Source: an uncultured Lachnospiraceae bacterium (lineage in GTDB: Bacteria > Bacillota > Clostridia > Lachnospirales > Lachnospiraceae). From it: a DNA stretch of 63,203 nt. Both the position numbers and the translations under genes were made by a program. Of the stretch, positions 1-63,203 are shown one piece after another. Where the stretch lies: the NCBI GenBank assembly GCA_947625015.1, contig CANQMR010000020.1, forward strand, positions 1 through 63,203, in the 5' to 3' direction. Under the pieces are notes generated by a model that saw nothing but the letters and a program-made list of their open reading frames with translations, was not told where the DNA came from and made no database searches. Within the stretch, counting starts at the first letter, position 1. Every line of letters begins with the position of its first letter.

Positions 1-72
1 TTGTGGTAATTTAATTATAACATTTAGGATGTGTTTTTGCATTTCTTATTTTAGACTACAACTGTCTCTCAG

Positions 73-106
73 AAAAATGGGGAAAGTCAAATTTTCCTCC
101 CTTTCC
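73..106 (-). terminator. Weak terminator of the DUF5104/SUFU operon
   Basis: On the minus strand the arms GGAAAG (101-106) and CTTTCC (81-86) can pair, followed by a T-run from the AAAAA at 73-77. It sits directly after the stop codon at 108. The stem is only six pairs, so this is a modest call. Nothing else was recognised in bases 1-107. Confidence 0.4.
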
Positions 107-107
107 T

Positions 108-644
108 CTAATTACGATGTACATAAACTCCCGGAGTATCCGGATATTCCCACATAAATCCATCCTTTTGAAATGTAGCATCTGTTACAATTTCCATTAA
201 AATCAGTCCTCTTTGGTCACCATTATACTTGTCAATCGGCTTATACTCATATTCAATGTCATATTCCTCTTTATCAGTAATCAAAACATAATGTCCGGTA
301 AGTTCTTTTTCTACCTCTTGACCATATTTCATATGTGAATCGCAACCTGCACCACCAAAAAACTGAGTCATTTTTCCCTGATAGAAATCCATCAAATCAG
401 CTATTTGCTGGTCTAGATCTTTCGCTTCTTTCAGTGCAGCTTCAGAAAACAGACTTTTTAAAGCCTCTGCATCTTTATTGTCTAACGCTTCTACAATCTC
501 CTCCATCATCAGGTCTGCCATCTCCTGCACGACATCCCGTTCTTCTTCCGTTTCTTCCTGGTAACTCTTTGATTTTTCACACCCGCCTAAATTCATACAT
601 AAAATCATACAGCATAAAACTACTTTGATTTTTTTCATATTCAT
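108..644 (-). CDS. DUF5104-family lipoprotein (copy 3)
   Basis: A 178-residue predicted lipoprotein. A short basic start and hydrophobic stretch lead to the lipobox LGGC with the lipidated Cys near residue 22, so it should sit on the outer face of the membrane. The rest is a small acidic domain with the pattern ALKSLF...DLDQQIADLMDFYQGK, which I associate with DUF5104 (function unknown). It is the last gene of a minus-strand operon, 9 nt after an ankyrin-SUFU gene. Two paralogues at 1955-2488 and 2557-3102 share the signal peptide almost exactly but diverge in the body. Immunity or toxin-binding is an inference from the neighbours only. Confidence 0.75.
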   Translation of the reverse strand: MNMKKIKVVLCCMILCMNLGGCEKSKSYQEETEEERDVVQEMADLMMEEIVEALDNKDAEALKSLFSEAALKEAKDLDQQIADLMDFYQGKMTQFFGGAGCDSHMKYGQEVEKELTGHYVLITDKEEYDIEYEYKPIDKYNGDQRGLILMEIVTDATFQKDGFMWEYPDTPGVYVHRN

Positions 645-653
645 CCTCCCAAA

Positions 654-1892
654 TTATTCCTCCGGCTCCACCAAAGGTTTCCGCTCAAGGTCTGTCTTCT
701 CTCCACTGCGAAGCATCTTTTTCACAGCCTCGCTACCCTTTTCCTTTACCAGCTTAGCCTCTTCTTCTGTAATCGGTATCAGCGTATAGAATTTTACCAG
801 CGTGTCTTCATCTGCCTCTAAGGCTGGTATGTCCTCCGCTTTGCACAGCATCACGCCGGTAAACTCATAATCCGAATCAAAGCAGATGACCTCGTCCGGC
901 TCCCCATAGGGCACAACTACTTTTTCGTTCACATACATATCTTCATACATATGACCGAGATATGCCGTTTTGCACAGCATCTCCAGCGTCCAGTTATAAT
1001 CCGGGTTCTCCAAAAGCTCCTCGTCTTCCATCCATTCCTTTGGCACCTTCATCATGACTTCCGCATACTCAAGCCCCTCTTCTGTCTCCGCCATGGGAAA
1101 CTCGCTCATGCCGCAGGTAATCAGTATTCCGTAATCCTTGTCCTCAGGCAGAATACCATAGACGGATATGGAGACCTCCTCATTCTCTATCACAGGCTCA
1201 CCGGCCCATAGTACCTCTAAGATATCCCCTGCATCATAATACTGGACAATCTCTCCTAACTGATCCTCTATGTATCCTTCGTAATCCACTTCTTCTTTTG
1301 TATTATCCGGCAGTTTTTCCTGATTCCTCTTAAAGATTTCTTCATCCTCTGACGGGTCGATTCCCAATTTAGCCAGTTCCCTTCTTATGATATCAGCTTC
1401 CTCATCGCAATGATAATATAAAGCATGAGATAAAGCGTCCCACCATGGGTTGTCTTTTGTCTTATACTGATAAGTAACATCTCCACCGGCATCAATAATC
1501 AACTGCAAAATGTCTGTTCCATAGCGCACTGCCATCAAAACCGGACTGTTAACCGATTCTTTACTGTTGACATGAGCGCCAAGTTCAATTAACTTTTTAA
1601 CATTATCAATCTTCTTTGATTGAATGGCATTAAACATGGGAGTGATTCCGTACTCTTCCACCGCACAATTAACATCTCCACCGGCATTGGCTATATACTC
1701 AATCATCTCCGGTGTTCCATGTCTGGCGGCTACATGCAATAAAGATGTACTCCCGTCACAATATTTCGCACATTCCGGGCACTCATCAATGCATCGCTTC
1801 ACGACAGGAAATGCCTTCTCCTCTTCCAGTCTAATGTTTATAAGCGCATCAATAAAATAAGATTCGGCATCCTTTTTGTTTTCCTCTTTCAT
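654..1892 (-). CDS. Ankyrin-repeat + SUFU domain protein (copy 2)
   Basis: A 412-residue cytoplasmic protein with no signal peptide. Residues about 45-175 hold ankyrin repeats (TSLLHVAARHGTPEMIEYI and similar). Residues about 201-412 resemble the suppressor-of-fused (SUFU) domain, recognisable by WAGEPVIENEEVSISVYGIL and the GMSEFPM segment. Bacterial SUFU and ankyrin proteins are known from comparative genomics as candidate immunity proteins of polymorphic toxins; no toxin is visible here. The SUFU half differs from the copy at 3112-4416 at about six residues, whereas the ankyrin half is clearly diverged. It lies between two DUF5104 lipoprotein genes in one operon. Confidence 0.8.
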   Translation of the reverse strand: MKEENKKDAESYFIDALINIRLEEEKAFPVVKRCIDECPECAKYCDGSTSLLHVAARHGTPEMIEYIANAGGDVNCAVEEYGITPMFNAIQSKKIDNVKKLIELGAHVNSKESVNSPVLMAVRYGTDILQLIIDAGGDVTYQYKTKDNPWWDALSHALYYHCDEEADIIRRELAKLGIDPSEDEEIFKRNQEKLPDNTKEEVDYEGYIEDQLGEIVQYYDAGDILEVLWAGEPVIENEEVSISVYGILPEDKDYGILITCGMSEFPMAETEEGLEYAEVMMKVPKEWMEDEELLENPDYNWTLEMLCKTAYLGHMYEDMYVNEKVVVPYGEPDEVICFDSDYEFTGVMLCKAEDIPALEADEDTLVKFYTLIPITEEEAKLVKEKGSEAVKKMLRSGEKTDLERKPLVEPEE

Positions 1893-1954
1893 ATCATAAT
1901 ACCTCCTATACTTTCAATTTTCTTTGTCTTCCTAACTTTTTTATCTATCATGTA

Positions 1955-2488
1955 TTACCTTTGCAAAAAAACTCCCGGATTATCTGCATATTGCCATCTA
2001 AAATCTCTCTTCTGATATGTAGCATCTGTTACAATTTCCATTGAAAGCAATCCTTCTCGATCTGGATTATGTTTATCAACAACTTCATACTGATAGGCAA
2101 CCATATATTGCTCTGCATCGGTAATCAAAGTATAGTGTCCTTTAAGTTCTTTTTCTATATCTTCACCATATTTCGTATGCGTACTGGAACTTGCATCACC
2201 TTCAAAACTCTGTTTTTTCCCCTGATAGAAGTCTAATACATCCTGTATCTGCTCGTCCATGTATTCCACTTCTTTCAGCGCATCTTTGGAAAACAGACTT
2301 TTTAAAGCCTCTACATCTCCATTATCCAACGCCGCTACAATCTCCTCCATCATCCGGTCTGCCAACTGCTGTTCTGAACCTAATTCCCTTGCTAATTGTT
2401 TCCCTCTGCTCATGGGTTTTCCACACCCGCCTAAATTCATACATAAAATAATACAGCATAAAACTACTTTGATTTTTTTCATATTCAT
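1955..2488 (-). CDS. DUF5104-family lipoprotein (copy 2)
   Basis: A 177-residue predicted lipoprotein with lipobox LGGC and the DUF5104-like pattern ALKSLFSKDALKEVEYMDEQ followed by FYQGK. It is the middle of three paralogues in this operon. It follows the copy at 2557-3102 after 68 nt and precedes an ankyrin-SUFU gene after 62 nt. The N-terminal 20 or so residues are nearly invariant between copies while the exposed domain varies, consistent with diversification after tandem duplication. Function is unknown. Confidence 0.75.
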   Translation of the reverse strand: MNMKKIKVVLCCIILCMNLGGCGKPMSRGKQLARELGSEQQLADRMMEEIVAALDNGDVEALKSLFSKDALKEVEYMDEQIQDVLDFYQGKKQSFEGDASSSTHTKYGEDIEKELKGHYTLITDAEQYMVAYQYEVVDKHNPDREGLLSMEIVTDATYQKRDFRWQYADNPGVFLQR

Positions 2489-2556
2489 CCTCCACTGATA
2501 ATACGGTCAAGAATCTTTAGTATCAATTCTAATTGACTATGTTTCCTTTTACACTA

Positions 2557-3102
2557 TTATTCCCCTTTCATATACACACCTGATCCCTCATCACTTGCAA
2601 TCCATCTGTAAGTTCCGTTTTCTTCTACTTGTTTATTATAAATCTCCTGTGTTACTAGTTCCAGTTGATACATACCTTCCTTATCTCTGTTTTTTTTATC
2701 AATCACCTTATAATCATACATTACCTGATATGTTTCTTTATCCGTTACTAAGGTATAATAACCAATAAAGGATTTCTCTACATCTTCACCATATTTCGTG
2801 AGTGTGTCGGAACTTGCATCGCCCTCAAAACTTTGTTTTTTTCCCTGATAAAAATTCATCAAATCGGCTATTTGCTGATCCAAATCAGTTGCCTCCCCAA
2901 GTGCTTCCTCGGAAAATTGTTCCTTCAATGCATCTGCATCTCTTGCATCCAATGCAGTAACAATTTCTTCCATAATCTGGTCTGACATATCCTGTTCTGA
3001 ACCAATCCATTTACTGATTCGGTCTCCTCTTTTCATACACCCGCCTAAATTCATACATAAAATCATACAGCATAAAACCACTTTAATTTTTTTCATATTC
3101 AT
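2557..3102 (-). CDS. DUF5104-family lipoprotein (copy 1)
   Basis: A 181-residue predicted lipoprotein. The hydrophobic leader ends in LGGC. The mature part carries LDQQIADLMNFYQGKKQS and a C-terminal YRWIASDEGSGVYMK. It is the first DUF5104 gene of the operon, 9 nt downstream of the ankyrin-SUFU gene at 3112-4416. The spacer matches the equivalent junction at 645-653, showing that the SUFU + DUF5104 pair was duplicated as a block. The extra DUF5104 gene at 1955-2488 has no SUFU partner of its own. Confidence 0.75.
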   Translation of the reverse strand: MNMKKIKVVLCCMILCMNLGGCMKRGDRISKWIGSEQDMSDQIMEEIVTALDARDADALKEQFSEEALGEATDLDQQIADLMNFYQGKKQSFEGDASSDTLTKYGEDVEKSFIGYYTLVTDKETYQVMYDYKVIDKKNRDKEGMYQLELVTQEIYNKQVEENGTYRWIASDEGSGVYMKGE

Positions 3103-3111
3103 TCTCCCAAA

Positions 3112-4416
3112 TTATTCCTCCGGCTCCACCAAAGGTTTCCGCTCAAGGTCTGTCTTCTCTCCGCTGCGAAGCATCTTTTTCACAGCCTCGCTCCCCTTTT
3201 CCTTTACTAGCTTAGCCTCTTCTTCTGTAATCGGTATCAGCGTATAGAATTTTACCAGCGTATCTTCATCTGCCTCTAAGGCTGGTATATCCTCCGCTTT
3301 GCACAGCATCACGCCGGTAAACTCATAATCCGAATCAAAGTAGATGACCTCGTCCGGTTCCCCATAGGGCACAACCACTTTTTCGTTCACATACATATCT
3401 TCATACATATGGCCAAGATATGCCGTTTTGCACAGTATCTCCAGCGTCCAGTTATAATCCGGATTCTCCAAAAGCTCCCCGTCTTCCATCCATTCCTTTG
3501 GCACCTTCATCATGACTTCCGCATACTCAAGCCCCTCATCTGTCTCCGCCATGGGAAATTCGCTCATGCCGCAGGTAATCAGTATTCCGTAATCCTTGTT
3601 CTCAGGCAGAATACCATAGACGGATATGGAGACCTCCTCATTCTCTATCACAGGCTCGCCGGCCCATAGTACTTCTAAGATATCCCCTGCATCATAATAC
3701 TGGACAATCTCTCCTAACTGATCCTCTATGTATCCTGCGTAATCCACTTCTTCATGAGCTGGAAGGTTTTTCTGCTTTTTTCGTTTTTTTAGTTTTTGTT
3801 TTTTGGGTTTTCGTTTTTTTAATTTTGGTTTTTTTAATTTTTTTTGATTCCTCTTAAAGATTTCTTCATCCTCTGACGGGTTGATTCCCCTCTTTCTTAA
3901 TTCCCTCTCCAAAATCTCCACAGCCTCATCCTGTAGGTTATATTTTGCAAAGGTCAGGGCGTCCCACCATGGGTTATCTTTTGTCTTGTACTGGTAGGTA
4001 ATATCCGCCCCCGCATCAATTAACAACTGCAATATATCCGTATAATGGTCGCCAATAGATGCAAGAACCGGGCTTGTTGCCGATACATCACTGTCAATTT
4101 CAGCCCCTAATTCTATCAGCTTTCTTACATTATCAATCTTCTTTGCCACGATGGCATCAAACATGGGCGTGATTTCGTACTCTCCCACCGTACAATTAAC
4201 ATCCCCACCGGCATTGGCTATATACGCAATCATCTCCGGAGTTCCATATCTGGCGGCTTTATGTAATAAAGATGTATTTCCGTCACAGTATTTTGCACAT
4301 TCCGGACACTCATCAATGCATTGCTTCACGACAGGAAGTGCCTTCTCCTCTTCCAATGTAATTTTAATTAGCGCATCAATAAAATAAGATTTCACATCCT
4401 TTTTTTCATCACCCAT
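3112..4416 (-). CDS. Ankyrin-repeat + SUFU domain protein with lysine-rich linker (copy 1)
   Basis: A 434-residue protein and first gene of the operon. Ankyrin repeats occupy about residues 45-180 (NTSLLHKAARYGTPEMIAYI) and a SUFU-like domain about 223-434. Between them is a strongly basic insert of roughly 30 residues made of KKPKLKKRK-like units. It is absent from the paralogue at 654-1892, where the same junction is short and acidic. In DNA the insert is a T-rich tract on the plus strand (3770-3850), probably expanded by slippage or tandem duplication. The ribosome site GGGAGGG precedes the ATG by 8 nt. Immunity function is an inference from family knowledge. Confidence 0.8.
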   Translation of the reverse strand: MGDEKKDVKSYFIDALIKITLEEEKALPVVKQCIDECPECAKYCDGNTSLLHKAARYGTPEMIAYIANAGGDVNCTVGEYEITPMFDAIVAKKIDNVRKLIELGAEIDSDVSATSPVLASIGDHYTDILQLLIDAGADITYQYKTKDNPWWDALTFAKYNLQDEAVEILERELRKRGINPSEDEEIFKRNQKKLKKPKLKKRKPKKQKLKKRKKQKNLPAHEEVDYAGYIEDQLGEIVQYYDAGDILEVLWAGEPVIENEEVSISVYGILPENKDYGILITCGMSEFPMAETDEGLEYAEVMMKVPKEWMEDGELLENPDYNWTLEILCKTAYLGHMYEDMYVNEKVVVPYGEPDEVIYFDSDYEFTGVMLCKAEDIPALEADEDTLVKFYTLIPITEEEAKLVKEKGSEAVKKMLRSGEKTDLERKPLVEPEE

Positions 4417-4506
4417 ATCAGAATCCCTCCCATATTTCCTTTGTCCTGTCTTCCTAATTTTCCTTTAATTATAATTCCTTTTTTCGGTAATCGATTTGTT
4501 ACCCGA

Positions 4507-4535
4507 ATAGTAACACAGCTCTCCCTGCCTGTCAA
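4507..4535 (-). promoter_or_regulatory. Promoter of the SUFU/DUF5104 operon with overlapping dyads
   Basis: On the minus strand TTGACA (4530-4535) and TACTAT (4507-4512) are 17 nt apart, about 90 nt upstream of the first gene. Two dyads overlap the -10 region: GTTAC-N7-GTAAC (498-502/510-514 of the 4 kb block) and GGTAA-N8-TTACC (4486-4490/4499-4503). They could be an operator for an unidentified repressor. Confidence 0.6.
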
Positions 4536-4557
4536 CCGGAAACCATTCGGATATCCC

Positions 4558-4586
4558 TTGCCCTCATGCCATTTTCGGGCTATAAT
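4558..4586 (+). promoter_or_regulatory. Promoter of the DUF6062 gene
   Basis: TTGCCC (4558-4563) and TATAAT (4581-4586) are separated by 17 nt and lie about 75 nt before the ATG at 4661. It diverges from the minus-strand promoter at 4507-4535, so the 244-nt gap holds two divergent promoters. Confidence 0.6.
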
Positions 4587-4660
4587 ATCCTTAATCGGCT
4601 CCGGTATAAGCCGTCTCGGCTATATCCTGTCCGGAGACAATACCATAAAAGGAGAAAACC

Positions 4661-5392
4661 ATGAAAGAGCAATTATACACCATTCCCGTCAATGACGCGT
4701 TTCAAAGTGAATGTGAATGTCCCTTATGCAAAATGAAAAAAGACCTGGAACGAAATGCCATTGAATACACCTTAGGTCCCAGTTACATGGAGGACGATAA
4801 CCGGACCATGACCGACGAAGCCGGATTTTGCGAAAAGCATATCCAGGCGCTTTATCAGGAGAAGAACCGTTTAGGTCTGGCATTGATTCTCAGCACCCAT
4901 ATGGCAAAGGTCACAAAGGACTTAAAAAAACTTTCCGAAGAACCGGTTGCCGCAAAAGGGCTATTAAAGAAAAAAAGCTCCGCCTCTACGGGCGTTGGCG
5001 CTTATGTGGACAAACTGCAGCGAAACTGCTTTATTTGCAGCCGCATTGACGGCATGTTTGACCGCTATGTGGATACCATATTCCATCTTTATAAAAAGGA
5101 CGCTGATTTTTCCAACACAATAAAAAACACAAAGGGGTTTTGTACCTACCACTTTGCGCTTTTATACGATAAGGCGCCGGATTTTCTGGCAAAGGAGCCG
5201 TTAGAGCATTTCCTGTCTGATATCAGCAGCGCCTATTTTAACAATATGGAACGGATGCAGGAAGATTTGGAATGGTTCATCAACAAATTTGATTACCGAT
5301 TCCAGAACGAGCCTTGGAAAAATTCCAAGGACGCCCTTCCGCGGGCCGTCTTAAAAACCCATGGAACCATCACGCCGGATGCGGAGGAATAG
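4661..5392 (+). CDS. DUF6062 family protein
   Basis: A 243-residue cytoplasmic protein of a Clostridia family that I recognise as DUF6062; its role is not known. It has paired cysteine motifs ECPLCKM near residue 19, GFCEKH near residue 56, CFICSRI near residue 127 and GFCTYHF near residue 162. This C-x2-C plus Cys/His arrangement, seen twice, suggests metal binding by a duplicated module. The start has a good ribosome site (AAAGGAG, 7 nt). It is transcribed alone and converges with the minus-strand gene at 5398, with only 5 nt between stop codons. Confidence 0.75.
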   Translation: MKEQLYTIPVNDAFQSECECPLCKMKKDLERNAIEYTLGPSYMEDDNRTMTDEAGFCEKHIQALYQEKNRLGLALILSTHMAKVTKDLKKLSEEPVAAKGLLKKKSSASTGVGAYVDKLQRNCFICSRIDGMFDRYVDTIFHLYKKDADFSNTIKNTKGFCTYHFALLYDKAPDFLAKEPLEHFLSDISSAYFNNMERMQEDLEWFINKFDYRFQNEPWKNSKDALPRAVLKTHGTITPDAEE

Positions 5393-5397
5393 GCGGT

Positions 5398-6033
5398 CTA
5401 CATCGCCATTTCCTCCGGCATATTCCCCTGCATAAGCGCAATCCGGCGGGATATCCCATGGGGATTATGCAGCTTTAAAAAGTTGCGGTATTCTGAAAGC
5501 CGCCCTTTATAAATCCGCTTATCTTTTAATTTCACATGAAAATCATAAGGTCTGATTAACCCTTCTTTCTTGGAAAACAGCTGTATGCCGCTTTTATTAA
5601 AAATATGGGCGACAAACTGGGAGCAGAAAAACCGCTTTTCGTCCTCCACATTCCGATCAAACAAAATGGTAAACAGACCGGTGTAGTTATAGTTGTAATC
5701 CGCCCTGTTGTTGATAAATACCTCCAACTCCTTGCGGATTAAATCGTACTGCTCCTCCGACACCGGCAGCGCATACACGCTGCAATTGATACTCTTGTCC
5801 CGCCCAAAGATACCGCTTTCAATGTCCTCATCAATAAATCCACAGTTAAAGGGATTGTAAATATGCTTTCTGGCAAAGCTGTACATTTCCTTAAGCTCCA
5901 TGTCTAAAGCCAGGGAAGTGTGGGAATAAGGCTCCCCCGTAAACAGCCGGATTAATCTGGCAGGTACCGTATGGGTACTGCTCAACATGACATAGATATA
6001 TTTTTGCTCTTTCTGTTCTGACTCCCTAACCAA
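5398..6033 (-). CDS. Permuted NlpC/P60 (YiiX-like) papain-fold protein
   Basis: A 211-residue protein. Early GEPYSHTSLALD supplies a conserved His and the later RFFCSQFVAHIF supplies a Cys. This is the order expected of circularly permuted NlpC/P60 enzymes such as the YiiX/YebB group, whose members act as amidases or acyltransferases. No signal peptide is seen, so a cytoplasmic location is likely. The start is a TTG with AGGGGG 7 nt upstream, and no good ATG is nearby. It follows the DUF2225 gene after 26 nt and may be co-transcribed with it. The substrate is unknown. Confidence 0.7.
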   Translation of the reverse strand: MVRESEQKEQKYIYVMLSSTHTVPARLIRLFTGEPYSHTSLALDMELKEMYSFARKHIYNPFNCGFIDEDIESGIFGRDKSINCSVYALPVSEEQYDLIRKELEVFINNRADYNYNYTGLFTILFDRNVEDEKRFFCSQFVAHIFNKSGIQLFSKKEGLIRPYDFHVKLKDKRIYKGRLSEYRNFLKLHNPHGISRRIALMQGNMPEEMAM

Positions 6034-6059
6034 ATAAATACCCCCTAAATGATCTCTTC

Positions 6060-6911
6060 CTACTCAGTTGCCTTCTCATTCTTAACCTGCTCCCGAATCT
6101 GTTCCTTTAAATCGAGGGCTTTATCCTTAATTCTTGCCGGCGCGTTTGCATGTCCCATAATACGGGAAATCTGCATAAGGGATTCCCGGTATTTTCCAAG
6201 CTTATATGCCAGCTCCGCCAGCAAAAAGCTGACAGTAACCTCATCCATGCCGGACATGGGGAAGGTCTCGTTGGAAAACGCCATGGTGTACCCCTCATAA
6301 GCATTCTTTATGCACTCCTGTTCATCTGACTGCAATTCAATGTAATCATTGACATTCATGGTCTCCTTTTCCGTATCTAACATTCCCTGAATCAGCCATG
6401 CGAGCTTTAAACAGGAATAAGCCTTCCGGCTGTTCTTCGCTCCGGCCACCACATCACAGTATAACACCATTTTATAGCGGACAACCGCTTCCTCATAGGA
6501 AAACTTGTCTTTGCTTACCACCAGCCCCTTGAAATTCTCCCCAATCTGCTCCTGAATCCGCTTGCGCTGAATCGGCATGACAGAATTAAAATATCTCGAA
6601 AGAGCGGCATAGCCGCAGTAAGGGCAGACAACAGCGTCATATTTCAATGGGTCCATATCCTTATAAAGTGGCCTTAAATAATCGCCCTGTCCGACGCTCC
6701 TTACCTTACCCGTCCGCACTGTCAATGTCTTAAAATCCGCATCACAGACCGGACAATTATAGGATTTCCGGAATAACACATCCTCCTCCCGAAACTCCTT
6801 TTTCTCCGCTGCCTTCGGCTTTTCAACCTCCTCCTTTGCCTCCGGTTTTTCATAAATCTCGATATCCGTATGCTTTAAACCTAATGTCTCTAATCCTGAA
6901 AATAATCCCAT
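6060..6911 (-). CDS. DUF2225 family zinc-ribbon protein
   Basis: A 283-residue protein. After an acidic N-terminus it has two CxxC knuckles, YNCPVCDADF near residue 54 and VVCPYCGYAA near residue 98. Together these probably bind one zinc. The C-terminal half is helical and TPR-like (SFLLAELAYKLGKYRESL). This matches the DUF2225 family of Firmicutes, whose function is not established. It is 10 nt downstream of glnS, with AGGAGG before its ATG, so it is probably co-expressed. Confidence 0.75.
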   Translation of the reverse strand: MGLFSGLETLGLKHTDIEIYEKPEAKEEVEKPKAAEKKEFREEDVLFRKSYNCPVCDADFKTLTVRTGKVRSVGQGDYLRPLYKDMDPLKYDAVVCPYCGYAALSRYFNSVMPIQRKRIQEQIGENFKGLVVSKDKFSYEEAVVRYKMVLYCDVVAGAKNSRKAYSCLKLAWLIQGMLDTEKETMNVNDYIELQSDEQECIKNAYEGYTMAFSNETFPMSGMDEVTVSFLLAELAYKLGKYRESLMQISRIMGHANAPARIKDKALDLKEQIREQVKNEKATE

Positions 6912-6921
6912 AACCTGCCTC

Positions 6922-8580
6922 CTATTTTGGTCTGTATGAACTCTTTAAAGAAACAATCCGGTTAAATACCAGATGTTCCTCGGTTGAATCCTTAGAATCT
7001 GTACAGAAAAATCCATTCCGCAGGAATTGAAAATGCTCTCCCTGCTTCGTTCCCGCAAATGCCGCCTCTAACTTACAATGCTGCCGCTCAATCAATGAGT
7101 TGGGGTTTAGGTTGGAGTAATCCTCCTTTAATTCCTCGTCCCCCTCCTGAATCAGATTCTCATATAAACGGACGGTGGCATCCACCGCTGTTGCCGCATC
7201 TACCCAGTGAATGGTTCCCTTCACCTTGCGCCCCTCAAAGCCGGAGCCGGAACGGGTTGCCGGATCGTAGGTACAGTGCACTTCCGTCACATTGCCCTGT
7301 TCATCCTTTACAAAATCCGTACAGGTCACAAAATACGCATTTTTCAGCCGGACCTCATTGCCCGGGAACAGGCGGAAATATTTCTTCGGGGGAACCTCCA
7401 TGAAATCCTCTCTCTCAATATATAATTCCCGACTAAAGGAAACCTGGCGGGTTCCCAATGCCTCGTTCTCCTGATTATTCTCGACTTCCAAAAGCTCTGA
7501 CTGCCCCTCCGGATAATTGTCGATAATTAACTTCACCGGGTCTAACACAGCCATCATCCGCTTTGCCTTCATGCGCAAGTCTTCGCGGATACAATACTCT
7601 AACATTGCCATATCGGAGGTGGAATTGGCCTTAGACACACCGGATAAATCCATAAACATGCGGATTGCCTCCGGCGTCACGCCCTTTCTTCTAAGCGCGC
7701 TTATAGAGACAAGCCTTGGATCGTCCCAGCCGTCTACTACGCCGTCCTCCACTAATTTTTTAATATACCGCTTGCCGGTAATCACATTCTGTAAATACAG
7801 CTTGGCAAACTCAATCTGCTTGGGCGGATGTTCAAACTCCAGTTCCCGCACCACCCAGTCATACAAGGGCCTGTGGTCCTCAAATTCCAGCGTGCAGATA
7901 GAGTGGGTAACGCCTTCCACAGCGTCCTCAATGGGGTGGGCAAAATCATACATGGGGTAAATGCACCATTTATCCCCGGTATTGTGGTGAGTCATTCTGG
8001 CAATCCGGTAAATCACCGGGTCCCGCATATTAATATTAGGAGAGGCCATATCAATCTTCGCCCGCAGCACCTTGGCGCCGTCGGGAAACTCCCCGTTCTT
8101 CATCCGTTCAAACAAGTCGAGATTCTCCTCCACGCTCCGGTTCCGGTAGGGGCTCTCCTTTCCCGGCTCCTTCAGCGTTCCCCGATATTCCCGAATCTCC
8201 TCAGCGGACAAATCGCAGACATAGGCTTTTCCCTTCCGAATCAGCTTCACCGCGCCCTCATACATAGCATCAAAATAATCCGAAGCATAATAATATTCCT
8301 CACCGAAATCTGCGCCAAGCCAGCGCACATCCTCCAAAATGGATTCCACATACTCGGTCTTTTCCTTGGTGGGATTGGTATCATCAAATCTTAGATTAAA
8401 CTTACCATTGTATTCTTTCGCCAGCCCGGAATTTAAAATAATGGACTTTGCATGTCCAATATGCAGATACCCATTAGGCTCCGGCGGAAACCGCGTAACA
8501 ATCCTGTCGTATTTGCCCTCCTGTAAATCCTGCTCGATAATCTGCTCGATAAAATTCTTTGAAACTGCCTCGCCTTCCAT
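6922..8580 (-). CDS. glnS: Glutaminyl-tRNA synthetase
   Basis: Class I enzyme that charges tRNA-Gln with glutamine using ATP. The HIGH signature is in [15 protein letters not shown] (residues 40-43), and [17 protein letters not shown] marks the GlnRS catalytic core. The usual MSKR-type loop reads ITGKRYI. The C-terminal beta-barrels carry [17 protein letters not shown] and [11 protein letters not shown]. The product is 552 residues, typical of bacterial GlnRS. I start at the ATG at 8580 (MEGEAV) because AAGGAG lies 9 nt upstream; a longer frame reaches 8619 without a ribosome site. GlnRS rather than only the GatCAB route is common in Clostridia. Confidence 0.95.
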
Positions 8581-8778
8581 ATGTGCTGACTCCTTATCTA
8601 TCTTTCTAAATACCCTCATTTTTCATTCCACAATTATTATTACTATACTACATTTACGCCTTTCCGTCAATCAAACCCGCTCCATAACCGTATTTTTTCT
8701 GTAAATCCGGTTCCTTTTTTCCATTATCCGCCACAGGCATTGCATATATCAGCCAAAAAAGACAGATAATAGAAATAT

Positions 8779-8807
8779 TTGCTTATTCCGGGTTTTTGTA
8801 GTATATT
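8779..8807 (+). promoter_or_regulatory. Promoter of the membrane protein-sigH pair
   Basis: TTGCTT (8779-8784) and TATATT (8802-8807) are spaced by 17 nt, about 50 nt upstream of the chosen ATG at 8860. A promoter here argues against an upstream TTG start at 8779, which would fall in its -35 box. Confidence 0.55.
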
Positions 8808-8859
8808 CATGGTAAATGCAAAGAAAGGACATGCCGCCCTAAAGGCGGTTAGAAAAACG

Positions 8860-9534
8860 ATGAATCAGGAAACGAAAGACACTTCGCAAAATGAAGAATT
8901 TGATATTGTGGATTTTGACTTAAATGAATATGACGAGGAATTTGAAAAAGAGGAGGAAAAGCTGCGCTTAAAGGAAGAAAAGAAAATTGCCGCTGCAAAA
9001 TCAAGGGCAGAGCGGGCAAGAATGCAGCAGGAGGCGGAGAAAAAGCGCCGGGATAACCGTAACAATCCCAACCGCGATATGTTAAAGACCATTCTGCTCA
9101 TTTTGGTAGTGATTGTCATTGCCTGCCTGTTCTTAGGCGTAATCTCCTTTATTGTCAACAACACAGGCAGCACTTCCGGCAAACGGAAAGACAAAAATAA
9201 AAATGAGACAACCACAGAACGCTTTTTTAAAAATGATGATTCAGATAAAGACGATTCTTCCGATAACAAAAAAGACAAGTCTGATAAGACTGAAGAAGAG
9301 GACGAAAAGAAGAATTTAGAAGATAATATTGACGATATTACCAACAAGGTTGTTGACGACGCCAAGACCACCCAGGCTACGACCGAAGCAAAGAAAACCA
9401 CAGAAGCAACCACCAAATCCACTACCGAGGCAACAACAGCGCCTACGGAGGCTCCGACAGAGGCAACCACAGAAAGCCAGACGGAACAGCCCCCCGCAGA
9501 GGACACAAATATTCCGGCTGTACCGGCAGAGTAA
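8860..9534 (+). CDS. Single-pass membrane protein with Thr-rich tail
   Basis: A 224-residue protein of unknown function. Residues 1-75 are highly charged and probably coiled coil (EEFEKEEEKLRLKEEKK). One membrane helix follows (TILLILVVIVIACLFLGVIS). The remainder is low complexity: Lys/Asp-rich, then about 50 residues of TTEAT and PTEAPTEA units. A cytoplasmic charged head and an extracytoplasmic disordered Thr tail are the simplest topology. AGGCGG precedes the ATG. It is 16 nt upstream of the sigH-like gene and almost certainly co-transcribed with it. Confidence 0.7.
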   Translation: MNQETKDTSQNEEFDIVDFDLNEYDEEFEKEEEKLRLKEEKKIAAAKSRAERARMQQEAEKKRRDNRNNPNRDMLKTILLILVVIVIACLFLGVISFIVNNTGSTSGKRKDKNKNETTTERFFKNDDSDKDDSSDNKKDKSDKTEEEDEKKNLEDNIDDITNKVVDDAKTTQATTEAKKTTEATTKSTTEATTAPTEAPTEATTESQTEQPPAEDTNIPAVPAE

Positions 9535-9550
9535 AATAGAAGAGGTAACC

Positions 9551-10150
9551 ATGAATTTTGAAAAAAACACAGATGAAGAACTGATTCTGCTCATCCGCAA
9601 TGGAAATGAAGAGGCAACTGAATATCTTCTGCAAAAATATACCCCTCTGGTGAGAAAATCCAGCCGTACCCTGTATCTGATTGGCGCAGATACTGAGGAC
9701 CTCTCCCAGGAGGGAATGATTGGATTGTTCAAGGCGATCCAGAACTACCAGGAGGATACAACTGCCTCCTTCTACACTTTTGCCAGGCTTTGTATTGACC
9801 GGCAGATTTACAGCGCGATCAAAGCCTCTAACCGGAAGAAGCACTCTCCGCTTAACTCTTATATCTCTTTTTACAGCCAGTTAAATGAAGATGACGCGCC
9901 CTTGATTGACAACCTAGCGGCCGGCAATAATTCTAATCCGGAGCAGATTATATTAGAGCGGGAAAACGCCTCCCATTTCATGGATCTATTGCAGTCCCAC
10001 CTAAGCAAAATGGAAAAGGCGGTACTGCCCCTTTATCTGGACGGCCAGTCCTATGCGGACATCGCAGCTTCCCTCAATAAGCCTATGAAGTCTATTGACA
10101 ATGCCATACAGCGCATACGGGAAAAGGTAAGAAAGTTATATGAACAGTAA
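9551..10150 (+). CDS. sigH: SigH-like sigma-70 family factor
   Basis: A 199-residue sigma factor. Region 2 contains LIGADTEDLSQEGMIGLFKA and FARLCIDRQIYSAIKASNRK. Region 4 contains LYLDGQSYADIAASLNKP and KSIDNAIQRIREKV. These segments match the Bacillus subtilis SigH pattern closely (IGADREDIVQEGMIGLYK, SIDNAIQR), so a role in starting sporulation and transition-state transcription is likely. In Bacillus sigH lies just after mrnC and rlmB on the same strand; here it faces them across a small RNA region, suggesting local rearrangement. AGAGG precedes the ATG. A general alternative sigma factor is the other reading. Confidence 0.8.
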   Translation: MNFEKNTDEELILLIRNGNEEATEYLLQKYTPLVRKSSRTLYLIGADTEDLSQEGMIGLFKAIQNYQEDTTASFYTFARLCIDRQIYSAIKASNRKKHSPLNSYISFYSQLNEDDAPLIDNLAAGNNSNPEQIILERENASHFMDLLQSHLSKMEKAVLPLYLDGQSYADIAASLNKPMKSIDNAIQRIREKVRKLYEQ

Positions 10151-10195
10151 ACTTGACTGACAGAAGGGAGATTGGAGTAGCGGCTCTTACCATCA

Positions 10196-10205
10196 TGTTT
10201 ATAAT
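10196..10205 (+). promoter_or_regulatory. Candidate -10 box of the type I toxin mRNA
   Basis: TATAAT at 10200-10205 is about 70 nt upstream of the toxin ATG. A TG lies at 10196-10197, but no good -35 is spaced correctly, so support is partial. The leader contains TTCCG...CGGAA arms just before the ribosome site, which could fold over it. Confidence 0.35.
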
Positions 10206-10272
10206 ATATTTAACAGGGTAACCGGGGGACGTGCTTCCATCCGTTCCGAGCCTTACGGAAGGGGTGGTGCTT

Positions 10273-10356
10273 ATGAGTACATACGAAGAATTTATGACTA
10301 TATTAACAGCTGCGCTGCTAATCGTTTCTATTCTGAATGTGAAAAATAAGAAATAG
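10273..10356 (+). CDS. Holin-like type I toxin peptide
   Basis: A 27-residue peptide, MSTYEEF then a hydrophobic helix (MTILTAALLIVSILN) and a basic end (VKNKK). This matches the putative holin-like toxin group (TxpA, BsrG and BsrE relatives), which begin M-S/T-T/V-Y-E/Q and damage or depolarise the membrane. The ribosome site AAGGGGTGG is strong. Its leader has small inverted arms (TTCCG/CGGAA) beside that site. The end of the gene overlaps the terminator stem of a convergent candidate antisense RNA, the normal layout of these systems. It is too short for usual gene callers. Confidence 0.75.
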   Translation: MSTYEEFMTILTAALLIVSILNVKNKK

Positions 10357-10450
10357 CCGTCCTGATCCCTGTGAAAGTTAGGACAGCTATTTCTTAGCTT
10401 AATACTTCGCCGGGACGGGTGACCTGCACTCACCCTCCGGCTACCTTATT
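10341..10450 (-). ncRNA. Candidate antisense RNA to the holin-like toxin
   Basis: A minus-strand transcript of about 110 nt is predicted from a near-consensus promoter to an intrinsic terminator. Its 5' part can form a hairpin from the CCGG...GGGTGA / TCACCC...CCGG arms (10411-10440). Its 3' part is the stem 10348-10363 / 10380-10395 (16 positions, one mismatch) followed by a T-run from 10342-10346. That terminator covers the last codons and 3' end of the toxin mRNA, so the two RNAs would pair there, as with SR4/bsrG or RatA/txpA. Ends are estimates. Confidence 0.65.
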
Positions 10451-10456
10451 AAGTAT

Positions 10457-10484
10457 ATTATAGCAATGTACTGGTAAATGTCAA
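10457..10484 (-). promoter_or_regulatory. Strong promoter of the antisense RNA
   Basis: On the minus strand TTGACA (10479-10484) and TATAAT (10457-10462) are both consensus boxes with a 16-nt spacer. No minus-strand reading frame follows, which fits an RNA gene. Confidence 0.75.
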
Positions 10485-10543
10485 TTGCATTTTTTGTATA
10501 TTTTGAGTAAAGTTTGTGCCACACAAATAGTCTCAAAACACAA

Positions 10544-10572
10544 TTGCAAACCAGTTTTGCATATGCTATAAT
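10544..10572 (+). promoter_or_regulatory. Promoter of a small structured RNA
   Basis: TTGCAA (10544-10549) and TATAAT (10567-10572) are spaced by 17 nt. It points right, towards a region without coding potential that ends in a terminator. Confidence 0.65.
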
Positions 10573-10578
10573 GCCAAT

Positions 10579-10725
10579 AGGCAAAGGAATGTGGTAACTA
10601 TTTCCACGCCGAACATCTCTTCCTGTTGCCAGGTATCGGTTGGACAATGCCAAAATACTACCACATTTCCCAACAAAAAGAGTGGCTAAACCGCATAAAT
10701 ATGTGGTTTTCCACTCTTTTTTCTT
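10579..10725 (+). ncRNA. Candidate structured small RNA of about 147 nt
   Basis: It starts just after a TATAAT promoter and ends at a terminator: AAAAGAGTGG (10676-10685) pairs with CCACTCTTTT (10711-10720), then a T-run. The body can fold as one long hairpin. GGAATGTGGTA (10586-10596) pairs with TACCACATTTCC (10659-10670), inner arms CCGA/TCGG and TCCA/TGGA follow, and CCTG-TTGC-CAGG forms the tip. No reading frame of note is present. The long rod with internal bulges recalls 6S RNA, but it is shorter and I cannot confirm that identity. It converges with tRNA-Thr. Confidence 0.5.
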
Positions 10726-10744
10726 TGAAGCGTTCATTTTATAA

Positions 10745-10817
10745 AGCTAGCGACGGGAATCGAACCCGTGACCTCCTCACTACCAATGAGGTGCGCTACC
10801 GACTGTGCCACGCCAGC
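10745..10817 (-). tRNA. tRNA-Thr (GGU anticodon)
   Basis: A full cloverleaf on the minus strand. The acceptor GCTGGCG pairs with CGCTAGC with one G-T pair. The anticodon stem CCTCA/TGAGG encloses the loop TTGGTAG, giving anticodon GGT, which reads ACC/ACT. The T-arm has GGTTCGATTCC. CCA is not encoded. Confidence 0.93.
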
Positions 10818-10873
10818 TTGTCATTGCGACTTACCTATAATATCAAAAATTGACTTCCTTGTAAAGTGTTTTT

Positions 10874-11662
10874 TTATTTTTTATTTCCCTCATCGCGCTG
10901 CCGCACAATTTCATAGGCTAACACTCCCGCTGCCACAGACGCATTGAGGGAATCAATGTCCCCCTTCATGGGAATTGCAGCCGTAAAATCGCACTTCTCT
11001 TTTACCAGACGGCTGACGCCGCTTCCCTCATTGCCGATTACAAGGCCAATGGGACCGGTTAAATTCTGCCGGTACATCACTTCCCCTTCCATGTCCGCAC
11101 AGACAAACCAGATACCCTCGTTTTTCAGGTCTTCTATGGTCTTGGCAATATTGGTGACCTTTGCCACCGGCGTATAATGAACGGCCCCTGCGGAAGCCTT
11201 CACCACCGTTGCCGTAAGTCCCGCCGCCCGCCTTTTGGGAATGATGACCCCATGGGCGCCGCAGAGATTGGCGGTCCGGATAATAGCGCCTAAATTATGG
11301 GGGTCCTCTATCTCGTCCAAGACAAATAGAAAAGGCTCCTCCCCTTTATCCTTTGCGGCCTGCAAAATATCCTCCACCTCTGCATATGTATAGGCCGCCG
11401 CATGGGCGATTACCCCCTGATGCTTGCCTGTGGAAGACATCTGGTCTAACCGTTCCTTCGTGACATAATTGATTATGGTATCCTGCTTTCTCGCCAATGT
11501 CTTAATGGTGTTCACCGCCCCGTCATGGCAGCCGTCTAACACATACAGCTTATCAACGGTCTTGCCGGAACGGAACGCCTCGGTTATGGCGTTTCTTCCC
11601 TCAATGATATATTCCTCGTAATCCACAATAATCTCCATTCCGCCGCCCTTAACCGGCGGCAC
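10874..11662 (-). CDS. rlmB: 23S rRNA (guanosine-2251-2'-O)-methyltransferase
   Basis: SpoU-family methyltransferase that 2'-O-methylates a G in the peptidyl-transferase loop of 23S rRNA. The N-terminal substrate-binding part has VLDGCHDGAVNTIKTLARK. The knotted catalytic domain has LDEIEDPHNLGAIIRTA, the loop VIGNEGSGVSRLVKEKC and SLNASVAAGVLAYE. Length is 262 residues from a GTG at 11662 (AAGGA 5 nt upstream, just after the mrnC stop); an ATG at 11638 is the alternative start. It lies directly downstream of mrnC and cysS, the conserved Firmicutes order. Confidence 0.93.
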   Translation of the reverse strand: MPPVKGGGMEIIVDYEEYIIEGRNAITEAFRSGKTVDKLYVLDGCHDGAVNTIKTLARKQDTIINYVTKERLDQMSSTGKHQGVIAHAAAYTYAEVEDILQAAKDKGEEPFLFVLDEIEDPHNLGAIIRTANLCGAHGVIIPKRRAAGLTATVVKASAGAVHYTPVAKVTNIAKTIEDLKNEGIWFVCADMEGEVMYRQNLTGPIGLVIGNEGSGVSRLVKEKCDFTAAIPMKGDIDSLNASVAAGVLAYEIVRQRDEGNKK

Positions 11663-11670
11663 CTATTTCC

Positions 11671-12096
11671 TTAGAGGCTGTCTAAGCTCATCCGCACCAC
11701 ATCCGTCAGCCGTTCAAAATCCTCTTTCAGATACAGATACCCCAGTACTGCCTCAAAACCGGTGGCATGCCGGTACTCGGACTGTGAGGCGTTCTTCGCC
11801 TTGGTGTGGTAATGGGCGTTTCTGCCCCGCTTATAAATCTGCTGTTCCTCCTCCGTCAGCCGGTCCATAATGGCCTTTACCATCTTCGCCTGAGCCGGAG
11901 CGCACACGATTTTGCTGACCTGGGTATGGTACTTATTCACCTGCTTATTTACCCGGCTGACTTCTATGGTTCTCACCATGACGTCAAAAATGCTGTCCCC
12001 GATATAGGCTAAAGCCAGCGGGGAATAGCTTCCCGGTTTCCCCTGATGCAGTCCAAAGCAGTCCTTAAAATATTGAAAATCCTTTTTTTCTTCCAT
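11671..12096 (-). CDS. mrnC: Mini-ribonuclease III
   Basis: Mini-III enzyme that trims double-stranded 23S rRNA precursor ends. It has the RNase III catalytic fold without the double-stranded RNA-binding domain. LALAYIGDSIFDVMVR holds the catalytic Asp, and GFEAVLGYLYL holds the second acidic site (the EAVLG segment). I start at the ATG at 12096, just after the cysS stop, with AAAAGG upstream; a GTG at 12117 would overlap cysS. About 141 residues, normal for the family. Confidence 0.93.
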   Translation of the reverse strand: MEEKKDFQYFKDCFGLHQGKPGSYSPLALAYIGDSIFDVMVRTIEVSRVNKQVNKYHTQVSKIVCAPAQAKMVKAIMDRLTEEEQQIYKRGRNAHYHTKAKNASQSEYRHATGFEAVLGYLYLKEDFERLTDVVRMSLDSL

Positions 12097-12101
12097 GCGT
12101 T

Positions 12102-13508
12102 CTAAGCCCTTTTCCACTTAACCCCTTCTCTGGTATCCATCAGCAGGATTCCCTGGGCCGCCAGCATATCCCGAATCTCGTCCGCTCTTGCAAAATTCTT
12201 TGCTTTTCTGGCCTCCTGCCGCTCCTCAATCAAAGCCTCAATCTCTTCGTCTAATATCTCCGTCTCCACTTTGGTTATGATTCCAAGCACATCGCAGAGT
12301 TTTTCAATATCGCTATAAGCCTTTTGAACTAACGCCTTTGCGCTCTCCCCGTCAATGGCGGAATTGGCCAGCTTTACCATTTCAAAGATGACCGAAATGG
12401 CGTCGGCAGTATTCAAATCGTCCTCCATGGAAGCCTCGTATTTATCCACATAATCAGAAAACTTTGCCGCTGTCTCCTTCTCCGCCTCCGTCATTTCCCG
12501 GTCCTTGGCCTTTTCGGAAATCTCCTCTAACCGGGACACAGCCGTAAGAATCCGCTCAAGGGACGCCTTTGCCGACTCTACCAACGTATCTGAAAAATTA
12601 AGGGGACTGCGGTAATGGGCGCTTAAAATGAAAAACCTGATTACCTGTAGGGGATACTTCTTCCCGATATCCCTTATGGTAAAAAAATTGCCAAGGGATT
12701 TAGACATCTTCTCCCCGTCTATCTTTAAAAAGCCATTGTGCATCCAGTACCGGGCAAACTCCACTTCATTGGCCGCCTCGCTCTGCGCAATCTCATTTTC
12801 ATGGTGGGGAAAAATCAAATCCTCGCCCCCGGCATGGATATCAATAATATCCCCGATATATTTCTTGGACATGACCGAGCACTCCAAATGCCAGCCCGGC
12901 CTGCCGGGTCCCCATGGGGAATCCCAGGCGGGTTCTCCCTCCTTCTTTGGTTTCCAGAGAACGAAGTCCAGAAAATCTTCCTTTTCCTCCTCGCCTGCCA
13001 CCTTAATCTGCCTGTGTCCTGCCTCTAAATCATCGATATTTTTCCCGGAAAGCTTTCCGTAGCCGGGAAAACTTCTCGTGCGGAAATATACGGTGCCGTT
13101 TACCTCATAGGCATGCCCCTTATCCAACAGCACCTGAATCATGTCAATCATATCCGGAATTTCTTCCGTCGCCTTGGGATGCGTGGTGGCCTCCATTACA
13201 TTTAAGTCCGCCATATCCTTTTTTACCTCTTTGATATACCGCTCGGAAATCTCCGAAGCGGTTACGCCCTCCTCGATGGCCCGCTTGATAATCTTGTCGT
13301 CCACATCTGTAAAATTAGACACATAATTTACATCATAGCCCTTGTACAGCAGATAACGCCGCAGGGTGTCAAAGACAATCATGGGACGGGCGTTGCCCAT
13401 ATGTATATAGTCATACACAGTCGGCCCGCAGACATAAATGCCCACCTTGTTCTCATGGATTGGGACAAATTCTTCTTTTTTTCTTGTCATGGTGTTATAT
13501 ATCTTCAT
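12102..13508 (-). CDS. cysS: Cysteinyl-tRNA synthetase
   Basis: Class I synthetase that charges tRNA-Cys. HMGN (residues 36-39, in VYDYIHMGNARP) is the HIGH signature and KMSKS (267-271) the second signature. Zinc-site residues are visible: Cys27, Cys210 and the HH pair near 235. Length 468 residues is standard. It heads the cysS-mrnC-rlmB cluster and has its own promoter at 13604-13632. The 5' leader is about 90 nt and shows no T-box features. Confidence 0.97.
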   Translation of the reverse strand: MKIYNTMTRKKEEFVPIHENKVGIYVCGPTVYDYIHMGNARPMIVFDTLRRYLLYKGYDVNYVSNFTDVDDKIIKRAIEEGVTASEISERYIKEVKKDMADLNVMEATTHPKATEEIPDMIDMIQVLLDKGHAYEVNGTVYFRTRSFPGYGKLSGKNIDDLEAGHRQIKVAGEEEKEDFLDFVLWKPKKEGEPAWDSPWGPGRPGWHLECSVMSKKYIGDIIDIHAGGEDLIFPHHENEIAQSEAANEVEFARYWMHNGFLKIDGEKMSKSLGNFFTIRDIGKKYPLQVIRFFILSAHYRSPLNFSDTLVESAKASLERILTAVSRLEEISEKAKDREMTEAEKETAAKFSDYVDKYEASMEDDLNTADAISVIFEMVKLANSAIDGESAKALVQKAYSDIEKLCDVLGIITKVETEILDEEIEALIEERQEARKAKNFARADEIRDMLAAQGILLMDTREGVKWKRA

Positions 13509-13603
13509 TCTTTTATTCCTTTCCAGCTGGAATCTGACTTAAAATGAGCGGATTACCGGCTGCATTTTGCAGGCCGCGCCCTTCCGCCTGTCAATCTTTA
13601 CTA

Positions 13604-13632
13604 AGTATATTTTTTACCCGGTGCTTTGTCAA
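13604..13632 (-). promoter_or_regulatory. Promoter of cysS-mrnC-rlmB
   Basis: Minus-strand TTGACA (13627-13632) and TATACT (13604-13609) with a 17-nt spacer, about 95 nt upstream of the cysS ATG. Confidence 0.7.
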
Positions 13633-13656
13633 CCATAATTTCCCTATCCCGTCGTC

Positions 13657-14205
13657 TTAACCCTCTGCCTTAGGACAGCCCTTGCAGCCGGCGCAGTCCG
13701 GCTTTTCCAACACATCCTCATAGCGGTAATTGGCCACCGTCTCAAGCAGGCATACCGCCTGGGCGCTGATGCCCTCGCCGGAGCCGGTAAAACCCAAGCC
13801 CTCCTCTGTGGTTGCCTTAATATTAACCTGATTTTCCGAAAGCCCCAGCGCCTCGGCTATCGTAGTTACCATGTCCGGTATAAATGCCGCTAACTTAGGC
13901 CGCTGGGCAATGACTGTGGCGTCTATATTGCTGATGACATACTGCTTCTCGTCTAAAAGACCGCCAACTTGGCGCAACAATCCGATGCTGTCCGCCCCCT
14001 TATAGGCGTCGTCCGTATCCGGAAAATGTTTGCCGATATCCCCAAGAGCCGCCGCTCCAAGCAAAGCATCCATAATGGCGTGCACCAGCACATCTGCATC
14101 TGAATGTCCCAAAAGTCCCTTTTCATACGGAATATTGACTCCCCCCAGAATCAGTTTCCGTCCTTCCACCAGCTTGTGGACGTCATATCCCATTCCTACC
14201 CGCAT
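13657..14205 (-). CDS. ispF: 2-C-methyl-D-erythritol 2,4-cyclodiphosphate synthase with Cys-rich tail
   Basis: Fifth step of the MEP isoprenoid pathway: makes the cyclic diphosphate with loss of CMP. The metal-binding GYDVHKL lies at residues 6-12. [20 protein letters not shown] and the family segment IGKHFPDTD follow. The catalytic core ends near residue 160 ([16 protein letters not shown]...). An extension of about 20 residues then holds closely spaced cysteines ([10 protein letters not shown]), which standard IspF lacks. It is downstream of pepD and probably in one transcript with it. Confidence 0.95.
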
Positions 14206-14237
14206 CTTATATCCTTCCTTTCTTATTCCCTGTCGCT

Positions 14238-15713
14238 TTATCCCTGCTCCGCCAAAAATGCAGTCAAAAATTCATATACCCGTCTGGCGGAGGAAATGCT
14301 TAACCGCTCCTTTGTCGTGTGGATATCCAAAATATCCGGGCCAAAGGAAATGCAGTCAAGCCCTTTAATCTTTCCCGCTAACAGTCCACATTCGAGCCCT
14401 GCGTGAATGCCTTGTACCAAAGGCTTTTTCCCAAACATTTTTTCATAGAGGGCAGCCATTCCCGGCCGGATGCGGGACTCCTCCCGGTATTCCCACGCCG
14501 GATAATCCCCTTTTTTCTCCACCCTGCCTCCGAGCATGGTAACGAGGCTCTCCACCCGCGAGACCACTTCCTCCTTGCGGGTAGCCACGCTGCTACGAAT
14601 GGCATGCTGCAATAACAAATGCTCCTGATTTAACTCCATAATCCCCAGATTCAGCGAAGTTTCCACCAGCCCCGGCACAGACATACTCATGCCCTCAACG
14701 CCGTCCGGCAAAGCCATAAGCAGGGTAAGAACCTTTGCCTGGCTCTCCCGGTCAAGGACCAGCCGGCTTGCGCTTTGGCCCGCTTTTTCCCCGGACGCCC
14801 GCCATGGTTTCCATTCCAGCCGGATTCCCGCATCGGATTTTTTATATTCCTCCTGTAAGGTACGCTCCATCTGTGCAATCAGACATTCCGCCTCCGGCAG
14901 TTCATTCTCCTGCAAGCCGATGACCGCCTTTGCCTCCACAGGAATGGCGTTATCCTTTTTGCCGCCCACCATGGAATACAGACACAAACCTACCTGCCGG
15001 CTTAGGGCATAAAGAACCCTTCCCAATACCCGTACGGCATTCGCCCTTCCCTTGTCAATCTCGCAGCCGGAATGGCCGCCCAAAAGCCCGGAAACGGAAA
15101 GCTGATACCATATCCGTTCCGGGGATTTTCCCCAGACTACCGGCAGAATGGAGCGGGTGGTAATCCCTCCGGCACAGCTGCTTAAGAAAATCCCCTCCTC
15201 CTCCGAATCCAGATTCAGCATACATTTCCCCTTGAGCTTGGAAAGGTCAATGCCTGCCGCCCCTTCCATGCCGACTTCCTCACATACGGTTATCACATAT
15301 TCAAGCGGCGGATGGGAAAGGGTTTCATCCTCTGCTATCGCTAACATATAGGCAAGAGCAATCCCGTCATCTCCTCCAAGGGTTGTGCCCTTTGCATACA
15401 CATAATCCCCCTCCCATGCCAGCGTAAGCCCTTCCTTCTCCATATCGATTGAAACCCCGGCGTCCTTCTCGCAGACCATATCCATATGTCCCTGCAAAAT
15501 GACCGGTTCCTCCTGTGTTCTTCCCTCGCTTCCGGGAACCCACATAATCACATTATATAAGTCATCCTGATACACATCAAAACCATGCTTTCTGGCAAAA
15601 TCCACCAGATAATCACTGACTGCTTTTTCATGGTAGGAGCCTCTTGGTATCCCGCTTATTTCCTCAAAATAGTAAAACACCTTTTCCGGTTCTAACCCAG
15701 ACAACACTCCCAT
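14238..15713 (-). CDS. pepD: Xaa-His (aminoacyl-histidine) dipeptidase, M20 family
   Basis: Zinc dipeptidase of the M20C group that splits carnosine-like and other dipeptides. Metal-ligand motifs are [24 protein letters not shown] and [15 protein letters not shown]. The dimerisation insert follows in the middle, and the C-terminal ligand is in [16 protein letters not shown]. Length 491 residues fits the family. AGGAGG precedes the ATG. It sits 13 nt downstream of argJ and upstream of ispF on the same strand. Confidence 0.93.
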
Positions 15714-15726
15714 AGCCGCCTCCTTT

Positions 15727-16971
15727 TTAGGAACGATAATCCCCGTTAATCTTTACATAATCATAGGTCAGGTCGCAGCCCCAGGCCGTAGCCGCATATT
15801 CCCCCTGTCCAATCGCAATATTCACACAAATCTCATCCTCTGACAAAACTTTTTTTGCGTACTCCTCGGAAAATTCCACTCCCGCACCGCTGCGGCATAC
15901 GGGAACCACACCGGCAGCAGAGGCTAAGTCCACATCCACTTTATGAATATCAAAATCCGCCTCCGCATAGCCTACGGCGCATAAAATCCGGCCCCAGTTG
16001 GCGTCCTCTCCAAAGATAGCGCATTTAAACAGTGGGGAGCGGATTACGCTTTTTGCCACAATGATTGCGGTATCTAAGTCGTCAGCCCCGCTTACGGTAC
16101 ACTCAATCAGCTTAGTAGCGCCCTCCCCGTCCCGGGCCAACATCCTTGTCAGATTCATCATCACCGCATACAATGCCTGCTTAAAGATTTCGTAATTTTC
16201 CCCTTCCTCTTTAATCTCCGGATTCCCGGCCATGCCGTTTGCCATAACCAAAACCATATCATTGGTAGAGGTGTCCCCGTCAATGCTTAAGCAGTTGTAG
16301 GTAATCTTTGTCACCTCTGAAAGAGCTTTTTGCAGCATTTCTACCGATACTGCCGCATCCGTTGTGATAAAATTCAGGGTAGTGGCCATATTGGGGTGAA
16401 TCATACCGCTGCCCTTTGCCATTCCGCCGAGGCGGCAGTCCGCCCCGTCTAATTCAAAAGTAACCGCCATCTCCTTAGGCACTGTATCCGTTGTCATAAT
16501 GGCGTTGACCGCCTTGCCGTTCCCGTCATAGGAAAGTCCTTCCGCCAGTTCCCTGATATGTCCTTCAATAGGCTCTATGGGCAGAATCTGCCCGATTACT
16601 CCTGTGGAGGCCACTGCCACCTCCTCTGCCGGTATCGATAACTCCCCTGCCGCTAACTCTGCCATGCGGCGGGCTTTTTCCTCGCCGTCTGCATTACAGG
16701 TGTTGGCATTTTTGGAATTGGCGATTACCGCCCGGATATGTCCACCAGTCTTTTCCATATGCTGCTTTGTCACCAGAATTGGCGCACCTTGTACCTTATT
16801 GGTAGTATATACCGCTGCCGCATTACATATTCTGTCGCTGACCAGCAAAGCCAAATCCTTTTTATTTTGATCCGGGTTCAGTCCACAGTTAAGGCCGTTG
16901 GCTTGAAACCCCTTAGCGGCGCAGACGCCGCCCTCCACATAAGGGTAGTTTTCAAATTGTTTTATCTTCAT
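15727..16971 (-). CDS. argJ: Bifunctional ornithine acetyltransferase / N-acetylglutamate synthase
   Basis: Moves the acetyl group from N-acetylornithine to glutamate in arginine synthesis; many members also use acetyl-CoA. The precursor cleaves itself before the Thr in KGSGMIHPNMATTL to give alpha and beta chains. NGLNCGLNPDQNKKD near residue 26 and IVAKSVIRSPLFKCAIFGED near residue 300 are family segments. Length 414 residues. No other arginine genes are nearby, so it is separated from the usual argCJBD cluster. Confidence 0.95.
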   Translation of the reverse strand: MKIKQFENYPYVEGGVCAAKGFQANGLNCGLNPDQNKKDLALLVSDRICNAAAVYTTNKVQGAPILVTKQHMEKTGGHIRAVIANSKNANTCNADGEEKARRMAELAAGELSIPAEEVAVASTGVIGQILPIEPIEGHIRELAEGLSYDGNGKAVNAIMTTDTVPKEMAVTFELDGADCRLGGMAKGSGMIHPNMATTLNFITTDAAVSVEMLQKALSEVTKITYNCLSIDGDTSTNDMVLVMANGMAGNPEIKEEGENYEIFKQALYAVMMNLTRMLARDGEGATKLIECTVSGADDLDTAIIVAKSVIRSPLFKCAIFGEDANWGRILCAVGYAEADFDIHKVDVDLASAAGVVPVCRSGAGVEFSEEYAKKVLSEDEICVNIAIGQGEYAATAWGCDLTYDYVKINGDYRS

Positions 16972-17016
16972 CTCTTTTCTCCCTTAAAAATTTATTTGCA
17001 TATATGGATTTGATGA

Positions 17017-17044
17017 TTGTCTATTCCATAAAATCTGCTATAAT
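17017..17044 (+). promoter_or_regulatory. Promoter of the DUF4250 gene
   Basis: TTGTCT (17017-17022) and TATAAT (17039-17044) with a 16-nt spacer, 42 nt before the ATG at 17087. Confidence 0.5.
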
Positions 17045-17086
17045 AGTAAATAATTTTCAATCTAATCATCTTCAGGAGGTAACGCC

Positions 17087-17266
17087 ATGCCAAACATTCC
17101 AACCGATCCGATGATTTTATTAAGCTACATCAACACCAAGCTGCGGGACGATTACGAAAGCTTACAGGAGTTATGTGACAGTTTAGGAATCTCCATTGCC
17201 GATATCAATGAAAAACTGTCCTCCATTGGCTATTCCTATGATGCGGCCCTCAACCGGTTTGTATGA
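17087..17266 (+). CDS. DUF4250 small protein
   Basis: A 59-residue protein, MPNIPTDPMILLSYINTKLR..., ending YDAALNRFV. This matches the short DUF4250 family of Clostridia, which has no assigned function. An ideal AGGAGGT lies 6 nt before the ATG. It is the only plus-strand gene between sigH (9551) and the coat genes (32072) and converges with the patatin gene, 2 nt away. Confidence 0.85.
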   Translation: MPNIPTDPMILLSYINTKLRDDYESLQELCDSLGISIADINEKLSSIGYSYDAALNRFV

Positions 17267-17268
17267 GC

Positions 17269-18144
17269 TTATACGCCGAGGAAGCGTTTCATATTCTCAA
17301 ATTCCGACGCCATGGTGTTATAGCCATGATCGTAAAACGCCTGCAGCTTTTTGCGGTTCACCTCGGTCTTAGGGGGCGTCTGCAGCACCGGCCGCAGCAC
17401 AAAAATTTTCCCCTGCTTTTCCAGCCGTTCAATGGTTTCCATTCGCTTATTGTAGTAAAGGGGCCTGTAGTATATGCTCTTTACCAGATTGGGATACCGG
17501 TTAAAAAACGCCACATACATTCTGGCTTTCTTATCCGGAAATGTTTTCCGATATCCGTAAGGCCTGGTGAGAATTAATACATTTCTCTTGTGCCCCGTCT
17601 CCAACGCCCGGCGTAAAGGTACGGAATCCGCCACGCCGCCGTCTAAATAGGGAACCCCGTCAATCGTCACCATCGGCGCCGCTAAAGGCAGACTGGAAGA
17701 CGCCCTGCATATCTGGCAAAGCCTTTGGTGGTCTTCTCTTTCCTGCATATACTCCGCCTTACCGGTAAGCACATTCGTCACCACCATCTCACACTCCGCC
17801 CCTTCCTTTATATAGGCATCAAAATCATAGGGGAATGTAATATTGGGAAACACATCGAACAGCTTATCCATATCATACACGCTGCGCTGCCGGATTGCCT
17901 TCCCGATGGAATTTTTGTAATTGTCCTCCTCTTTTTCCGGGGCAATGCAGTTAAAACTTCTGCCCTTTTGCCGGGACACATAGCTTACCGCATTGCACGC
18001 CCCGGCTGACACGCCGACCACATAGGGAAACAGGAAATCCTGCTCTAACAGGTAATCCAGCGCCCCTGCAGTGAACACCCCTCTGGAGGCTCCTCCCTCT
18101 AATACCAGTCCCGCTTTTTTCTGTTTTAGTTCATCCCGTATCAT
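17269..18144 (-). CDS. Patatin-like phospholipase
   Basis: A 291-residue predicted lipid acyl hydrolase. The oxyanion segment is LEGGASRGVFTAGAL, the nucleophile elbow is GVSAG (VVGVSAGACNAVSY) and the catalytic Asp is in LDGGVADSVP. These form the Ser-Asp dyad of patatins, close to the RssA/YjjU group. No membrane segment is present. It follows the AI-2E-type transporter gene after 30 nt and may be co-transcribed with it. Substrate unknown. Confidence 0.88.
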   Translation of the reverse strand: MIRDELKQKKAGLVLEGGASRGVFTAGALDYLLEQDFLFPYVVGVSAGACNAVSYVSRQKGRSFNCIAPEKEEDNYKNSIGKAIRQRSVYDMDKLFDVFPNITFPYDFDAYIKEGAECEMVVTNVLTGKAEYMQEREDHQRLCQICRASSSLPLAAPMVTIDGVPYLDGGVADSVPLRRALETGHKRNVLILTRPYGYRKTFPDKKARMYVAFFNRYPNLVKSIYYRPLYYNKRMETIERLEKQGKIFVLRPVLQTPPKTEVNRKKLQAFYDHGYNTMASEFENMKRFLGV

Positions 18145-18174
18145 GTTCCTTATCAGCCTTTCTTTCTCAGTATT

Positions 18175-19539
18175 TTATTTTTCATGTTCTGCTTTTTCAT
18201 GTTCCGCTTTTTCATGTTCCGCTTTCTCTTCTTCCGGGTTTTCTTTCTTTTTCAAACCCCTTTTTTCCTTTTTGCCCGCCTTTCCTTCCGGCGCCTTCAT
18301 CATATGGATGATTCCGCCATCCTCCACCTGGTCTACGCCGTAATAAGCCTCTGTGGCCGCCGGAAGCTGTTTTTCCTGTAACTTTGAGCGGCAAAGCGCG
18401 CTTACTAACGCATAGATGCAGGCAAAGGTAGGTGCGCCTAAAATCATGCCCGGCACGCCGAAAAATCCACCGCCGATTAAAATGGCAAACAGAATCCACA
18501 TACTGGACATGTTTAACCGGTCACCCAAAATCAAGGGACCGATAATATTCCCGTCCAACTGCTGCAAAACCACCACGAAAATTGCAAAAACCAGACCTTC
18601 CCTGACATTGACCATCAGCAGAATCAATACGCTTGGAATAGCGCCTATAAATGGTCCGAAATAAGGTATGATATTGGTCACGCCCACAATAATACTAATC
18701 AATACCGGATAATCAAATTCCACAATCCGCATAAATACATAACACAGTACGCCGATAATGAAGGAATCGATAATCTTGCCATTTACAAAGCCACCGAATA
18801 CCCGGTCCGCATAACGCGCGCCCCGGAGGATTCCATTGGCATTTTTCGTGTTGAACAGGCTGTAGGTTAACTTCTTGCCCACAGAAATCAGGGTTTCCTT
18901 TTCTGCCATAACATACACGGAAATGATAATGGCAAGAATAAAATTCATCAGCATTTTCAAGCCACCGACAATCCCTGAGGTAATCCCCGCCACAATCTTA
19001 TCCATATTGGGCAGAATGTTCTGGTTCAGATAAGTAATTGCCTGGGAATAAAGCCTGTCCATGGCAACCATCAGATATTTCCGAAACTCCGTCTGTTCCG
19101 GCTCTATGGAATTAAGCCATTTTTGCAGGGTATTATAATACGAAGGCGCATCGGAAACAATCTTGCTCAAAGACTGGTACACTTGCGGAATTACCATGTA
19201 AAGTCCGCCGATGATAATCACTAAGAATAAAATCATCGTGCAAAACACGCCTAACGCCCTGGAAAATTTTCTGCGTGTCGGTATTTTTTCCTCCCTGCGC
19301 CAGATGAACCGGGCAATGGGGGTAAAAATATAATGCTCAAAAAAATTCAGCACAGGGTTTAACAGATAGGCCAGGATAAAGCCGAGGATAATCGGCATCA
19401 GCGTATTGGAAATTACCAGCTTGTGCTCCTCCATTCTCGCCTCATGCTCTAAGCTGAACTGAAACAGGATTGCCAGCACAATCACCGCCAGCGCAATGGC
19501 TCCCGCTCTTATATATTTCTTTTCAATCCTCCATTTCAA
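18175..19539 (-). CDS. AI-2E family (PerM-like) membrane transporter
   Basis: A 454-residue polytopic membrane protein of the AI-2E/PerM family. Early helices (AIALAVIVLAILFQF, VISNTLMPIILGFILAYLL), a large extracytoplasmic part and later GVTNIIPYFGPFIGAIPS and GPLILGDRLNMSSMWILFAI are characteristic. The transported substrate of most members is unknown; AI-2 export was proposed for only a few. The start is a TTG with GGGAGGG 7 nt upstream. The C-terminus is a charged tail ending in three HEKAE-type repeats. Confidence 0.85.
   Translation of the reverse strand: MKWRIEKKYIRAGAIALAVIVLAILFQFSLEHEARMEEHKLVISNTLMPIILGFILAYLLNPVLNFFEHYIFTPIARFIWRREEKIPTRRKFSRALGVFCTMILFLVIIIGGLYMVIPQVYQSLSKIVSDAPSYYNTLQKWLNSIEPEQTEFRKYLMVAMDRLYSQAITYLNQNILPNMDKIVAGITSGIVGGLKMLMNFILAIIISVYVMAEKETLISVGKKLTYSLFNTKNANGILRGARYADRVFGGFVNGKIIDSFIIGVLCYVFMRIVEFDYPVLISIIVGVTNIIPYFGPFIGAIPSVLILLMVNVREGLVFAIFVVVLQQLDGNIIGPLILGDRLNMSSMWILFAILIGGGFFGVPGMILGAPTFACIYALVSALCRSKLQEKQLPAATEAYYGVDQVEDGGIIHMMKAPEGKAGKKEKRGLKKKENPEEEKAEHEKAEHEKAEHEK
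18181..18225. repeat. Three tandem 15-bp repeats at the end of the AI-2E-type gene
   Basis: The unit TTCATGTTCYGCTTT occurs at 18181-18195, 18196-18210 and 18211-18225, with one C/T difference. It encodes KAEHE/HEKAE units at the very C-terminus. Because 15 is a multiple of three, copy number can change without a frameshift. Confidence 0.85.
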
Positions 19540-19601
19540 GTTCCATCCCTCCCATACTCAAAACTTCTTATATTATAGTGCATTCTCTCCGTTTCGTCTA
19601 C

Positions 19602-19661
19602 AAAAAAAGTAAGGAACCCTGCTTCCTTTTTGCCGTATCATGAAGTCATGCAGAGTTCCTT
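19602..19661 (-). terminator. Terminator of the MerR-ABC operon
   Basis: AAGGAACCCTGC (19611-19622) pairs with GCAGAGTTCCTT (19650-19661) with one mismatch, and on the minus strand is followed by a run of seven T (19602-19608). It sits just downstream of the ABC permease stop. Confidence 0.7.
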
Positions 19662-19676
19662 TTCTCACTTATATAT

Positions 19677-20447
19677 TTAGAGTTGCTTCTTATTCATAAC
19701 CGGAATACTAACCGCCAAAAACATCACGATTGAAACTCCGGTAACAATGATCGTTTTCATATAATCGTCTGTTCCCATAGCACCGGATAAAAGCGAATTG
19801 GCATCCATCAGCAGTGCCGGTGAATATATTTTTACTTTTGGTATGACACTCAGCAAATATGCCAACGCCACGATTCCTCCGGTACATAGGGTAACGCCTG
19901 TATTATTTTGCAGCAGTGCCGAAAACAGAACAAGCAGGCATATTACCCATATGCCAAACAGCCACCACATAACTGCCGCCAAAAATAAATTATTCGCAAT
20001 ACCGTTATCCCAGAAATAAGCGTTATAGCTGTAAGTAATAGAAAAACAAAGTCCATAGCCCAATGTCCAAAGGGATAAAAGCAACACTGCCTTTGCCAGT
20101 ACCACCTTATATCTTGACAGGCCCTTTGTCAGTACAAGCAGCAATGTCCCTGATTTGTATTCTTTTGTAAAACTATCGCTGAAAATCAGCACAAAGGCAA
20201 CAAGGGCAATCGGAATATTTTTAAAAAATTGTGTCCATGATGTCATGGCATCAATCTGAACATTTGTGACACTCAACCCACTTGCTGCCAATGAATCAGA
20301 AAACATTTCCATTATCCACGGTGTCAACTTTGCGATTGCAGGATTCATTATACCGAATAAGACAAATAACAGTACAAGGAATATGAGCCTGCCTGTCCTT
20401 ACGGTTTCCAAATATTCTTTTTTCATATAAGCAAACAGCGGCTTCAT
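19677..20447 (-). CDS. ABC-2 type transporter permease
   Basis: A 256-residue integral membrane protein with about six helices. It begins MKPLFAYMKKEYLETVRTGR, typical of ABC-2 permeases, with the family segment SDSFTKEYKSGTLLLVLTKG mid-protein. It pairs with the ATPase at 20444-21340, whose stop codon overlaps its start. GGAGGTG lies before the ATG. Probably an exporter; substrate unknown. It is the last gene of a MerR-controlled operon. Confidence 0.85.
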   Translation of the reverse strand: MKPLFAYMKKEYLETVRTGRLIFLVLLFVLFGIMNPAIAKLTPWIMEMFSDSLAASGLSVTNVQIDAMTSWTQFFKNIPIALVAFVLIFSDSFTKEYKSGTLLLVLTKGLSRYKVVLAKAVLLLSLWTLGYGLCFSITYSYNAYFWDNGIANNLFLAAVMWWLFGIWVICLLVLFSALLQNNTGVTLCTGGIVALAYLLSVIPKVKIYSPALLMDANSLLSGAMGTDDYMKTIIVTGVSIVMFLAVSIPVMNKKQL

Positions 20448-21340
20448 TGTGTCACCTCCAAAAACAGCGATTCAAGCGTCGGTTCAATCCGCTCAATTTT
20501 CCGTACGGGGATTCGGTTCTCGGCGACGTATTGCATAACAACAAAGAAATGCTCCCGGCTGCCATGAAAAGTAAGCGTATTTTGTTTTTCCACTTTGAGA
20601 TTGCCAAATGCTTTTATCAGCGTGTCGGCATCTTCTTTTCGTTCTAACTCAATAATAAATCCGTCTGACGGCCGCATACTTCTAAGCTCAGCAATTGTTC
20701 CCTGCATAGTGATTTTTCCGTCGTTCAGAAACGCGGCTTCGGTACAGATACGCTCCACATCAGAAAGAATGTGTGTGGAGAAAAGTATTGTAGTCTGTTC
20801 CTTTGCGGCAAGAAGTATATCCAGTATTTCCTTGCGGCCGACAGGATCAAGCGCTGATGTCGGCTCATCGCAGATCAGGAGCTTTGGCCGGTTCAGAAGC
20901 GCCTGCGCAATCCCCAAGCGCTGCTTCATGCCCCTTGAAAAGCCTTTGATACGGTGCTGCTCCCGTCCAAGCCCCACCAGTTCTAACAGCTCATTACTTC
21001 TCATTACAAGATCAGCCTTATCCATTCCGCTTATTTCTCCGCAAAAATGCAGATATTCAAGGGGCGTCATATACGAATAAAATTCCGGCACATCAGGCAG
21101 ATAGCCAATGTACCGGTTTGTGCGTGTCTGCCCGAAATTCACCTTTTCGCCCATGACACAGATTTGTCCACTGTCCGCTTTTAAAAGCCCCAGGACTGCT
21201 TTCATCGTAGTTGTTTTACCTGCGCCGTTTTTTCCGATAAAGCCAAAGATACTATGTTCCGATACGGACAGATCAAGCCCGCAAAGTACCTCTTTACTGC
21301 CAAAACTCTTTTTCAGATTCCGTATTGCCAGTATTTCCAT
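20444..21340 (-). CDS. ABC transporter ATP-binding protein
   Basis: A 298-residue ATPase. Walker A is GFIGKNGAGKTTTMKAVLG, the signature is FSRGMKQRLGIAQALL, Walker B is LLICDEPTSALDP, and the switch His is in TILFSTHILSDVER. The order and short C-terminal tail match single-domain ABC-2 type exporter ATPases. I start at 21340 (MEILAI) because AAAGGAGG lies 9 nt upstream; the frame extends to 21400 over the neighbouring gene. It overlaps the permease by 4 nt. Confidence 0.92.
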   Translation of the reverse strand: MEILAIRNLKKSFGSKEVLCGLDLSVSEHSIFGFIGKNGAGKTTTMKAVLGLLKADSGQICVMGEKVNFGQTRTNRYIGYLPDVPEFYSYMTPLEYLHFCGEISGMDKADLVMRSNELLELVGLGREQHRIKGFSRGMKQRLGIAQALLNRPKLLICDEPTSALDPVGRKEILDILLAAKEQTTILFSTHILSDVERICTEAAFLNDGKITMQGTIAELRSMRPSDGFIIELERKEDADTLIKAFGNLKVEKQNTLTFHGSREHFFVVMQYVAENRIPVRKIERIEPTLESLFLEVTQ

Positions 21341-21341
21341 G

Positions 21342-21545
21342 TTAAATATCCTCCTTTCCAAACAGGAAATACAGAATCGGGCCGATAAACTCCATACCAA
21401 TGATTACCACCACAAGCCATAAAGTGCGGTTCCCTCTTTTGTATGTCTTGTGGGTCAGAATATGGTACAGCGTATAACCTAAAAGGGCAAATTCCGCAAT
21501 GGCAAGCGGGATGAGGAAGGGAAGAAATTCTGTAATCTTATCCAT
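21342..21545 (-). CDS. Small PLDc_N-type membrane protein
   Basis: A 67-residue protein with two membrane helices (FLPFLIPLAIAEFALLGYTL and LWLVVVIIGMEFIGPILYFL) and the ending FGKEDI. This is the phospholipase-D N-terminal (PLDc_N) type segment that often occurs alone next to ABC-2 exporters. It overlaps the end of the merR-like gene and is 1 nt from the ATPase start, so it is translationally linked to both. It probably acts as an accessory subunit, which is inferred. Confidence 0.7.
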   Translation of the reverse strand: MDKITEFLPFLIPLAIAEFALLGYTLYHILTHKTYKRGNRTLWLVVVIIGMEFIGPILYFLFGKEDI

Positions 21546-22272
21546 TTTGTTCGTTCTCCTTTTTGTAAATCTCTACACAAAAACCATTATACCCGCAGTG
21601 TGTGCAGGTGAGCTTCCTCAAGGTTGGGGTATGTCTTGCCCAAAAAGCCTCTTTGAGATTAGGTTTAAATACCTCGTGACACTGCGGACAGATGTAGGCA
21701 ACCCTTGAGAAATAGTACCTTGATACCCAGAACGCATAGGGAACAACCAATAGGGCATAAAGGACAAAAGGCCACCATATTCCCGTCGCAATCCAGAGAA
21801 TAATCGATCCCCACTGAAAGAGACTGAAGGGGATTCCTGTGAGCAGCAAAACAGCATGAAAGTGCTTCATTTCCTTTTTGTTTTCCATTTGATAAGCTAT
21901 ATCACCGATAGATTCGATGGAGAAATTGGTAACGCTTTTTAACGCCCGCCTGATTCCGCCGAGCAGATCGAGTTTTTCCTGCCGTTCTTTGATTTCCTCG
22001 GAAAGCGCCTGCTCCTGCTGCTCCAAAAGAACAGAAATCACGCTTTCGGGCTCCGTTTCAGACAGCAGCTCTCTAATGCTGTTTATGGAGATGCCGGCAT
22101 CACGAAGAAAGCAGATTATCTTCATCAGCCTGAGGTCGTCCTCCGAATAAAGTCGTCTGCCTCCTTCCGATAGTTCACTGGGCGTTAAGATGCCGCGGGT
22201 ATCATAATACTGTACCGTTCTGACGGACACGCCGCAGAGCTTCGCAATTTCTCCAGTCGTATATTTTGACAT
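21538..22272 (-). CDS. Membrane-anchored MerR-family regulator with zinc ribbon
   Basis: A 244-residue protein. Residues 1-70 are a MerR winged helix (YTTGEIAKLCGVSVRTVQYY, GGRRLYSEDDLRLMKII). A coiled coil covers about 85-110. Two hydrophobic segments lie at about 140-185 (LLTGIPFSLFQWGSIILWIA, WPFVLYALLVVPYAFWV). The C-terminus has CPQCHEVF and CTHCGYNG, two zinc knuckles. MerR proteins normally end in a soluble sensor domain; membrane helices plus a ribbon are unusual. It is first in an operon with the PLDc_N protein and ABC pair, and its promoter has a MerR-type 19-nt spacer. Confidence 0.85.
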   Translation of the reverse strand: MSKYTTGEIAKLCGVSVRTVQYYDTRGILTPSELSEGGRRLYSEDDLRLMKIICFLRDAGISINSIRELLSETEPESVISVLLEQQEQALSEEIKERQEKLDLLGGIRRALKSVTNFSIESIGDIAYQMENKKEMKHFHAVLLLTGIPFSLFQWGSIILWIATGIWWPFVLYALLVVPYAFWVSRYYFSRVAYICPQCHEVFKPNLKEAFWARHTPTLRKLTCTHCGYNGFCVEIYKKENEQNG

Positions 22273-22295
22273 AGCTTTTACCTCCTTTCGCCCTC

Positions 22296-22326
22296 ATTCT
22301 ACTTCATTACGCAGCGTTACATGCAA
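22296..22326 (-). promoter_or_regulatory. MerR-type promoter and operator
   Basis: On the minus strand TTGCAT (22321-22326) and TAGAAT (22296-22301) are 19 nt apart, the long spacer typical of MerR-controlled promoters. The spacer holds a near-perfect dyad TTACGC-A-GCGTTA (22307-22319). A second dyad, TACCTT-ACGC-AAGGTA (22327-22342), lies just upstream. The merR-like ATG is 24 nt from the -10. Confidence 0.7.
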
Positions 22327-22505
22327 TACCTTACGCAAGGTAATTTTTACAATTATTCCATTTTCGCACATATTCCGGTATTTTACATTGATTTTAACAA
22401 AAGGAGCCACTCACTGTATGTCGTGATATGGCTCCTTAAACATATTACTTTCACGTTTCTTTGCGCTTACATTTCGTCATTTAACTTCTTTGCGCCTGTA
22501 TTTCA

Positions 22506-23450
22506 TCACTGAGCAGCCGGCGCATCATCTTTTGCCACTTCCACTATGGATTTGGCAAGTCCTGCCAGGCCTTGAATCTCTGACGGAATAATGATTTTGG
22601 TCGCCTTGCCGTCTGCCGCCTTGCCAAACGCCTCCAGGCTCTTTAACTGAATAACCTGGCCGGACGGCGCAGACTCGTTTAACAGGCGGATACCATCGGC
22701 ATTTGCCTTCTGGATAGCGATAATTGCCTCTGCCTGACCTTCCGCCTCCCGGATTGTTGCCTCCTTCTTTGCCTCTGCCCGGAGGATTGCTGACTGCTTC
22801 TCTGCCTCCGCCTCTAAAATTACAGATTCCTTGTGGCCCTCTGCCCGTAAGATTGCGGATTTCTTTTCACCCTCTGCAATCAATATCTGCTCACGCCGCT
22901 CGCGCTCTGCCTTCATCTGCTTTTCCATGGCGTCCTGAATGGCTGCCGGAGGAATAATATTCTTAAGCTCTACACGGTTTACCTTGATTCCCCATGGGTC
23001 CGTTGCCTCGTCCAAAGTTGCCCGCATCTTGGTGTTAATGGTCTCCCTTGAGGTTAAAGTCTGGTCTAACTCCAAATCACCGATAATGTTACGGAGGGTT
23101 GTGGCCGTCAGGTTCTCAATGGCCATAATGGGATTCTCCACGCCGTAGCAGAATAACTTGGGGTCCGTTATCTGGAAAAATACTACGGTATCAATCCGCA
23201 TGGTTACATTATCCTTGGTAATTACCGGCTGGGGAGCAAAATCAACTACCTGCTCTTTTAAGGTAACCCGTTTTGCTACCTTGTCAATAACCGGCACCTT
23301 AAAATGCATTCCCACAGACCAGGTAGCCGTATACGTTCCCAAACGCTCTATTACATAGGCGTGAGCCTGCGGTACAATGCGGATTGCGCTCATTACAACA
23401 ACAATCACAACAAAAAGTAAAAATAAAAGAAATCCAAAGCCAAAATTCAT
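22506..23450 (-). CDS. SPFH/band-7 (QmcA-like) membrane protein
   Basis: A 314-residue stomatin-type protein. One N-terminal membrane helix (FLLFLLFVVIVVVMSAIRIV) is followed by the SPFH domain (AHAYVIERLGTYTATWSVG, DPWGIKVNRVELKNI). A long Ala/Glu coiled coil made of AEAEKQSAILRAEAKKEA-like repeats comes next. Such proteins form ring-like microdomains in the membrane. I start at 23450, where AAAGGAG is 9 nt upstream. The preceding NfeD gene is its standard partner. Confidence 0.9.
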   Translation of the reverse strand: MNFGFGFLLFLLFVVIVVVMSAIRIVPQAHAYVIERLGTYTATWSVGMHFKVPVIDKVAKRVTLKEQVVDFAPQPVITKDNVTMRIDTVVFFQITDPKLFCYGVENPIMAIENLTATTLRNIIGDLELDQTLTSRETINTKMRATLDEATDPWGIKVNRVELKNIIPPAAIQDAMEKQMKAERERREQILIAEGEKKSAILRAEGHKESVILEAEAEKQSAILRAEAKKEATIREAEGQAEAIIAIQKANADGIRLLNESAPSGQVIQLKSLEAFGKAADGKATKIIIPSEIQGLAGLAKSIVEVAKDDAPAAQ

Positions 23451-23492
23451 ATGATTCATCTCCTTTTCTGATTCATTTTTTGATTCGTTTTC

Positions 23493-23942
23493 TTAACTCT
23501 CCGAAACGGCGTCCGCCACCTTTTCAACTATGAGCTTTACGCCGCTGATTTCTGTAATTGTAACCATACTGTCAACGGGAATAATCTCGTCGTCGGATTT
23601 GGCCCTTGCCGTCCATTCCATTCCGTTCACCTTCGCTTTACCGGTCTCCTTTAAGTTGTTAATCTCCTCCAAAACCACTGCCTTAGCGCCCACCAACGCC
23701 TCTGCATTGGTCTTTTCCGTATTGGCGTTCAAATGCTTCACGGCAATCGGCCTTGTGACGAACAAAAGCACTAAGGAAACCACGACAAACAATATAATCT
23801 GAACCACCAGATTGGCGCCGCAGGCCGCTGCAATGGCAGCCACAAATGCGCCGCCGGCAAACCAGATCGTCGTAAGCCCTAATGTGATAATCTCAATCAC
23901 GATAAAGATTGCGGCTAGTAATAACCAACATATCAGTTGCAT
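23493..23942 (-). CDS. NfeD-family membrane protein
   Basis: A 149-residue protein with helices at the N-terminus (WLLLAAIFIVIEIITLGLTT and the following VVQIILFVVVSLVLLFV). The C-terminal OB-fold has AKVNGMEWTARAKSDDEIIP and VTITEISGVKLIVEK. This is the short NfeD type that pairs with SPFH proteins. I start at 23942 (MQLICWL) since AGGGAGG lies 7 nt upstream. It is probably one operon with the SPFH gene 42 nt downstream. Confidence 0.88.
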   Translation of the reverse strand: MQLICWLLLAAIFIVIEIITLGLTTIWFAGGAFVAAIAAACGANLVVQIILFVVVSLVLLFVTRPIAVKHLNANTEKTNAEALVGAKAVVLEEINNLKETGKAKVNGMEWTARAKSDDEIIPVDSMVTITEISGVKLIVEKVADAVSES

Positions 23943-24019
23943 TCTCCATACCTCCCTTTCCATTGATTATTGTACCCTTTTTTATCAATTATTTCAATTA
24001 ATCTGCCGTCATATACCAA

Positions 24020-24553
24020 TTATTTGCCGTCATATATTAAAAGGGAGTCCAAGTCATACTGATGAAGGCGTTCCCGGCCGTTAAGTCCTGCCAGCTCCAT
24101 AACAAACTGAAGCCTTACCACTTCGCCGCCCAACTCCTCAATCATCTCGGTTATCGCCTCAATGGTCCCGCCGGTGGCAATCAGGTCATCTACCACCACG
24201 ACCTTATCTCCCGGCCGGATAGCGTCCTTATGAATCTCAATTACAGCAGTTCCATATTCTAACGCATATTCCTTTTCCAGCGTCTCACAGGGCAGCTTTC
24301 CCTTTTTCCGCACCGGCACAAAGCCCTTGCCAAGAGCATATGCCACAGGCACACCAAAAATAAAGCCCCGGGACTCCGGTCCGACAACCACATTAAAATC
24401 CAGTCCCTTAAGGCTCTCCACCAGCCCGTCAATGGACTTTTTTAATCCCTCCGGGCTCTGTATAATGGAGGTCACATCCCGGAAAATAATCCCCGGTTCG
24501 GGAAAATCCGGAATGCTCCTCACATAACTGTCAATGCCGCAACGATCCTGCAT
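24020..24553 (-). CDS. apt: Adenine phosphoribosyltransferase
   Basis: Salvages adenine to AMP using PRPP. The 177-residue protein has VVGPESRGFIFGVPVAYALG and the PRPP loop VVVVDDLIATGGT, followed by family segments up to LIYDGK. It lies downstream of spmA-spmB; the 60-nt gap and a ribosome site GAGGAAG suggest read-through or its own weak promoter. Confidence 0.95.
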   Translation of the reverse strand: MQDRCGIDSYVRSIPDFPEPGIIFRDVTSIIQSPEGLKKSIDGLVESLKGLDFNVVVGPESRGFIFGVPVAYALGKGFVPVRKKGKLPCETLEKEYALEYGTAVIEIHKDAIRPGDKVVVVDDLIATGGTIEAITEMIEELGGEVVRLQFVMELAGLNGRERLHQYDLDSLLIYDGK

Positions 24554-24614
24554 AGCACTTCCTCCTCTGTCTCATCAAAGATATATCTGTATTTTAACAT
24601 ATCCCTGCCCAAAA

Positions 24615-25151
24615 TCAAGAAGGAATATATCCCCCTGCAATCCATACGCTGACAAACAGGCTTAAGACGGCAACAAAAATCCCTGCCGGCACGCTCCAGC
24701 GGGACCGGCTGACGCCAATGCTCATAAAATATACGGATACCGTATAAAACAGCGTCTCCGTACAGCTGAGCAGAATAGAGGCCGACATACCGACATAGGA
24801 ATCCGTACCGAACTCCTTAAACAAATCGAACAAAAGCCCGTTTGCCCCGGAAGCGGAGAACATTTTTACAATGCTTAACGGAATGATTTCCGCCGGAATA
24901 TGAAAGAGTCCGGCAACCGGCTTTAACAACTCCCCAATCAGCTCTAAGGCGCCGGAGGTTCTTAACACCCCCACCGCCACCATCAGGCCCACAATGGTAG
25001 GGGCAATTTCCACAATAATCTGAAAGCCGTTTTTTCCGCCCTCCAAAAAATCCTCAAAGACAGGCCGCCCCGCCATCAGTCCATAACCTACAATATAAAA
25101 AATGACCAGGGGAATCATAAAGACTGAGAGAAAATTAAGAATCTGAACCAT
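24615..25151 (-). CDS. spmB: Spore maturation protein B
   Basis: A 178-residue membrane protein with a nucleoside-recognition (GATE) domain. Segments VEIAPTIVGLMVAVGVLRTS, FSASGANGLLFDLFKEFG and YVGMSASILLSCTETLFYTV are characteristic. Together with SpmA it is needed for dehydration of the spore core in Bacillus and Clostridium. It follows spmA after 9 nt with a good GGAGG site. Confidence 0.93.
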   Translation of the reverse strand: MVQILNFLSVFMIPLVIFYIVGYGLMAGRPVFEDFLEGGKNGFQIIVEIAPTIVGLMVAVGVLRTSGALELIGELLKPVAGLFHIPAEIIPLSIVKMFSASGANGLLFDLFKEFGTDSYVGMSASILLSCTETLFYTVSVYFMSIGVSRSRWSVPAGIFVAVLSLFVSVWIAGGYIPS

Positions 25152-25160
25152 AGCCGCCTC

Positions 25161-25778
25161 CTATTCCTTTTTTCTATGGGAAACGCGGCGCATGGAAACG
25201 CCGCACATCAGCTTACAGATTACCAACGCCGCCACCGTAGTAACCGCCGTAGCAAGAAGGGCGGGGCCCGCCACTGACACCGGGGCCGCGCTGCCGTACT
25301 GGCTCCGGTAAGCAATCATATTTATGGGAATTAGCTGCAAAGAAGAAATATTTAACAAGAGAAAGGTACACATTTCGTTACTGGCAACAGCCGGGTCATT
25401 TCCCCGTTCCTGCTCAAGCTCCTTTAACGCCTCCATGGCTTGCAGGCCGGTAGGGGTACAGGCCCATCCAAGACCTAAGATATTGGCAATGAAATTGGCG
25501 GATATGTACCCAGCTGCTTTATGACCGGCAGGAAGTTTGGGAAAAAGGAACCGGAGCAGGGGACGCATTTTTTCGGTCAGCAAGTTAATCAGACCGGAAT
25601 TTTTTGCAATGTATAACATTCCGTTCCACATGCTGACCACCCCGGCCATGACAAAGAGCAGTTCCACAGCCTCTTTCGAGGAGGCAACCACTCCCTCGCA
25701 TACCGCCCCTAAATTCCCCTGAAAGGCTGCCACGATAATACCGATTAAGACCATGCCCGCCCATAAGAAATTAAGCAT
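25161..25778 (-). CDS. spmA: Spore maturation protein A
   Basis: A 205-residue membrane protein of the nucleoside-recognition family. It has MAGVVSMWNGMLYIAKNSGL, AGYISANFIANILGLGWACT and EMCTFLLLNISSLQLIPINM. It is the partner of SpmB in spore core dehydration. I start at 25778 (MLNFLW) because GGGAG lies 7 nt upstream, rather than the ATG at 25796, which lacks a site. Confidence 0.93.
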   Translation of the reverse strand: MLNFLWAGMVLIGIIVAAFQGNLGAVCEGVVASSKEAVELLFVMAGVVSMWNGMLYIAKNSGLINLLTEKMRPLLRFLFPKLPAGHKAAGYISANFIANILGLGWACTPTGLQAMEALKELEQERGNDPAVASNEMCTFLLLNISSLQLIPINMIAYRSQYGSAAPVSVAGPALLATAVTTVAALVICKLMCGVSMRRVSHRKKE

Positions 25779-25825
25779 TCCGGCGCTCCCAATCATTACT
25801 CATAGAAGTATATGGGAAAAGAAAT

Positions 25826-26608
25826 CTAAATAGAACCTAATTTTTTCTCCGTATTTACCATTTTCATTCTTTCCCATTTATCCGCTATCGCATAAAACAG
25901 CTTAATGATACACTGCCACACTACCACTACCAGTGTACAGAACAAAAAATACCCCGGCATATACCACTGCTCCCCTGTAACATCCATAATAAAGACCATG
26001 GGCGAGCCCTTAGAAGGCCGGGACAAAAACCAGTAATTTGTCCCCAGCGCATGATTGAGTCTGGGAATCAGGATAAAACCAGCCACCCCGAATACAAAAG
26101 GCATCCAGAAATCCCGCCACCTTGGCACCAGCCGCCCGCTCATCACCAGCCACACGCCAAAGCCCACAATCAGTCCATGGGCGACAAAGCCATGAATACA
26201 CATGTAATTGAAAAAGGGATAGGCGCTCCAGTCGGGAAACAGCAAAGCGCCTAATGCGCCGGGAACGCACAGCAGGACATAGACAATGCCGAAAAACCGG
26301 CTGCCGGTCCACACATAAATTACGGCAATCCACAACGCCATGCTGCAAAGGTGAAAGGGCAGAAACCCCCGGTCAAAATGTCCGGTCAGCATCAGCACGC
26401 CGTCCCGGTAAAAAGAAAGAACGGGAAATAAAATGCCGATACACTGCTCTACCCTGCGCTGCACCTTATCTATCTGGCGCATATACCAGATTCCAACCGC
26501 CGCCACAAAAATGCCGATTCCCAAAAGCCACAGCAGATGTCCGGTCCCAAACAGGGTAAAACCGCTGCCCGCAGGCACCTCTGTTTCAAATTGAAAAAAT
26601 TCCCTCAT
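25826..26608 (-). CDS. TIGR02206 / YwaF-type membrane protein
   Basis: A 260-residue polytopic membrane protein with about seven helices. GFLPFHLCSMALWIAVIYVW, FPDWSAYPFFNYMCIHGFVA and NYWFLSRPSKGSPM are the conserved segments of the YwaF/TIGR02206 family. Function is unknown. The start at 26608 has AAGGAG 7 nt upstream, and this site overlaps the stop of the upstream activase-like gene, indicating coupled translation. Confidence 0.8.
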   Translation of the reverse strand: MREFFQFETEVPAGSGFTLFGTGHLLWLLGIGIFVAAVGIWYMRQIDKVQRRVEQCIGILFPVLSFYRDGVLMLTGHFDRGFLPFHLCSMALWIAVIYVWTGSRFFGIVYVLLCVPGALGALLFPDWSAYPFFNYMCIHGFVAHGLIVGFGVWLVMSGRLVPRWRDFWMPFVFGVAGFILIPRLNHALGTNYWFLSRPSKGSPMVFIMDVTGEQWYMPGYFLFCTLVVVVWQCIIKLFYAIADKWERMKMVNTEKKLGSI

Positions 26609-26619
26609 CCCATCACTCC

Positions 26620-27789
26620 TTACCGGCATCCGGCCAAAAATGCCTGAATTCGTTTCTCCGCAGATAAACGGTCCTGCTCCGCATCATAGTCAAGGCTTAC
26701 ATACTGCACCTCTGAAAGCTTCCTGTGAAGGGAGGCGTACAGCCCCTTTCCGCATACGGCGCTTACCGGACAGCCGGAGGGTTGTCCGCATATTATCGCC
26801 CGGTAACCGGCCTTCGCCAGATTAATAAACTCCGCTCCCATCAGCCAGCCGTCTCCCGCATTGTTCTTAATCCCCATGTATTCCGCCGCATTGTTCCGGA
26901 AGACATCATAAGCGTCCAGACAGCAAAATCCCTGTTCCCTAAGGGCCTGTACCAGTTTTTTCTGTAACCGCAGAATATGCCGGTAAAGCTGATGAAAGCT
27001 GTCATTTTTCAAAAAAGCCGAACGCCCCTCCATAAAATATAAAATGTACCAGGTAATGCCGTTGATATAATACTCACAACCCATTTTTTGAAGGCTTTTC
27101 TCCAGCTCCCGGTTTCCCAGGCGGCAATATTTCACATACAGTTCCCCGGTAATCCCTACCTTCTGCCTTTTTTTCCCCGTCAGTTCAAGCCTGGCATAAT
27201 CCGCGGCAATCTCTAAAAACCGCCTTTCCATATCCGTCTCGGACAGGGCGCCCCAGCGAAGGTCCTGCGACAACACCTGCACCCAGTAGGCCGTCAGCAT
27301 TTCCGTAAGCCCCTCCTGCTTTTCGTACGGAGCCGTCTGATTGCGCAAAAGCATCAGAAGGTCCCCATAGAAAAATGCCGCCACCGCCCGCAGAAACATC
27401 TCCGTTGAAATGGGAAGCGGTAGGCTTTTTCCCGCCCCGTCTAAGGAAAGCACCTCTATGTCCGGAAAACCCGCATCTGCCAGCGCCCTTTTTAAAACGG
27501 ACGGAAAGGCTCCATTTAAACAGCCCCCTAAAAACTGAGGCCCCAGCACAGCCGTCTGTTCCAACTTATAATCGCCGCTTTGCAGCGCCTTTATTATCTG
27601 CCCCGCCATTAAAAGACCGGGATAGCAGATTCGGTCATGGACATAGCGAAGCCCCGTTTCCGCAATGCCCTCTCTTTCCTCGATTACCACAGGGGTATAA
27701 TCTTCAAAATAAAATGCATATTTTAACAGCGGCATATGGGCGTCTAACACCGCCGGTATTAAAAGTGTGCCTGGTTGTCTTGCTGCCAT
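26620..27789 (-). CDS. DUF2229-type, 2-hydroxyacyl-CoA dehydratase activase-related protein
   Basis: A 389-residue protein resembling the C-terminal part of large acyl-CoA dehydratase activase-related proteins. Tell-tale segments are VGITGELYVKYCRLGNRELE, NAGDGWLMGAEFINLAKAG and ICGQPSGCPVSAVCGKG. The N-terminus keeps ICYPGLLMAGQIIKAL, matching the CYP(A/S)K region. No ATPase (BadF-type) domain is attached and none is adjacent, so it stands alone. Cys residues in ICYPG, CGQPSGC and AVCGKG may hold an Fe-S cluster. Function is uncertain. Confidence 0.65.
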   Translation of the reverse strand: MAARQPGTLLIPAVLDAHMPLLKYAFYFEDYTPVVIEEREGIAETGLRYVHDRICYPGLLMAGQIIKALQSGDYKLEQTAVLGPQFLGGCLNGAFPSVLKRALADAGFPDIEVLSLDGAGKSLPLPISTEMFLRAVAAFFYGDLLMLLRNQTAPYEKQEGLTEMLTAYWVQVLSQDLRWGALSETDMERRFLEIAADYARLELTGKKRQKVGITGELYVKYCRLGNRELEKSLQKMGCEYYINGITWYILYFMEGRSAFLKNDSFHQLYRHILRLQKKLVQALREQGFCCLDAYDVFRNNAAEYMGIKNNAGDGWLMGAEFINLAKAGYRAIICGQPSGCPVSAVCGKGLYASLHRKLSEVQYVSLDYDAEQDRLSAEKRIQAFLAGCR

Positions 27790-27931
27790 CGGCCTTACCC
27801 TCCCTGCTTTTAAGGTTATCCGGCAGGTGCAAACGTTCTGCCTGTTGTCCGCTTACGTAAAGACACCGCATAGGAGACATACAGCGTTTTGCAAATGCCT
27901 ATTGAGAGTATTGCCAAAAAATAAATGTTTA

Positions 27932-28909
27932 TTACATGCGAAAGCGCAGACCTGCTTTACATTCCATTTCCACCTGCCGCACCCTGCATGGAGTTTCCCC
28001 GTCAAAATGAAACCACTGTGGTTCATCTGTCCGCACCGTCAGCCGTTGGCACCGATAGGCAGAAACCTTATGAAAGAGCAAATGCTTTTTTCCATAGACC
28101 AAAAGAACCGCCAGCAGCAGTTTCCATGCCGGCATATCCCTTACCAGGCACACATCCAAAAGTCCATCTGTAGGATCGGCATCCGGGCAGAAGGGAACAC
28201 CGCCCCCTTCCCGCTCATGATTCATTCCCACCACAAAAAACAGTCCCGGAACCTGGATGTCCTCTTCATCCAGGCTCAGCACTGCATTTACTGCCTTCCT
28301 TGTAAAAATCTGCCGTATGCCGATTGCCACATACACCAGCTCTCCCAAATGAACTTTATTTAAAATTCTCTTTAACCGGCTGCGGCTGACTTCCTCGCAT
28401 ATATCCGCATCATAGCCCACGCCGCTGCTGATTAAAAACCGTCTGCCGGAAAATCCGCCACTGCCTTCCGGTTCATAAAATACCTCTCCATAGTCCAGCG
28501 TATATTCTTTAGGATTTTTCAACAAATGCCCTAATGCGGTTGCCGTACTTTTAGAAACTTTCATGTTCCTTGCAAAATCATTGCCGGAACCGGTGCGGAT
28601 ACAGGAAAGTATGGTACGCTTGAAGGAAATAATGCCATTTAAGACAGCATTTAAAGTGCCATCCCCGCCAAGCACTACCAGATGCACATTTTCCTGCCGG
28701 GTTTGTGATGCGTTATGTAAACCAGTCCCGTCATCAGAATTTTCCGTATGACCGGTAAGGTCGCTTACCAGCCTGGTTACTTCCCCGGCACTCTTTAAAA
28801 TGTGCGCCTCATATTTCACCTGCTCCCGCTTTAATATCCGCTCCGTTTTTTTCCAGACAGCCATCCCCTTTCCGGAGGAGGCTGTCGGATTGACAATGAA
28901 ATGGTACAT
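27932..28909 (-). CDS. YegS/BmrU-type diacylglycerol (lipid) kinase
   Basis: A 325-residue lipid kinase of the DAGK catalytic family. MYHFIVNPTASSGKG starts the ATP-binding domain, GGDGTLNAVLNGI is the GGDGT loop and GSGNDFARNMKVS follows. DPTDGLLDVCLVRDM belongs to the C-terminal beta-sandwich. It phosphorylates diacylglycerol or a related lipid. It is 13 nt downstream of a PadR-controlled membrane gene and is likely the last gene of that operon. Confidence 0.88.
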   Translation of the reverse strand: MYHFIVNPTASSGKGMAVWKKTERILKREQVKYEAHILKSAGEVTRLVSDLTGHTENSDDGTGLHNASQTRQENVHLVVLGGDGTLNAVLNGIISFKRTILSCIRTGSGNDFARNMKVSKSTATALGHLLKNPKEYTLDYGEVFYEPEGSGGFSGRRFLISSGVGYDADICEEVSRSRLKRILNKVHLGELVYVAIGIRQIFTRKAVNAVLSLDEEDIQVPGLFFVVGMNHEREGGGVPFCPDADPTDGLLDVCLVRDMPAWKLLLAVLLVYGKKHLLFHKVSAYRCQRLTVRTDEPQWFHFDGETPCRVRQVEMECKAGLRFRM

Positions 28910-28922
28910 CTTTTGTTCCCCT

Positions 28923-30263
28923 TTAACTCTCAGCCTGCCGGTTAAATTCTTTCTCTCCCCCTATTATATTCTGATACCGGTAAATACTCAAGAAAATTCC
29001 AAGCAAAACGGAGCTGGCAATCATACCCGATGCAGCATCGGTTACAAAGGGAAAATAGATCCTGCTTGGCAAAATGCCTATATTGCACAGAAAATAGAAA
29101 ACAAACTGGATTAGGAGCAATGTTGCTACCCCTGCTCCCATCATCCTGCCAAGCCGATTTTTATGCCGCAAGGAAATGTACAAACCCCTGATTAACAGCA
29201 ATAATATAAAGCCGGATAAAATCAATGCTGCCAGAATACCATAATGTAAACAAACATATGCCAGCACATAATCATGGCCTAAAGGCAATGTATATGTCCA
29301 CTGCCCGGCTTCTAACAGGCGGTTGGGGCCAATCCATTGGTTTTGTAACAAAAGTTCCGGTACAAGATTTTCACCCCAATACTCCGAACCTAGGGCGCCA
29401 AAGTGTATCCATTTATCAAATCTTGCCAGATAATACTCTTGAAACCCTGTTCCCCCTATAGCTGCTAAAATCCCCCATAGAAAAAAGGGAATCAAAATCA
29501 GCCCAATCCACAGACCTGCCACAATAATCCATTTATGGTGAACTTCAAACCAATTCTTTCCCACTGCCACAGACAGCATTACCCAATCAGCCAGCATAAT
29601 AATCAATGTTGCCGGGGCAAACAGTGTATCGGGAAAAAGCACCAGCGTAATTACAGCAGGCAGGAGCCACAACAGGGATTTTACAATCCCTGCCATGCCT
29701 TTTCCCCTGTAGCCATATAACACACAGCCAAACAGCGGCACATAAAGCATGGCAATACTTGTAACTATGCTATCCGGTCTACCTCCTCCAAACCTCCAAA
29801 GCACAGTGATCAAAGCTGCCGCTCCAAACAGCCCCAGATAAATACCCTTCGCATATCTTCCTATATAGGTATAATCCAAAAAACCGACTCCCAGCATTAC
29901 CACTATTCCCATTACGGTATGGACAATAGCCTGTGAAAGCATCATACCTCCAAAGGCTTCCGCATAATGACAGTTCAGCAGATATTGCGCTGACAGGCCT
30001 AAAACGGACAAAAACACAGGCAGAAGCAGCAAATCCCAGGCCATCAGCGGACGGTGTATCCGGTTTAAGCGCACCCCTGCCTCCACAGGGTCTCCCATCT
30101 GCCTTACCGCCTCCTGTTCCGCATTTGCCTCCTTCATGCCCTGCTGCATATAAGCCGCCTTTTGGTCCGCAATGTGAGAGCGGATTTCCGCCTCTATCAT
30201 TCCTTTCGCCTTTTCACATTGTATCTGCGCCAACAGCGATTTCATATATTCTGTTTCTTTCAT
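28923..30263 (-). CDS. FtsW/RodA-like membrane protein with HAAS/permease-prefix domain
   Basis: A 446-residue protein. Residues 1-75 form a soluble helical prefix (MIEAEIRSHIADQKAAYMQQ, AVRQMGDPVEAGVRLN) of the HAAS/permease-prefix type that pairs with PadR regulators. About ten membrane helices follow. The late segments HYGILAALILSGFILLLLIR and PFVTDAASGMIASSVLLGIF recall the FtsW/RodA/SpoVE end. Whether it keeps glycosyltransferase activity is unclear. I start at 30263 (MKETEY), 7 nt after GGGGGG. It follows the PadR gene directly. Confidence 0.75.
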   Translation of the reverse strand: MKETEYMKSLLAQIQCEKAKGMIEAEIRSHIADQKAAYMQQGMKEANAEQEAVRQMGDPVEAGVRLNRIHRPLMAWDLLLLPVFLSVLGLSAQYLLNCHYAEAFGGMMLSQAIVHTVMGIVVMLGVGFLDYTYIGRYAKGIYLGLFGAAALITVLWRFGGGRPDSIVTSIAMLYVPLFGCVLYGYRGKGMAGIVKSLLWLLPAVITLVLFPDTLFAPATLIIMLADWVMLSVAVGKNWFEVHHKWIIVAGLWIGLILIPFFLWGILAAIGGTGFQEYYLARFDKWIHFGALGSEYWGENLVPELLLQNQWIGPNRLLEAGQWTYTLPLGHDYVLAYVCLHYGILAALILSGFILLLLIRGLYISLRHKNRLGRMMGAGVATLLLIQFVFYFLCNIGILPSRIYFPFVTDAASGMIASSVLLGIFLSIYRYQNIIGGEKEFNRQAES

Positions 30264-30279
30264 TCCAAATCCCCCCTTA

Positions 30280-30642
30280 TCAATCACCGGCAGCAAGGCG
30301 CTTTCCCGCCATCCTGTCCTCCCGGTTCAATATAGTGGCAACCGCCTTTGAAAAGGCGTCCCATTCCGCCCGCTTCTCCTTGAAAATCCTGCGCCCTTTC
30401 CGGGTAATATGGTAATATTTGCGCAGCTTGCCGGAAACCTCCTTCTCATATACTGTCAATACGCCCCCCTGCTCTAAGGCATGCAGCAGCGGATAAAGGG
30501 TTCCCGCCTTCAGTTCAAAAACATTCTGGGAGCGGGCTTTCAGGGTATCAATCATCTCATACCCATACATATCCTTTTCACACAGCAGCTTTAACAGCAG
30601 CATCGTAGTGCTGCCGGAAACCAGACTTTTATCAAGCGCCAT
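30280..30642 (-). CDS. PadR-family transcriptional regulator (1)
   Basis: A 120-residue winged-helix regulator: LLLKLLCEKDMYGYEMIDTL, the wing region ELKAGTLYPLLHALEQGGVL, and RKYYHITRKGRRIFKEK. It heads an operon with the FtsW-like HAAS protein and lipid kinase. Its promoter is embraced by a perfect 10-bp inverted repeat, pointing to autoregulation. PadR proteins often sense membrane-active compounds; the signal here is unknown. Confidence 0.9.
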   Translation of the reverse strand: MALDKSLVSGSTTMLLLKLLCEKDMYGYEMIDTLKARSQNVFELKAGTLYPLLHALEQGGVLTVYEKEVSGKLRKYYHITRKGRRIFKEKRAEWDAFSKAVATILNREDRMAGKRLAAGD

Positions 30643-30655
30643 AACAATCCCTCCT

Positions 30656-30704
30656 TATATAGATTATCTACATACATATTATATCGACAATCTATATATG
30701 TCAA
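30656..30704 (-). promoter_or_regulatory. PadR(1) promoter inside a perfect inverted repeat
   Basis: TTGACA (30699-30704) and TAATAT (30676-30681) are 17 nt apart on the minus strand. The arms TATATAGATT (30656-30665) and AATCTATATA (30689-30698) are perfectly complementary. Their centres are 33 nt apart, about three helical turns, and they flank the -10 box. This is a likely autorepression operator. Confidence 0.7.
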
Positions 30705-30742
30705 GAACTGTCCGTTCATCTTTATGAAATATTAAGATTTTC

Positions 30743-30776
30743 CCATAAAAAATAGCGGCACAAAAACCGCTATTTT
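30743..30776 (-). terminator. Intrinsic terminator
   Basis: AAAATAGCGG (30749-30758) and CCGCTATTTT (30767-30776) form a perfect 10-bp stem, followed on the minus strand by T residues (30747-30752 overlap). It ends transcription of the gene at 30810 before the PadR promoter. Confidence 0.75.
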
Positions 30777-30809
30777 CTCCTAAACTAACACATATTATAA
30801 GTAAACTCC

Positions 30810-31775
30810 CTATATTCTGTCGTCAACCACTGCGCCTTTTATATCCTCCCGCAGCAGCCGCATCCTATCCACAATCCCCCAGATTTCTTTGCCAATTCCT
30901 CCAACCTTCTCCATACTGACATCGAATCGGTCTGTGTTCTTCCCATTCTTCATATTCTGAGCAGTTCTGCCCTGAACAGACTTCTTTCCGGCAGTCTTGC
31001 TCTGAGCTTCTTCTTTTTCCTCTTTCTCCTGCTGCTTTTCCTGTATCTCTTTTGCTTTCTCGTCTATATTCTCCTTAACCTCATAGAACAGCTTTCCCAC
31101 AATCTCCTTGCCTGCCGTATCCATAATCTTTCCGGCTTCCTCAACGGCTCCTGCCATGGGCGCTTTCTTCAGGCGTTCCATCTTCACATCCCGGTAAGCC
31201 TTTTCTTCCTGAATTATCTGGCTCTGGCTTCTCCGCATCTCGGAGCGGAGGTCTTCTGCCTCTTCGTCCAAAGATAAGGCCTGTTCCTGATACTCCGTCA
31301 TTCCTTGCTCATGCAGGCGGCCATAGCGCATCAGTTCCTCCTTTGTCAGATTCACTTCGCTGCGGGGCTCTTTTGTGCGCACCTTCCGCATAAGCTGTAA
31401 ATCTTCATATTCCTGGCTGTCCTCGGTAATTCCATACTCTTTCATCAGGGCGTCCTGCATATCTGCAATGTCCCCAAGCCGGGTACCGCTTTCTTTATTC
31501 TTATTCCTTAGTTCTTCAATCGTCTCTAACCGTTCCTGCTGCTGACGGTCCGTCTGCCGGTCCGCAGAAAATGCTCTGGAAACAAGCCTCAGAGCCTCCC
31601 TCTGGGCCCGCTGTTTTCTGGCCGAAATACTGTCCGTTCTGCTATTCATATCACCGGCAAATACCGTATTTCTCTTTATGTCCGCCTGCTTCGCTTTGGT
31701 GTGCCTTGCCGCCTGTCTGGCGTCCGGGGCATACATTCCCTCTGCTCTCGTCTGCACATTGATTATCATATTCAT
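30810..31775 (-). CDS. Hypothetical coiled-coil protein
   Basis: A 321-residue protein that I do not recognise by name. It is highly charged and largely helical. A basic N-terminal third (QTRAEGMYAPDARQAARHTK, RKQRAQREALRLVSRAF) is followed by long coiled coils (LDEEAEDLRSEMRRSQSQII, EKAKEIQEKQQEKEEKEEAQ). No membrane helix or signal peptide is visible. I start at 31775 (MNMIIN) because AAGGAGG lies 8 nt upstream. A terminator follows at 30743-30776. Confidence 0.65.
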   Translation of the reverse strand: MNMIINVQTRAEGMYAPDARQAARHTKAKQADIKRNTVFAGDMNSRTDSISARKQRAQREALRLVSRAFSADRQTDRQQQERLETIEELRNKNKESGTRLGDIADMQDALMKEYGITEDSQEYEDLQLMRKVRTKEPRSEVNLTKEELMRYGRLHEQGMTEYQEQALSLDEEAEDLRSEMRRSQSQIIQEEKAYRDVKMERLKKAPMAGAVEEAGKIMDTAGKEIVGKLFYEVKENIDEKAKEIQEKQQEKEEKEEAQSKTAGKKSVQGRTAQNMKNGKNTDRFDVSMEKVGGIGKEIWGIVDRMRLLREDIKGAVVDDRI

Positions 31776-31788
31776 ATAAACCGCCTCC

Positions 31789-32037
31789 TTAACCAATGCT
31801 CTCGGCTTTCCTTTCCGGCAATAACAACAGGTTCTTATCTATGCAGGAAACTTCCTGCAACAATCCACTCTTTTCGACATTATACCAATATGTGCCAAAA
31901 AGGGCAATCCCAATCAGGCAGGAAAGCATAAAAAGACCAAAAATCTTTTCATGTATAACGGATAAAGGGGCCAAAAAGTCAAACAAATTTATGTTTATTA
32001 CATGATTTTTTGCATAATCTGTCCCAAATCCATTCAT
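31789..32037 (-). CDS. Possible small single-pass membrane protein
   Basis: An 82-codon frame with one hydrophobic stretch (IFGLFMLSCLIGIALFGTYW). Its stop codon abuts the ribosome site of the next gene (TAAGGAGG), as in coupled operon genes, which is the main support. There is no ribosome site before the first ATG, so the true start may be internal. It could also be non-coding leader. Confidence 0.3.
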   Translation of the reverse strand: MNGFGTDYAKNHVININLFDFLAPLSVIHEKIFGLFMLSCLIGIALFGTYWYNVEKSGLLQEVSCIDKNLLLLPERKAESIG

Positions 32038-32071
32038 ACTATTGCTATCAAAATTTAAAAGGAGAGAGCAT

Positions 32072-32257
32072 ATGAGTCAATTATCAGAAAAAGAATTATC
32101 TGCATTAAATGATCTGTTATCCGAAGAAGAATTGCTGGTGAAGAAGTTCCAGATGTTGGCAAGCCATGCCACAGACACAACCGTAAAAAATGAAATGGAA
32201 GACATATCCCAGAGACACCAGTCACATTTTAATAAGCTTTATAACCATTTAAGTTAA
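32072..32257 (+). CDS. Small helical protein upstream of CotF
   Basis: A 61-residue soluble helical protein (MSQLSEKELSALNDLLSEEE..., DISQRHQSHFNKLYNHLS). AAAGGAGAG precedes the ATG at 32072. Its helical pattern and position 10 nt before a CotF-type gene suggest that it is a half-size coat F-like or ferritin-like partner. Function in the spore coat is an inference from the neighbour. Confidence 0.7.
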   Translation: MSQLSEKELSALNDLLSEEELLVKKFQMLASHATDTTVKNEMEDISQRHQSHFNKLYNHLS

Positions 32258-32267
32258 GGAGGACATT

Positions 32268-32537
32268 ATGGATTTATATCAGGAAAAAGAAATTTTAGGC
32301 GATGCTTTAGCTGCACAGAAGTCGGCCACCAATCTGTTTAACACCTATTCCAATGAGTGCGTACACGAGGATCTCCGGTCTACGATGTTAGACATCCTTG
32401 CTGACGAGCACACCATGCAGCAGGATGTATTCTGCTCTATGCATGAGCGGGGCTACTATCCCACGCCGGACGCACAGCAGAACAAGGTTGACGAGACAAA
32501 ACAGAGATACTATGCGGCATTTAAGCCCTTAAGCTAA
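32268..32537 (+). CDS. CotF-family spore coat protein
   Basis: An 89-residue protein with the coat F pattern: YQEKEILGDALAAQKSATNL, then SNECVHEDLRSTMLDILADE and a YYPT/YYAAF C-terminus. Coat F domain proteins are small helical components of the spore coat. It is translated from an AAGGAGG site directly after the small upstream gene, so the pair forms a two-gene operon ending at the stem-loop at 32560-32622. Confidence 0.85.
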   Translation: MDLYQEKEILGDALAAQKSATNLFNTYSNECVHEDLRSTMLDILADEHTMQQDVFCSMHERGYYPTPDAQQNKVDETKQRYYAAFKPLS

Positions 32538-32559
32538 ATACACCAAATACTATAAAAAC

Positions 32560-32622
32560 CTTCCGGGGATATGTATGCCAGCCTTACCCATGCCGGTAAA
32601 GCGGTATCATAACACCCGGAAG
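32560..32622 (+). terminator. Stem-loop terminator after the coat genes
   Basis: CTTCCGGG (32560-32567) pairs with CCCGGAAG (32615-32622). An inner stem TTACC/GGTAA extends it, and ATTTTC follows. The loop is long, so termination strength is uncertain. Confidence 0.55.
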
Positions 32623-32638
32623 ATTTTCAGTTAAGACT

Positions 32639-33109
32639 TCACAACTTTTTTGTATTACGCATCACTATAACAAAGGAAATCACAGATAAAATTATTTCGA
32701 TTACTATTTTAATTAATATTCCGGAATTGGACATTTTAAATGCGATAAAATTTAAAGTATTACCGCCTGAATATGCCGTTGCTATATACGGTATGCTAAG
32801 TTGAGGAACAACAAATGAAACAACATTATGCAATGCTAACAGCAGCATTATAATTGCAATAATAATTAATGTCATATTTATTATTTTCTTTCTTCTTTGA
32901 AATACAATCTTTTCCTCCGGATACGCTTCTTCAAACTCAATAGCAAGTTCGTTTATATCGCCCAAAGATTGTATTATATCTTCTATGCGTTCTCCCGCAT
33001 TTTCCCGCTCTTCTATCTCATTATTTAACTCAGATAATAATCTTTTCTTTGTCGATGAATTTAAATTTATTATTTTATATAGATTTTTTAGATAATTTTT
33101 TCTCATCAT
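32639..33109 (-). CDS. HAAS-domain (DUF1700-like) membrane protein
   Basis: A 156-residue protein. The soluble N-terminal half (LLSELNNEIEERENAGERIE, SLGDINELAIEFEEAYPEE) is the HAAS/DUF1700 signalling domain. Three membrane helices follow (LIIIAIIMLLLALHNVVSFV and two later). These proteins are the standard downstream partners of PadR regulators; the pair is 8 nt apart here. The lower-GC codon use stands out from neighbouring genes, so recent acquisition is possible. Confidence 0.8.
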   Translation of the reverse strand: MMRKNYLKNLYKIINLNSSTKKRLLSELNNEIEERENAGERIEDIIQSLGDINELAIEFEEAYPEEKIVFQRRKKIINMTLIIIAIIMLLLALHNVVSFVVPQLSIPYIATAYSGGNTLNFIAFKMSNSGILIKIVIEIILSVISFVIVMRNTKKL

Positions 33110-33117
33110 TTATACCC

Positions 33118-33450
33118 CTATTTTAAAAAGACATCTACAACTGATACCATGTTATACCAACCACTCACTAGTTCTTCCAGCTTTTTTCTTCCTTTACCGG
33201 TTATCATATAATATTTCTTCGGTTTTGCCCGCTGCTCCAATTCCTTCCATCTGCTTACAATATAACCGTCATCTTCCAACCGATAGAGAATCGGATAAAG
33301 AGTACCCTCTTTCATATGCAGTAAACCATTGCTTTCCTTATCTATCCTTCCGAGCATTTCATATCCATAGGTCTTACCTTCAGATAAAATTTTTAGGACA
33401 ATCATTTTCAATATACCTCTTTTTAATTGATTTAAATCTGAATTTTCCAT
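33118..33450 (-). CDS. PadR-family transcriptional regulator (2)
   Basis: A 110-residue PadR winged helix: KMIVLKILSEGKTYGYEMLG, HMKEGTLYPILYRLEDDGYI and RAKPKKYYMITGKGRKKLEE. I start at 33450 (MENSDL) with GAGGG upstream, though an ATG at 33465 is possible. It forms a two-gene unit with the HAAS membrane protein. Both genes are AT-rich compared with the surroundings. Confidence 0.88.
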   Translation of the reverse strand: MENSDLNQLKRGILKMIVLKILSEGKTYGYEMLGRIDKESNGLLHMKEGTLYPILYRLEDDGYIVSRWKELEQRAKPKKYYMITGKGRKKLEELVSGWYNMVSVVDVFLK

Positions 33451-33470
33451 GTTTCCCTCATTCATAATAT

Positions 33471-33514
33471 TTAGTGTTACTAAGTATTATAGATTATAAA
33501 AATTTAGCTGTCAA
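33471..33514 (-). promoter_or_regulatory. Consensus promoter and operator of PadR(2)
   Basis: TTGACA (33509-33514) and TATAAT (33486-33491) are perfect boxes with a 17-nt spacer on the minus strand. The dyad TTAGT-GTT-ACTAA (33471-33483) lies at the expected start site and could bind PadR. Confidence 0.75.
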
Positions 33515-33647
33515 GTTTTTTATCAACGAAGTGTTCATTAAAAAACGGAGAACCCTGCCGGTCCTCCGTCCTTTTATAAATTATCATATAAAATCTGAAT
33601 TTACAGAAAATTTTCAAACCCCCGAATTACAGCATCATCTGTTCCCA

Positions 33648-34583
33648 TTAATACTTAGAACACCTAAACTGTAATTCTTCCCATCTTCTGTCCACTTCCT
33701 CCTGGAACTGCACCAACAAATCCTCGTTGCCTTTCTTGAAAAGATGTTTAAATCTTCCCTGCGGGCGGAGAAAATCTTCAACAGGAAGTTTTTTCTTTGG
33801 CTCATAGTTTAATATCCACTTGCCATGGTCCACCTCAAACAGCGGCCAGTAACAGGTTTCCACGCCTAACCGGCAGATTTCCATAATATCCTCTGCCGGA
33901 TACCGCCAGCCTCTCGGACAGGGCGCCATGACATTTAAGAAGCAGGCCCCTTCCGTATAGATTGCCTTTTCTGCCTTGGTGTGCAAATCCTTAAAATTCC
34001 CCAATAAAGTGGACTGTCCCACATAGGGAACATCATGGGCTGCGATAATCGCCGCCAAATCCTTGCGGTTCTGCATTTTACCATTGGACTGGCTTCCCAC
34101 AGGCGTTGTAGTGGTATCCGCATACATCGGCGTTGCGGAAGAACGCTGGATACCCGTATTCATATAAGCGCCGTTATCATAGCATACATACACAAAATCA
34201 TGGTTCCGCTCCATAGCCCCGGACAAGGACTGCAAACCGATATCGTAAGTGCCGCCGTCGCCGCCGAAGGTAATAAACTTAAAATCCTCTTTAATCTTGC
34301 CCTTCCGCTTCAGCACCTTATAGGCAGTTTCTACGCCGCCCATGGTTGCCCCGGCATTTTCAAAGGCATTGTGGATATAGCTGTCCTCATAGGAGGTATA
34401 TGGATACATAAAGGTTGACACCTCCAGACAGCCGGTTGCATTGCCGATTACCGCCCGGTCGCCCTCATGGAGAGCCCGCAGCACAGCACGAACCGCAATG
34501 GTACCGCCGCAGCCTGCGCACATTCTATGTCCCGGAGCCAAGCGTTCCGGTTTGTTCATCTCTGCTTTAAAATTATAACTCAT
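33648..34583 (-). CDS. porB: 2-oxoacid:ferredoxin oxidoreductase, beta subunit (pyruvate type)
   Basis: TPP-binding beta subunit of the four-subunit pyruvate:ferredoxin oxidoreductase, which converts pyruvate and CoA to acetyl-CoA, CO2 and reduced ferredoxin. HRMCAGCGG near residue 20 and CLEVSTF supply cluster cysteines. The TPP motif is FGGDGGTYDIGLQSLSGAM followed by YDNGAYMNTGIQRSS. Length 311 residues. It is the last gene of porC-D-A-B. Other 2-oxoacids such as 2-oxoisovalerate cannot be excluded from sequence alone. Confidence 0.88.
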   Translation of the reverse strand: MSYNFKAEMNKPERLAPGHRMCAGCGGTIAVRAVLRALHEGDRAVIGNATGCLEVSTFMYPYTSYEDSYIHNAFENAGATMGGVETAYKVLKRKGKIKEDFKFITFGGDGGTYDIGLQSLSGAMERNHDFVYVCYDNGAYMNTGIQRSSATPMYADTTTTPVGSQSNGKMQNRKDLAAIIAAHDVPYVGQSTLLGNFKDLHTKAEKAIYTEGACFLNVMAPCPRGWRYPAEDIMEICRLGVETCYWPLFEVDHGKWILNYEPKKKLPVEDFLRPQGRFKHLFKKGNEDLLVQFQEEVDRRWEELQFRCSKY

Positions 34584-34595
34584 CCCATCTGCCTC

Positions 34596-35777
34596 CTATC
34601 CTCTAAGTCCCACATAACGGTATTCCTCAAAGGCTTTTCCTTCCTTGTCGTATGCCTCTAAATCCCTGTAAATGCGCTCTGCTTCCTCAACGGTAAAGTC
34701 CCTGCCGCCCAAACCGTAAATCAGGTTAAATGCCCTCACATTGGCAGCATGGTCATAAAGGGCCGCCTTAACCTCTGCTCCTAAAGGACCGCCCTTGCCT
34801 CTGAAGCTCTCGCTTCTGTCCATAATGGCAACCGTCTTACAATGCTTGAGGGCGTTCGCAATCTCCTCGTCGGGGAAGGGACGGAAAACTCTAAGCTTTA
34901 ACAATCCCGCCTTTACTCCCTGTTCCCGTAAGGCGTCCACTGCATCTTTTGAAGTTCCGGCAGCGGAACCGATAATCACCATGGCATAATCCGCATCCTC
35001 TAAGCGGTATTCCTCAAAGAATCCGTAGGTTCTTCCTGACATTTCGCCATATTCCTTACCTACTTCCAAAATCACCCTTTTGGCATTTCGCATGGCCGTA
35101 TTCTGCGCCATCTTCGTCTCCATATAATAATTGGAAACTGCATACGGTCCGACGGCAATCGGCTGCTCTGCATTCAGCAGGTAATTTTCCGGCTCATATT
35201 CCCCTACAAAACCTTTTACCTTTTCATCTTCTAAAAGCTCGATATTCTCCACAGCATGGCTGGTAATAAATCCGTCCTGGCAGATCATAATGGGAAGCCT
35301 TACATCCTTATGCTCGGAAATGCGGTACGCCTGAACAAAATTGTCATAGGCCTCCTGATTATTCTCCGCATATATCTGAATGAACCCTGTATCTCTGGCG
35401 CCCATGGAATCGGAATGGTCGCAGTTGATGTTAATGGGGCCGGAAAGTGCCCGGTTGACCAGACATAACGCCAACGGCAGGCGGTTAGATGCCGCCACAT
35501 AAAGCTCCTCCCACATCAGAGCCAGCCCGCAGGAAGAAGTGGCCGTAAGGGCTCTTGCTCCCGCTGCGGAAGCGCCTACGGTTGCGCTCATGGAGCTGTG
35601 CTCACTCTCCACAGGAATGAAATCGGTGTCCATCTCTCCATTGGCAATATAGTTTGCCACATACTGGGGAATCTCCGTTGAAGGAGTAATAGGGAATGCC
35701 GGCATAACATCGGGATTCACCTGTTTAATCGCATAGGAAATGGCCTCATTTCCTGATAATCTCTCTCTAATCGCCAT
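34596..35777 (-). CDS. porA: 2-oxoacid:ferredoxin oxidoreductase, alpha subunit
   Basis: Alpha subunit of 393 residues. Its pyrimidine-binding domain has LSGNEAISYAIKQVNPDVMP and FPITPSTEIPQYVANYIANG. ATSSCGLALMWEELYVAASN follows, and the C-terminal domain has MDRSESFRGKGGPLGAEVKA. Together with the gamma subunit it completes the catalytic core of the four-subunit enzyme. 12 nt separates it from porB and 1 nt from porD. Confidence 0.9.
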   Translation of the reverse strand: MAIRERLSGNEAISYAIKQVNPDVMPAFPITPSTEIPQYVANYIANGEMDTDFIPVESEHSSMSATVGASAAGARALTATSSCGLALMWEELYVAASNRLPLALCLVNRALSGPININCDHSDSMGARDTGFIQIYAENNQEAYDNFVQAYRISEHKDVRLPIMICQDGFITSHAVENIELLEDEKVKGFVGEYEPENYLLNAEQPIAVGPYAVSNYYMETKMAQNTAMRNAKRVILEVGKEYGEMSGRTYGFFEEYRLEDADYAMVIIGSAAGTSKDAVDALREQGVKAGLLKLRVFRPFPDEEIANALKHCKTVAIMDRSESFRGKGGPLGAEVKAALYDHAANVRAFNLIYGLGGRDFTVEEAERIYRDLEAYDKEGKAFEEYRYVGLRG

Positions 35778-35778
35778 C

Positions 35779-36084
35779 TTACTGTCCCTCCTTCATGGAA
35801 ATTGCCTCAAAAGGACAGACCTTCGCGCATATGCCGCAGCCCTTGCAGTGGTCGTAGTCAAAATCCTCTCTCTTACTGTCGCATACGGGTATGGAGCTGT
35901 CCGGACATACGGGAACGCACAAAAGACATTGCTTGCATTTCTCCTCATGGAATACCGGCGTCTGGGTTCTCCACTCGCCTGTATGAAAAAGTCTGGAAGT
36001 CCCGGCAGCATATATCTGATTGCCCTCCGTAATGTCCTGCCATGGACTTTTTTCCGTAATCCTTGTCACATCTGTTGCTGCCAT
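35779..36084 (-). CDS. porD: 2-oxoacid:ferredoxin oxidoreductase, delta (ferredoxin) subunit
   Basis: A 101-residue subunit with two 4Fe-4S motifs, CKQCLLCVPVCPDSSIPV and CKGCGICAKVCPFEAI. It passes electrons from the TPP site to ferredoxin. The gene starts immediately after the porC stop and is followed at once by porA. Confidence 0.93.
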   Translation of the reverse strand: MAATDVTRITEKSPWQDITEGNQIYAAGTSRLFHTGEWRTQTPVFHEEKCKQCLLCVPVCPDSSIPVCDSKREDFDYDHCKGCGICAKVCPFEAISMKEGQ

Positions 36085-36657
36085 TTACTCCACCTCCTCA
36101 TATGCCATATGTAACGCCTTCATATTTCCCTCAATGACCTCCGGCTTCTTGGAAAATTTGTGTCTGTAGGAAGCCTCCATCTCCCGGAAGAAATCCTCCT
36201 TGTCCATCACTCCGCTGATCGCTGCAATAGCCGCTAACATAGGGGAATTGGGAAAATATTTTCCAAGACATTTTTCAGATATCTCTCTTGCATCTATAGT
36301 ATAGACGCCGCCGGTATATCCCTTTAAATGGGGCTTTACCTCCTCCGGCGTCTTGGTGGTATTAATGACGATTGCCCCCTCCGGCTTTAAGCCGTTAGTC
36401 ACATCTACGCTCTCTAACAGCGTCTCGTCTACCACAACGACATAATCCGGATCGTAAATATTAGAATGTACCCGAATCGGGTTATCGCTGATCCGGTTAT
36501 AGGCGGTAATTGGCGCTCCCATCCGCTCCGGGCCATATTCCGGAAAGCCCTGTACATGTTTTCCTGTCATAAATGCGGCGTCGGCTAACATCAATGCCGC
36601 CGTCTTGGCACCCTGGCCGCCCCGGCCATGCCATCTGATTTCCACTGTGTTCTTCAA
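36085..36657 (-). CDS. porC: 2-oxoacid:ferredoxin oxidoreductase, gamma subunit
   Basis: A 190-residue gamma subunit that begins MKNTVEIRWHGRGGQGAKTA, the classic family start, and contains FPEYGPERMGAPITAYNRIS. It is first gene of the porCDAB operon. I start at a TTG at 36657, because GGAG lies 8 nt upstream and this gives the conserved N-terminus; a GTG at 36666 would sit too close to the site. Confidence 0.9.
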   Translation of the reverse strand: MKNTVEIRWHGRGGQGAKTAALMLADAAFMTGKHVQGFPEYGPERMGAPITAYNRISDNPIRVHSNIYDPDYVVVVDETLLESVDVTNGLKPEGAIVINTTKTPEEVKPHLKGYTGGVYTIDAREISEKCLGKYFPNSPMLAAIAAISGVMDKEDFFREMEASYRHKFSKKPEVIEGNMKALHMAYEEVE

Positions 36658-36703
36658 CTTTAACACTCCTCGCTTATTTTATCTTCATTCCAGTGATTGC
36701 GAT

Positions 36704-36746
36704 AAAAAATCCACAGCACACTATGAATTATTATATGTGCTGTGGA
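36704..36746 (-). terminator. Intrinsic terminator upstream of porC
   Basis: TCCACAGCACA (36710-36720) and TGTGCTGTGGA (36736-36746) form a perfect 11-bp stem, followed on the minus strand by six T (36704-36709). It ends the signalling operon at 36874-40496. Confidence 0.85.
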
Positions 36747-36817
36747 TAAAAAAGTAAAGTGAAAATATGAAATCTTTTCATTAAGCAAATGAGAGGGATT
36801 CATCATAGTTGCCTTGC

Positions 36818-36848
36818 AATGGGAAGGTGGATAACCCATCTTCCCATT
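36818..36848. other. Perfect stem-loop downstream of the HD-GYP gene
   Basis: AATGGGAAG (36818-36826) and CTTCCCATT (36840-36848) pair perfectly around a 13-nt loop. No T-run follows on either strand, so it is not a standard terminator. It may stabilise the 3' end of the mRNA ahead of the true terminator at 36704-36746. Confidence 0.5.
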
Positions 36849-36873
36849 CTAAATCTGCTTTATCAAATGCGTC

Positions 36874-37962
36874 TTACTTAATCTCATCTGCCAGTTTTTC
36901 AAACGCCTCCCGGCTCTTGCGGAAGCACTCCATTAGCTTCGGTGAAAATACGCCGCACTCCCCGTTAATAATCATATGGTATGCCTTATCTTTAGGAATA
37001 GCGTCCTTATATACCCGTTCACAGACAAGGGCGTCATACACATCTGCTATCGATACAATCTGCGCAGAAATGGGGATTTCTTCCCCCTTTAATCCATCCG
37101 GATAACCCTTGCCGTCATACCGCTCGTGATGGTGGCGGCAGATGTCTAAACTCACCTGTCTGTATTCGTCATCCCAGATACCGCCAATATTATTAAGGAT
37201 ATCGCATCCTCTGGTGGTGTGGGATTTCATGTATTCAAATTCTTCCTCATTAAATCGTCCCGGCTTCAGCAGAATCTTATCCGGTATGGCAATCTTACCC
37301 AAATCATGCAGGGAACTGGCGGTTACAATCATCTCTACCTGTTTCTCGTCTAAATGATATTCCGGATAATCTTTCATCATCTGGTACGCTAAAATCCTTG
37401 TAAAGCCCTTTACCCGTTGAATATGCTCGCCGCTTTCCAGATTCCGGGACTCTACCACTGTACCTAATACTTCGATGATTCTCTCATTGTTGGCTTTTAA
37501 TTTCTCTGTCTGCATCTGTAAAATCCGGTTCTGCTTACGCAGGGTTTCCGTCTGGCTTTCCACCTTCTCCTCAAGATGATTCTTGTAAGCAAACAAATCC
37601 ACCACATTCTTTACGCGGTTCTTAACCAGCGCAGGCTCAAACGGTTTATGGATAAAATCGGACACGCCGATTTCAAAACAGCGGTTCTCAATCTCCACTG
37701 CCCGCTCCCCGCTGATTACCAAAACAGGAATCTTATTCATCCAGCCCTGTTTTTTCATCTCCTCCATAACAGCAAAGCCGTCCATCTTAGGCATCTGTAA
37801 ATCCAAGAGCAGCGCCGCCGTATCCTCACTCATCGTATTCAGCTTTTCAATCGCCTGCTCCCCGTCCTCGGACATTACAACCTCATATACATCCTGAAGA
37901 ATATCCTGCAATAATTCCCTATTTAGCTCTGCATCATCCACTACTAAAATCTTATTCTTCAT
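36874..37962 (-). CDS. Response regulator with HD-GYP phosphodiesterase domain
   Basis: A 362-residue two-domain protein. Residues 1-120 form a receiver domain (KILVVDDAELNRELLQDIL, LLLDLQMPKMDGFAV, VISGE, KPFEP). A coiled coil leads to the HD-GYP domain with HDLGKIAIPDKILLKPG near residue 217 and HHHERYDGKGYPDGL near 284, so all HD and GYP residues are present. It should hydrolyse cyclic di-GMP under phosphorylation control. I start at 37962 (MKNKIL). It lies after the DUF342 gene, and the Hpt protein two genes upstream is a likely phosphodonor. Confidence 0.9.
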   Translation of the reverse strand: MKNKILVVDDAELNRELLQDILQDVYEVVMSEDGEQAIEKLNTMSEDTAALLLDLQMPKMDGFAVMEEMKKQGWMNKIPVLVISGERAVEIENRCFEIGVSDFIHKPFEPALVKNRVKNVVDLFAYKNHLEEKVESQTETLRKQNRILQMQTEKLKANNERIIEVLGTVVESRNLESGEHIQRVKGFTRILAYQMMKDYPEYHLDEKQVEMIVTASSLHDLGKIAIPDKILLKPGRFNEEEFEYMKSHTTRGCDILNNIGGIWDDEYRQVSLDICRHHHERYDGKGYPDGLKGEEIPISAQIVSIADVYDALVCERVYKDAIPKDKAYHMIINGECGVFSPKLMECFRKSREAFEKLADEIK

Positions 37963-37981
37963 ATTGCCCTCTACCTCTTCT

Positions 37982-40147
37982 TTAATTTGAATACACAACA
38001 ATTCTGTCATTTGCGCGTCTGACAATCACATCATGAACCGTATGTGACACCCATTTTATGTTGTCAATAATTACAACAGAACCCTCATACATGGTTCCCT
38101 TAATGACTGCCCTTGCTCCGGCCATGCTTTCAATAGCATCCTCACATTCCTGTTTCTGCTTATACAGACTGTCAAGTTCTAATTCTTTTGTATAGATTGC
38201 ATTCTCTATCTTTAAATAAATCTCCATCGTGTTGCGCACTTCCGGAGGATATTTTCTCTGAAAATCCATATAGGCATTGCCCAATATCGCAAGCTCCTTA
38301 TTCACATCCCCTATCTTCTTCTCAAGAAGAGTCAAGGTATGCATGGCTGACTCGTCTACGCCTAACTTCAGTACCGTCCGCAAATTGGCATGATTGCCGA
38401 TATTAAAGGCTTTGATTCCCCGTACTGCCTGGGCAACGCCTCCCGCAATCATTCCCTTTCTGCCCTGAATCACTATGTTGCCTTCCGCATACATATTACA
38501 GTTCAAGGCATAATTGGCATGGATATCGCCATGGGAAATAACATTAATCGATTCAAAAAACTTGGCAGTCACCTTTTTCCCTGCCTCAATTACCCCATGG
38601 CCTGCGCCGTTGGCTCCCTGCCGCAGCAAAATCTCGCCGCCGCACTTAATCATAGCGCCTTCCACCGCGCCGTTCACAATGACATCTTCTGTAGCCCGGA
38701 TTACGGACCCGGCTCCTACATTGCCCTGTACATAGACGCAGCCGTCAAAATCTACATTACCTGTGGCGGCATTGACCTCCTCCACCACATAAAGTTTGGT
38801 AATCTCTATCTTATTGTCATCAATTAAATCAATCTTTCCGCTGATAGCGGCAATGTAAGTCTTTCCATCCGGCAAAAGCACAAAACCATGGCCGGTGAGC
38901 ACATTCATCTCATGGCCCTTTTTCACATTTAAATGCTTACCGGTTACCGTATAACCCGGCGTGCCATACTCCGCTTCATGGTAAAGGGCGATTTTCTGCC
39001 CTTCCTCTACCAACTCATACCAGCGTATATGCTGATAATCTACCGAACCATCATGTAACACCTTGGGGGTTCTGTCCATGGTGGTCTTAAAAAAGTATTC
39101 GTACCAGCCGTCTTTTCCTGCGCCGGACACCTTGCCTCTGGCAATGAGCACCGACTGGTTATACAATTTCTCCTTCACCAGCTTCTCTACTGCGGATTTG
39201 ATAACGCCCTTAGTCACTCCCTCTGACTTTAGGACCTGTAAAACCTCCTGCACCGTAACCGTCTCGTCCGGCTTGCATTTTAACTCTATTCTGGCCTCCA
39301 TCTCATCACTGCTGATAAAGACCACAAACTGCTGGTGCTTTAAAACCTCTGCCGTTCCGTCTACAATTCCCACTGTGGCGCCGGTGGACAGGGCTTTCCG
39401 CTTTCTGGCCATATCCGTTGCCGTATACATAAACCGGCAGTAGGAACTGATATCAATTCCTTCCTCTAAACCTAAGCGAATCTCCCGCATCTGCTGCCAG
39501 GAAAACAGGGAATTAATGTAAGGCTTCACATCTACCCTGTGCTCTAGGCCCAGCCGAATCTCCCGCATCTGCTGCCAGCCATACTCTATGTTGGCATAAA
39601 TCTTCGGGTCAATTCCTCCCTCAAGGCCGTTGCAAATCTCCCGAATGGAGGCGCCTCTGAAATCCTTGCTGAGATAGGGCTCAATATCCAGTTTCTTCTC
39701 TAACGCAATGCGAATCTCTTCTACCTGCTCAACATTATAGCCCTGTTTGATGTAATCAATAATCTCTACCTTGCTCAGGGTAGCTTTTCGCAACTGGCGC
39801 AGCATACCGGCTTCCAGCCTGGAAAACTTAGACAGGTCTATACTTTTCTCCAGACCTTTCCGTATCTGCCGCATTTTCTGATAATCCAGTTCGGGGGAAG
39901 CATACTTCTTATAGTCTAAACCTGCCTCCATGCCCAGACGGATCTCTTCCATTTGAAACCAGTCGTATTCCGGCCTGGCGTACTGGCTGACATCCACGCC
40001 CGCCATCATACCCAGACGAATCTGCCGCATCTGGATTGCCAGATATTCCTTCTTTGCAAAAACCGACACATCCAGATGATCCGCAAGTCCGGTATCAATC
40101 TCTAACTTCTGGTCAATATCAAATTCTACATTATTATATGTCAGCAT
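37982..40147 (-). CDS. DUF342 (FapA-type) protein with N-terminal repeat array
   Basis: A 721-residue protein. About residues 20-260 hold roughly nine repeats of about 25-35 residues with the core Q-M-R-E-I-R-L-G-L-E-x-G-x-D-V, for example QQMREIRLGLEHRVDVKPYI. A DUF342/FapA region follows, with GTPGYTVTGKHLNVKKGHEM and a beta-helix rich in Gly (VEGAMIKCGGEILLRQGANG). A coiled coil near 600-680 and a beta C-terminus end the protein. FapA proteins act in polymer or membrane association, but the role of this fusion is unknown. Start at 40147 (MLTYNN), 7 nt after GAGGAG; it overlaps the Hpt gene. Confidence 0.85.
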   Translation of the reverse strand: MLTYNNVEFDIDQKLEIDTGLADHLDVSVFAKKEYLAIQMRQIRLGMMAGVDVSQYARPEYDWFQMEEIRLGMEAGLDYKKYASPELDYQKMRQIRKGLEKSIDLSKFSRLEAGMLRQLRKATLSKVEIIDYIKQGYNVEQVEEIRIALEKKLDIEPYLSKDFRGASIREICNGLEGGIDPKIYANIEYGWQQMREIRLGLEHRVDVKPYINSLFSWQQMREIRLGLEEGIDISSYCRFMYTATDMARKRKALSTGATVGIVDGTAEVLKHQQFVVFISSDEMEARIELKCKPDETVTVQEVLQVLKSEGVTKGVIKSAVEKLVKEKLYNQSVLIARGKVSGAGKDGWYEYFFKTTMDRTPKVLHDGSVDYQHIRWYELVEEGQKIALYHEAEYGTPGYTVTGKHLNVKKGHEMNVLTGHGFVLLPDGKTYIAAISGKIDLIDDNKIEITKLYVVEEVNAATGNVDFDGCVYVQGNVGAGSVIRATEDVIVNGAVEGAMIKCGGEILLRQGANGAGHGVIEAGKKVTAKFFESINVISHGDIHANYALNCNMYAEGNIVIQGRKGMIAGGVAQAVRGIKAFNIGNHANLRTVLKLGVDESAMHTLTLLEKKIGDVNKELAILGNAYMDFQRKYPPEVRNTMEIYLKIENAIYTKELELDSLYKQKQECEDAIESMAGARAVIKGTMYEGSVVIIDNIKWVSHTVHDVIVRRANDRIVVYSN

Positions 40148-40496
40148 TCTGCAGCTCCTCAATCGCCTTTCGTATCACAGCATACTTTGCCTTGACAAGT
40201 TCAAACTGCTTCAATGCCTCATCACTCCACTCTCCATGTCGTAAGAGCTCTGTCAAATTATCCACAGGAACAAAAAAATCAGAAAATGCCATGTTCTGGC
40301 ACAGTCCCTTAAGGGTATGCGCCTCCCTGAATGCATCCTCATAATTCCCATTGTCAACAGCCGTACACAAATTGTTAAAGGTTTCATCTCGCAAAAACAT
40401 AAACAGGAATTTCTTAATCCTCGCATCATCTAACATCCGCTTGATTACGGTTTCATAATCCTCCTGCATGGCCATATAGCACTCTTTAACAGTCAT
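40134..40496 (-). CDS. Histidine phosphotransfer (Hpt) domain protein
   Basis: A 120-residue four-helix Hpt protein. The phosphorylated His is H60 in REAHTLKGLCQNM, followed by the DFFVPVDNLTELLRHG helix. It relays phosphate between a hybrid kinase and a response regulator; no kinase is encoded nearby. It is the first gene of the Hpt / DUF342 / HD-GYP operon, with AGGGGGG before its ATG. Confidence 0.9.
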   Translation of the reverse strand: MTVKECYMAMQEDYETVIKRMLDDARIKKFLFMFLRDETFNNLCTAVDNGNYEDAFREAHTLKGLCQNMAFSDFFVPVDNLTELLRHGEWSDEALKQFELVKAKYAVIRKAIEELQNADI

Positions 40497-40601
40497 CTTG
40501 ACCCCCCTTTTCCCACTTTTCCTAAAACTCCCCTATATTCTAACAGAAAATGTAAATCTATTCAACAACAAATCACTTTTTTCCCTCAAAATCCACCTAA
40601 A

Positions 40602-41157
40602 ATCTTCCCTCTGTTCCCCTATTCCCTATCTCCCGTTTCCGGCAGGCAATATTCTTTCCCGCCCTTTTGTATTGGAAACGCCGCCAGAGGGGCAGTATCC
40701 TTTCCTGTTTTTCCCGCACTGTTTTCGGTTTTAAGAAATCCTGCTGACGGGCTGTCCTGCATGTTTGATTGCATGTGCTTTCGAAGAACTCACACCGGGA
40801 AGGGGTGACTGGGAAACATCTTAAGCCCCTTTGAAAACGCCGGTACTTGCGGAGGACATAAAAGTTTATCCTATTTGATAGACTTAGATGTCCTCCGCTT
40901 ATGTACCGCTGCGTTTTCAACGGAGCGAAAGCGTGGCTGTAAGATGTTTGCCCAGCACCCCTAACCCGGTGCTCAGACACTTCTTCGCACATGCATCATG
41001 CAGGACAGACCGGCAGCGGATTTCTAAAAAACCGCGTGTCGGGAAAACAGGAAAGGATACTGCCCCTCTGGCGGCATACAAGTAAACATTAAGGGCGGAA
41101 AGGCACCCTGTCTGCCGGAAATCAGGATGCCTTCTAAATGGGGAACGGTGGGAAGAT
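40602..41157. repeat. Giant hairpin repeat, copy A
   Basis: About 556 nt that fold into one long imperfect stem. Paired blocks from outside in: 40602-40609/41150-41157, 40613-40619/41140-41146, 40636-40645/41112-41121, 40654-40666/41091-41103, and a perfect 32-bp block 40680-40711/41044-41075. The inner core follows, with blocks such as CTGTCCTGCATG/CATGCAGGACAG, AAACATCTTA/TAAGATGTTT, TGAAAACGC/GCGTTTTCA and CGGAGGACAT/ATGTCCTCCG around a small loop near 40873. The core (40709-41047, 339 nt) recurs at 46740-47078 with 8 substitutions. It fills the gap between the ABC exporter stop (3 nt away) and the Hpt gene. Short reading frames inside it are by-products of the palindrome. Confidence 0.92.
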
Positions 41158-41159
41158 AC

Positions 41160-43085
41160 TCAGGCGGTTTTGCCGGTGTAGAGCTGGTAATATTTTCCTT
41201 TCTGCTCAATGAGTTCATCGTGGGTTCCCTTTTCGATTATGCGCCCCTGCTCTAAGACTACAATGCAGTCGCTGTTGCGCACAGTGGAAAGGCGGTGGGC
41301 AATGACAAAGGTGGTTCTGCCCTTCATCAGCTTATCCATTCCGTCCTGTACCAGCCGCTCGGTACGGGTATCAATGGAGGAGGTTGCCTCGTCTAAAATC
41401 AGCGCCGGCGGATTGGCGATAGCTGCCCTTGCAATGGCTAGAAGCTGACGCTGCCCCTGGCTTAAGTTAGCGCCGTCCCCGGTAAGGACTGTGTCGTACC
41501 CCTGGGGCAGATGCTTGATAAAGCTGTGGGCGTTGGCAAGCCTTGCCGCTGCCTCCACCTCCTCGTCCGTCGCATTTAGATTGCCGTAGCGGATATTCTC
41601 CCGGACAGTAGCCGTAAATAAATGGGTATCCTGTAATACAATCCCCAGAGAATGGCGCAGGTCGGCTTTTTTAATTTTATTGATATTGATGCCGTCATAG
41701 CGGATTTTTCCGTCCTGTATGTCATAAAAGCGGTTAATCAGATTGGTAATGGTCGTTTTTCCGGCTCCGGTAGAACCTACAAACGCAATCTTCTGTCCCG
41801 GCTTGGCGTATAGCTTGATGTCGTGGAGAACCATTTTTTCATCATTATAACCGAAGTCGACGCCGTCTAAGACCACGCCGCCCTGCAACGGTTCGTAGGT
41901 TACGCTGCCGTCTGCCTGGTGCTCATGCTTCCACGCCCATTTACCGGTATAATGCTTGTCGCTTTCCGTAAGCTCGCCGTCTTTTTCCTCTGCCACCACC
42001 AGTTTCACATAACCGTTATCCGTCTCCGGTTCTTCATCTAACAGCTTAAATACCCTCTCTGCTCCGGCCAAAGCCATAACGATAGCATTTAACTGCATAC
42101 TAATCTGGTTAATGGGCATATTAAAGCTCTTGTTAAAGGACAGGAAGCTGGCAAGCGTTCCCAGTGTCAGATTCGTAATCCCTCCAAGGGCTAAGATACC
42201 GCCCACAATCGTACACACCACATAACTCATGTTTCCTAACTGTGCATTGACCGGCCCTAACATATTGGCAAATTTATTTGCCTGATAAGCGCTTTCAAAC
42301 AAGCGGTCATTTAAAATGTTGAAATCCTTTAAGCTCTCCTCCTCATGGCAGAACACCTTAACCACCTTCTGCCCGGACATCATTTCTTCAATGTATCCGT
42401 TGACGGCTCCGATATCCTTTTGCTGCTGTACAAAATAGCTGCCGGACTGCCCCGCCACCTTCTTTGTTACTAAAAGCATGATTCCGACCATAATCAGGGT
42501 GACAACGGTAAGGGGAATACTTAACCGAATCATGCACACCAGCACAGTGACAATGGTAATGCCGCTGTTCAAAAACTGAGGCATACTCTGGGAAATCACC
42601 TGTCTTAGAGTATCAATGTCATTGGTGTAAATAGACATGATATCTCCATGGGCGTGGGTATCAAAATATTTAATGGGAAGCCCCTCCATATGAACAAACA
42701 TTTCATTCCGCAGATTCCGCAGGGTTCCCTGCGTAACCTTTACCATAAGACGGGCCTGTAGATAAGTGGCGCAGATTCCCAAAGCATAAAAGCCCGCCAC
42801 CCTTCCAATGGCCCCAGCCAGACCGGAAAAATCCGGATTGCTGGTATTTAACAGCGGGGTAATATACCCGTCAATCAAAGTCTGCATAAACATAGTTCCC
42901 TGGGCGTTACACAACACGCTTACAACAATACAGATTACCACTGTAACGACATGGAATTTGTAATATTTCATTACATAGCCAAAAAGCCGCTTTAAAATCT
43001 TTCCCGGATTTTTTACCGTAGGCTTTTGTCCTCTCGGCACTCGCCTTCCCGGACCGCCTTTTACCTGTCTTACTCTCTCTGCCAT
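41160..43085 (-). CDS. ABC exporter half-transporter (catalytic subunit)
   Basis: A 641-residue membrane-ATPase fusion. Six membrane helices lie at about 35-350. The ATPase has Walker A FVGSTGAGKTTITNLINRF, signature NLSQGQRQLLAIARA and Walker B ALILDEATSSIDTR with the catalytic Glu. An insert of about 60 residues between the domains carries acidic and Trp-rich sequence (HYTGKWAWKHEHQADG). It pairs with the gene at 43085-44836, with which it overlaps, as a heterodimeric drug or lipid exporter. Its stop codon is 3 nt from giant hairpin A. Confidence 0.92.
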   Translation of the reverse strand: MAERVRQVKGGPGRRVPRGQKPTVKNPGKILKRLFGYVMKYYKFHVVTVVICIVVSVLCNAQGTMFMQTLIDGYITPLLNTSNPDFSGLAGAIGRVAGFYALGICATYLQARLMVKVTQGTLRNLRNEMFVHMEGLPIKYFDTHAHGDIMSIYTNDIDTLRQVISQSMPQFLNSGITIVTVLVCMIRLSIPLTVVTLIMVGIMLLVTKKVAGQSGSYFVQQQKDIGAVNGYIEEMMSGQKVVKVFCHEEESLKDFNILNDRLFESAYQANKFANMLGPVNAQLGNMSYVVCTIVGGILALGGITNLTLGTLASFLSFNKSFNMPINQISMQLNAIVMALAGAERVFKLLDEEPETDNGYVKLVVAEEKDGELTESDKHYTGKWAWKHEHQADGSVTYEPLQGGVVLDGVDFGYNDEKMVLHDIKLYAKPGQKIAFVGSTGAGKTTITNLINRFYDIQDGKIRYDGININKIKKADLRHSLGIVLQDTHLFTATVRENIRYGNLNATDEEVEAAARLANAHSFIKHLPQGYDTVLTGDGANLSQGQRQLLAIARAAIANPPALILDEATSSIDTRTERLVQDGMDKLMKGRTTFVIAHRLSTVRNSDCIVVLEQGRIIEKGTHDELIEQKGKYYQLYTGKTA

Positions 43086-44836
43086 CAGTCTGCACCTCCT
43101 GCTTCATCAAAATCACCGCTGCCGCCGGTCTGGGATTCATAGATATCCCGGTAAATCTCGTTGTTTGCCAACAGCTCTTCATGGGTGCCAAAGCCGTCGA
43201 TTGCGCCGTCTTCCATAACAATAATCCGGTCTGCATTTTCCACGCTGGAAATTCTCTGGGCAATAATCAGTTTTGTCGTTCCCGGAATCTCCTCTCTGAA
43301 TGCCTTGCGGATTTTCGCATCGGTAGCCGTATCCACAGCGCTGGTTGAATCGTCCAAAATCAGTATCTTCGGTTTTTTGAGCAGGGCTCTGGCGATACAG
43401 AGTCTCTGCTTCTGCCCGCCGGACACATTGGTGCCGCCCTGTTCAATATAGGTGTCATATCCATCCGGCAGATTCGTGATAAACTCGTCTGCGCAGGCCA
43501 GTTTGCAGGCATGAATACACTCCTCCCGGCTGGCGTTCATATCTCCCCAACGCAGGTTTTCCAAAATGGTGCCGGAAAACAGCACATTTTTCTGAAGCAC
43601 AACCGCCACCTGATTTCTAAGGGTTTCCAAATCGTAGCTTCTGACATCCTTGCCGCCTACCTTTACAGCGCCTTCGGACACATCATAAATCCGGCTGATT
43701 AAGTTTGCTAAAGATGTCTTAGAGCTTCCGGTTCCTCCGATAATTCCGATGGTCTCGCCGGAATGAATCTTTAAGTTAATATCCTTAAGCACCCACTCCG
43801 CCGCATTTTTATGATAACTGAAATTCACATGTTCAAAGGAAATGCTGCCGTCCGGCACATCAGTATCCGGATTTTCCGGATTGGTCAGGCTGCTCTTTTC
43901 ATTGAGCACCTCCGCAATTCTCCTAGCGCTGGCCATACTCATGGTAATCATAACAAAGACCATGGACAGCATCATCAGGCTCATCAATATATTCATGCAG
44001 TATGTAAACAGACTCATCAATTCTCCTGTCTCTAACTCGGAGAATACAATCATTTTTGCGCCCATCCAGGAAATCAGCATAATACAGGTGTACACCGTAG
44101 CCATCATAACCGGAGAATTGAGCATAACTATGCTCTCCGCTTTCACAAACATATTATAGAGATTGTTGCTGGCCCTGGTAAAGCGTTCCCGCTCATAGTC
44201 CTCCCGCACAAAGGCTTTCACCACCCGGATTGCGGAGACATTTTCCTGCACGCTCTCATTTAAATCGTCGTACTTGGGAAATACCTGATTAAAGTATTTC
44301 ATGGCAAAATGAATGATAACCCCCAATATGCAGCCTAAGACTAAAACCGCCCCCAGATATATGCTCGCCAGTCTGGCGCTGATAAAAAAGGCCATGCACA
44401 TGGCGCATACCAGACTGAACAGCGCCCGTATGCACATGCGGAGAATCATCTGATAGGCATTCTGTATATTGGTTACATCGGTTGTCATACGGGTAACTAA
44501 GCCCGCTGTAGAAAATTTATCAATGTTGGCAAAAGAAAAGGTCTGAATATTCTCATACATCCCCTTCCTTAAATTTCTGGCAAGCCCGGCAGACGCCCTT
44601 GCGCCGTATCGTCCCCCCAGTATGCCGGCAGCTAAACCGATTGCCGCCGCCACCACCATAACGCCGCCGATTTTATAAATATGGTTAATATCTCCTGCCT
44701 CCACGCCGTTGTCAATGATGGAGGCCATCAGCAAAGGGATTACCATTTCCATGATAACCTCCAATACCATAAAGCATGGCGTCAAAACGGAATCCTTTAT
44801 ATATCCATGTAATTGTTTTCCCAGTGTCTTTAACAT
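43085..44836 (-). CDS. ABC exporter half-transporter (degenerate-site subunit)
   Basis: A 583-residue membrane-ATPase fusion. Six helices, then Walker A IIGGTGSSKTSLANLISRI, signature NVSGGQKQRLCIARALL and Walker B ILILDDSTSAVDTA. The usual catalytic Glu after Walker B is Asp here, and this is typical of the inactive site in heterodimeric exporters. It should assemble with the 641-residue partner. The MarR regulator gene lies 51 nt upstream, so expression is probably derepressed by a transported drug. Confidence 0.92.
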   Translation of the reverse strand: MLKTLGKQLHGYIKDSVLTPCFMVLEVIMEMVIPLLMASIIDNGVEAGDINHIYKIGGVMVVAAAIGLAAGILGGRYGARASAGLARNLRKGMYENIQTFSFANIDKFSTAGLVTRMTTDVTNIQNAYQMILRMCIRALFSLVCAMCMAFFISARLASIYLGAVLVLGCILGVIIHFAMKYFNQVFPKYDDLNESVQENVSAIRVVKAFVREDYERERFTRASNNLYNMFVKAESIVMLNSPVMMATVYTCIMLISWMGAKMIVFSELETGELMSLFTYCMNILMSLMMLSMVFVMITMSMASARRIAEVLNEKSSLTNPENPDTDVPDGSISFEHVNFSYHKNAAEWVLKDINLKIHSGETIGIIGGTGSSKTSLANLISRIYDVSEGAVKVGGKDVRSYDLETLRNQVAVVLQKNVLFSGTILENLRWGDMNASREECIHACKLACADEFITNLPDGYDTYIEQGGTNVSGGQKQRLCIARALLKKPKILILDDSTSAVDTATDAKIRKAFREEIPGTTKLIIAQRISSVENADRIIVMEDGAIDGFGTHEELLANNEIYRDIYESQTGGSGDFDEAGGAD

Positions 44837-44887
44837 CGTGTCTCTCCTTTACCTGTTTATTGTATGCCTCAGAATAAAATTATGTTT

Positions 44888-45370
44888 CTAGGGCGAGAGA
44901 TTATCCTGCATTTTTTTCACCACCTGCAAAAAAGTCTCTAATTCCTCCTGCGCAATCCCCCTGCAAAGGATTTCTTCAATCTGAAGCTGCCCCTGCTCAA
45001 TTTTTTGAATGTAGGATTTGGCCTTATCCGTTATGCATACTTTTTTTAAACGGCTGTCCTCCTCCCCCGCCTGCCTTAAGATATATCCTTTTTCCTCCAT
45101 GGATTTCAGCGTTCCGGCAAGAGAAGATTTTCCTATTTTAAACTGCTTTTCAATATCCTTCTGGTAAATATCCTTTCCCTCATTGGCTGCTAAGTGGGCA
45201 ATGATGAGTCCGTTAATCATCGACACGCCCTCGAATCCGCTTTCCCGTATCAGTCCCTCCATTCTTCGCCGCAGCATATGGTCTAACGCCTTGACCTGAT
45301 AAATGATTCCCCCCTCATGGCAGGAACCGCTCATCATATGAGACAATTCACACTCTTTTTCTTTTCTCAA
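44888..45370 (-). CDS. MarR-family transcriptional regulator
   Basis: A 160-residue winged-helix protein: YQKDIEKQFKIGKSSLAGTL is the recognition region and EDSRLKKVCITDKAKSYIQ the wing. It controls the downstream ABC exporter pair. The likely start is a TTG at 45370 with AAGGGG 8 nt upstream; the first ATG (45337) has no site. A 15-codon leader frame ends by overlapping this TTG. The promoter at 45495-45523 carries dyads suited to MarR binding. Confidence 0.87.
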   Translation of the reverse strand: MRKEKECELSHMMSGSCHEGGIIYQVKALDHMLRRRMEGLIRESGFEGVSMINGLIIAHLAANEGKDIYQKDIEKQFKIGKSSLAGTLKSMEEKGYILRQAGEEDSRLKKVCITDKAKSYIQKIEQGQLQIEEILCRGIAQEELETFLQVVKKMQDNLSP

Positions 45371-45474
45371 TTTGTCATCCCCTTTGATTCATTGCCGGAT
45401 TTCTCGAAATTCATGCTCCAAAACGACAGCCGGTTTCCTGCATTTATTCCGTCTGCCGCCGGAAAGTTTGTTTT

Positions 45475-45523
45475 CGAACTGTTCGGCAACGAACATTATA
45501 TTCCTCTTTCTTTATAAATGCAA
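45475..45523 (-). promoter_or_regulatory. MarR operon promoter with overlapping dyads
   Basis: TTGCAT (45518-45523) and TATAAT (45495-45500) are spaced 17 nt on the minus strand. Directly downstream of the -10 lie two overlapping perfect dyads, GTTCG-GCAA-CGAAC (45481-45494) and CGAAC-T-GTTCG (45475-45485), probably the MarR operator. The rest of the 357-nt gap (45371-45727) holds a 120-nt leader and a terminator. Confidence 0.7.
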
Positions 45524-45593
45524 TAGCTTTTAAAATTCTTCACAGGATAAACACAATTTTATTCTATTGACTTTTCGTCAATATAAAATCACA

Positions 45594-45629
45594 CATAAAA
45601 AAAGAATGCATTTTGAAAACACATTCTTT
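45594..45629 (-). terminator. Terminator of the CorC-like gene
   Basis: AAAGAATG (45601-45608) pairs with CATTCTTT (45622-45629), and on the minus strand a run of seven T follows (45597-45603). Confidence 0.7.
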
Positions 45630-45727
45630 CTTTTCCTTACATTCTGCTGCCATCTCTTTTCGTATTCCATTCTTCTTCCTGATATTTTTTCTATTCTCTT
45701 GTTCTCCTCTATTCTTCTGCTCCTTCT

Positions 45728-46588
45728 CTACTCTTCTGCCCCTTCTGTATTTTCCTCTTCCGGCATCTTCCGTATCCGCACTTCTGTAATCATTCTTTCT
45801 TCCCACTCTAAAGCCTCAAACAAAAAACCCTTATAGGGAATGCGAATCCGCTCCTTTTTCTCCGGAAGCCTTCCAAACTCATAAAGCATGAAGCCGTTGA
45901 CCGTATCAATGTCCTCCTCCGGGAACTCAATGTCGAACCGCTCTTTCAGCTCCTCCAGCTTCGTACTCCCCTTAACAATATAACCGTCTCCTGCGGCCAT
46001 TTTCATAATATCCGTTTCTTCCTCGTCGTGTTCGTCTAAAATATCTCCCACAATGACCTCAAGAATATCCTCTAAAGCCACCACGCCTTCCGTCTGTCCA
46101 TATTCATCTACCACGATAGCCATATGATTCTTGGCTGCCTGCATCTGATTAAACAGCTTACTGATTTTCTGGGTTGGCGGAATAAAAAAGGGTTCGGTCA
46201 CCACTTCCCTGATTCTCTGCTGCGGATTCTTCATATACGCCGCCACAGCATCCTTCATATGTAAAATTCCAATCATATTGTCCATATCCTCTTCATACAC
46301 CGGATACCGGGAATAATGATTGGCAAGCATAATGTCAATCGCCTCCTGCATATCCATATCCGCTTCCATACAGACCATTTTCTGTCTCGGCGTCATTACA
46401 TCTTTGGCCTCTTTATCCCGGAACTCAAACACATTGGTAATCATTTCCGCTTCATCTGTATGTAACGTCCCCTGCTCCTGCCGTTCCTCAATAATGGATA
46501 ATATCTCTTCCTCCACAGCTTCCGCCTGGTCTTCACTGCTTTTCTTATTAAACAAAGATTTCAAACTTCCTGAACCGCCCTTTGCCAC
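45728..46588 (-). CDS. CorC/HlyC-type CBS-domain protein
   Basis: A 286-residue soluble protein. Two CBS domains cover about 65-185 (VMTPRQKMVCMEADMDMQEA, VVDEYGQTEGVVALEDILEV). The CorC_HlyC domain ends the protein (IDTVNGFMLYEFGRLPEKKE). The membrane (CNNM) domain of larger homologues is absent, as in E. coli CorC, which acts in Mg/Co handling. The start is a GTG with GAGGGG 7 nt upstream. Giant hairpin B lies upstream of its start, and the gene is followed by a clear terminator. Confidence 0.87.
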   Translation of the reverse strand: MAKGGSGSLKSLFNKKSSEDQAEAVEEEILSIIEERQEQGTLHTDEAEMITNVFEFRDKEAKDVMTPRQKMVCMEADMDMQEAIDIMLANHYSRYPVYEEDMDNMIGILHMKDAVAAYMKNPQQRIREVVTEPFFIPPTQKISKLFNQMQAAKNHMAIVVDEYGQTEGVVALEDILEVIVGDILDEHDEEETDIMKMAAGDGYIVKGSTKLEELKERFDIEFPEEDIDTVNGFMLYEFGRLPEKKERIRIPYKGFLFEALEWEERMITEVRIRKMPEEENTEGAEE

Positions 46589-46661
46589 CTTATAACCCCT
46601 CTTTCTTCTCTCTTTGTATATGAACTATAGCACTCCTCTTCCCCGCCGTCAACACCCGCCC

Positions 46662-47158
46662 CTCCCGGATTCCGGCGGATATCTTCACCGTATCCGCCAG
46701 TTTTATATTTGCGAAACCGCCGCAGTTAATTCTTTCCCATTTTCCCGCACTGTTTTCGGTTTTAAGAAATCCTGCTGCCGGTCTGTCCTGCATGTTTGAT
46801 TGCATGTGCTTTCGAAGAACTCACACCGGGAAGGGGTGACTGGGAAACATCTTAAGCCCCTTTGAAAACGCCGGTACTTGCGGAGGACATAAAAGTTTAC
46901 CCTATTCTATAGACTTAGATGTCCTCCGCTTATGTACCGTTGCGTTTTCAACAGAGCGAAAGCGTGGCTGTAAGATGTTTGCCCAGCACCCCTAACCCGG
47001 TGCTCAGACACTTCTTCGCACATGCAACATGCAGGACAGACCGGCAGCGGATTTCTAAAAAACCGCGTGTCGGGAAAATCGGGAAAAGAATTACCCTGCG
47101 GCGGTATATCTGCAATATTTAAGGCGGATACGGTGAAGATATCCGCCGGAATCGGGAG
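46662..47158. repeat. Giant hairpin repeat, copy B
   Basis: About 497 nt forming one long stem. Outer blocks: 46662-46667/47153-47158, a perfect 30-bp block 46669-46698/47123-47152, a perfect 10-bp block 46716-46725/47096-47105 and an A/T-rich block 46727-46738/47081-47093. The inner 339-nt core (46740-47078) matches copy A at 331 positions. The outer arms do not match copy A closely, yet pair within themselves. It lies 21 nt after the mazF stop and ends about 75 nt before the CorC-like gene. No promoter, protein or target-site duplication was found. Confidence 0.92.
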
Positions 47159-47179
47159 TATCATTGTCGTTGGAAGGGG

Positions 47180-47530
47180 TTAGAGGGAAAGGCTGATTTT
47201 TAATGCCTGGTTGACGGTTCCCATAATGTCGTCGTCTAAGTGGCATACCTTTTCCCGGAGCCTCTGTTTATCAATGGTTCGTACCTGCTCTAACAGAATG
47301 ACGGAATCCTTTGCAATATGGCAGCGGTTGGCCGCCAACTCCACATGCGTGGGAATTTTGGCCTTATTCTGCCGACTGGTAATGGCCGCACAGATTACGG
47401 TGGAACTGTAACGGTTCCCTGCTTCATTCTGTATAATCAGTACCGGCCGGATTCCTCCCTGCTCAGAGCCCACAACCGGCCGTAAATCCGCATAATAAAT
47501 ATCGCCTCTCGTCACAAACACTGGTATCAC
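47180..47530 (-). CDS. mazF: MazF/PemK-family endoribonuclease toxin without an adjacent antitoxin
   Basis: A 116-residue toxin of the Bacillus NdoA (EndoA) type: [60 protein letters not shown] and [15 protein letters not shown]. It cuts single-stranded mRNA at short sites. In Bacillus the antitoxin gene ndoAI lies between alr and this gene; here the 165-nt gap has no convincing frame. The start is one of three in-frame GTG codons (47530, 47521 or 47515); GGAG lies 10 nt before 47521. Confidence 0.9.
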
Positions 47531-47695
47531 TCTCCAAATACAAATTCCTGACGATTGCCGCCTACAGCCTGCTATGTAGTCTGCCGCTTATGCCGCAGGC
47601 CCCCGTCAGGTATTTTAAGTATTACCATAGTATTCCAGAGCTATTCAGTTTGTGCGGTACTTTTATCTTTTTTCTCACGTAATAAATCGTATTCC
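47531..47695 (-). other. alr-mazF intergenic region with stem-loops
   Basis: No antitoxin gene is seen. On the minus strand CCTGACG and CGTCAGG (near 47552 and 47606) are complementary and enclose GCCTGC/GCAGGC. This gives a nested hairpin of about 60 nt shortly before the mazF start, which could limit its translation. Two frames of only 18 codons exist and are not called. Confidence 0.5.
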
Positions 47696-48856
47696 TTATA
47701 CAAGATAATTCTTCTCCCCTACCTGCTTTCCGTCGCGATAAAAAAGCCTCGGCACCCTTCGGTTAATATCACAGACAAACTCATAATTAAAGCTTGCAGA
47801 CATGGCGGCCGGTTCCTCCACAGGCAGAATATTCCCGCCCTGGGAGCCAAACAGCACTACCTCGTCCCCCACCTGAACCTCCGGCAGATGAGTCACATCA
47901 ATCATGGTCTGGTCCATACATACCCGTCCTACAATCGGCGCATAGCTGCCGTTCACCAACACCCGGCCCTGGTTCGACAACGCTCTGGGATAACCGTCGG
48001 CATACCCCACGCCGATAGTGGCAATGCGTTTGTCCTCCGTCAGCACATAAGTACCCCCATAACCGATACTTTCGCCGGAAGGCACCCATTTCACGTTAGT
48101 TATATGCGTCTTAAACGCCATGGCCGGGTGCAGGACGCATGCCTCCCGATTCATCTCCTCTGAGGGATACAAGCCGTAAATGGCAATTCCCGCCCGGACC
48201 ATATCATATGTATCATTCGGCATTTCCATAATTCCCGCACTGTTGGAAATATGCCGGATTGGAAAGGTTACTCCCCTTTGCTCCAGCCAGCCCAACACAT
48301 GCGTGTATAATTGCAGTTGTCCTAAGGCCGAAGTCTTATCCTTTTCATCTGCTTTATAATAGTGGGTGTAAATCCCCTCTGCCTCTATGCCCGGCAGCTT
48401 TGTAATCTCTGCAATGATATCCGCATTTTCTTCGGTACAGGCAAATCCGATGCGGTTCATTCCCGTATCCAGCTTAATATGCAGTTTCGCTGTGATTCCA
48501 AGGGAGACGGCCGCCTCTGACAGGGCTTTTGCCTGTTCCATGGTAAAGACAGTCTGGGTAACATGATGGGCAACCAATTCCGGGAACTGGCTTTCATCTG
48601 TTACGCCAAGAATCAAAATGGGCTTTTCGACCCCTGCATTCCTAAGCTCTACCGCCTCATCTAAACAGGCCACCCCGTAATAATCCGTCAAATCCGCTAC
48701 CGCCTCCGCTACCTCGATAGCCCCATGTCCATAGGCATTGGCTTTAATCACTGCCAGCATTTTCTTCCCCGCCGGAAGAAAGCCCCGCAATGTCTCTATG
48801 TTCTTTCGGATAGCGCTCAAATCAATGTCCGCCTGTACCCTGTAATATCTGTCCAT
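47696..48856 (-). CDS. alr: Alanine racemase
   Basis: PLP enzyme that makes D-alanine for peptidoglycan. The PLP lysine is K38 in MLAVIKANAYGHGAIEVA. The second catalytic Tyr is in the SIGYGGTYVL segment, and GVGYADGYPRALSNQGRVL with CMDQTMIDVTHL marks the C-terminal domain. Length 386 residues from the ATG at 48856 (AGAGGA 8 nt upstream). It follows nnr, the usual Firmicutes neighbour, and precedes mazF. Confidence 0.95.
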   Translation of the reverse strand: MDRYYRVQADIDLSAIRKNIETLRGFLPAGKKMLAVIKANAYGHGAIEVAEAVADLTDYYGVACLDEAVELRNAGVEKPILILGVTDESQFPELVAHHVTQTVFTMEQAKALSEAAVSLGITAKLHIKLDTGMNRIGFACTEENADIIAEITKLPGIEAEGIYTHYYKADEKDKTSALGQLQLYTHVLGWLEQRGVTFPIRHISNSAGIMEMPNDTYDMVRAGIAIYGLYPSEEMNREACVLHPAMAFKTHITNVKWVPSGESIGYGGTYVLTEDKRIATIGVGYADGYPRALSNQGRVLVNGSYAPIVGRVCMDQTMIDVTHLPEVQVGDEVVLFGSQGGNILPVEEPAAMSASFNYEFVCDINRRVPRLFYRDGKQVGEKNYLV

Positions 48857-48870
48857 GTTCAAGTTCCTCT

Positions 48871-50355
48871 CTAACGCATTACCTCTCCTAAGGAATCAAT
48901 AATATCCGAAGCCAGCATAGCATATTTGCCCTTCTTCTCTGCCGCCTTATCTCCTGCCTGACAATGTACAAAGGTTCCCATCTTTGCTGCCTCTAATAAG
49001 TCCAGCCCTCCGGCTAACATTCCTGCAATAATGCCGGAAAGCACATCACCGGAACCTCCGGTAGACATTCCGTTATTGCCCGCCAGATTGATATAGGTCT
49101 GCATATCCCCATTGGTGACAATGGATTTGGCGTCCTTTAACACAAGCGTAACGCCCATCTGCTTTGCAAAACGCTTCGCCACTTCAAAACGCTTGTTCAT
49201 GATTTCCGGTACGGTACACCCCAACAGGCGGCTCATTTCTTTCATGTGCGGCGTCATAATCATAGGCACCGAAGAGGTCTCTAACAGCTCCATATTTTCC
49301 GATAAAATGTTAAGGGCGTCTGCGTCTACCACCAGCGGCACCTCGGAATTCATCAAAAGCTCGTAAAGCATCCGCTCTGATGTGGAATCCACGCCAAGTC
49401 CCGGTCCCACCGCAATGGCTGTCGCCCACCGCATAGCGTCTTCAATGCAGGAAAGCGCGCCCTCGTAATCCTCATAGGTCATCATAACCGCCTCGGGAAG
49501 CTGGGACTGGATAATGGTCCGGTTGCTCTCATGGGTATAGATTTTCACAATGCCTGCGCCGGCAGTGTAGGCCGCCTTGCCGCACAAATAAGCAGCTCCG
49601 GACATATTTTTACTCCCGGCGATTATCGCCACCTTTCCATAGGTGCCCTTATTGGAATTATCCATTCGTCTCGGAAGTTTATCCATATCGCTCTCATCAT
49701 AGGCGTAAATCTGGGGCCTTACCTGATTGACGGCCACCGCAGGAAAACCGATATCCGCACACACTACGGTACCGCAGTAATCAATGCCGTCGGAAAAAAA
49801 CATGCCAATTTTCCTAAGACCAAAAGTCACCGTATAGTCCGCCCGAAAAGCCACGCCTAATATATCCCCCGAAGTGGCGTCTATGCCGGAAGGCACATCA
49901 ATAGCCACCTTAAGAGCGTCTAACTGATTCAATGCCTCAATGGCTTTCGCCTGAGCGCCCTCAATCTTTCTGGAAAGTCCCACTCCGAAAATACCGTCAA
50001 CCACTACGCTGTAATCCTTATTGGGAATTGTTTTCCGCAGACGGATTCCCATGTTGTGAAGGATATTTTTCTGAATCTGGAACTGCGGAGACGTCTTTGT
50101 CATACCGCCCACAAAATAGATATCCACATTATAGCCCCGGCCAATCAGAATACGGCCTACTGCCAGACCGTCTCCCCCGTTATTGCCGCTCTCTACGGCA
50201 ATCAGAATGCGGCCGCCTGAAGTATTCCACTTTTCAATCTGCGCCGCCACTTCCATGGCCGCCCGCTCCATCAACACCTCTGCCGGAATCCCTACTCTTT
50301 TGATTGCGTAAGAATCAATGGCCTGCATTTCTTTTTTGGTAACAATATACTGCAT
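48871..50355 (-). CDS. nnr: Bifunctional NAD(P)H-hydrate epimerase / dehydratase
   Basis: Repairs hydrated NADH and NADPH. The N-terminal YjeF_N domain (about 1-215) has AVESGNNGGDGLAVGRILI and VDGIFGVGLSRKIEG. The C-terminal YjeF_C dehydratase (about 225-494) has GTYGKVAIIAGSKNMSGAAY, AIAVGPGLGVDSTSERML and NNGMSTGGSGDVLSGIIAGM. Length 494 residues is normal. It is 8 nt upstream of alr. Confidence 0.95.
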   Translation of the reverse strand: MQYIVTKKEMQAIDSYAIKRVGIPAEVLMERAAMEVAAQIEKWNTSGGRILIAVESGNNGGDGLAVGRILIGRGYNVDIYFVGGMTKTSPQFQIQKNILHNMGIRLRKTIPNKDYSVVVDGIFGVGLSRKIEGAQAKAIEALNQLDALKVAIDVPSGIDATSGDILGVAFRADYTVTFGLRKIGMFFSDGIDYCGTVVCADIGFPAVAVNQVRPQIYAYDESDMDKLPRRMDNSNKGTYGKVAIIAGSKNMSGAAYLCGKAAYTAGAGIVKIYTHESNRTIIQSQLPEAVMMTYEDYEGALSCIEDAMRWATAIAVGPGLGVDSTSERMLYELLMNSEVPLVVDADALNILSENMELLETSSVPMIMTPHMKEMSRLLGCTVPEIMNKRFEVAKRFAKQMGVTLVLKDAKSIVTNGDMQTYINLAGNNGMSTGGSGDVLSGIIAGMLAGGLDLLEAAKMGTFVHCQAGDKAAEKKGKYAMLASDIIDSLGEVMR

Positions 50356-50400
50356 ACTCCTTCTCCTATATATGATATACTGAACATTACTGTTTTCCGG

Positions 50401-53400
50401 TTACTTAAAATAGTCCACGCCGGATTCAAAAATCAATTGGTTCTGGTCCCCGTATATGTTAATTGCCACGTCTTCATCCCGCCGCTCGGAATGGGCCATC
50501 TTCCCTAATATCCGTCCATCCGGGCTCGTAATGCCCTCAATGGCCGCGTAGGAACCATTGACATTGTAGGCCTCGTCCATAGTGGCCTGTCCCCCGGCGT
50601 CTACATACTGGGTTGCCACCTGTCCCGCCGCAAACAGTTTATCAATCCATTCCTTATCCGCCACGAACCGGCCCTCGCCATGGGAAATCGGCACCGTATA
50701 GACGCCGCCAAGCTCCGCTCTGGTAAGCCATGGGCTCTTATTCGTAACCACCTTTGTATAGACCATTTTGGACTGGTGCCGCCCAATGCTGTTCATGGTA
50801 AGCGTCGGGGAATCCTCCTTCTGGGAAGTAATCTTCCCGTAGGGCAGAAGCCCTAACTTAATCAACGCCTGAAAACCGTTACAGATTCCCAGCATCAGAC
50901 CGTCCCGCTGCTCTAACAGCTTTTGAATCTCTTCCTTTAATCTGGGGTTGCGGAATGCAGCAGCAAAGAATTTAGCGGAGCCCTCCGGTTCATCTCCTGC
51001 GGAAAATCCGCCTGGGAACATCACAATCTGGGCTCTGCCAATCGCCCCGGCATAAGCCTCCACAGAATCCAATATGTTCTGCGCCGTCATATTCTTAAAA
51101 ACTATGGTCTCCACTACCGCGCCAGCCCGCTCAAAGGCTTTTGCGGAATCATACTCGCAATTGGTTCCCGGAAATACGGGAATAAATACCTGCGGCTTAG
51201 CCACTTTATGCTTACAGACATAGATGTCCTTTGTATCATAAATTTCGGTTCTCACCGTCTCCTGCTTTACGCCGGAGCTTGTGGGGAATACCTTTTCCAA
51301 CGTATCCGTCCATGCGTCCACAGCCTCTTCCATGGAAATATCCATATCTCCCCAGTGAAAATGTCCGTCCTCTGCCGTATGTCCTATGATAACGACAGGA
51401 GCCGACAGGGTTTCGCTCGCCTTTACCTCACAGATAATTGCGCCGTAATCCTTCTTCGTCATCTCCTCCACTGGCAGACTGTCCTCTAAAACAGCGCCAA
51501 TCCCATTGCCGAATCCCATTTTGGAAACAGCTTCGACGATACCGCCAAAGCCCACCGCATAGGCAGACAATACCTTTCCTGCCTGCATATCGCGATAAAG
51601 CGCGGAATATGACTTCTTCATATCCTCATAATCCGGAAGGCCATAGGCGTCACGCTTAATGTTGAGTTTCACAAGAGTATTGCCCTTCCCCTTAAATTCC
51701 GTCGTAACCACATCCTTTGTCCGGGCCACATCAATGGCAAAAGAACAAAGAGTTGGCGGCACATCAATATCATTAAAGGAACCGGACATGGAATCCTTAC
51801 CGCCGATAGAAGCCAGTCCAAATCCCATCTGGGCCTTGTAAGCGCCAAGCAGGGCAGCCACAGGCTCCCCCCACCGTTCAGGCTTCTCTCCCAGTCTCTT
51901 AAAATACTCCTGAAAGGTAAAATAGATTCTGCTCCAGTCGCCGCCGGCAGCTACAATCTTCGCCACAGAATGTACAACGGAATAGATTGCGCCATGGTAT
52001 GGGGACCAGCTTAACAGATAGGGATCAAGGCCGTAGGACATCATAGTAACGGTATCGCATTTGCCCCTGTCTAACGGCAGCTTTGCAATCATCGTCTGAA
52101 CAGGGGAAAGCTGGTATTTGCCGCCGTAAGGCATTACCACTGTACCCGCGCCGATGGAGCTGTCAAACATTTCCACCAGACCTTTTTGTGAACACACATT
52201 CAAATCGCGAAGAACCGAAAGCCATGTCTCTTTTTTGTTGCCGGCAGCGCCCACTTTCTTAAAATAATCCTGCGTCTCATCCGGCATGGTAACCGTCACA
52301 TCGCTTTCCTGATGTGCGCCGTTCGTATCAATAAAACTTCTTGCCAGATTGACAATCTCTTTTCCGCGCCATAACATAACCAGACGGGGACTTTCCGTCA
52401 CCTCTGCCACAACGACGGCCTCTAAGTTCTCCTCCTCGCAATAGCCTAACATTTTATCTGCATTTTCCTTGTCCACTACCACTGCCATTCTCTCCTGAGA
52501 CTCGGAAATCGCAATCTCCGTACCGTCAAGCCCCGCATATTTCTTAGGCACTTTGTCAAGGTCAATAATCAGTCCGTCGGCCAGTTCGCCAATAGCCACG
52601 CTGACGCCGCCCGCACCAAAATCATTACATTTCCGGATAATCTCAGCCACCTCTGTCCGGCGGAACAAACGCTGAATCTTCCGCTCGGTAGGCGGATTTC
52701 CCTTTTGCACCTCGGAACCGCAGGTATCAATGGATTTGGTCGTATGCTTCTTAGAGCTTCCCGTAGCCCCGCCAATCCCGTCCCTGCCGGTTCTTCCGCC
52801 AATTAAAATGATGACGTTTCCCGGATCGGAGGTAAGGCGCTTGACATTCTTTTTCGGCGCTGCCGCAACCACAGCCCCGATTTCCATACGCTTTGCCGCA
52901 TAGTTGGGATGATATACCTCATTGACTAAACCGGTCGCAAGACCAATCTGATTCCCGTAGGAACTATAACCGCTCGCAGCTGTAGTTACCAGCTTTCTCT
53001 GGGGCAGCTTGCCCTCCATCGTCTCTGAAAGCGGTCTGGTCGGGTCCGCCGCGCCGGTAACGCGCATGGCCTGATACACATAAGAACGGCCTGACAGGGG
53101 ATCGCGGATACAGCCGCCAAGACAGGTAGCCGCCCCGCCGAAAGGTTCAATCTCAGTGGGATGATTGTGGGTTTCGTTCTTGAACTGAATCAGATACATC
53201 TCTTCTTTGCCATCAATCACCACAGGAACCTCAATGGAACAAGCGTTAATTTCATCTGATACTTCCATTTCCTGAAGCTTGCCCTCTGCCCGCAGCTTCT
53301 TCATTGCCATCAGGGCAATATCCATCAGGCAGACAAATTTATCCTCACGCCCCTGATATAATGCTTTCCGGTCCTCCAAATACTGCCGGTAAGTCTCCTC

Positions 53401-54150
53401 TATGGGTTTCCGGTAATATCCATCCTCAAAAGCCACATTGGTAAGCTCTGTGGCAAAGGTCGTGTGACGGCAGTGGTCTGACCAGTAAGTATCCAGCACC
53501 CGGATCTCCGTCACAGAAGGGTCCCTGTCCTCCTCCTGCTTAAAATAACGCTGTATATGCAGAAAATCCTTAAAGGTCATGGCAAGTCCCAAGGAATCAT
53601 ACAACATTCTAAGCTCTGTCTCCGGCATATCCTTAAATCCCTGAAAAACCGCTACATCTGCCGGTTCCTCAAACTGCTGGATCAACGTATCCGGTATCTT
53701 GTTATCCTCCGTCTCCTTAGAATCCACAGGATTAATGCAGTAGCTTTTAATCTGCTCAAATTCACTGTCGCTTATCTTTCCCACAATCACATAGGTCACC
53801 GCTGTGCGGATTACCGCCTCTTCCTTTTCATTCAGAAGCCTTACGCACTGTTCGGCAGAGTCGGCCCTCTGGTCAAACTGTCCCGGCAGGGCTTCCACAG
53901 AAAATACTTTAGCGCCCTCCTCCACAGGAAATTCTCCTTCATATACATAATCCACCGGCGGTTCGGAAAAGACGGTCTTCAATGCTTTTTCATATACCGC
54001 ATCAGACAGATTCTCCATATCATAGCGGATTAATACCCGCACCTTTTCAATATCCAAATTCAGATATTGGGTAAGTTCGTGAAACAACTCCCCGGCCTTT
54101 ACCGCATAATCCGGCTTTTTCTCAACATATACTCTCCTGACTGCGCTCAT
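50401..54150 (-). CDS. purL: Phosphoribosylformylglycinamidine synthase, single chain
   Basis: Fourth step of purine synthesis: turns FGAR, ATP and glutamine into FGAM. The 1249-residue chain joins the N-terminal PurS-like domain, two AIR-synthase-type halves (FKNETHNHPTEIEPFGGAAT, GRTGRDGIGGATGSSK, SIGGKDSMSGSFNDIDVPPT) and a C-terminal glutaminase. That last domain has PVFPGTNCEYDSAKAFERAG, LGICNGFQALIKLGLLPYG with the catalytic Cys, and ISHGEGRF with the catalytic His. Most Firmicutes split this enzyme into PurS, PurQ and PurL; the fused form is common in Clostridia. No purine riboswitch is visible upstream, and no other pur genes are close. Confidence 0.95.
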   Translation of the reverse strand: MSAVRRVYVEKKPDYAVKAGELFHELTQYLNLDIEKVRVLIRYDMENLSDAVYEKALKTVFSEPPVDYVYEGEFPVEEGAKVFSVEALPGQFDQRADSAEQCVRLLNEKEEAVIRTAVTYVIVGKISDSEFEQIKSYCINPVDSKETEDNKIPDTLIQQFEEPADVAVFQGFKDMPETELRMLYDSLGLAMTFKDFLHIQRYFKQEEDRDPSVTEIRVLDTYWSDHCRHTTFATELTNVAFEDGYYRKPIEETYRQYLEDRKALYQGREDKFVCLMDIALMAMKKLRAEGKLQEMEVSDEINACSIEVPVVIDGKEEMYLIQFKNETHNHPTEIEPFGGAATCLGGCIRDPLSGRSYVYQAMRVTGAADPTRPLSETMEGKLPQRKLVTTAASGYSSYGNQIGLATGLVNEVYHPNYAAKRMEIGAVVAAAPKKNVKRLTSDPGNVIILIGGRTGRDGIGGATGSSKKHTTKSIDTCGSEVQKGNPPTERKIQRLFRRTEVAEIIRKCNDFGAGGVSVAIGELADGLIIDLDKVPKKYAGLDGTEIAISESQERMAVVVDKENADKMLGYCEEENLEAVVVAEVTESPRLVMLWRGKEIVNLARSFIDTNGAHQESDVTVTMPDETQDYFKKVGAAGNKKETWLSVLRDLNVCSQKGLVEMFDSSIGAGTVVMPYGGKYQLSPVQTMIAKLPLDRGKCDTVTMMSYGLDPYLLSWSPYHGAIYSVVHSVAKIVAAGGDWSRIYFTFQEYFKRLGEKPERWGEPVAALLGAYKAQMGFGLASIGGKDSMSGSFNDIDVPPTLCSFAIDVARTKDVVTTEFKGKGNTLVKLNIKRDAYGLPDYEDMKKSYSALYRDMQAGKVLSAYAVGFGGIVEAVSKMGFGNGIGAVLEDSLPVEEMTKKDYGAIICEVKASETLSAPVVIIGHTAEDGHFHWGDMDISMEEAVDAWTDTLEKVFPTSSGVKQETVRTEIYDTKDIYVCKHKVAKPQVFIPVFPGTNCEYDSAKAFERAGAVVETIVFKNMTAQNILDSVEAYAGAIGRAQIVMFPGGFSAGDEPEGSAKFFAAAFRNPRLKEEIQKLLEQRDGLMLGICNGFQALIKLGLLPYGKITSQKEDSPTLTMNSIGRHQSKMVYTKVVTNKSPWLTRAELGGVYTVPISHGEGRFVADKEWIDKLFAAGQVATQYVDAGGQATMDEAYNVNGSYAAIEGITSPDGRILGKMAHSERRDEDVAINIYGDQNQLIFESGVDYFK

Positions 54151-54192
54151 AATCTCCTCCTAATGTCTGTATTATTTCGGTAAAATTAAGCA

Positions 54193-54220
54193 AAGGTTCC
54201 CTTTAAATAAAGGAAACCTT
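54193..54220. terminator. Bidirectional-looking terminator between cheY-like gene and purL
   Basis: AAGGTTCCCTTT (54193-54204) pairs with AAAGGAAACCTT (54209-54220) with one mismatch. The minus strand then has TTAATTTTA and the plus strand a run of six T at 54224-54229. It ends the CheX/CheY transcript just before purL. Confidence 0.65.
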
Positions 54221-54234
54221 ACCTTTTTTGATTA

Positions 54235-54597
54235 CTATTTGTTTATTACCTTGTCGATAATCTTCTTTAACTGTGCTGCCTCAAAAGGCTTGGCGACAAA
54301 TTCATCTGCTCCGCTTTGCACCGCCTCGACCATCTTGGTTCTCTGTCCGGCAGCCGTAACCATAACCACCTTGGAATCCTGATATTCCGCCTTAATCTTC
54401 TTAAGCGCCTCAATGCCGTCTAACACAGGCATCGTAATATCCATGGTCACCACATCCGGCTTTAACTCTACATACCGTTCATAACCTTCCTGACCGTTGG
54501 TGGCTTCTCCTACAATCTCATAACCCTCGTTTTCCAAAATTCCCTTTAAAATCTTTCTTGATGTTCTGGAATCATCAACAATCAATATCGTAGCCAT
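54235..54597 (-). CDS. CheY-like single-domain response regulator
   Basis: A 120-residue receiver domain with IVDDSRTSRKILKGIL, the phosphorylated Asp in DVVTMDITMPVLDG, VTAAGQ and the final Lys in FVAKPFEAAQL. No output domain is attached. It follows a CheX-like gene by 20 nt in the same operon, so dephosphorylation by that protein is likely. No flagellar or other chemotaxis genes are in the window. Confidence 0.93.
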   Translation of the reverse strand: MATILIVDDSRTSRKILKGILENEGYEIVGEATNGQEGYERYVELKPDVVTMDITMPVLDGIEALKKIKAEYQDSKVVMVTAAGQRTKMVEAVQSGADEFVAKPFEAAQLKKIIDKVINK

Positions 54598-54617
54598 CTC
54601 TAACTCCCCTATCTCCT

Positions 54618-55514
54618 TTAGTCCAGACTCCAGCCGGCGCCTTCACAAACAATTAAGTCTACCAGTCTGCCTCTTATGTAAAACGGAACCTTATACATAG
54701 CGCCCGTTGTATGAATCGTCGTCATATCATCTTTCAAAATAGGGGGCTGCATATCAATATCCACATTCTCATAGCTTAACTTGGTCGCGTAAAGACCGTT
54801 GTTACAGTTTAAGAACTCACAGGCTGCATCTAACACATCTAAATCTACCGTCTCGAACAGCTCCTTGGCAAAATCCTCCGCAATGGCCTTAATGCCGTTG
54901 CCGTCACCGCAGTATCCGGTAAACATCTTCCGATCGCCCTGCATCTCCTGACCTGCAATAAAGGAACAGGTATACTCGGAAATCTTCTCCGCTTTCTCCA
55001 TGCGGAAATAGCGGTCAATGAAACGGACAATGTTCCTTGCCGTCAACGCAATATACTCTTTCACCGGAGCAGGAATCTCATCGCTCTTGGTAAATACAGC
55101 GACAACATCATCCACATCCCCGCCTTTAATAGCTTCAATATCCAATGCAGAATAGTGTTCTGATTTCTTATAGGCGTTCAACTCGCTTTGAATCTGCTCT
55201 AAGGTAAGGATATTATCCTCAATCAAAGCTTGCACGAATAACAGGTACTCATCTCCCTGTTTCTCTAATAAATCCGCCACCTGCTCCTCCGTCAGATATC
55301 CTTTCTCAATAGCAATATCACCAAACCGCATATCCCGCGCCTGTTGCAGATGATTGACCTCATCCGCCTGCTCTGTGGTCATATAATCGGCCTCCACTGC
55401 AAGCAGTCCCATCTTAACCTTGGTATTCTTGCTGTCCGACATAATCTTATCGTACTGCTCCGTAGTTATGATTCCCTTGTCTTCCAAATACTTACCAAAA
55501 TATACTCCGAACAT
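54618..55514 (-). CDS. CheX-like phosphatase with N-terminal MshEN-like repeats
   Basis: A 298-residue protein. Residues about 1-120 carry two or three helical repeats with the YLEDKGIITTEQYDKI / IEKGYLTEEQVADLLEKQG pattern of GspE/MshE N-terminal domains; some of these bind cyclic di-GMP. Residues about 150-298 look like CheX, with the phosphatase-type E-x2-N motif in DAACEFLNCNNG. With the CheY-like partner it forms a compact two-gene module. The ligand-binding role of the N-terminal repeats is an inference. Confidence 0.75.
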   Translation of the reverse strand: MFGVYFGKYLEDKGIITTEQYDKIMSDSKNTKVKMGLLAVEADYMTTEQADEVNHLQQARDMRFGDIAIEKGYLTEEQVADLLEKQGDEYLLFVQALIEDNILTLEQIQSELNAYKKSEHYSALDIEAIKGGDVDDVVAVFTKSDEIPAPVKEYIALTARNIVRFIDRYFRMEKAEKISEYTCSFIAGQEMQGDRKMFTGYCGDGNGIKAIAEDFAKELFETVDLDVLDAACEFLNCNNGLYATKLSYENVDIDMQPPILKDDMTTIHTTGAMYKVPFYIRGRLVDLIVCEGAGWSLD

Positions 55515-55599
55515 ATTAGCCCCCTTATGTATTCTTATTCATAATCATTACCCTTTGATTGTTCTCATCCATATCGTATCGGTACACTTATGTAAGATG

Positions 55600-55629
55600 A
55601 TTATAACACACCTTATGCACAAAATGCAA
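55600..55629 (-). promoter_or_regulatory. Promoter of the CheX/CheY module
   Basis: TTGCAT (55624-55629) and TATAAT (55600-55605) are 18 nt apart on the minus strand, about 85 nt before the start at 55514. The remainder of the 215-nt gap shows nothing else that I can name. Confidence 0.55.
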
Positions 55630-55729
55630 TTTGTTTTCTGTATAAAGCAAAATTTCTGCGTCATCTGTCAGGAAACGGGCCGACTGCCTTTATTATTCCT
55701 GCAATCCGCAATCCAGGAAACAAAAATGG

Positions 55730-57778
55730 CTACCAGGAGCCGCCTCCGCCCCCGCCGGAACCGCCTCCGGACGAGCCCCCGCCCGATGAACCGCCGGACG
55801 GACTTGATGACATGACGCTCTGCGCAGAAGTCATGGTAGAATCCATAAATGCTCCAAACGTCACCAGATTAAACGTACCAAAGCCATCGCACCAGGAAGG
55901 CTCTTGTATGGAAATGGTTTCAAACTTTTTAATCCATTTATCAGAAACCTCCAGAACATATGCATAAGGTAAAATGTTATAGAAGTATGCCGGATCCTGC
56001 ATTACCATTTCCTCTAATTTTTCTTTTTCGGCAGCCTCCAAAAAGTTTTTAAACCCTTTCAATTTCCCTAATATCTCATTCCCATAAGGCGTTCTCTTCG
56101 GCAGATATGTTAAACATATCACCATGCCTAAGACGCACGCCAATCCCACTCCGTAACCAATCTGATACATCGGAGCCTGCCGTAACGCCGGCAATACAAT
56201 AAACGCCCATGGAAGACCGCCAAAAGCCAATCCCCAGACAAGACCAAACAGCTTTGTGCCTACAGAAGAATAAGTTGCTTTGCCGTTTACATAAATGGTC
56301 TGTTTTTTGCCAAATACCATCATAAACAGAACCGTAAACCCAAACCCCGGAAAAAGCAGGGCGATTGACAGTCTTTCCGTATCTCCATATGCCAGAATCG
56401 GGGGTATTGTAATTATGCAATATGTTGCAATTATCATCAGTACAATAAATATTGTCTTGGCCGATGCTGATTTTTCAAATATTTTATTTTTATTTTCTTT
56501 AACATTTATATTTTGTAAGATTTTGGACACCGTTTTGTAAAAATGATTATACAAATCATCTGATGTTACCTCATTCACATTACCGATTATCTCCCGGCTG
56601 TCATTAAGGTTAGCCAGTGAACGGATAGACGCTTCCTTTGTAAACAGCCCCTCTAAAAATATCCGTTCATTCTCATTGTTTCCGTCGTATTCTTTTAATC
56701 GGGTTATCCGAAAGCCTTTCAATTTAGAGAATAAAGACTTTTTCTCTGTTTCGGTAATTTTTATGTATCCCTGATTGGCTAAATAGATCAGCAATGACAC
56801 TACATCCTGATTCTCTGCTTTTCCTTTATATAAAAATCCAACTTCCAGACTGTTAAATCCCTGCGGCGGATAGAACTCAACCGTCTCGATAACCTGATCG
56901 TCGCGTCCAAATTTGTACCATAAAAATATGGAAATTGCTAAAAATATTATCGGAAGCAGATAACAAACATAATGTATAAAACTGAACAGATACTTTGCGC
57001 CCACAAAGTATCCCTCCGGCAATTCACATCTTACCGTTAAGGCTTCCTTCACGTTCAGAATACCATTATAGCTTCCCGTTATCATATTCCCATCCACATG
57101 GTATATAACTTTGCTGGCATCTGTTGAGCCCGAAACGCCTGATGAAAACCCTAGTTTACCCGCATCAAATTCCTTCGGCATTGTTATGGAAAAAGTCACA
57201 TTGCCAATTGCGGTATCCCACTCATTTCCTATAATGTTATAATATAATTCGTCATAATCCTTTACGGAATCCTTTCCCAGATTATAGGTGTATTTTATAA
57301 CATAGGTCTGTTCCCCTGTCAGCGTGCTGTCCGCAGAGCCGATTTGTATTTTATAAATGCCCGGTTCTTTTGATATACGATACGCATTATTGACAGTAAC
57401 ATCCGTTATTTGCGCATAATTCGTTGAGGTTGTGCCGTCTAATCTTCTCACTTTGTTTTTTAACGGAATGGTTCTGAATATTCCATGCTTCGGAATATCA
57501 AAATATGCAGTAATTGTCTCCGTTATATCAAACGTATTGTTTTCATGAACAACTATATTTACATCATATTTATCAATTACATAGTCATAAAAATTATAAT
57601 CTGGATTTGTACTGGGCGTCAGATTAGTTGAATCCGTTTGCGTCAGATTTGCCATTTGATTAAAATTGCCGGCGCCTGCCCTTGCAGTACCCAAATCGCC
57701 GGAATAAAACGGAGCGACAAATACCATGGATAATACAATTACAGCAGATAAGGCGATACCTTTAATTATTCTTTTCAT
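55730..57778 (-). CDS. DUF2207 membrane protein with Gly/Ser-rich tail
   Basis: A 682-residue protein. A signal peptide (IIKGIALSAVIVLSMVFVAP) leads to an extracytoplasmic DUF2207 domain (IVVHENNTFDITETITAYFD, YVIKYTYNLGKDSVKDYDEL). Membrane helices (YLFSFIHYVCYLLPIIFLAI and three later) and a cytoplasmic part with EVGFLYKGKAENQDVVSLLI follow. The C-terminus is a flexible GGSSGGGSGGGGGGSW tail. DUF2207 proteins typically pair with LemA, as here, 14 nt overlapping. Start at 57778 with GGAGG upstream. Function unknown. Confidence 0.9.
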   Translation of the reverse strand: MKRIIKGIALSAVIVLSMVFVAPFYSGDLGTARAGAGNFNQMANLTQTDSTNLTPSTNPDYNFYDYVIDKYDVNIVVHENNTFDITETITAYFDIPKHGIFRTIPLKNKVRRLDGTTSTNYAQITDVTVNNAYRISKEPGIYKIQIGSADSTLTGEQTYVIKYTYNLGKDSVKDYDELYYNIIGNEWDTAIGNVTFSITMPKEFDAGKLGFSSGVSGSTDASKVIYHVDGNMITGSYNGILNVKEALTVRCELPEGYFVGAKYLFSFIHYVCYLLPIIFLAISIFLWYKFGRDDQVIETVEFYPPQGFNSLEVGFLYKGKAENQDVVSLLIYLANQGYIKITETEKKSLFSKLKGFRITRLKEYDGNNENERIFLEGLFTKEASIRSLANLNDSREIIGNVNEVTSDDLYNHFYKTVSKILQNINVKENKNKIFEKSASAKTIFIVLMIIATYCIITIPPILAYGDTERLSIALLFPGFGFTVLFMMVFGKKQTIYVNGKATYSSVGTKLFGLVWGLAFGGLPWAFIVLPALRQAPMYQIGYGVGLACVLGMVICLTYLPKRTPYGNEILGKLKGFKNFLEAAEKEKLEEMVMQDPAYFYNILPYAYVLEVSDKWIKKFETISIQEPSWCDGFGTFNLVTFGAFMDSTMTSAQSVMSSSPSGGSSGGGSSGGGSGGGGGGSW

Positions 57779-57791
57779 TGGTCCTCCGTAA

Positions 57792-58343
57792 TCATAATTC
57801 AATCTTTACATTTTCCCTTTCAGCGGCGCCTGCTTCAAACATTGCTTTTGATTTGTATCCAAACATTCCTGCAAAAATATTGCTTGGGAACATTTCAACT
57901 TTGTTGTTGTACATTCTAACGACGCCATTGTAATATTTTCTTGCATTGGCAATATCGTCTTCCACCTTTGCTAACTGGTTACTTAAATCCTTGTAATTTT
58001 CGCTTGCTTTTAAATCGGGATACGCCTCTGCCAAAGCCATAATTCTGCCAATGCCCCCGGCTAGTTGTTCGTTAGCCCTGATTTTTTCATCATCAGACAT
58101 TTTATCGTAAGAACTGTTTCTCAGTTTTACAACTTCCTCTAACGTGTTTTTCTCATGCTGCGCATACCCTTTTACTGTCTCTACTATATTGGGAATCAAA
58201 TCCCATCTTTTCTTTAAATACACATCCATCGTAGAAAAGGCTTCTTTTACTTTATTGTTTAATTTGACAAAACTATTATATACGGTAAAAGCATATATAA
58301 GAATAACTGCGATAATTGCAATGACAATGTAACCCCACGACAT
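57792..58343 (-). CDS. lemA: LemA family protein
   Basis: A 183-residue protein with one N-terminal membrane helix (YIVIAIIAVILIYAFTVYNS) and a helical bundle with KKRWDLIPNIVETVKGYAQH and ANEQLAGGIGRIMALAEAYP. The ending FGYKSKAMFEAGAAERENV is conserved. I start at 58343 (MSWGYI), 8 nt after GGAGG. It is the first gene of the lemA-DUF2207 pair. Function is unknown; LemA proteins are linked to envelope stress in some bacteria. Confidence 0.93.
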   Translation of the reverse strand: MSWGYIVIAIIAVILIYAFTVYNSFVKLNNKVKEAFSTMDVYLKKRWDLIPNIVETVKGYAQHEKNTLEEVVKLRNSSYDKMSDDEKIRANEQLAGGIGRIMALAEAYPDLKASENYKDLSNQLAKVEDDIANARKYYNGVVRMYNNKVEMFPSNIFAGMFGYKSKAMFEAGAAERENVKIEL

Positions 58344-58494
58344 ATCTGCCACCTCCTATTACATTAAGTGCTCATATTATATCATGTCAGCTAAGCCCGT
58401 TTCAACTACAAAAATAACATTGAATATTTTCCCTTTATTTTATATAATTAGGAAAAGGCTGAAACGGAATACAATCAGAAAGGATTATATCTAT

Positions 58495-60909
58495 ATGTCA
58501 ATCAAGAAATCACTGCAAAGTTCCATCCTCCTAATGGCTGTAATCCCTGTCATTGTGATGGCGCTTTTAGCATATATGGTCGCAACTACAAAATACGCGG
58601 AGATCACCGCCGCCAACACCAGACAGGCTGTCTATGATTACAGCAACGGTTTTGCCGCCCAGCTTCAGTCCCAGATCATCGAGACCAAGGCTCTGGCAAA
58701 TTTAAATGATGTGAAAAGCTGCCTTTTGGAAAAGGTCAATACTCCGGACGCTTTACTACAGACCGGTTCCGGTTATTACAGCACCATTGAGCAGACGATC
58801 TCCCAGATTTCCGATAATTTTGACAATGCGGTCAATTACTATATCTATGATGTGGACGGCTACCCTGTTGCCTCCTCCACTGACGAGACCGGAGAAGACT
58901 GGAATGAGGCTATGGATCAGCCGGTAAACGCATATGACGACCTTGCCATTATCTCCCACTCCCACTTTACCGATTCCACCATAGACGTCATTTATCCCGT
59001 CCTGGTAAAAGATTCCGTTATCGGTATGGTGCGGACGAATATTACCGCCGGATATTTTGACACCTACCTGTCCGAAGAAAAAGGGGACACCTTTATTCTT
59101 GACAAAGACTACAGGCCCCTGTTCGGCTATGCCGCCGCGGAAAATGATACCCGGCTGATTCAGCATTTAAAGGCGTCTGCAACGAAAGACGAGCTCTTAA
59201 ATGATACCTTTTCCCCCAACCGCAAATATATATACGGATATTCCGCAATTCCAAAGGCCGGGTGGATTTATGTAACGAGAGAGGATACCTCGTCCTACAC
59301 AAGAATTGTCTCCTCCCTGCCGGTTGTCCTTGTCATTTTGCTGATTATCGTCATTATCATATCCATCGAAATCAGCCAGAACTTAGCGGTAAAATACACA
59401 CAGCCCATTGTGGAATTAAATGAGAAAATGCAGAATGCCGCCGAGGGGCAGCTAGACGTCCACATTGACATGGAACGGACAGATGAATTTGGCGCCCTGT
59501 CAGACAGCTTTAACCAGATGATGGATATCATTTCGACCAACTATAACGGAATGTCTAAGGCCCAGCTCGCTTTAGAGGAAAGCCAGAAAGAGTTACAGGC
59601 AAACTATGAAAATATCGAAAAGCTGGCCTTTACCGACGGGCTGACCGGCTTATACAACCGTATGGCATTCTTCAAATTTGCGACGGAATCCTTAGCGGAC
59701 AACAACGGCTCCTTAAAAAAACATGCCGTTATTTTCATTGACTTAGACGGCTTTAAGTCCATTAACGATACCTTAGGGCATGATTACGGCGACCTGCTGT
59801 TAAAGGCCGTATCCAACAAACTAAGCTCGTATATTAACGAAGAGGATATTCTGGCAAGAAACGGCGGCGACGAATTTGTCATTTTCCGCAACCAGGCCGA
59901 AAATGCGGAGGAATTAGAGAAATTCTTAGCCTCCCTTGTCTCCATTTCCAACCACGCCTTTGTGTTGGAGGACGAAACCGTACACATTTCCTTAAGCGCC
60001 GGCGTTGCCATCTTCCCGCAGAACGGTCTATCCTTAAGCGAGCTGATGAAAAATGCGGATATCGCCATGTACTCGTCCAAAAATTCCGGCAAGAACAGCT
60101 ATACCTTCTTCAGTTCTTCCATGGAAGATGAGATTAACCGGAGAAATGATCTGATTGATATATTGCGGGACGCCATTGATAATCAGGATATCTACCTGCT
60201 GTATCAACCACAGGCCAACGCCTCTACCGGTGAGATTCTCGGCTGCGAGGCGCTGATGCGGCTCAACTCCCCCATTGTGGGATATGTGTCGCCGGAAGAA
60301 TTTATTCCCGTTGCTGAGGAGTGCGGCTTGATTGACGAGTTAGGGGAATGGGCGTTGATTGAAGCCTGTAAGTTTAACCGCCGTCTCATGGACGCCGGAT
60401 TTAAGCCCCTGCGGATTTCTGTCAATGTGTCGACGGCGCAGCTTCGGAGCGACCACCTGATTAAAGCCATCGAGGCGCTTCCCGACAGAACCAATATGCC
60501 GCTTGAGTATCTGGAAATTGAACTTACGGAAAGCGTGCTGATGAAGAATTTTGAACACAATCTGGAGCTGATTAACAATATGAAACAGTTCGGCATACAG
60601 ATTGCCTTAGACGACTTTGGCACCGGCTACTCCTCTTTCAGCTATTTAACGAAAATTCCCATCAATACCTTAAAGATTGACAAGTCCTTTATTGCGGGAA
60701 TCTGCGACAATGAAAACGACAGCTATATTGCCGGAACCATAATCTCCCTGGCCCACCAGCTTGGCATTACCGTAGTGGCGGAGGGCGTGGAGACCATTGA
60801 ACAGCTCCGAATCCTGCAAAAACAGATGTGTGATGTGTTACAGGGCTATTTTTTCAGCCGCGCCATTACCGAGCAGGAGTTCATTGAACTGTTAAAGATT
60901 AATTCCTAA
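58495..60909 (+). CDS. Membrane dCache-HAMP-GGDEF-EAL cyclic di-GMP protein
   Basis: An 804-residue signalling enzyme. The first helix (SILLMAVIPVIVMALLAYMV) and the second near residue 276 (VVLVILLIIVIIISIEIS) enclose an extracytoplasmic dCache-type sensor. A HAMP linker follows. The GGDEF domain has the intact ARNGGDEFVIF near 457. The EAL domain has CEALMRLNSP near 585, ELTESVL, DDFGTGYSSFSYL, KIDKSF and AEGVETIEQL, so both active sites look intact. It can both make and break cyclic di-GMP, with the balance set by the sensed ligand. I start at 58495, 10 nt after AAAGGA. Confidence 0.93.
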   Translation: MSIKKSLQSSILLMAVIPVIVMALLAYMVATTKYAEITAANTRQAVYDYSNGFAAQLQSQIIETKALANLNDVKSCLLEKVNTPDALLQTGSGYYSTIEQTISQISDNFDNAVNYYIYDVDGYPVASSTDETGEDWNEAMDQPVNAYDDLAIISHSHFTDSTIDVIYPVLVKDSVIGMVRTNITAGYFDTYLSEEKGDTFILDKDYRPLFGYAAAENDTRLIQHLKASATKDELLNDTFSPNRKYIYGYSAIPKAGWIYVTREDTSSYTRIVSSLPVVLVILLIIVIIISIEISQNLAVKYTQPIVELNEKMQNAAEGQLDVHIDMERTDEFGALSDSFNQMMDIISTNYNGMSKAQLALEESQKELQANYENIEKLAFTDGLTGLYNRMAFFKFATESLADNNGSLKKHAVIFIDLDGFKSINDTLGHDYGDLLLKAVSNKLSSYINEEDILARNGGDEFVIFRNQAENAEELEKFLASLVSISNHAFVLEDETVHISLSAGVAIFPQNGLSLSELMKNADIAMYSSKNSGKNSYTFFSSSMEDEINRRNDLIDILRDAIDNQDIYLLYQPQANASTGEILGCEALMRLNSPIVGYVSPEEFIPVAEECGLIDELGEWALIEACKFNRRLMDAGFKPLRISVNVSTAQLRSDHLIKAIEALPDRTNMPLEYLEIELTESVLMKNFEHNLELINNMKQFGIQIALDDFGTGYSSFSYLTKIPINTLKIDKSFIAGICDNENDSYIAGTIISLAHQLGITVVAEGVETIEQLRILQKQMCDVLQGYFFSRAITEQEFIELLKINS

Positions 60910-60921
60910 GGAGGTTGCGAT

Positions 60922-61218
60922 ATGAATAAGCGGCAGCAGACAGAGACAACAGAAGATACCATTACATTGTATTTGGCCCAGGGAGAGGTGGAATGTGATA
61001 TTCTGGCCGTCTTTTCCCTGCGGGAGCAGTTCTACATTGCCCTTATGCCCCAGACGCCTGTAGATGGCTATGAGGAGGGTGAATATTTCCTGTACCGGTA
61101 CGCCTCCGACGGGAACGAGGTTTCTCTTACAGACATTGAGTCTGAGGAAGAATTAGAGGCTGTGGAGGACAAATTTGAAGAACTGTTAGACGAAGATGAA
61201 TTTAACCGGATGGAATGA
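60922..61218 (+). CDS. DUF1292 domain protein
   Basis: A 98-residue acidic protein with the DUF1292 pattern EVECDILAVFSLREQFYIAL, YEEGEYFLYRYASDGNEVSL and a Glu-rich end. Function unknown, though the family is very common in Firmicutes. AAGGAGG lies before the ATG. It is 12 nt after the GGDEF-EAL gene and 12 nt before the TtcA-like gene, so probably one transcript. Confidence 0.88.
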   Translation: MNKRQQTETTEDTITLYLAQGEVECDILAVFSLREQFYIALMPQTPVDGYEEGEYFLYRYASDGNEVSLTDIESEEELEAVEDKFEELLDEDEFNRME

Positions 61219-61230
61219 CAGGAGCAGGCT

Positions 61231-61947
61231 ATGGATTTACAGCGATTAACCAGCCGCCTTCGGCAGTGTATCCAACAATATGACATGATTAAGGAGGGGG
61301 ACCACCTTGCAGTCGGGGTGTCCGGCGGAAAAGACAGCCTGACTTTGCTATGGGGATTAAAAAAGCTGCAAAGTTTTTATCCGGTCCCTTTTCATCTGTC
61401 CGCCATCTATGTGGATCTGGGGATTGCAGACACTTCTTTGGCTGTGGAGCGTCTGTCCCAATGGTGCGGCAGTCTGGACGTACCCTTTTATCCGGTGTCT
61501 ACCCGTATCTATGATATTGTGTTTCAGGAAAAAAAGGAAGAAAATCCATGCTCCCTGTGCGCGAAGCTGCGAAAAGGAGCCTTGAACCGGCAGGCTTTGG
61601 ACCTTGGCTGTAATAAGGTTGCCTACGCCCACCACAAGGACGATTTTATCGAGACCAGCCTGATGTCCCTGCTGTTAGAGGGACGCTATTACTGTTTCCC
61701 TTCGGTCACCCATTTAGACCGCACCGGCTTAACCGTAATCCGCCCCATGCTGTATGTAGATGAGGAGGATATCAAGGGATTTGCCAGGCGGAACCGGCTG
61801 CCTGTCTTTCAAAATCCCTGTCCTGCCGACGGCAATACCAGCCGCCAGAAAGTCAAGGAATGGATAAATGACAGCGCTGCGATTTTCCCGGACATACGGA
61901 AGAATCTGAATGCGGCGGTGCTGAATTACATACAAAAAGAACACTAA
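61231..61947 (+). CDS. TtcA-like tRNA 2-thiolation family protein
   Basis: A 238-residue PP-loop ATPase: GVSGGKDSLTLLWGLKKL near residue 29, then CSLCAKLRKGALNRQALDLG with the two cluster cysteines and AYAHHKDDFIETSLMSLLLE. NPCPADGNTSRQKVKEWI near 190 is also family-like. TtcA uses a 4Fe-4S cluster to thiolate cytidine 32 of tRNAs. The related TtuA type cannot be ruled out. It ends by overlapping the convergent HEPN gene by 4 nt. Confidence 0.82.
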   Translation: MDLQRLTSRLRQCIQQYDMIKEGDHLAVGVSGGKDSLTLLWGLKKLQSFYPVPFHLSAIYVDLGIADTSLAVERLSQWCGSLDVPFYPVSTRIYDIVFQEKKEENPCSLCAKLRKGALNRQALDLGCNKVAYAHHKDDFIETSLMSLLLEGRYYCFPSVTHLDRTGLTVIRPMLYVDEEDIKGFARRNRLPVFQNPCPADGNTSRQKVKEWINDSAAIFPDIRKNLNAAVLNYIQKEH

Positions 61948-62390
61948 TCAAGAGGTTTCTGCGTATCATTAATTTCATTAGCTATAGTTAATTGATTCGT
62001 TTCCTGTATTTTTATGAATGTTTCCAATATATTATTGTAAATATTATGAATCCGCCGTACAGTATTTACTGAGGTTTTTATACCTTTACCGTATCTACTG
62101 CCCTCTTCCCAAGAGGTTATAGTTGTTGCCAGCAACATTAAATCATCATGCTTTGTGAAAGTAAATGTTGTTTTATCATCCAGTAATGTTATTAAATAAT
62201 CAATATTATGTGTTGACTCAAACTTTACACCATATCCTAACAGGATACCCTTTAAAAGAAATTCCATTGCCTGTTGTGTATCAAAACATGCGCTGTCTAA
62301 CCATGCTTCACCATTGCAGATTTCAAAAGTTTCCAATGCATCTTTTGCTTTCTTTAATGAAATTTTACTTCTTTCCAACATCAGACACAT
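61944..62390 (-). CDS. HEPN domain protein of an MNT/HEPN pair
   Basis: A 148-residue helical protein with ALETFEICNGEAWLDSACFD, the QQAMEFLLKGILLGYGVKFE helix and HNIDYLITLL of the HEPN fold, then SWEEGSRYG near residue 100. A clear Rx4-6H ribonuclease motif is not obvious; the closest is RRIHNIYN. I start at 62390 (MCLMLER) since AAAGGGG is upstream. The start lies within the end of the MNT gene, so the two are coupled. Probably the toxin of a toxin-antitoxin pair. Confidence 0.75.
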   Translation of the reverse strand: MCLMLERSKISLKKAKDALETFEICNGEAWLDSACFDTQQAMEFLLKGILLGYGVKFESTHNIDYLITLLDDKTTFTFTKHDDLMLLATTITSWEEGSRYGKGIKTSVNTVRRIHNIYNNILETFIKIQETNQLTIANEINDTQKPLD

Positions 62391-62784
62391 AAACCAAAAC
62401 CCCTTTCTTAGCAGCTTCTTCAATAACTGTCCCATTTAAATACTGTAAATGTACTATATCACAATTCCCTTTTGTAATTATTGCAACCTGTTTTAAAAAA
62501 TCTACCGTCTCTTTAACAAGTACGCCCTCCTTATCATAACAATCAAAATTCCAATCAACGCAAATATCTAAATCGCTGGAAAAATCACAATTATCTGTTA
62601 TGGAACTGCCAAAGATACGTATTGATTTAACACCACCATCCTTTTGAGCAGTTTTTACTATATCAACCACTAAGGACTGCTTTAACGGATGTACATAGGC
62701 AATGTTTAGTATATCCTCGTCTACTACTTTATTAAACTTCCAACCTCTTTTTCGGCTTAAAAGACTGTATTCATAAAAAGTCAT
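62365..62784 (-). CDS. MNT-type nucleotidyltransferase antitoxin
   Basis: A 139-residue minimal nucleotidyltransferase. The GS motif is at residues 59-60 (IRIFGSSITDNCDFSS) and the metal-binding DxD at 71-73 (SDLDICVDW). It adds AMP or blocks the HEPN partner in MNT/HEPN systems. The pair is AT-rich compared with the neighbours and sits between a TtcA-like gene and tRNA-Trp, a common place for acquired modules. A fused or solitary regulator is not present. Confidence 0.8.
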   Translation of the reverse strand: MTFYEYSLLSRKRGWKFNKVVDEDILNIAYVHPLKQSLVVDIVKTAQKDGGVKSIRIFGSSITDNCDFSSDLDICVDWNFDCYDKEGVLVKETVDFLKQVAIITKGNCDIVHLQYLNGTVIEEAAKKGVLVYVSDVGKK

Positions 62785-62967
62785 GCATTATCACCTTCCA
62801 CTTCATGCATACCACTATTTCCATTCAATTTTAACATAATGATTGAAATAATCAACCCAATTCCACTATAAATATCAAGGCTAATAATTTTATAAACTAT
62901 TTATTCCGATATCACATTTCAACCCTTATATGACATAGAAAATCTCCAATACATTTTATTACAATAA

Positions 62968-63000
62968 AACGCCTTGGAAACTCTACACTTCCAAGGCGTT
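62968..63000 (-). terminator. Terminator of tRNA-Trp
   Basis: AACGCCTTGGAA (62968-62979) and TTCCAAGGCGTT (62989-63000) form a perfect 12-bp stem; on the minus strand TTTTATTG follows. Confidence 0.88.
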
Positions 63001-63005
63001 GCTAG

Positions 63006-63076
63006 CAGGGGATGAGAGAATCGAACTCCCACCAAAGGTTTTGGAGACCCCTATCATACCATTTGACCAATCCCCT
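63006..63076 (-). tRNA. tRNA-Trp (CCA anticodon)
   Basis: The acceptor AGGGGAT pairs with ATCCCCT. The anticodon loop CTCCAAA gives anticodon CCA, and the discriminator base is G, as expected for tRNA-Trp. The T-arm contains GAGTTCGATTCTC. CCA is not encoded at the 3' end. Confidence 0.93.
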
Positions 63077-63080
63077 ATCT

Positions 63081-63094
63081 TATGATTAATCATA
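63081..63094. promoter_or_regulatory. Perfect 14-bp palindrome before tRNA-Trp
   Basis: TATGATTAATCATA is its own complement and ends 5 nt before the mature tRNA. It may include the -10 box (TATGAT) of the tRNA promoter, but no clear -35 was found. Confidence 0.4.
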
Positions 63095-63120
63095 TATATT
63101 GTGCACCTTCAGAACTTCAT

Positions 63121-63151
63121 ACAAAAGAGAGTATCAGGGGCAGGCCTGATA
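63121..63151 (-). terminator. Terminator of the gene entering from the right edge
   Basis: TATCAGG (63132-63138) pairs with CCTGATA (63145-63151), and the minus strand continues CTCTCTTTTGT. Confidence 0.6.
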
Positions 63152-63163
63152 ACATGACTTCTT

Positions 63164-63203
63164 TTACAGCTTTCTTTTTTCTGCCAAACCGGTTACTAAA
63201 CTC
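63164..63203 (-). CDS. C-terminal end of an incomplete gene
   Basis: The minus-strand frame ending SLVTGLAEKRKL stops at 63164-63166, just before the terminator at 63121-63151, and is open to the window edge. An alternative frame runs past the terminator and is less likely. The fragment is too short to identify. Confidence 0.3.
   Translation of the reverse strand, partial: SLVTGLAEKRKL

Follow-up and report, generated by a model that had tools for sequence, protein, structure and literature searches.

A giant hairpin repeat of Lachnospiraceae with arms matched within each copy and a core inverted between close genomes

When paired bases covary, this is usually read as proof that the fold is under selection. 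The window analysed here, a stretch of 63,203 nucleotides that is contig C20 of a Lachnospiraceae genome (G000; 2.82 Mb, 47 contigs), carries two giant hairpins with a near-identical core and different outer arms, and in each hairpin the arms are complementary to one another. The question raised by this locus is what keeps the arms of a copy matched: selection for a long duplex, as an initial annotation of the window proposed, or the mechanics of mutation in palindromes. The giant hairpin repeat is a real and striking feature, and about thirty paralogous palindromes together with their orthologues form a natural test of covariation from mutation mechanics versus selection, because covarying arms coincide in them with core inversion and with no strand bias.

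Two hairpins in the window and their family

The hairpin under study, copy B, occupies 46,662–47,158 on the forward strand, as do all its parts described below, and was delimited by nested inverted repeats, RNA folding and 29 long matches in the genome. Its 497 nt fold with −313.9 kcal/mol, where 100 shuffled sequences average −143 and none does as well (z −29.5), and it holds no ORF of 100 aa or more, as befits a non-coding MITE. Copy A lies at 40,637–41,120 on the same strand, runs from a left TTCCGGC to a right GCCGGAA, has its core at 40,709–41,047 and its apex at 40,814–40,946, and is overlapped by one mechanical ORF of 131 aa. The 339-nt core of copy B (46,740–47,078), recognized by its conservation among copies, by comparison with copy A and in an alignment of 30 copies, differs from that of copy A at 8 of 339 positions in an ungapped comparison. 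Outside the core, direct identity between the two copies falls to 7, 5, 4, 7 and 6 of 20 in five 20-nt windows on the left (4–7 per window) and to 10, 5, 7, 12 and 8 of 20 in five right-hand windows from offset 340 (5–12 per window). Each copy has TTCCGGC at a similar distance from the core, starting 70 nt before it in copy B and 72 nt in copy A. The outer arms of copy B, at 46,665–46,698 (copy-specific by inverted-repeat search and own-partner test) and 47,123–47,156 (inverted-repeat search), are 34 nt long and 97% complementary, and within them 46,669–46,698 is the exact reverse complement of 47,123–47,152, a perfect 30-bp block. On all these points the initial annotation was correct. The conserved core also contains a hypervariable segment, found in alignments by eye at 46,780–46,789 on the left side and 47,033–47,042 on the right, where 5–6 nt differ among copies and the pairing is largely kept in each.

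A search of G000 with copy B found at least 29 places matching 335 nt or more of the query, a lower bound because 40 of 65 candidates were scored, and also fragments, some of them at contig ends. The giant family is thus dispersed in many copies in this genome, as a MITE would be. The close relative G023 has the same giant family, including an orthologue of copy B at 98%. When 60 genomes were searched with copy B, 8 matched, and outside G000 and G023 the match was confined to a short apex piece at about query positions 268–312. With a looser apex pattern, matches appeared in 16 of 26 genomes from the genus, G000 having 35 of them, and the reversed control pattern had no match in the same 26 genomes. 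G000 also has a second, short-armed apex subfamily with GCGAAACGCT-like outer ends on contigs C3, C6, C15 and C30 (L163–L166). A phage or plasmid origin was rejected, having found no match in the searches. Among the papers listed by literature searches aimed at the element, several of them poorly targeted, no description of it appeared.

Copy B is flanked on one side by the stop codon of a PemK/MazF-like protein gene (47,180–47,530, reverse strand), which adjoins the hairpin base, and on the other by a promoter-like site just outside the hairpin (46,624–46,652, reverse strand) before a gene for a protein with CBS and CorC_HlyC domains (45,728–46,588, reverse strand); both genes were identified by ORF and domain search. 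One promoter-like site was found and 0.7 were expected in shuffles, which is no evidence alone. The initial annotation had pointed to close relatives as the place to look for empty sites, and the element is indeed absent in the four nearest relatives examined (L037–L040), where the junction is short. Copy B is therefore an insertion in the G000 lineage. In one of the four (L038) a small terminator-like hairpin is found at this junction. In another Lachnospiraceae genome a related apex element (L079, 2947–3046) lies just downstream of an ndoA-like gene, at the junction that copy B occupies in G000, and may represent an independent insertion or a shared site. By crude ORF calls, giant copies are intergenic and occur in both orientations. 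The strands of the left and right neighbouring genes in G000 and G023 are −/− in 20 cases, +/+ in 15, −/+ in 11 and +/− in 6, and in other genomes, in the same order, 19, 12, 6 and 4, with 7 more that have one side missing. These mixed neighbour strands, which likewise rest on crude ORF calls, led us to reject a cis element that keeps one orientation towards its neighbouring genes.

Matched arms and inverted cores

The arms of the family co-vary within each copy, as the initial annotation had suspected. The best partner of the left outer arm was the right arm of the same copy in 28 of 29 G000 copies, the exception being L019 (25 of 29 with loose anchors, before better anchors gave 28), and the median pairing score was 103 with the own arm and 42 with others, the lowest own score being 76. 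In three outward steps from the core anchor, the innermost at 0–35 nt and the outermost at 70–105 nt, own pairing scored 34, 28 and 40, and left-arm similarity among different copies 42, 21 and 14, against a far-flank baseline of 11, 12 and 11. Because similarity between copies fades outward while own pairing stays strong, the inner arms are a common inheritance and the outermost arms private to each copy. The suggestion that the arms are homologous therefore holds for the inner arms (42 against a baseline of 11) and hardly for the outermost (14 against 11). The initial annotation had also named unrelated arms as a finding that would count against it, and this applies in part, in that little sequence relationship is left between copies in the outermost arms. 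A similar arrangement is found in G135, where 13 copies have a near-identical 69-nt apex (median 2, maximum 4 differences) and private arms, the own arm being the best partner in 12 of the 13.

Comparison of G000 with G023 gave 26 pairs of orthologues, 15 of them with both flanks aligned at length. The core had the same orientation in 9 of these 15 pairs and was inverted in 6, copy A and its orthologue L160 being one of the latter, so that at 6 of 15 loci the core occurs in both orientations between two genomes, as would be expected of an inverton. Among the remaining 11 pairs, L004/L159 had the same orientation (second flank 34 bp), pairs with one aligned flank gave eight same and one inverted, and L028/L137 is an unconvincing orthologue (flank identity 70%). 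Copy A/L160 and L017/L149 show mirrored columns outside the core that end within the arms, and the switch in L002/L160 falls in a perfect 32-bp arm segment. In L007/L157 the two genomes have different outermost repeats of 14–16 nt, and the difference affects both arms at once. The trimmed outer arms of 19 pairs, L030 included, showed 7 concordant, 47 one-sided and 6 mirrored changes; a first count that took in part of the core had given 10, 85 and 15. By our rough estimate independent double changes would produce fewer than 1 concordant change, against the 7 counted. Of 10 pairs of short-armed elements in a second genome pair, G255/G380, 8 allowed a judgement and showed no inversion; the changes were concordant in 7 cases and one-sided in 44.

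In L030, the G023 orthologue of copy B, which lies at the end of contig C90, 74 bp of flank form an exact mirror image, most probably because the assembly folded back at a palindrome. This copy is absent from the 15 pairs with both flanks, and mis-assembly is an unlikely source of the flips and the matched arms.

Our preferred explanation, with a probability of roughly 0.55, is that the element is a dispersed, non-coding, MITE-like palindrome whose arms are kept matched by exchange inside each palindrome, the giant form being MITE-derived and probably immobile. During hairpin extrusion or replication, one arm may serve as template for the other, or the arms may recombine. Such an exchange would copy a change in one arm into the other, would let the matching creep outward into local DNA and would flip the core now and then. 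The element would first have spread as a transposase-dependent, IS4-like MITE, and the giant form of the G000 lineage would be an enlarged derivative, probably no longer mobile. Matched arms combined with a flipped core are the trace that either template switching or recombination between inverted arms would leave. According to the excerpted text of PMC8604942, template switching between inverted repeats homogenizes arms and inverts spacers, and the corresponding part of PMC8794818 has RNA hairpins created and maintained by this process. These quasipalindrome mutations thus have arm homogenization and spacer inversion in common with the giant hairpin (PMC8604942, PMC8794818, both as excerpted). 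The spacer inversions that PMC8604942 describes in coding genes, in yeast, have spacers of 2–5 bp in the excerpted portion, whereas the giant hairpin encloses more than 300 nt and is a paralogous repeat family. Recombination between the arms would fit no less well than template switching, and may fit better on account of this difference in spacer length. Some results count against exchange. Changes on one arm only are more frequent than concordant ones, a pattern that stepwise compensation would produce as well, and perfect arms are not longer in inverted pairs (12–33 bp) than in non-inverted pairs (16–43 bp). Exchange would also have to be mainly confined to the arms, or the asymmetry of the core selected, because the core keeps its left-right asymmetry among the copies listed in the alignment of 30.

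Selection for a long duplex, as a hairpin RNA transcript or as cruciform DNA, would match the arms by point mutation and subsequent compensatory mutation. It would account for the pairing of arms in all 29 copies scored, and agrees with the excess of one-sided over concordant changes between orthologues (47:7) and with the strong structure-type covariation across species in the apex of about 100 nt, both of which favour the initial annotation. Under selection for a transcribed duplex, G-U pairs would be expected to be tolerated above A-C mismatches on the transcribed strand, an excess that is absent. In the outer arms G-U and A-C mismatches numbered 56:54, so that no strand is favoured, and in the middle segment 10:19. 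The 24 copies behind these counts include L030, and 3 more of the 27 attempted lacked anchors; these trimmed-arm counts replace those from untrimmed arms (G-T 147, A-C 155). In a set of 113 elements that holds at least one G000 locus, L131, A-C mismatches on the apex strand even exceeded G-U, 208:124 (101 of the 113 counted, of which almost all come from other genomes). Selection for a duplex also leaves the six core inversions unpredicted, which arm exchange does predict, and the near-baseline similarity of the outermost arms among copies counts against it. We consider this account unlikely. What stands of the initial annotation is that copy B is a second copy of a repeat, with homologous inner arms, and that the arms covary; the covariation can be explained without selection for a long duplex, against which the missing G-U excess and the inverted cores count. 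With the caveats given above, arm exchange explains the covariation better than selection for a long duplex does; the apex looks selected, and the long arms need not be.

The inverted cores could also reflect an inverton-like switch, in which site-specific or homologous recombination uses the arms as recombination sites and arm matching is a by-product. The 6 of 15 loci that differ in core orientation between close genomes, and the change of orientation within the perfect arm segment of L002/L160, are in line with such a switch. It would, however, require sites in arms that differ among copies, which therefore offer no common recombination site in the outer arms, and beside neighbouring genes whose orientation is not fixed; it is unlikely. 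Insertion into pre-existing palindromes, the outermost arms being target DNA that was already palindromic, would agree with outermost arms that are private to each copy and with sites that are intergenic by crude ORF calls. It is at odds with the homology of the inner arms among copies (42 against 11), with the ndoA–CBS junction, which by eye has no long palindrome in the four relatives, and with the absence, at 49 giant-family places, of a target duplication that would fix the ends, and is very improbable. The same can be said of an assembly artefact, in which the assembler made the mirrored arms or flipped the cores. L030 is one clear case of this kind, but the perfect arms span only 12–43 bp in the 15 pairs, both flanks are assembled in all six inverted pairs, and the arms are imperfect and differ from copy to copy.

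The apex as a structured motif

At the tip of the core, copy B has an apex (46,845–46,977) in the form of a three-way junction, identified by covariation and by a match to our apex covariance model R1 (82.1 bits). Its three parts are a basal helix, a long helix in which two bases bulge out, and a short side hairpin of two pairs with a GNRA-type loop. Double changes occurred in 14 of 23 pairs when 49 sequences from several species were compared, and double-changed cells numbered 174 against 49.9 in shuffles, counts that carry no correction for relatedness. The covariation score was 0.411 against 0.167 in the control, a level above control as in a structured RNA family, for the apex only. When partners were slid, paired cells in the apex fell from 94.8% to 29–50%.

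The loop started with G-N-purine in 113 of 113 apex instances, a set that includes the G000 and G023 copies and was partly fetched with a pattern favouring G-N-A-A. An overlapping set of 113 elements, from a search pattern that favoured GNRA, had GNRA loops in 109, AAAA in two and mis-parsed loops in two. Since such patterns served to fetch part of the first set and to find the second, the lack of GNYA loops carries less weight than it might seem to. On the apex strand, G-U pairs outnumbered A-C mismatches by 42 to 5 in our sum over the covariation table, with 30 of the 42 G-U in three columns. The G-N-purine loops and this G-U excess point to RNA, with single-stranded DNA as a less likely alternative, and our best guess, from these sequence features, is that the apex acts as RNA.

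The apex resembles structured RNA families in Rfam in its covarying three-way junction with a GNRA-type loop, but it stays below gathering scores: with Rfam release 15, neither the hairpin of the window nor 11 loci reached one, the best weak scores being 15.3 bits (cut-off 65) and 14.1 bits (cut-off 45). A known Rfam RNA was accordingly rejected as the identity of the apex. The apex may, in a tentative reading of rather low probability, be a functional RNA class found across much of the Lachnospiraceae, the long arms of the giant form being a self-editing shell that is rewritten through arm exchange and flips the orientation of the RNA. Such an RNA would possibly act on host transcripts or on the mobility of the element itself, its carriers being transposon-like palindromes.

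Distribution, short carriers and related repeats

The covariance model R1 matched 121 of 299 genomes of Lachnospiraceae, in 120 of 298 genera, at E 1e-4 or better, and many of these genomes had at least 13 matches. A draw from the order gave 22 of 246 genomes and a draw from the phylum 4 of 299, and every listed match fell within the Lachnospiraceae. The family was assigned through the PemK-like protein beside copy B, since its named relatives mostly bear the title Lachnospiraceae or a related one. A structured motif is thus present in 121 of the 299 genomes sampled from this gut-associated family; a single genome can have up to about 35 pattern matches, and no Rfam family matched the motif at its gathering score in the loci searched.

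In other genomes the apex often lies in elements of about 206–215 bp with TAGGYRATTGCGAAAC-like ends and terminal inverted repeats. Direct repeats of 10–13 bp flanked the ends at 12 of 42 end-bounded places in the loci retrieved, whereas shuffled partners gave 0.34 with repeats of at least 8 bp, and 7 of the 12 places with direct repeats hold the apex. Eight end-bounded places of 51–52 bp lack the apex and four of them carry direct repeats, so these ends do not require the apex for their movement. In G004, where the end-sequence pattern had 206 matches against 24 for the control, L327, L328, L329 and L331 are minimal palindromes of 51–52 bp that consist of two facing TAGG-type ends without an apex and have direct repeats of 11–12 bp. 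One apex element, L135, has the ends CAATGTCATTTAGTTA and a 10-bp direct repeat. These differ from the TAGGYRATTGCGAAAC-like ends, so at least two types of end carry the apex.

The first 13 bases of the L135 ends, a single apex element, are shared with an IS4-family element in G180. This element (L307, approximately 1051–2790), an insertion sequence, spans about 1.74 kb; its 18-bp ends read CAATGTCATTTAGATAAT, and it is flanked by a 10-bp target duplication, CTGTATGAAC. Its transposase matched NCBIfam NF033592 at 145.5 bits (cut-off 115) and Pfam DDE_Tnp_1, and a motif search found no apex in it. IS4-type transposases were present at 12 places in 5 of 7 genomes. TAGG-type ends were rejected as the ends of these transposases, since 0 of the 12 places were bounded by such a pair, and no transposase with the ends of the giant family came up among them either.

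The giant family resembles the bacterial MITEs of IS4-type insertion sequences in being dispersed and non-coding with inverted ends. Its apex relatives come closer still, with elements of about 210 bp, some with target duplications of 10–12 bp and one sharing IS4-family ends. Unlike such MITEs, the giant family lacks any detectable target duplication; conservation is lowest in its outer ends, and its core is found inverted from one genome to another. Only 2 of 49 giant-family places had end repeats of 9 bp or more, against 4.48 with shuffled partners, and 14 against 13.46 at 8 bp; the giant family as a simple MITE with target duplication was rejected, its end repeats not being above shuffled. 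Among 110 elements, a symmetric scan for direct repeats detected 21 with at least 9 bp, where shuffled partners gave 9.45, and because of this expectation most of these repeats are chance or lie away from the ends. The stem-loop repeats surveyed in PMC2267715, bcr1 among them, are likewise multi-copy and intergenic with conserved secondary structure in the excerpted text, where bcr1 is much smaller than the giant hairpin, at 167 bp. The text of PMC2267715 does not name the Lachnospiraceae, and the same excerpts do not mention arm covariation or inversion.

Some apex matches occur in other arrangements. In L240 of G159 (1288–1952), about four units of 164 bp follow one another in tandem, and every unit has a complete apex hairpin plus a short spacer. 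At several places on contigs C8, C22 and C26 of G338 apex matches come in pairs about 190 bp apart and in opposite orientation, like two facing elements.
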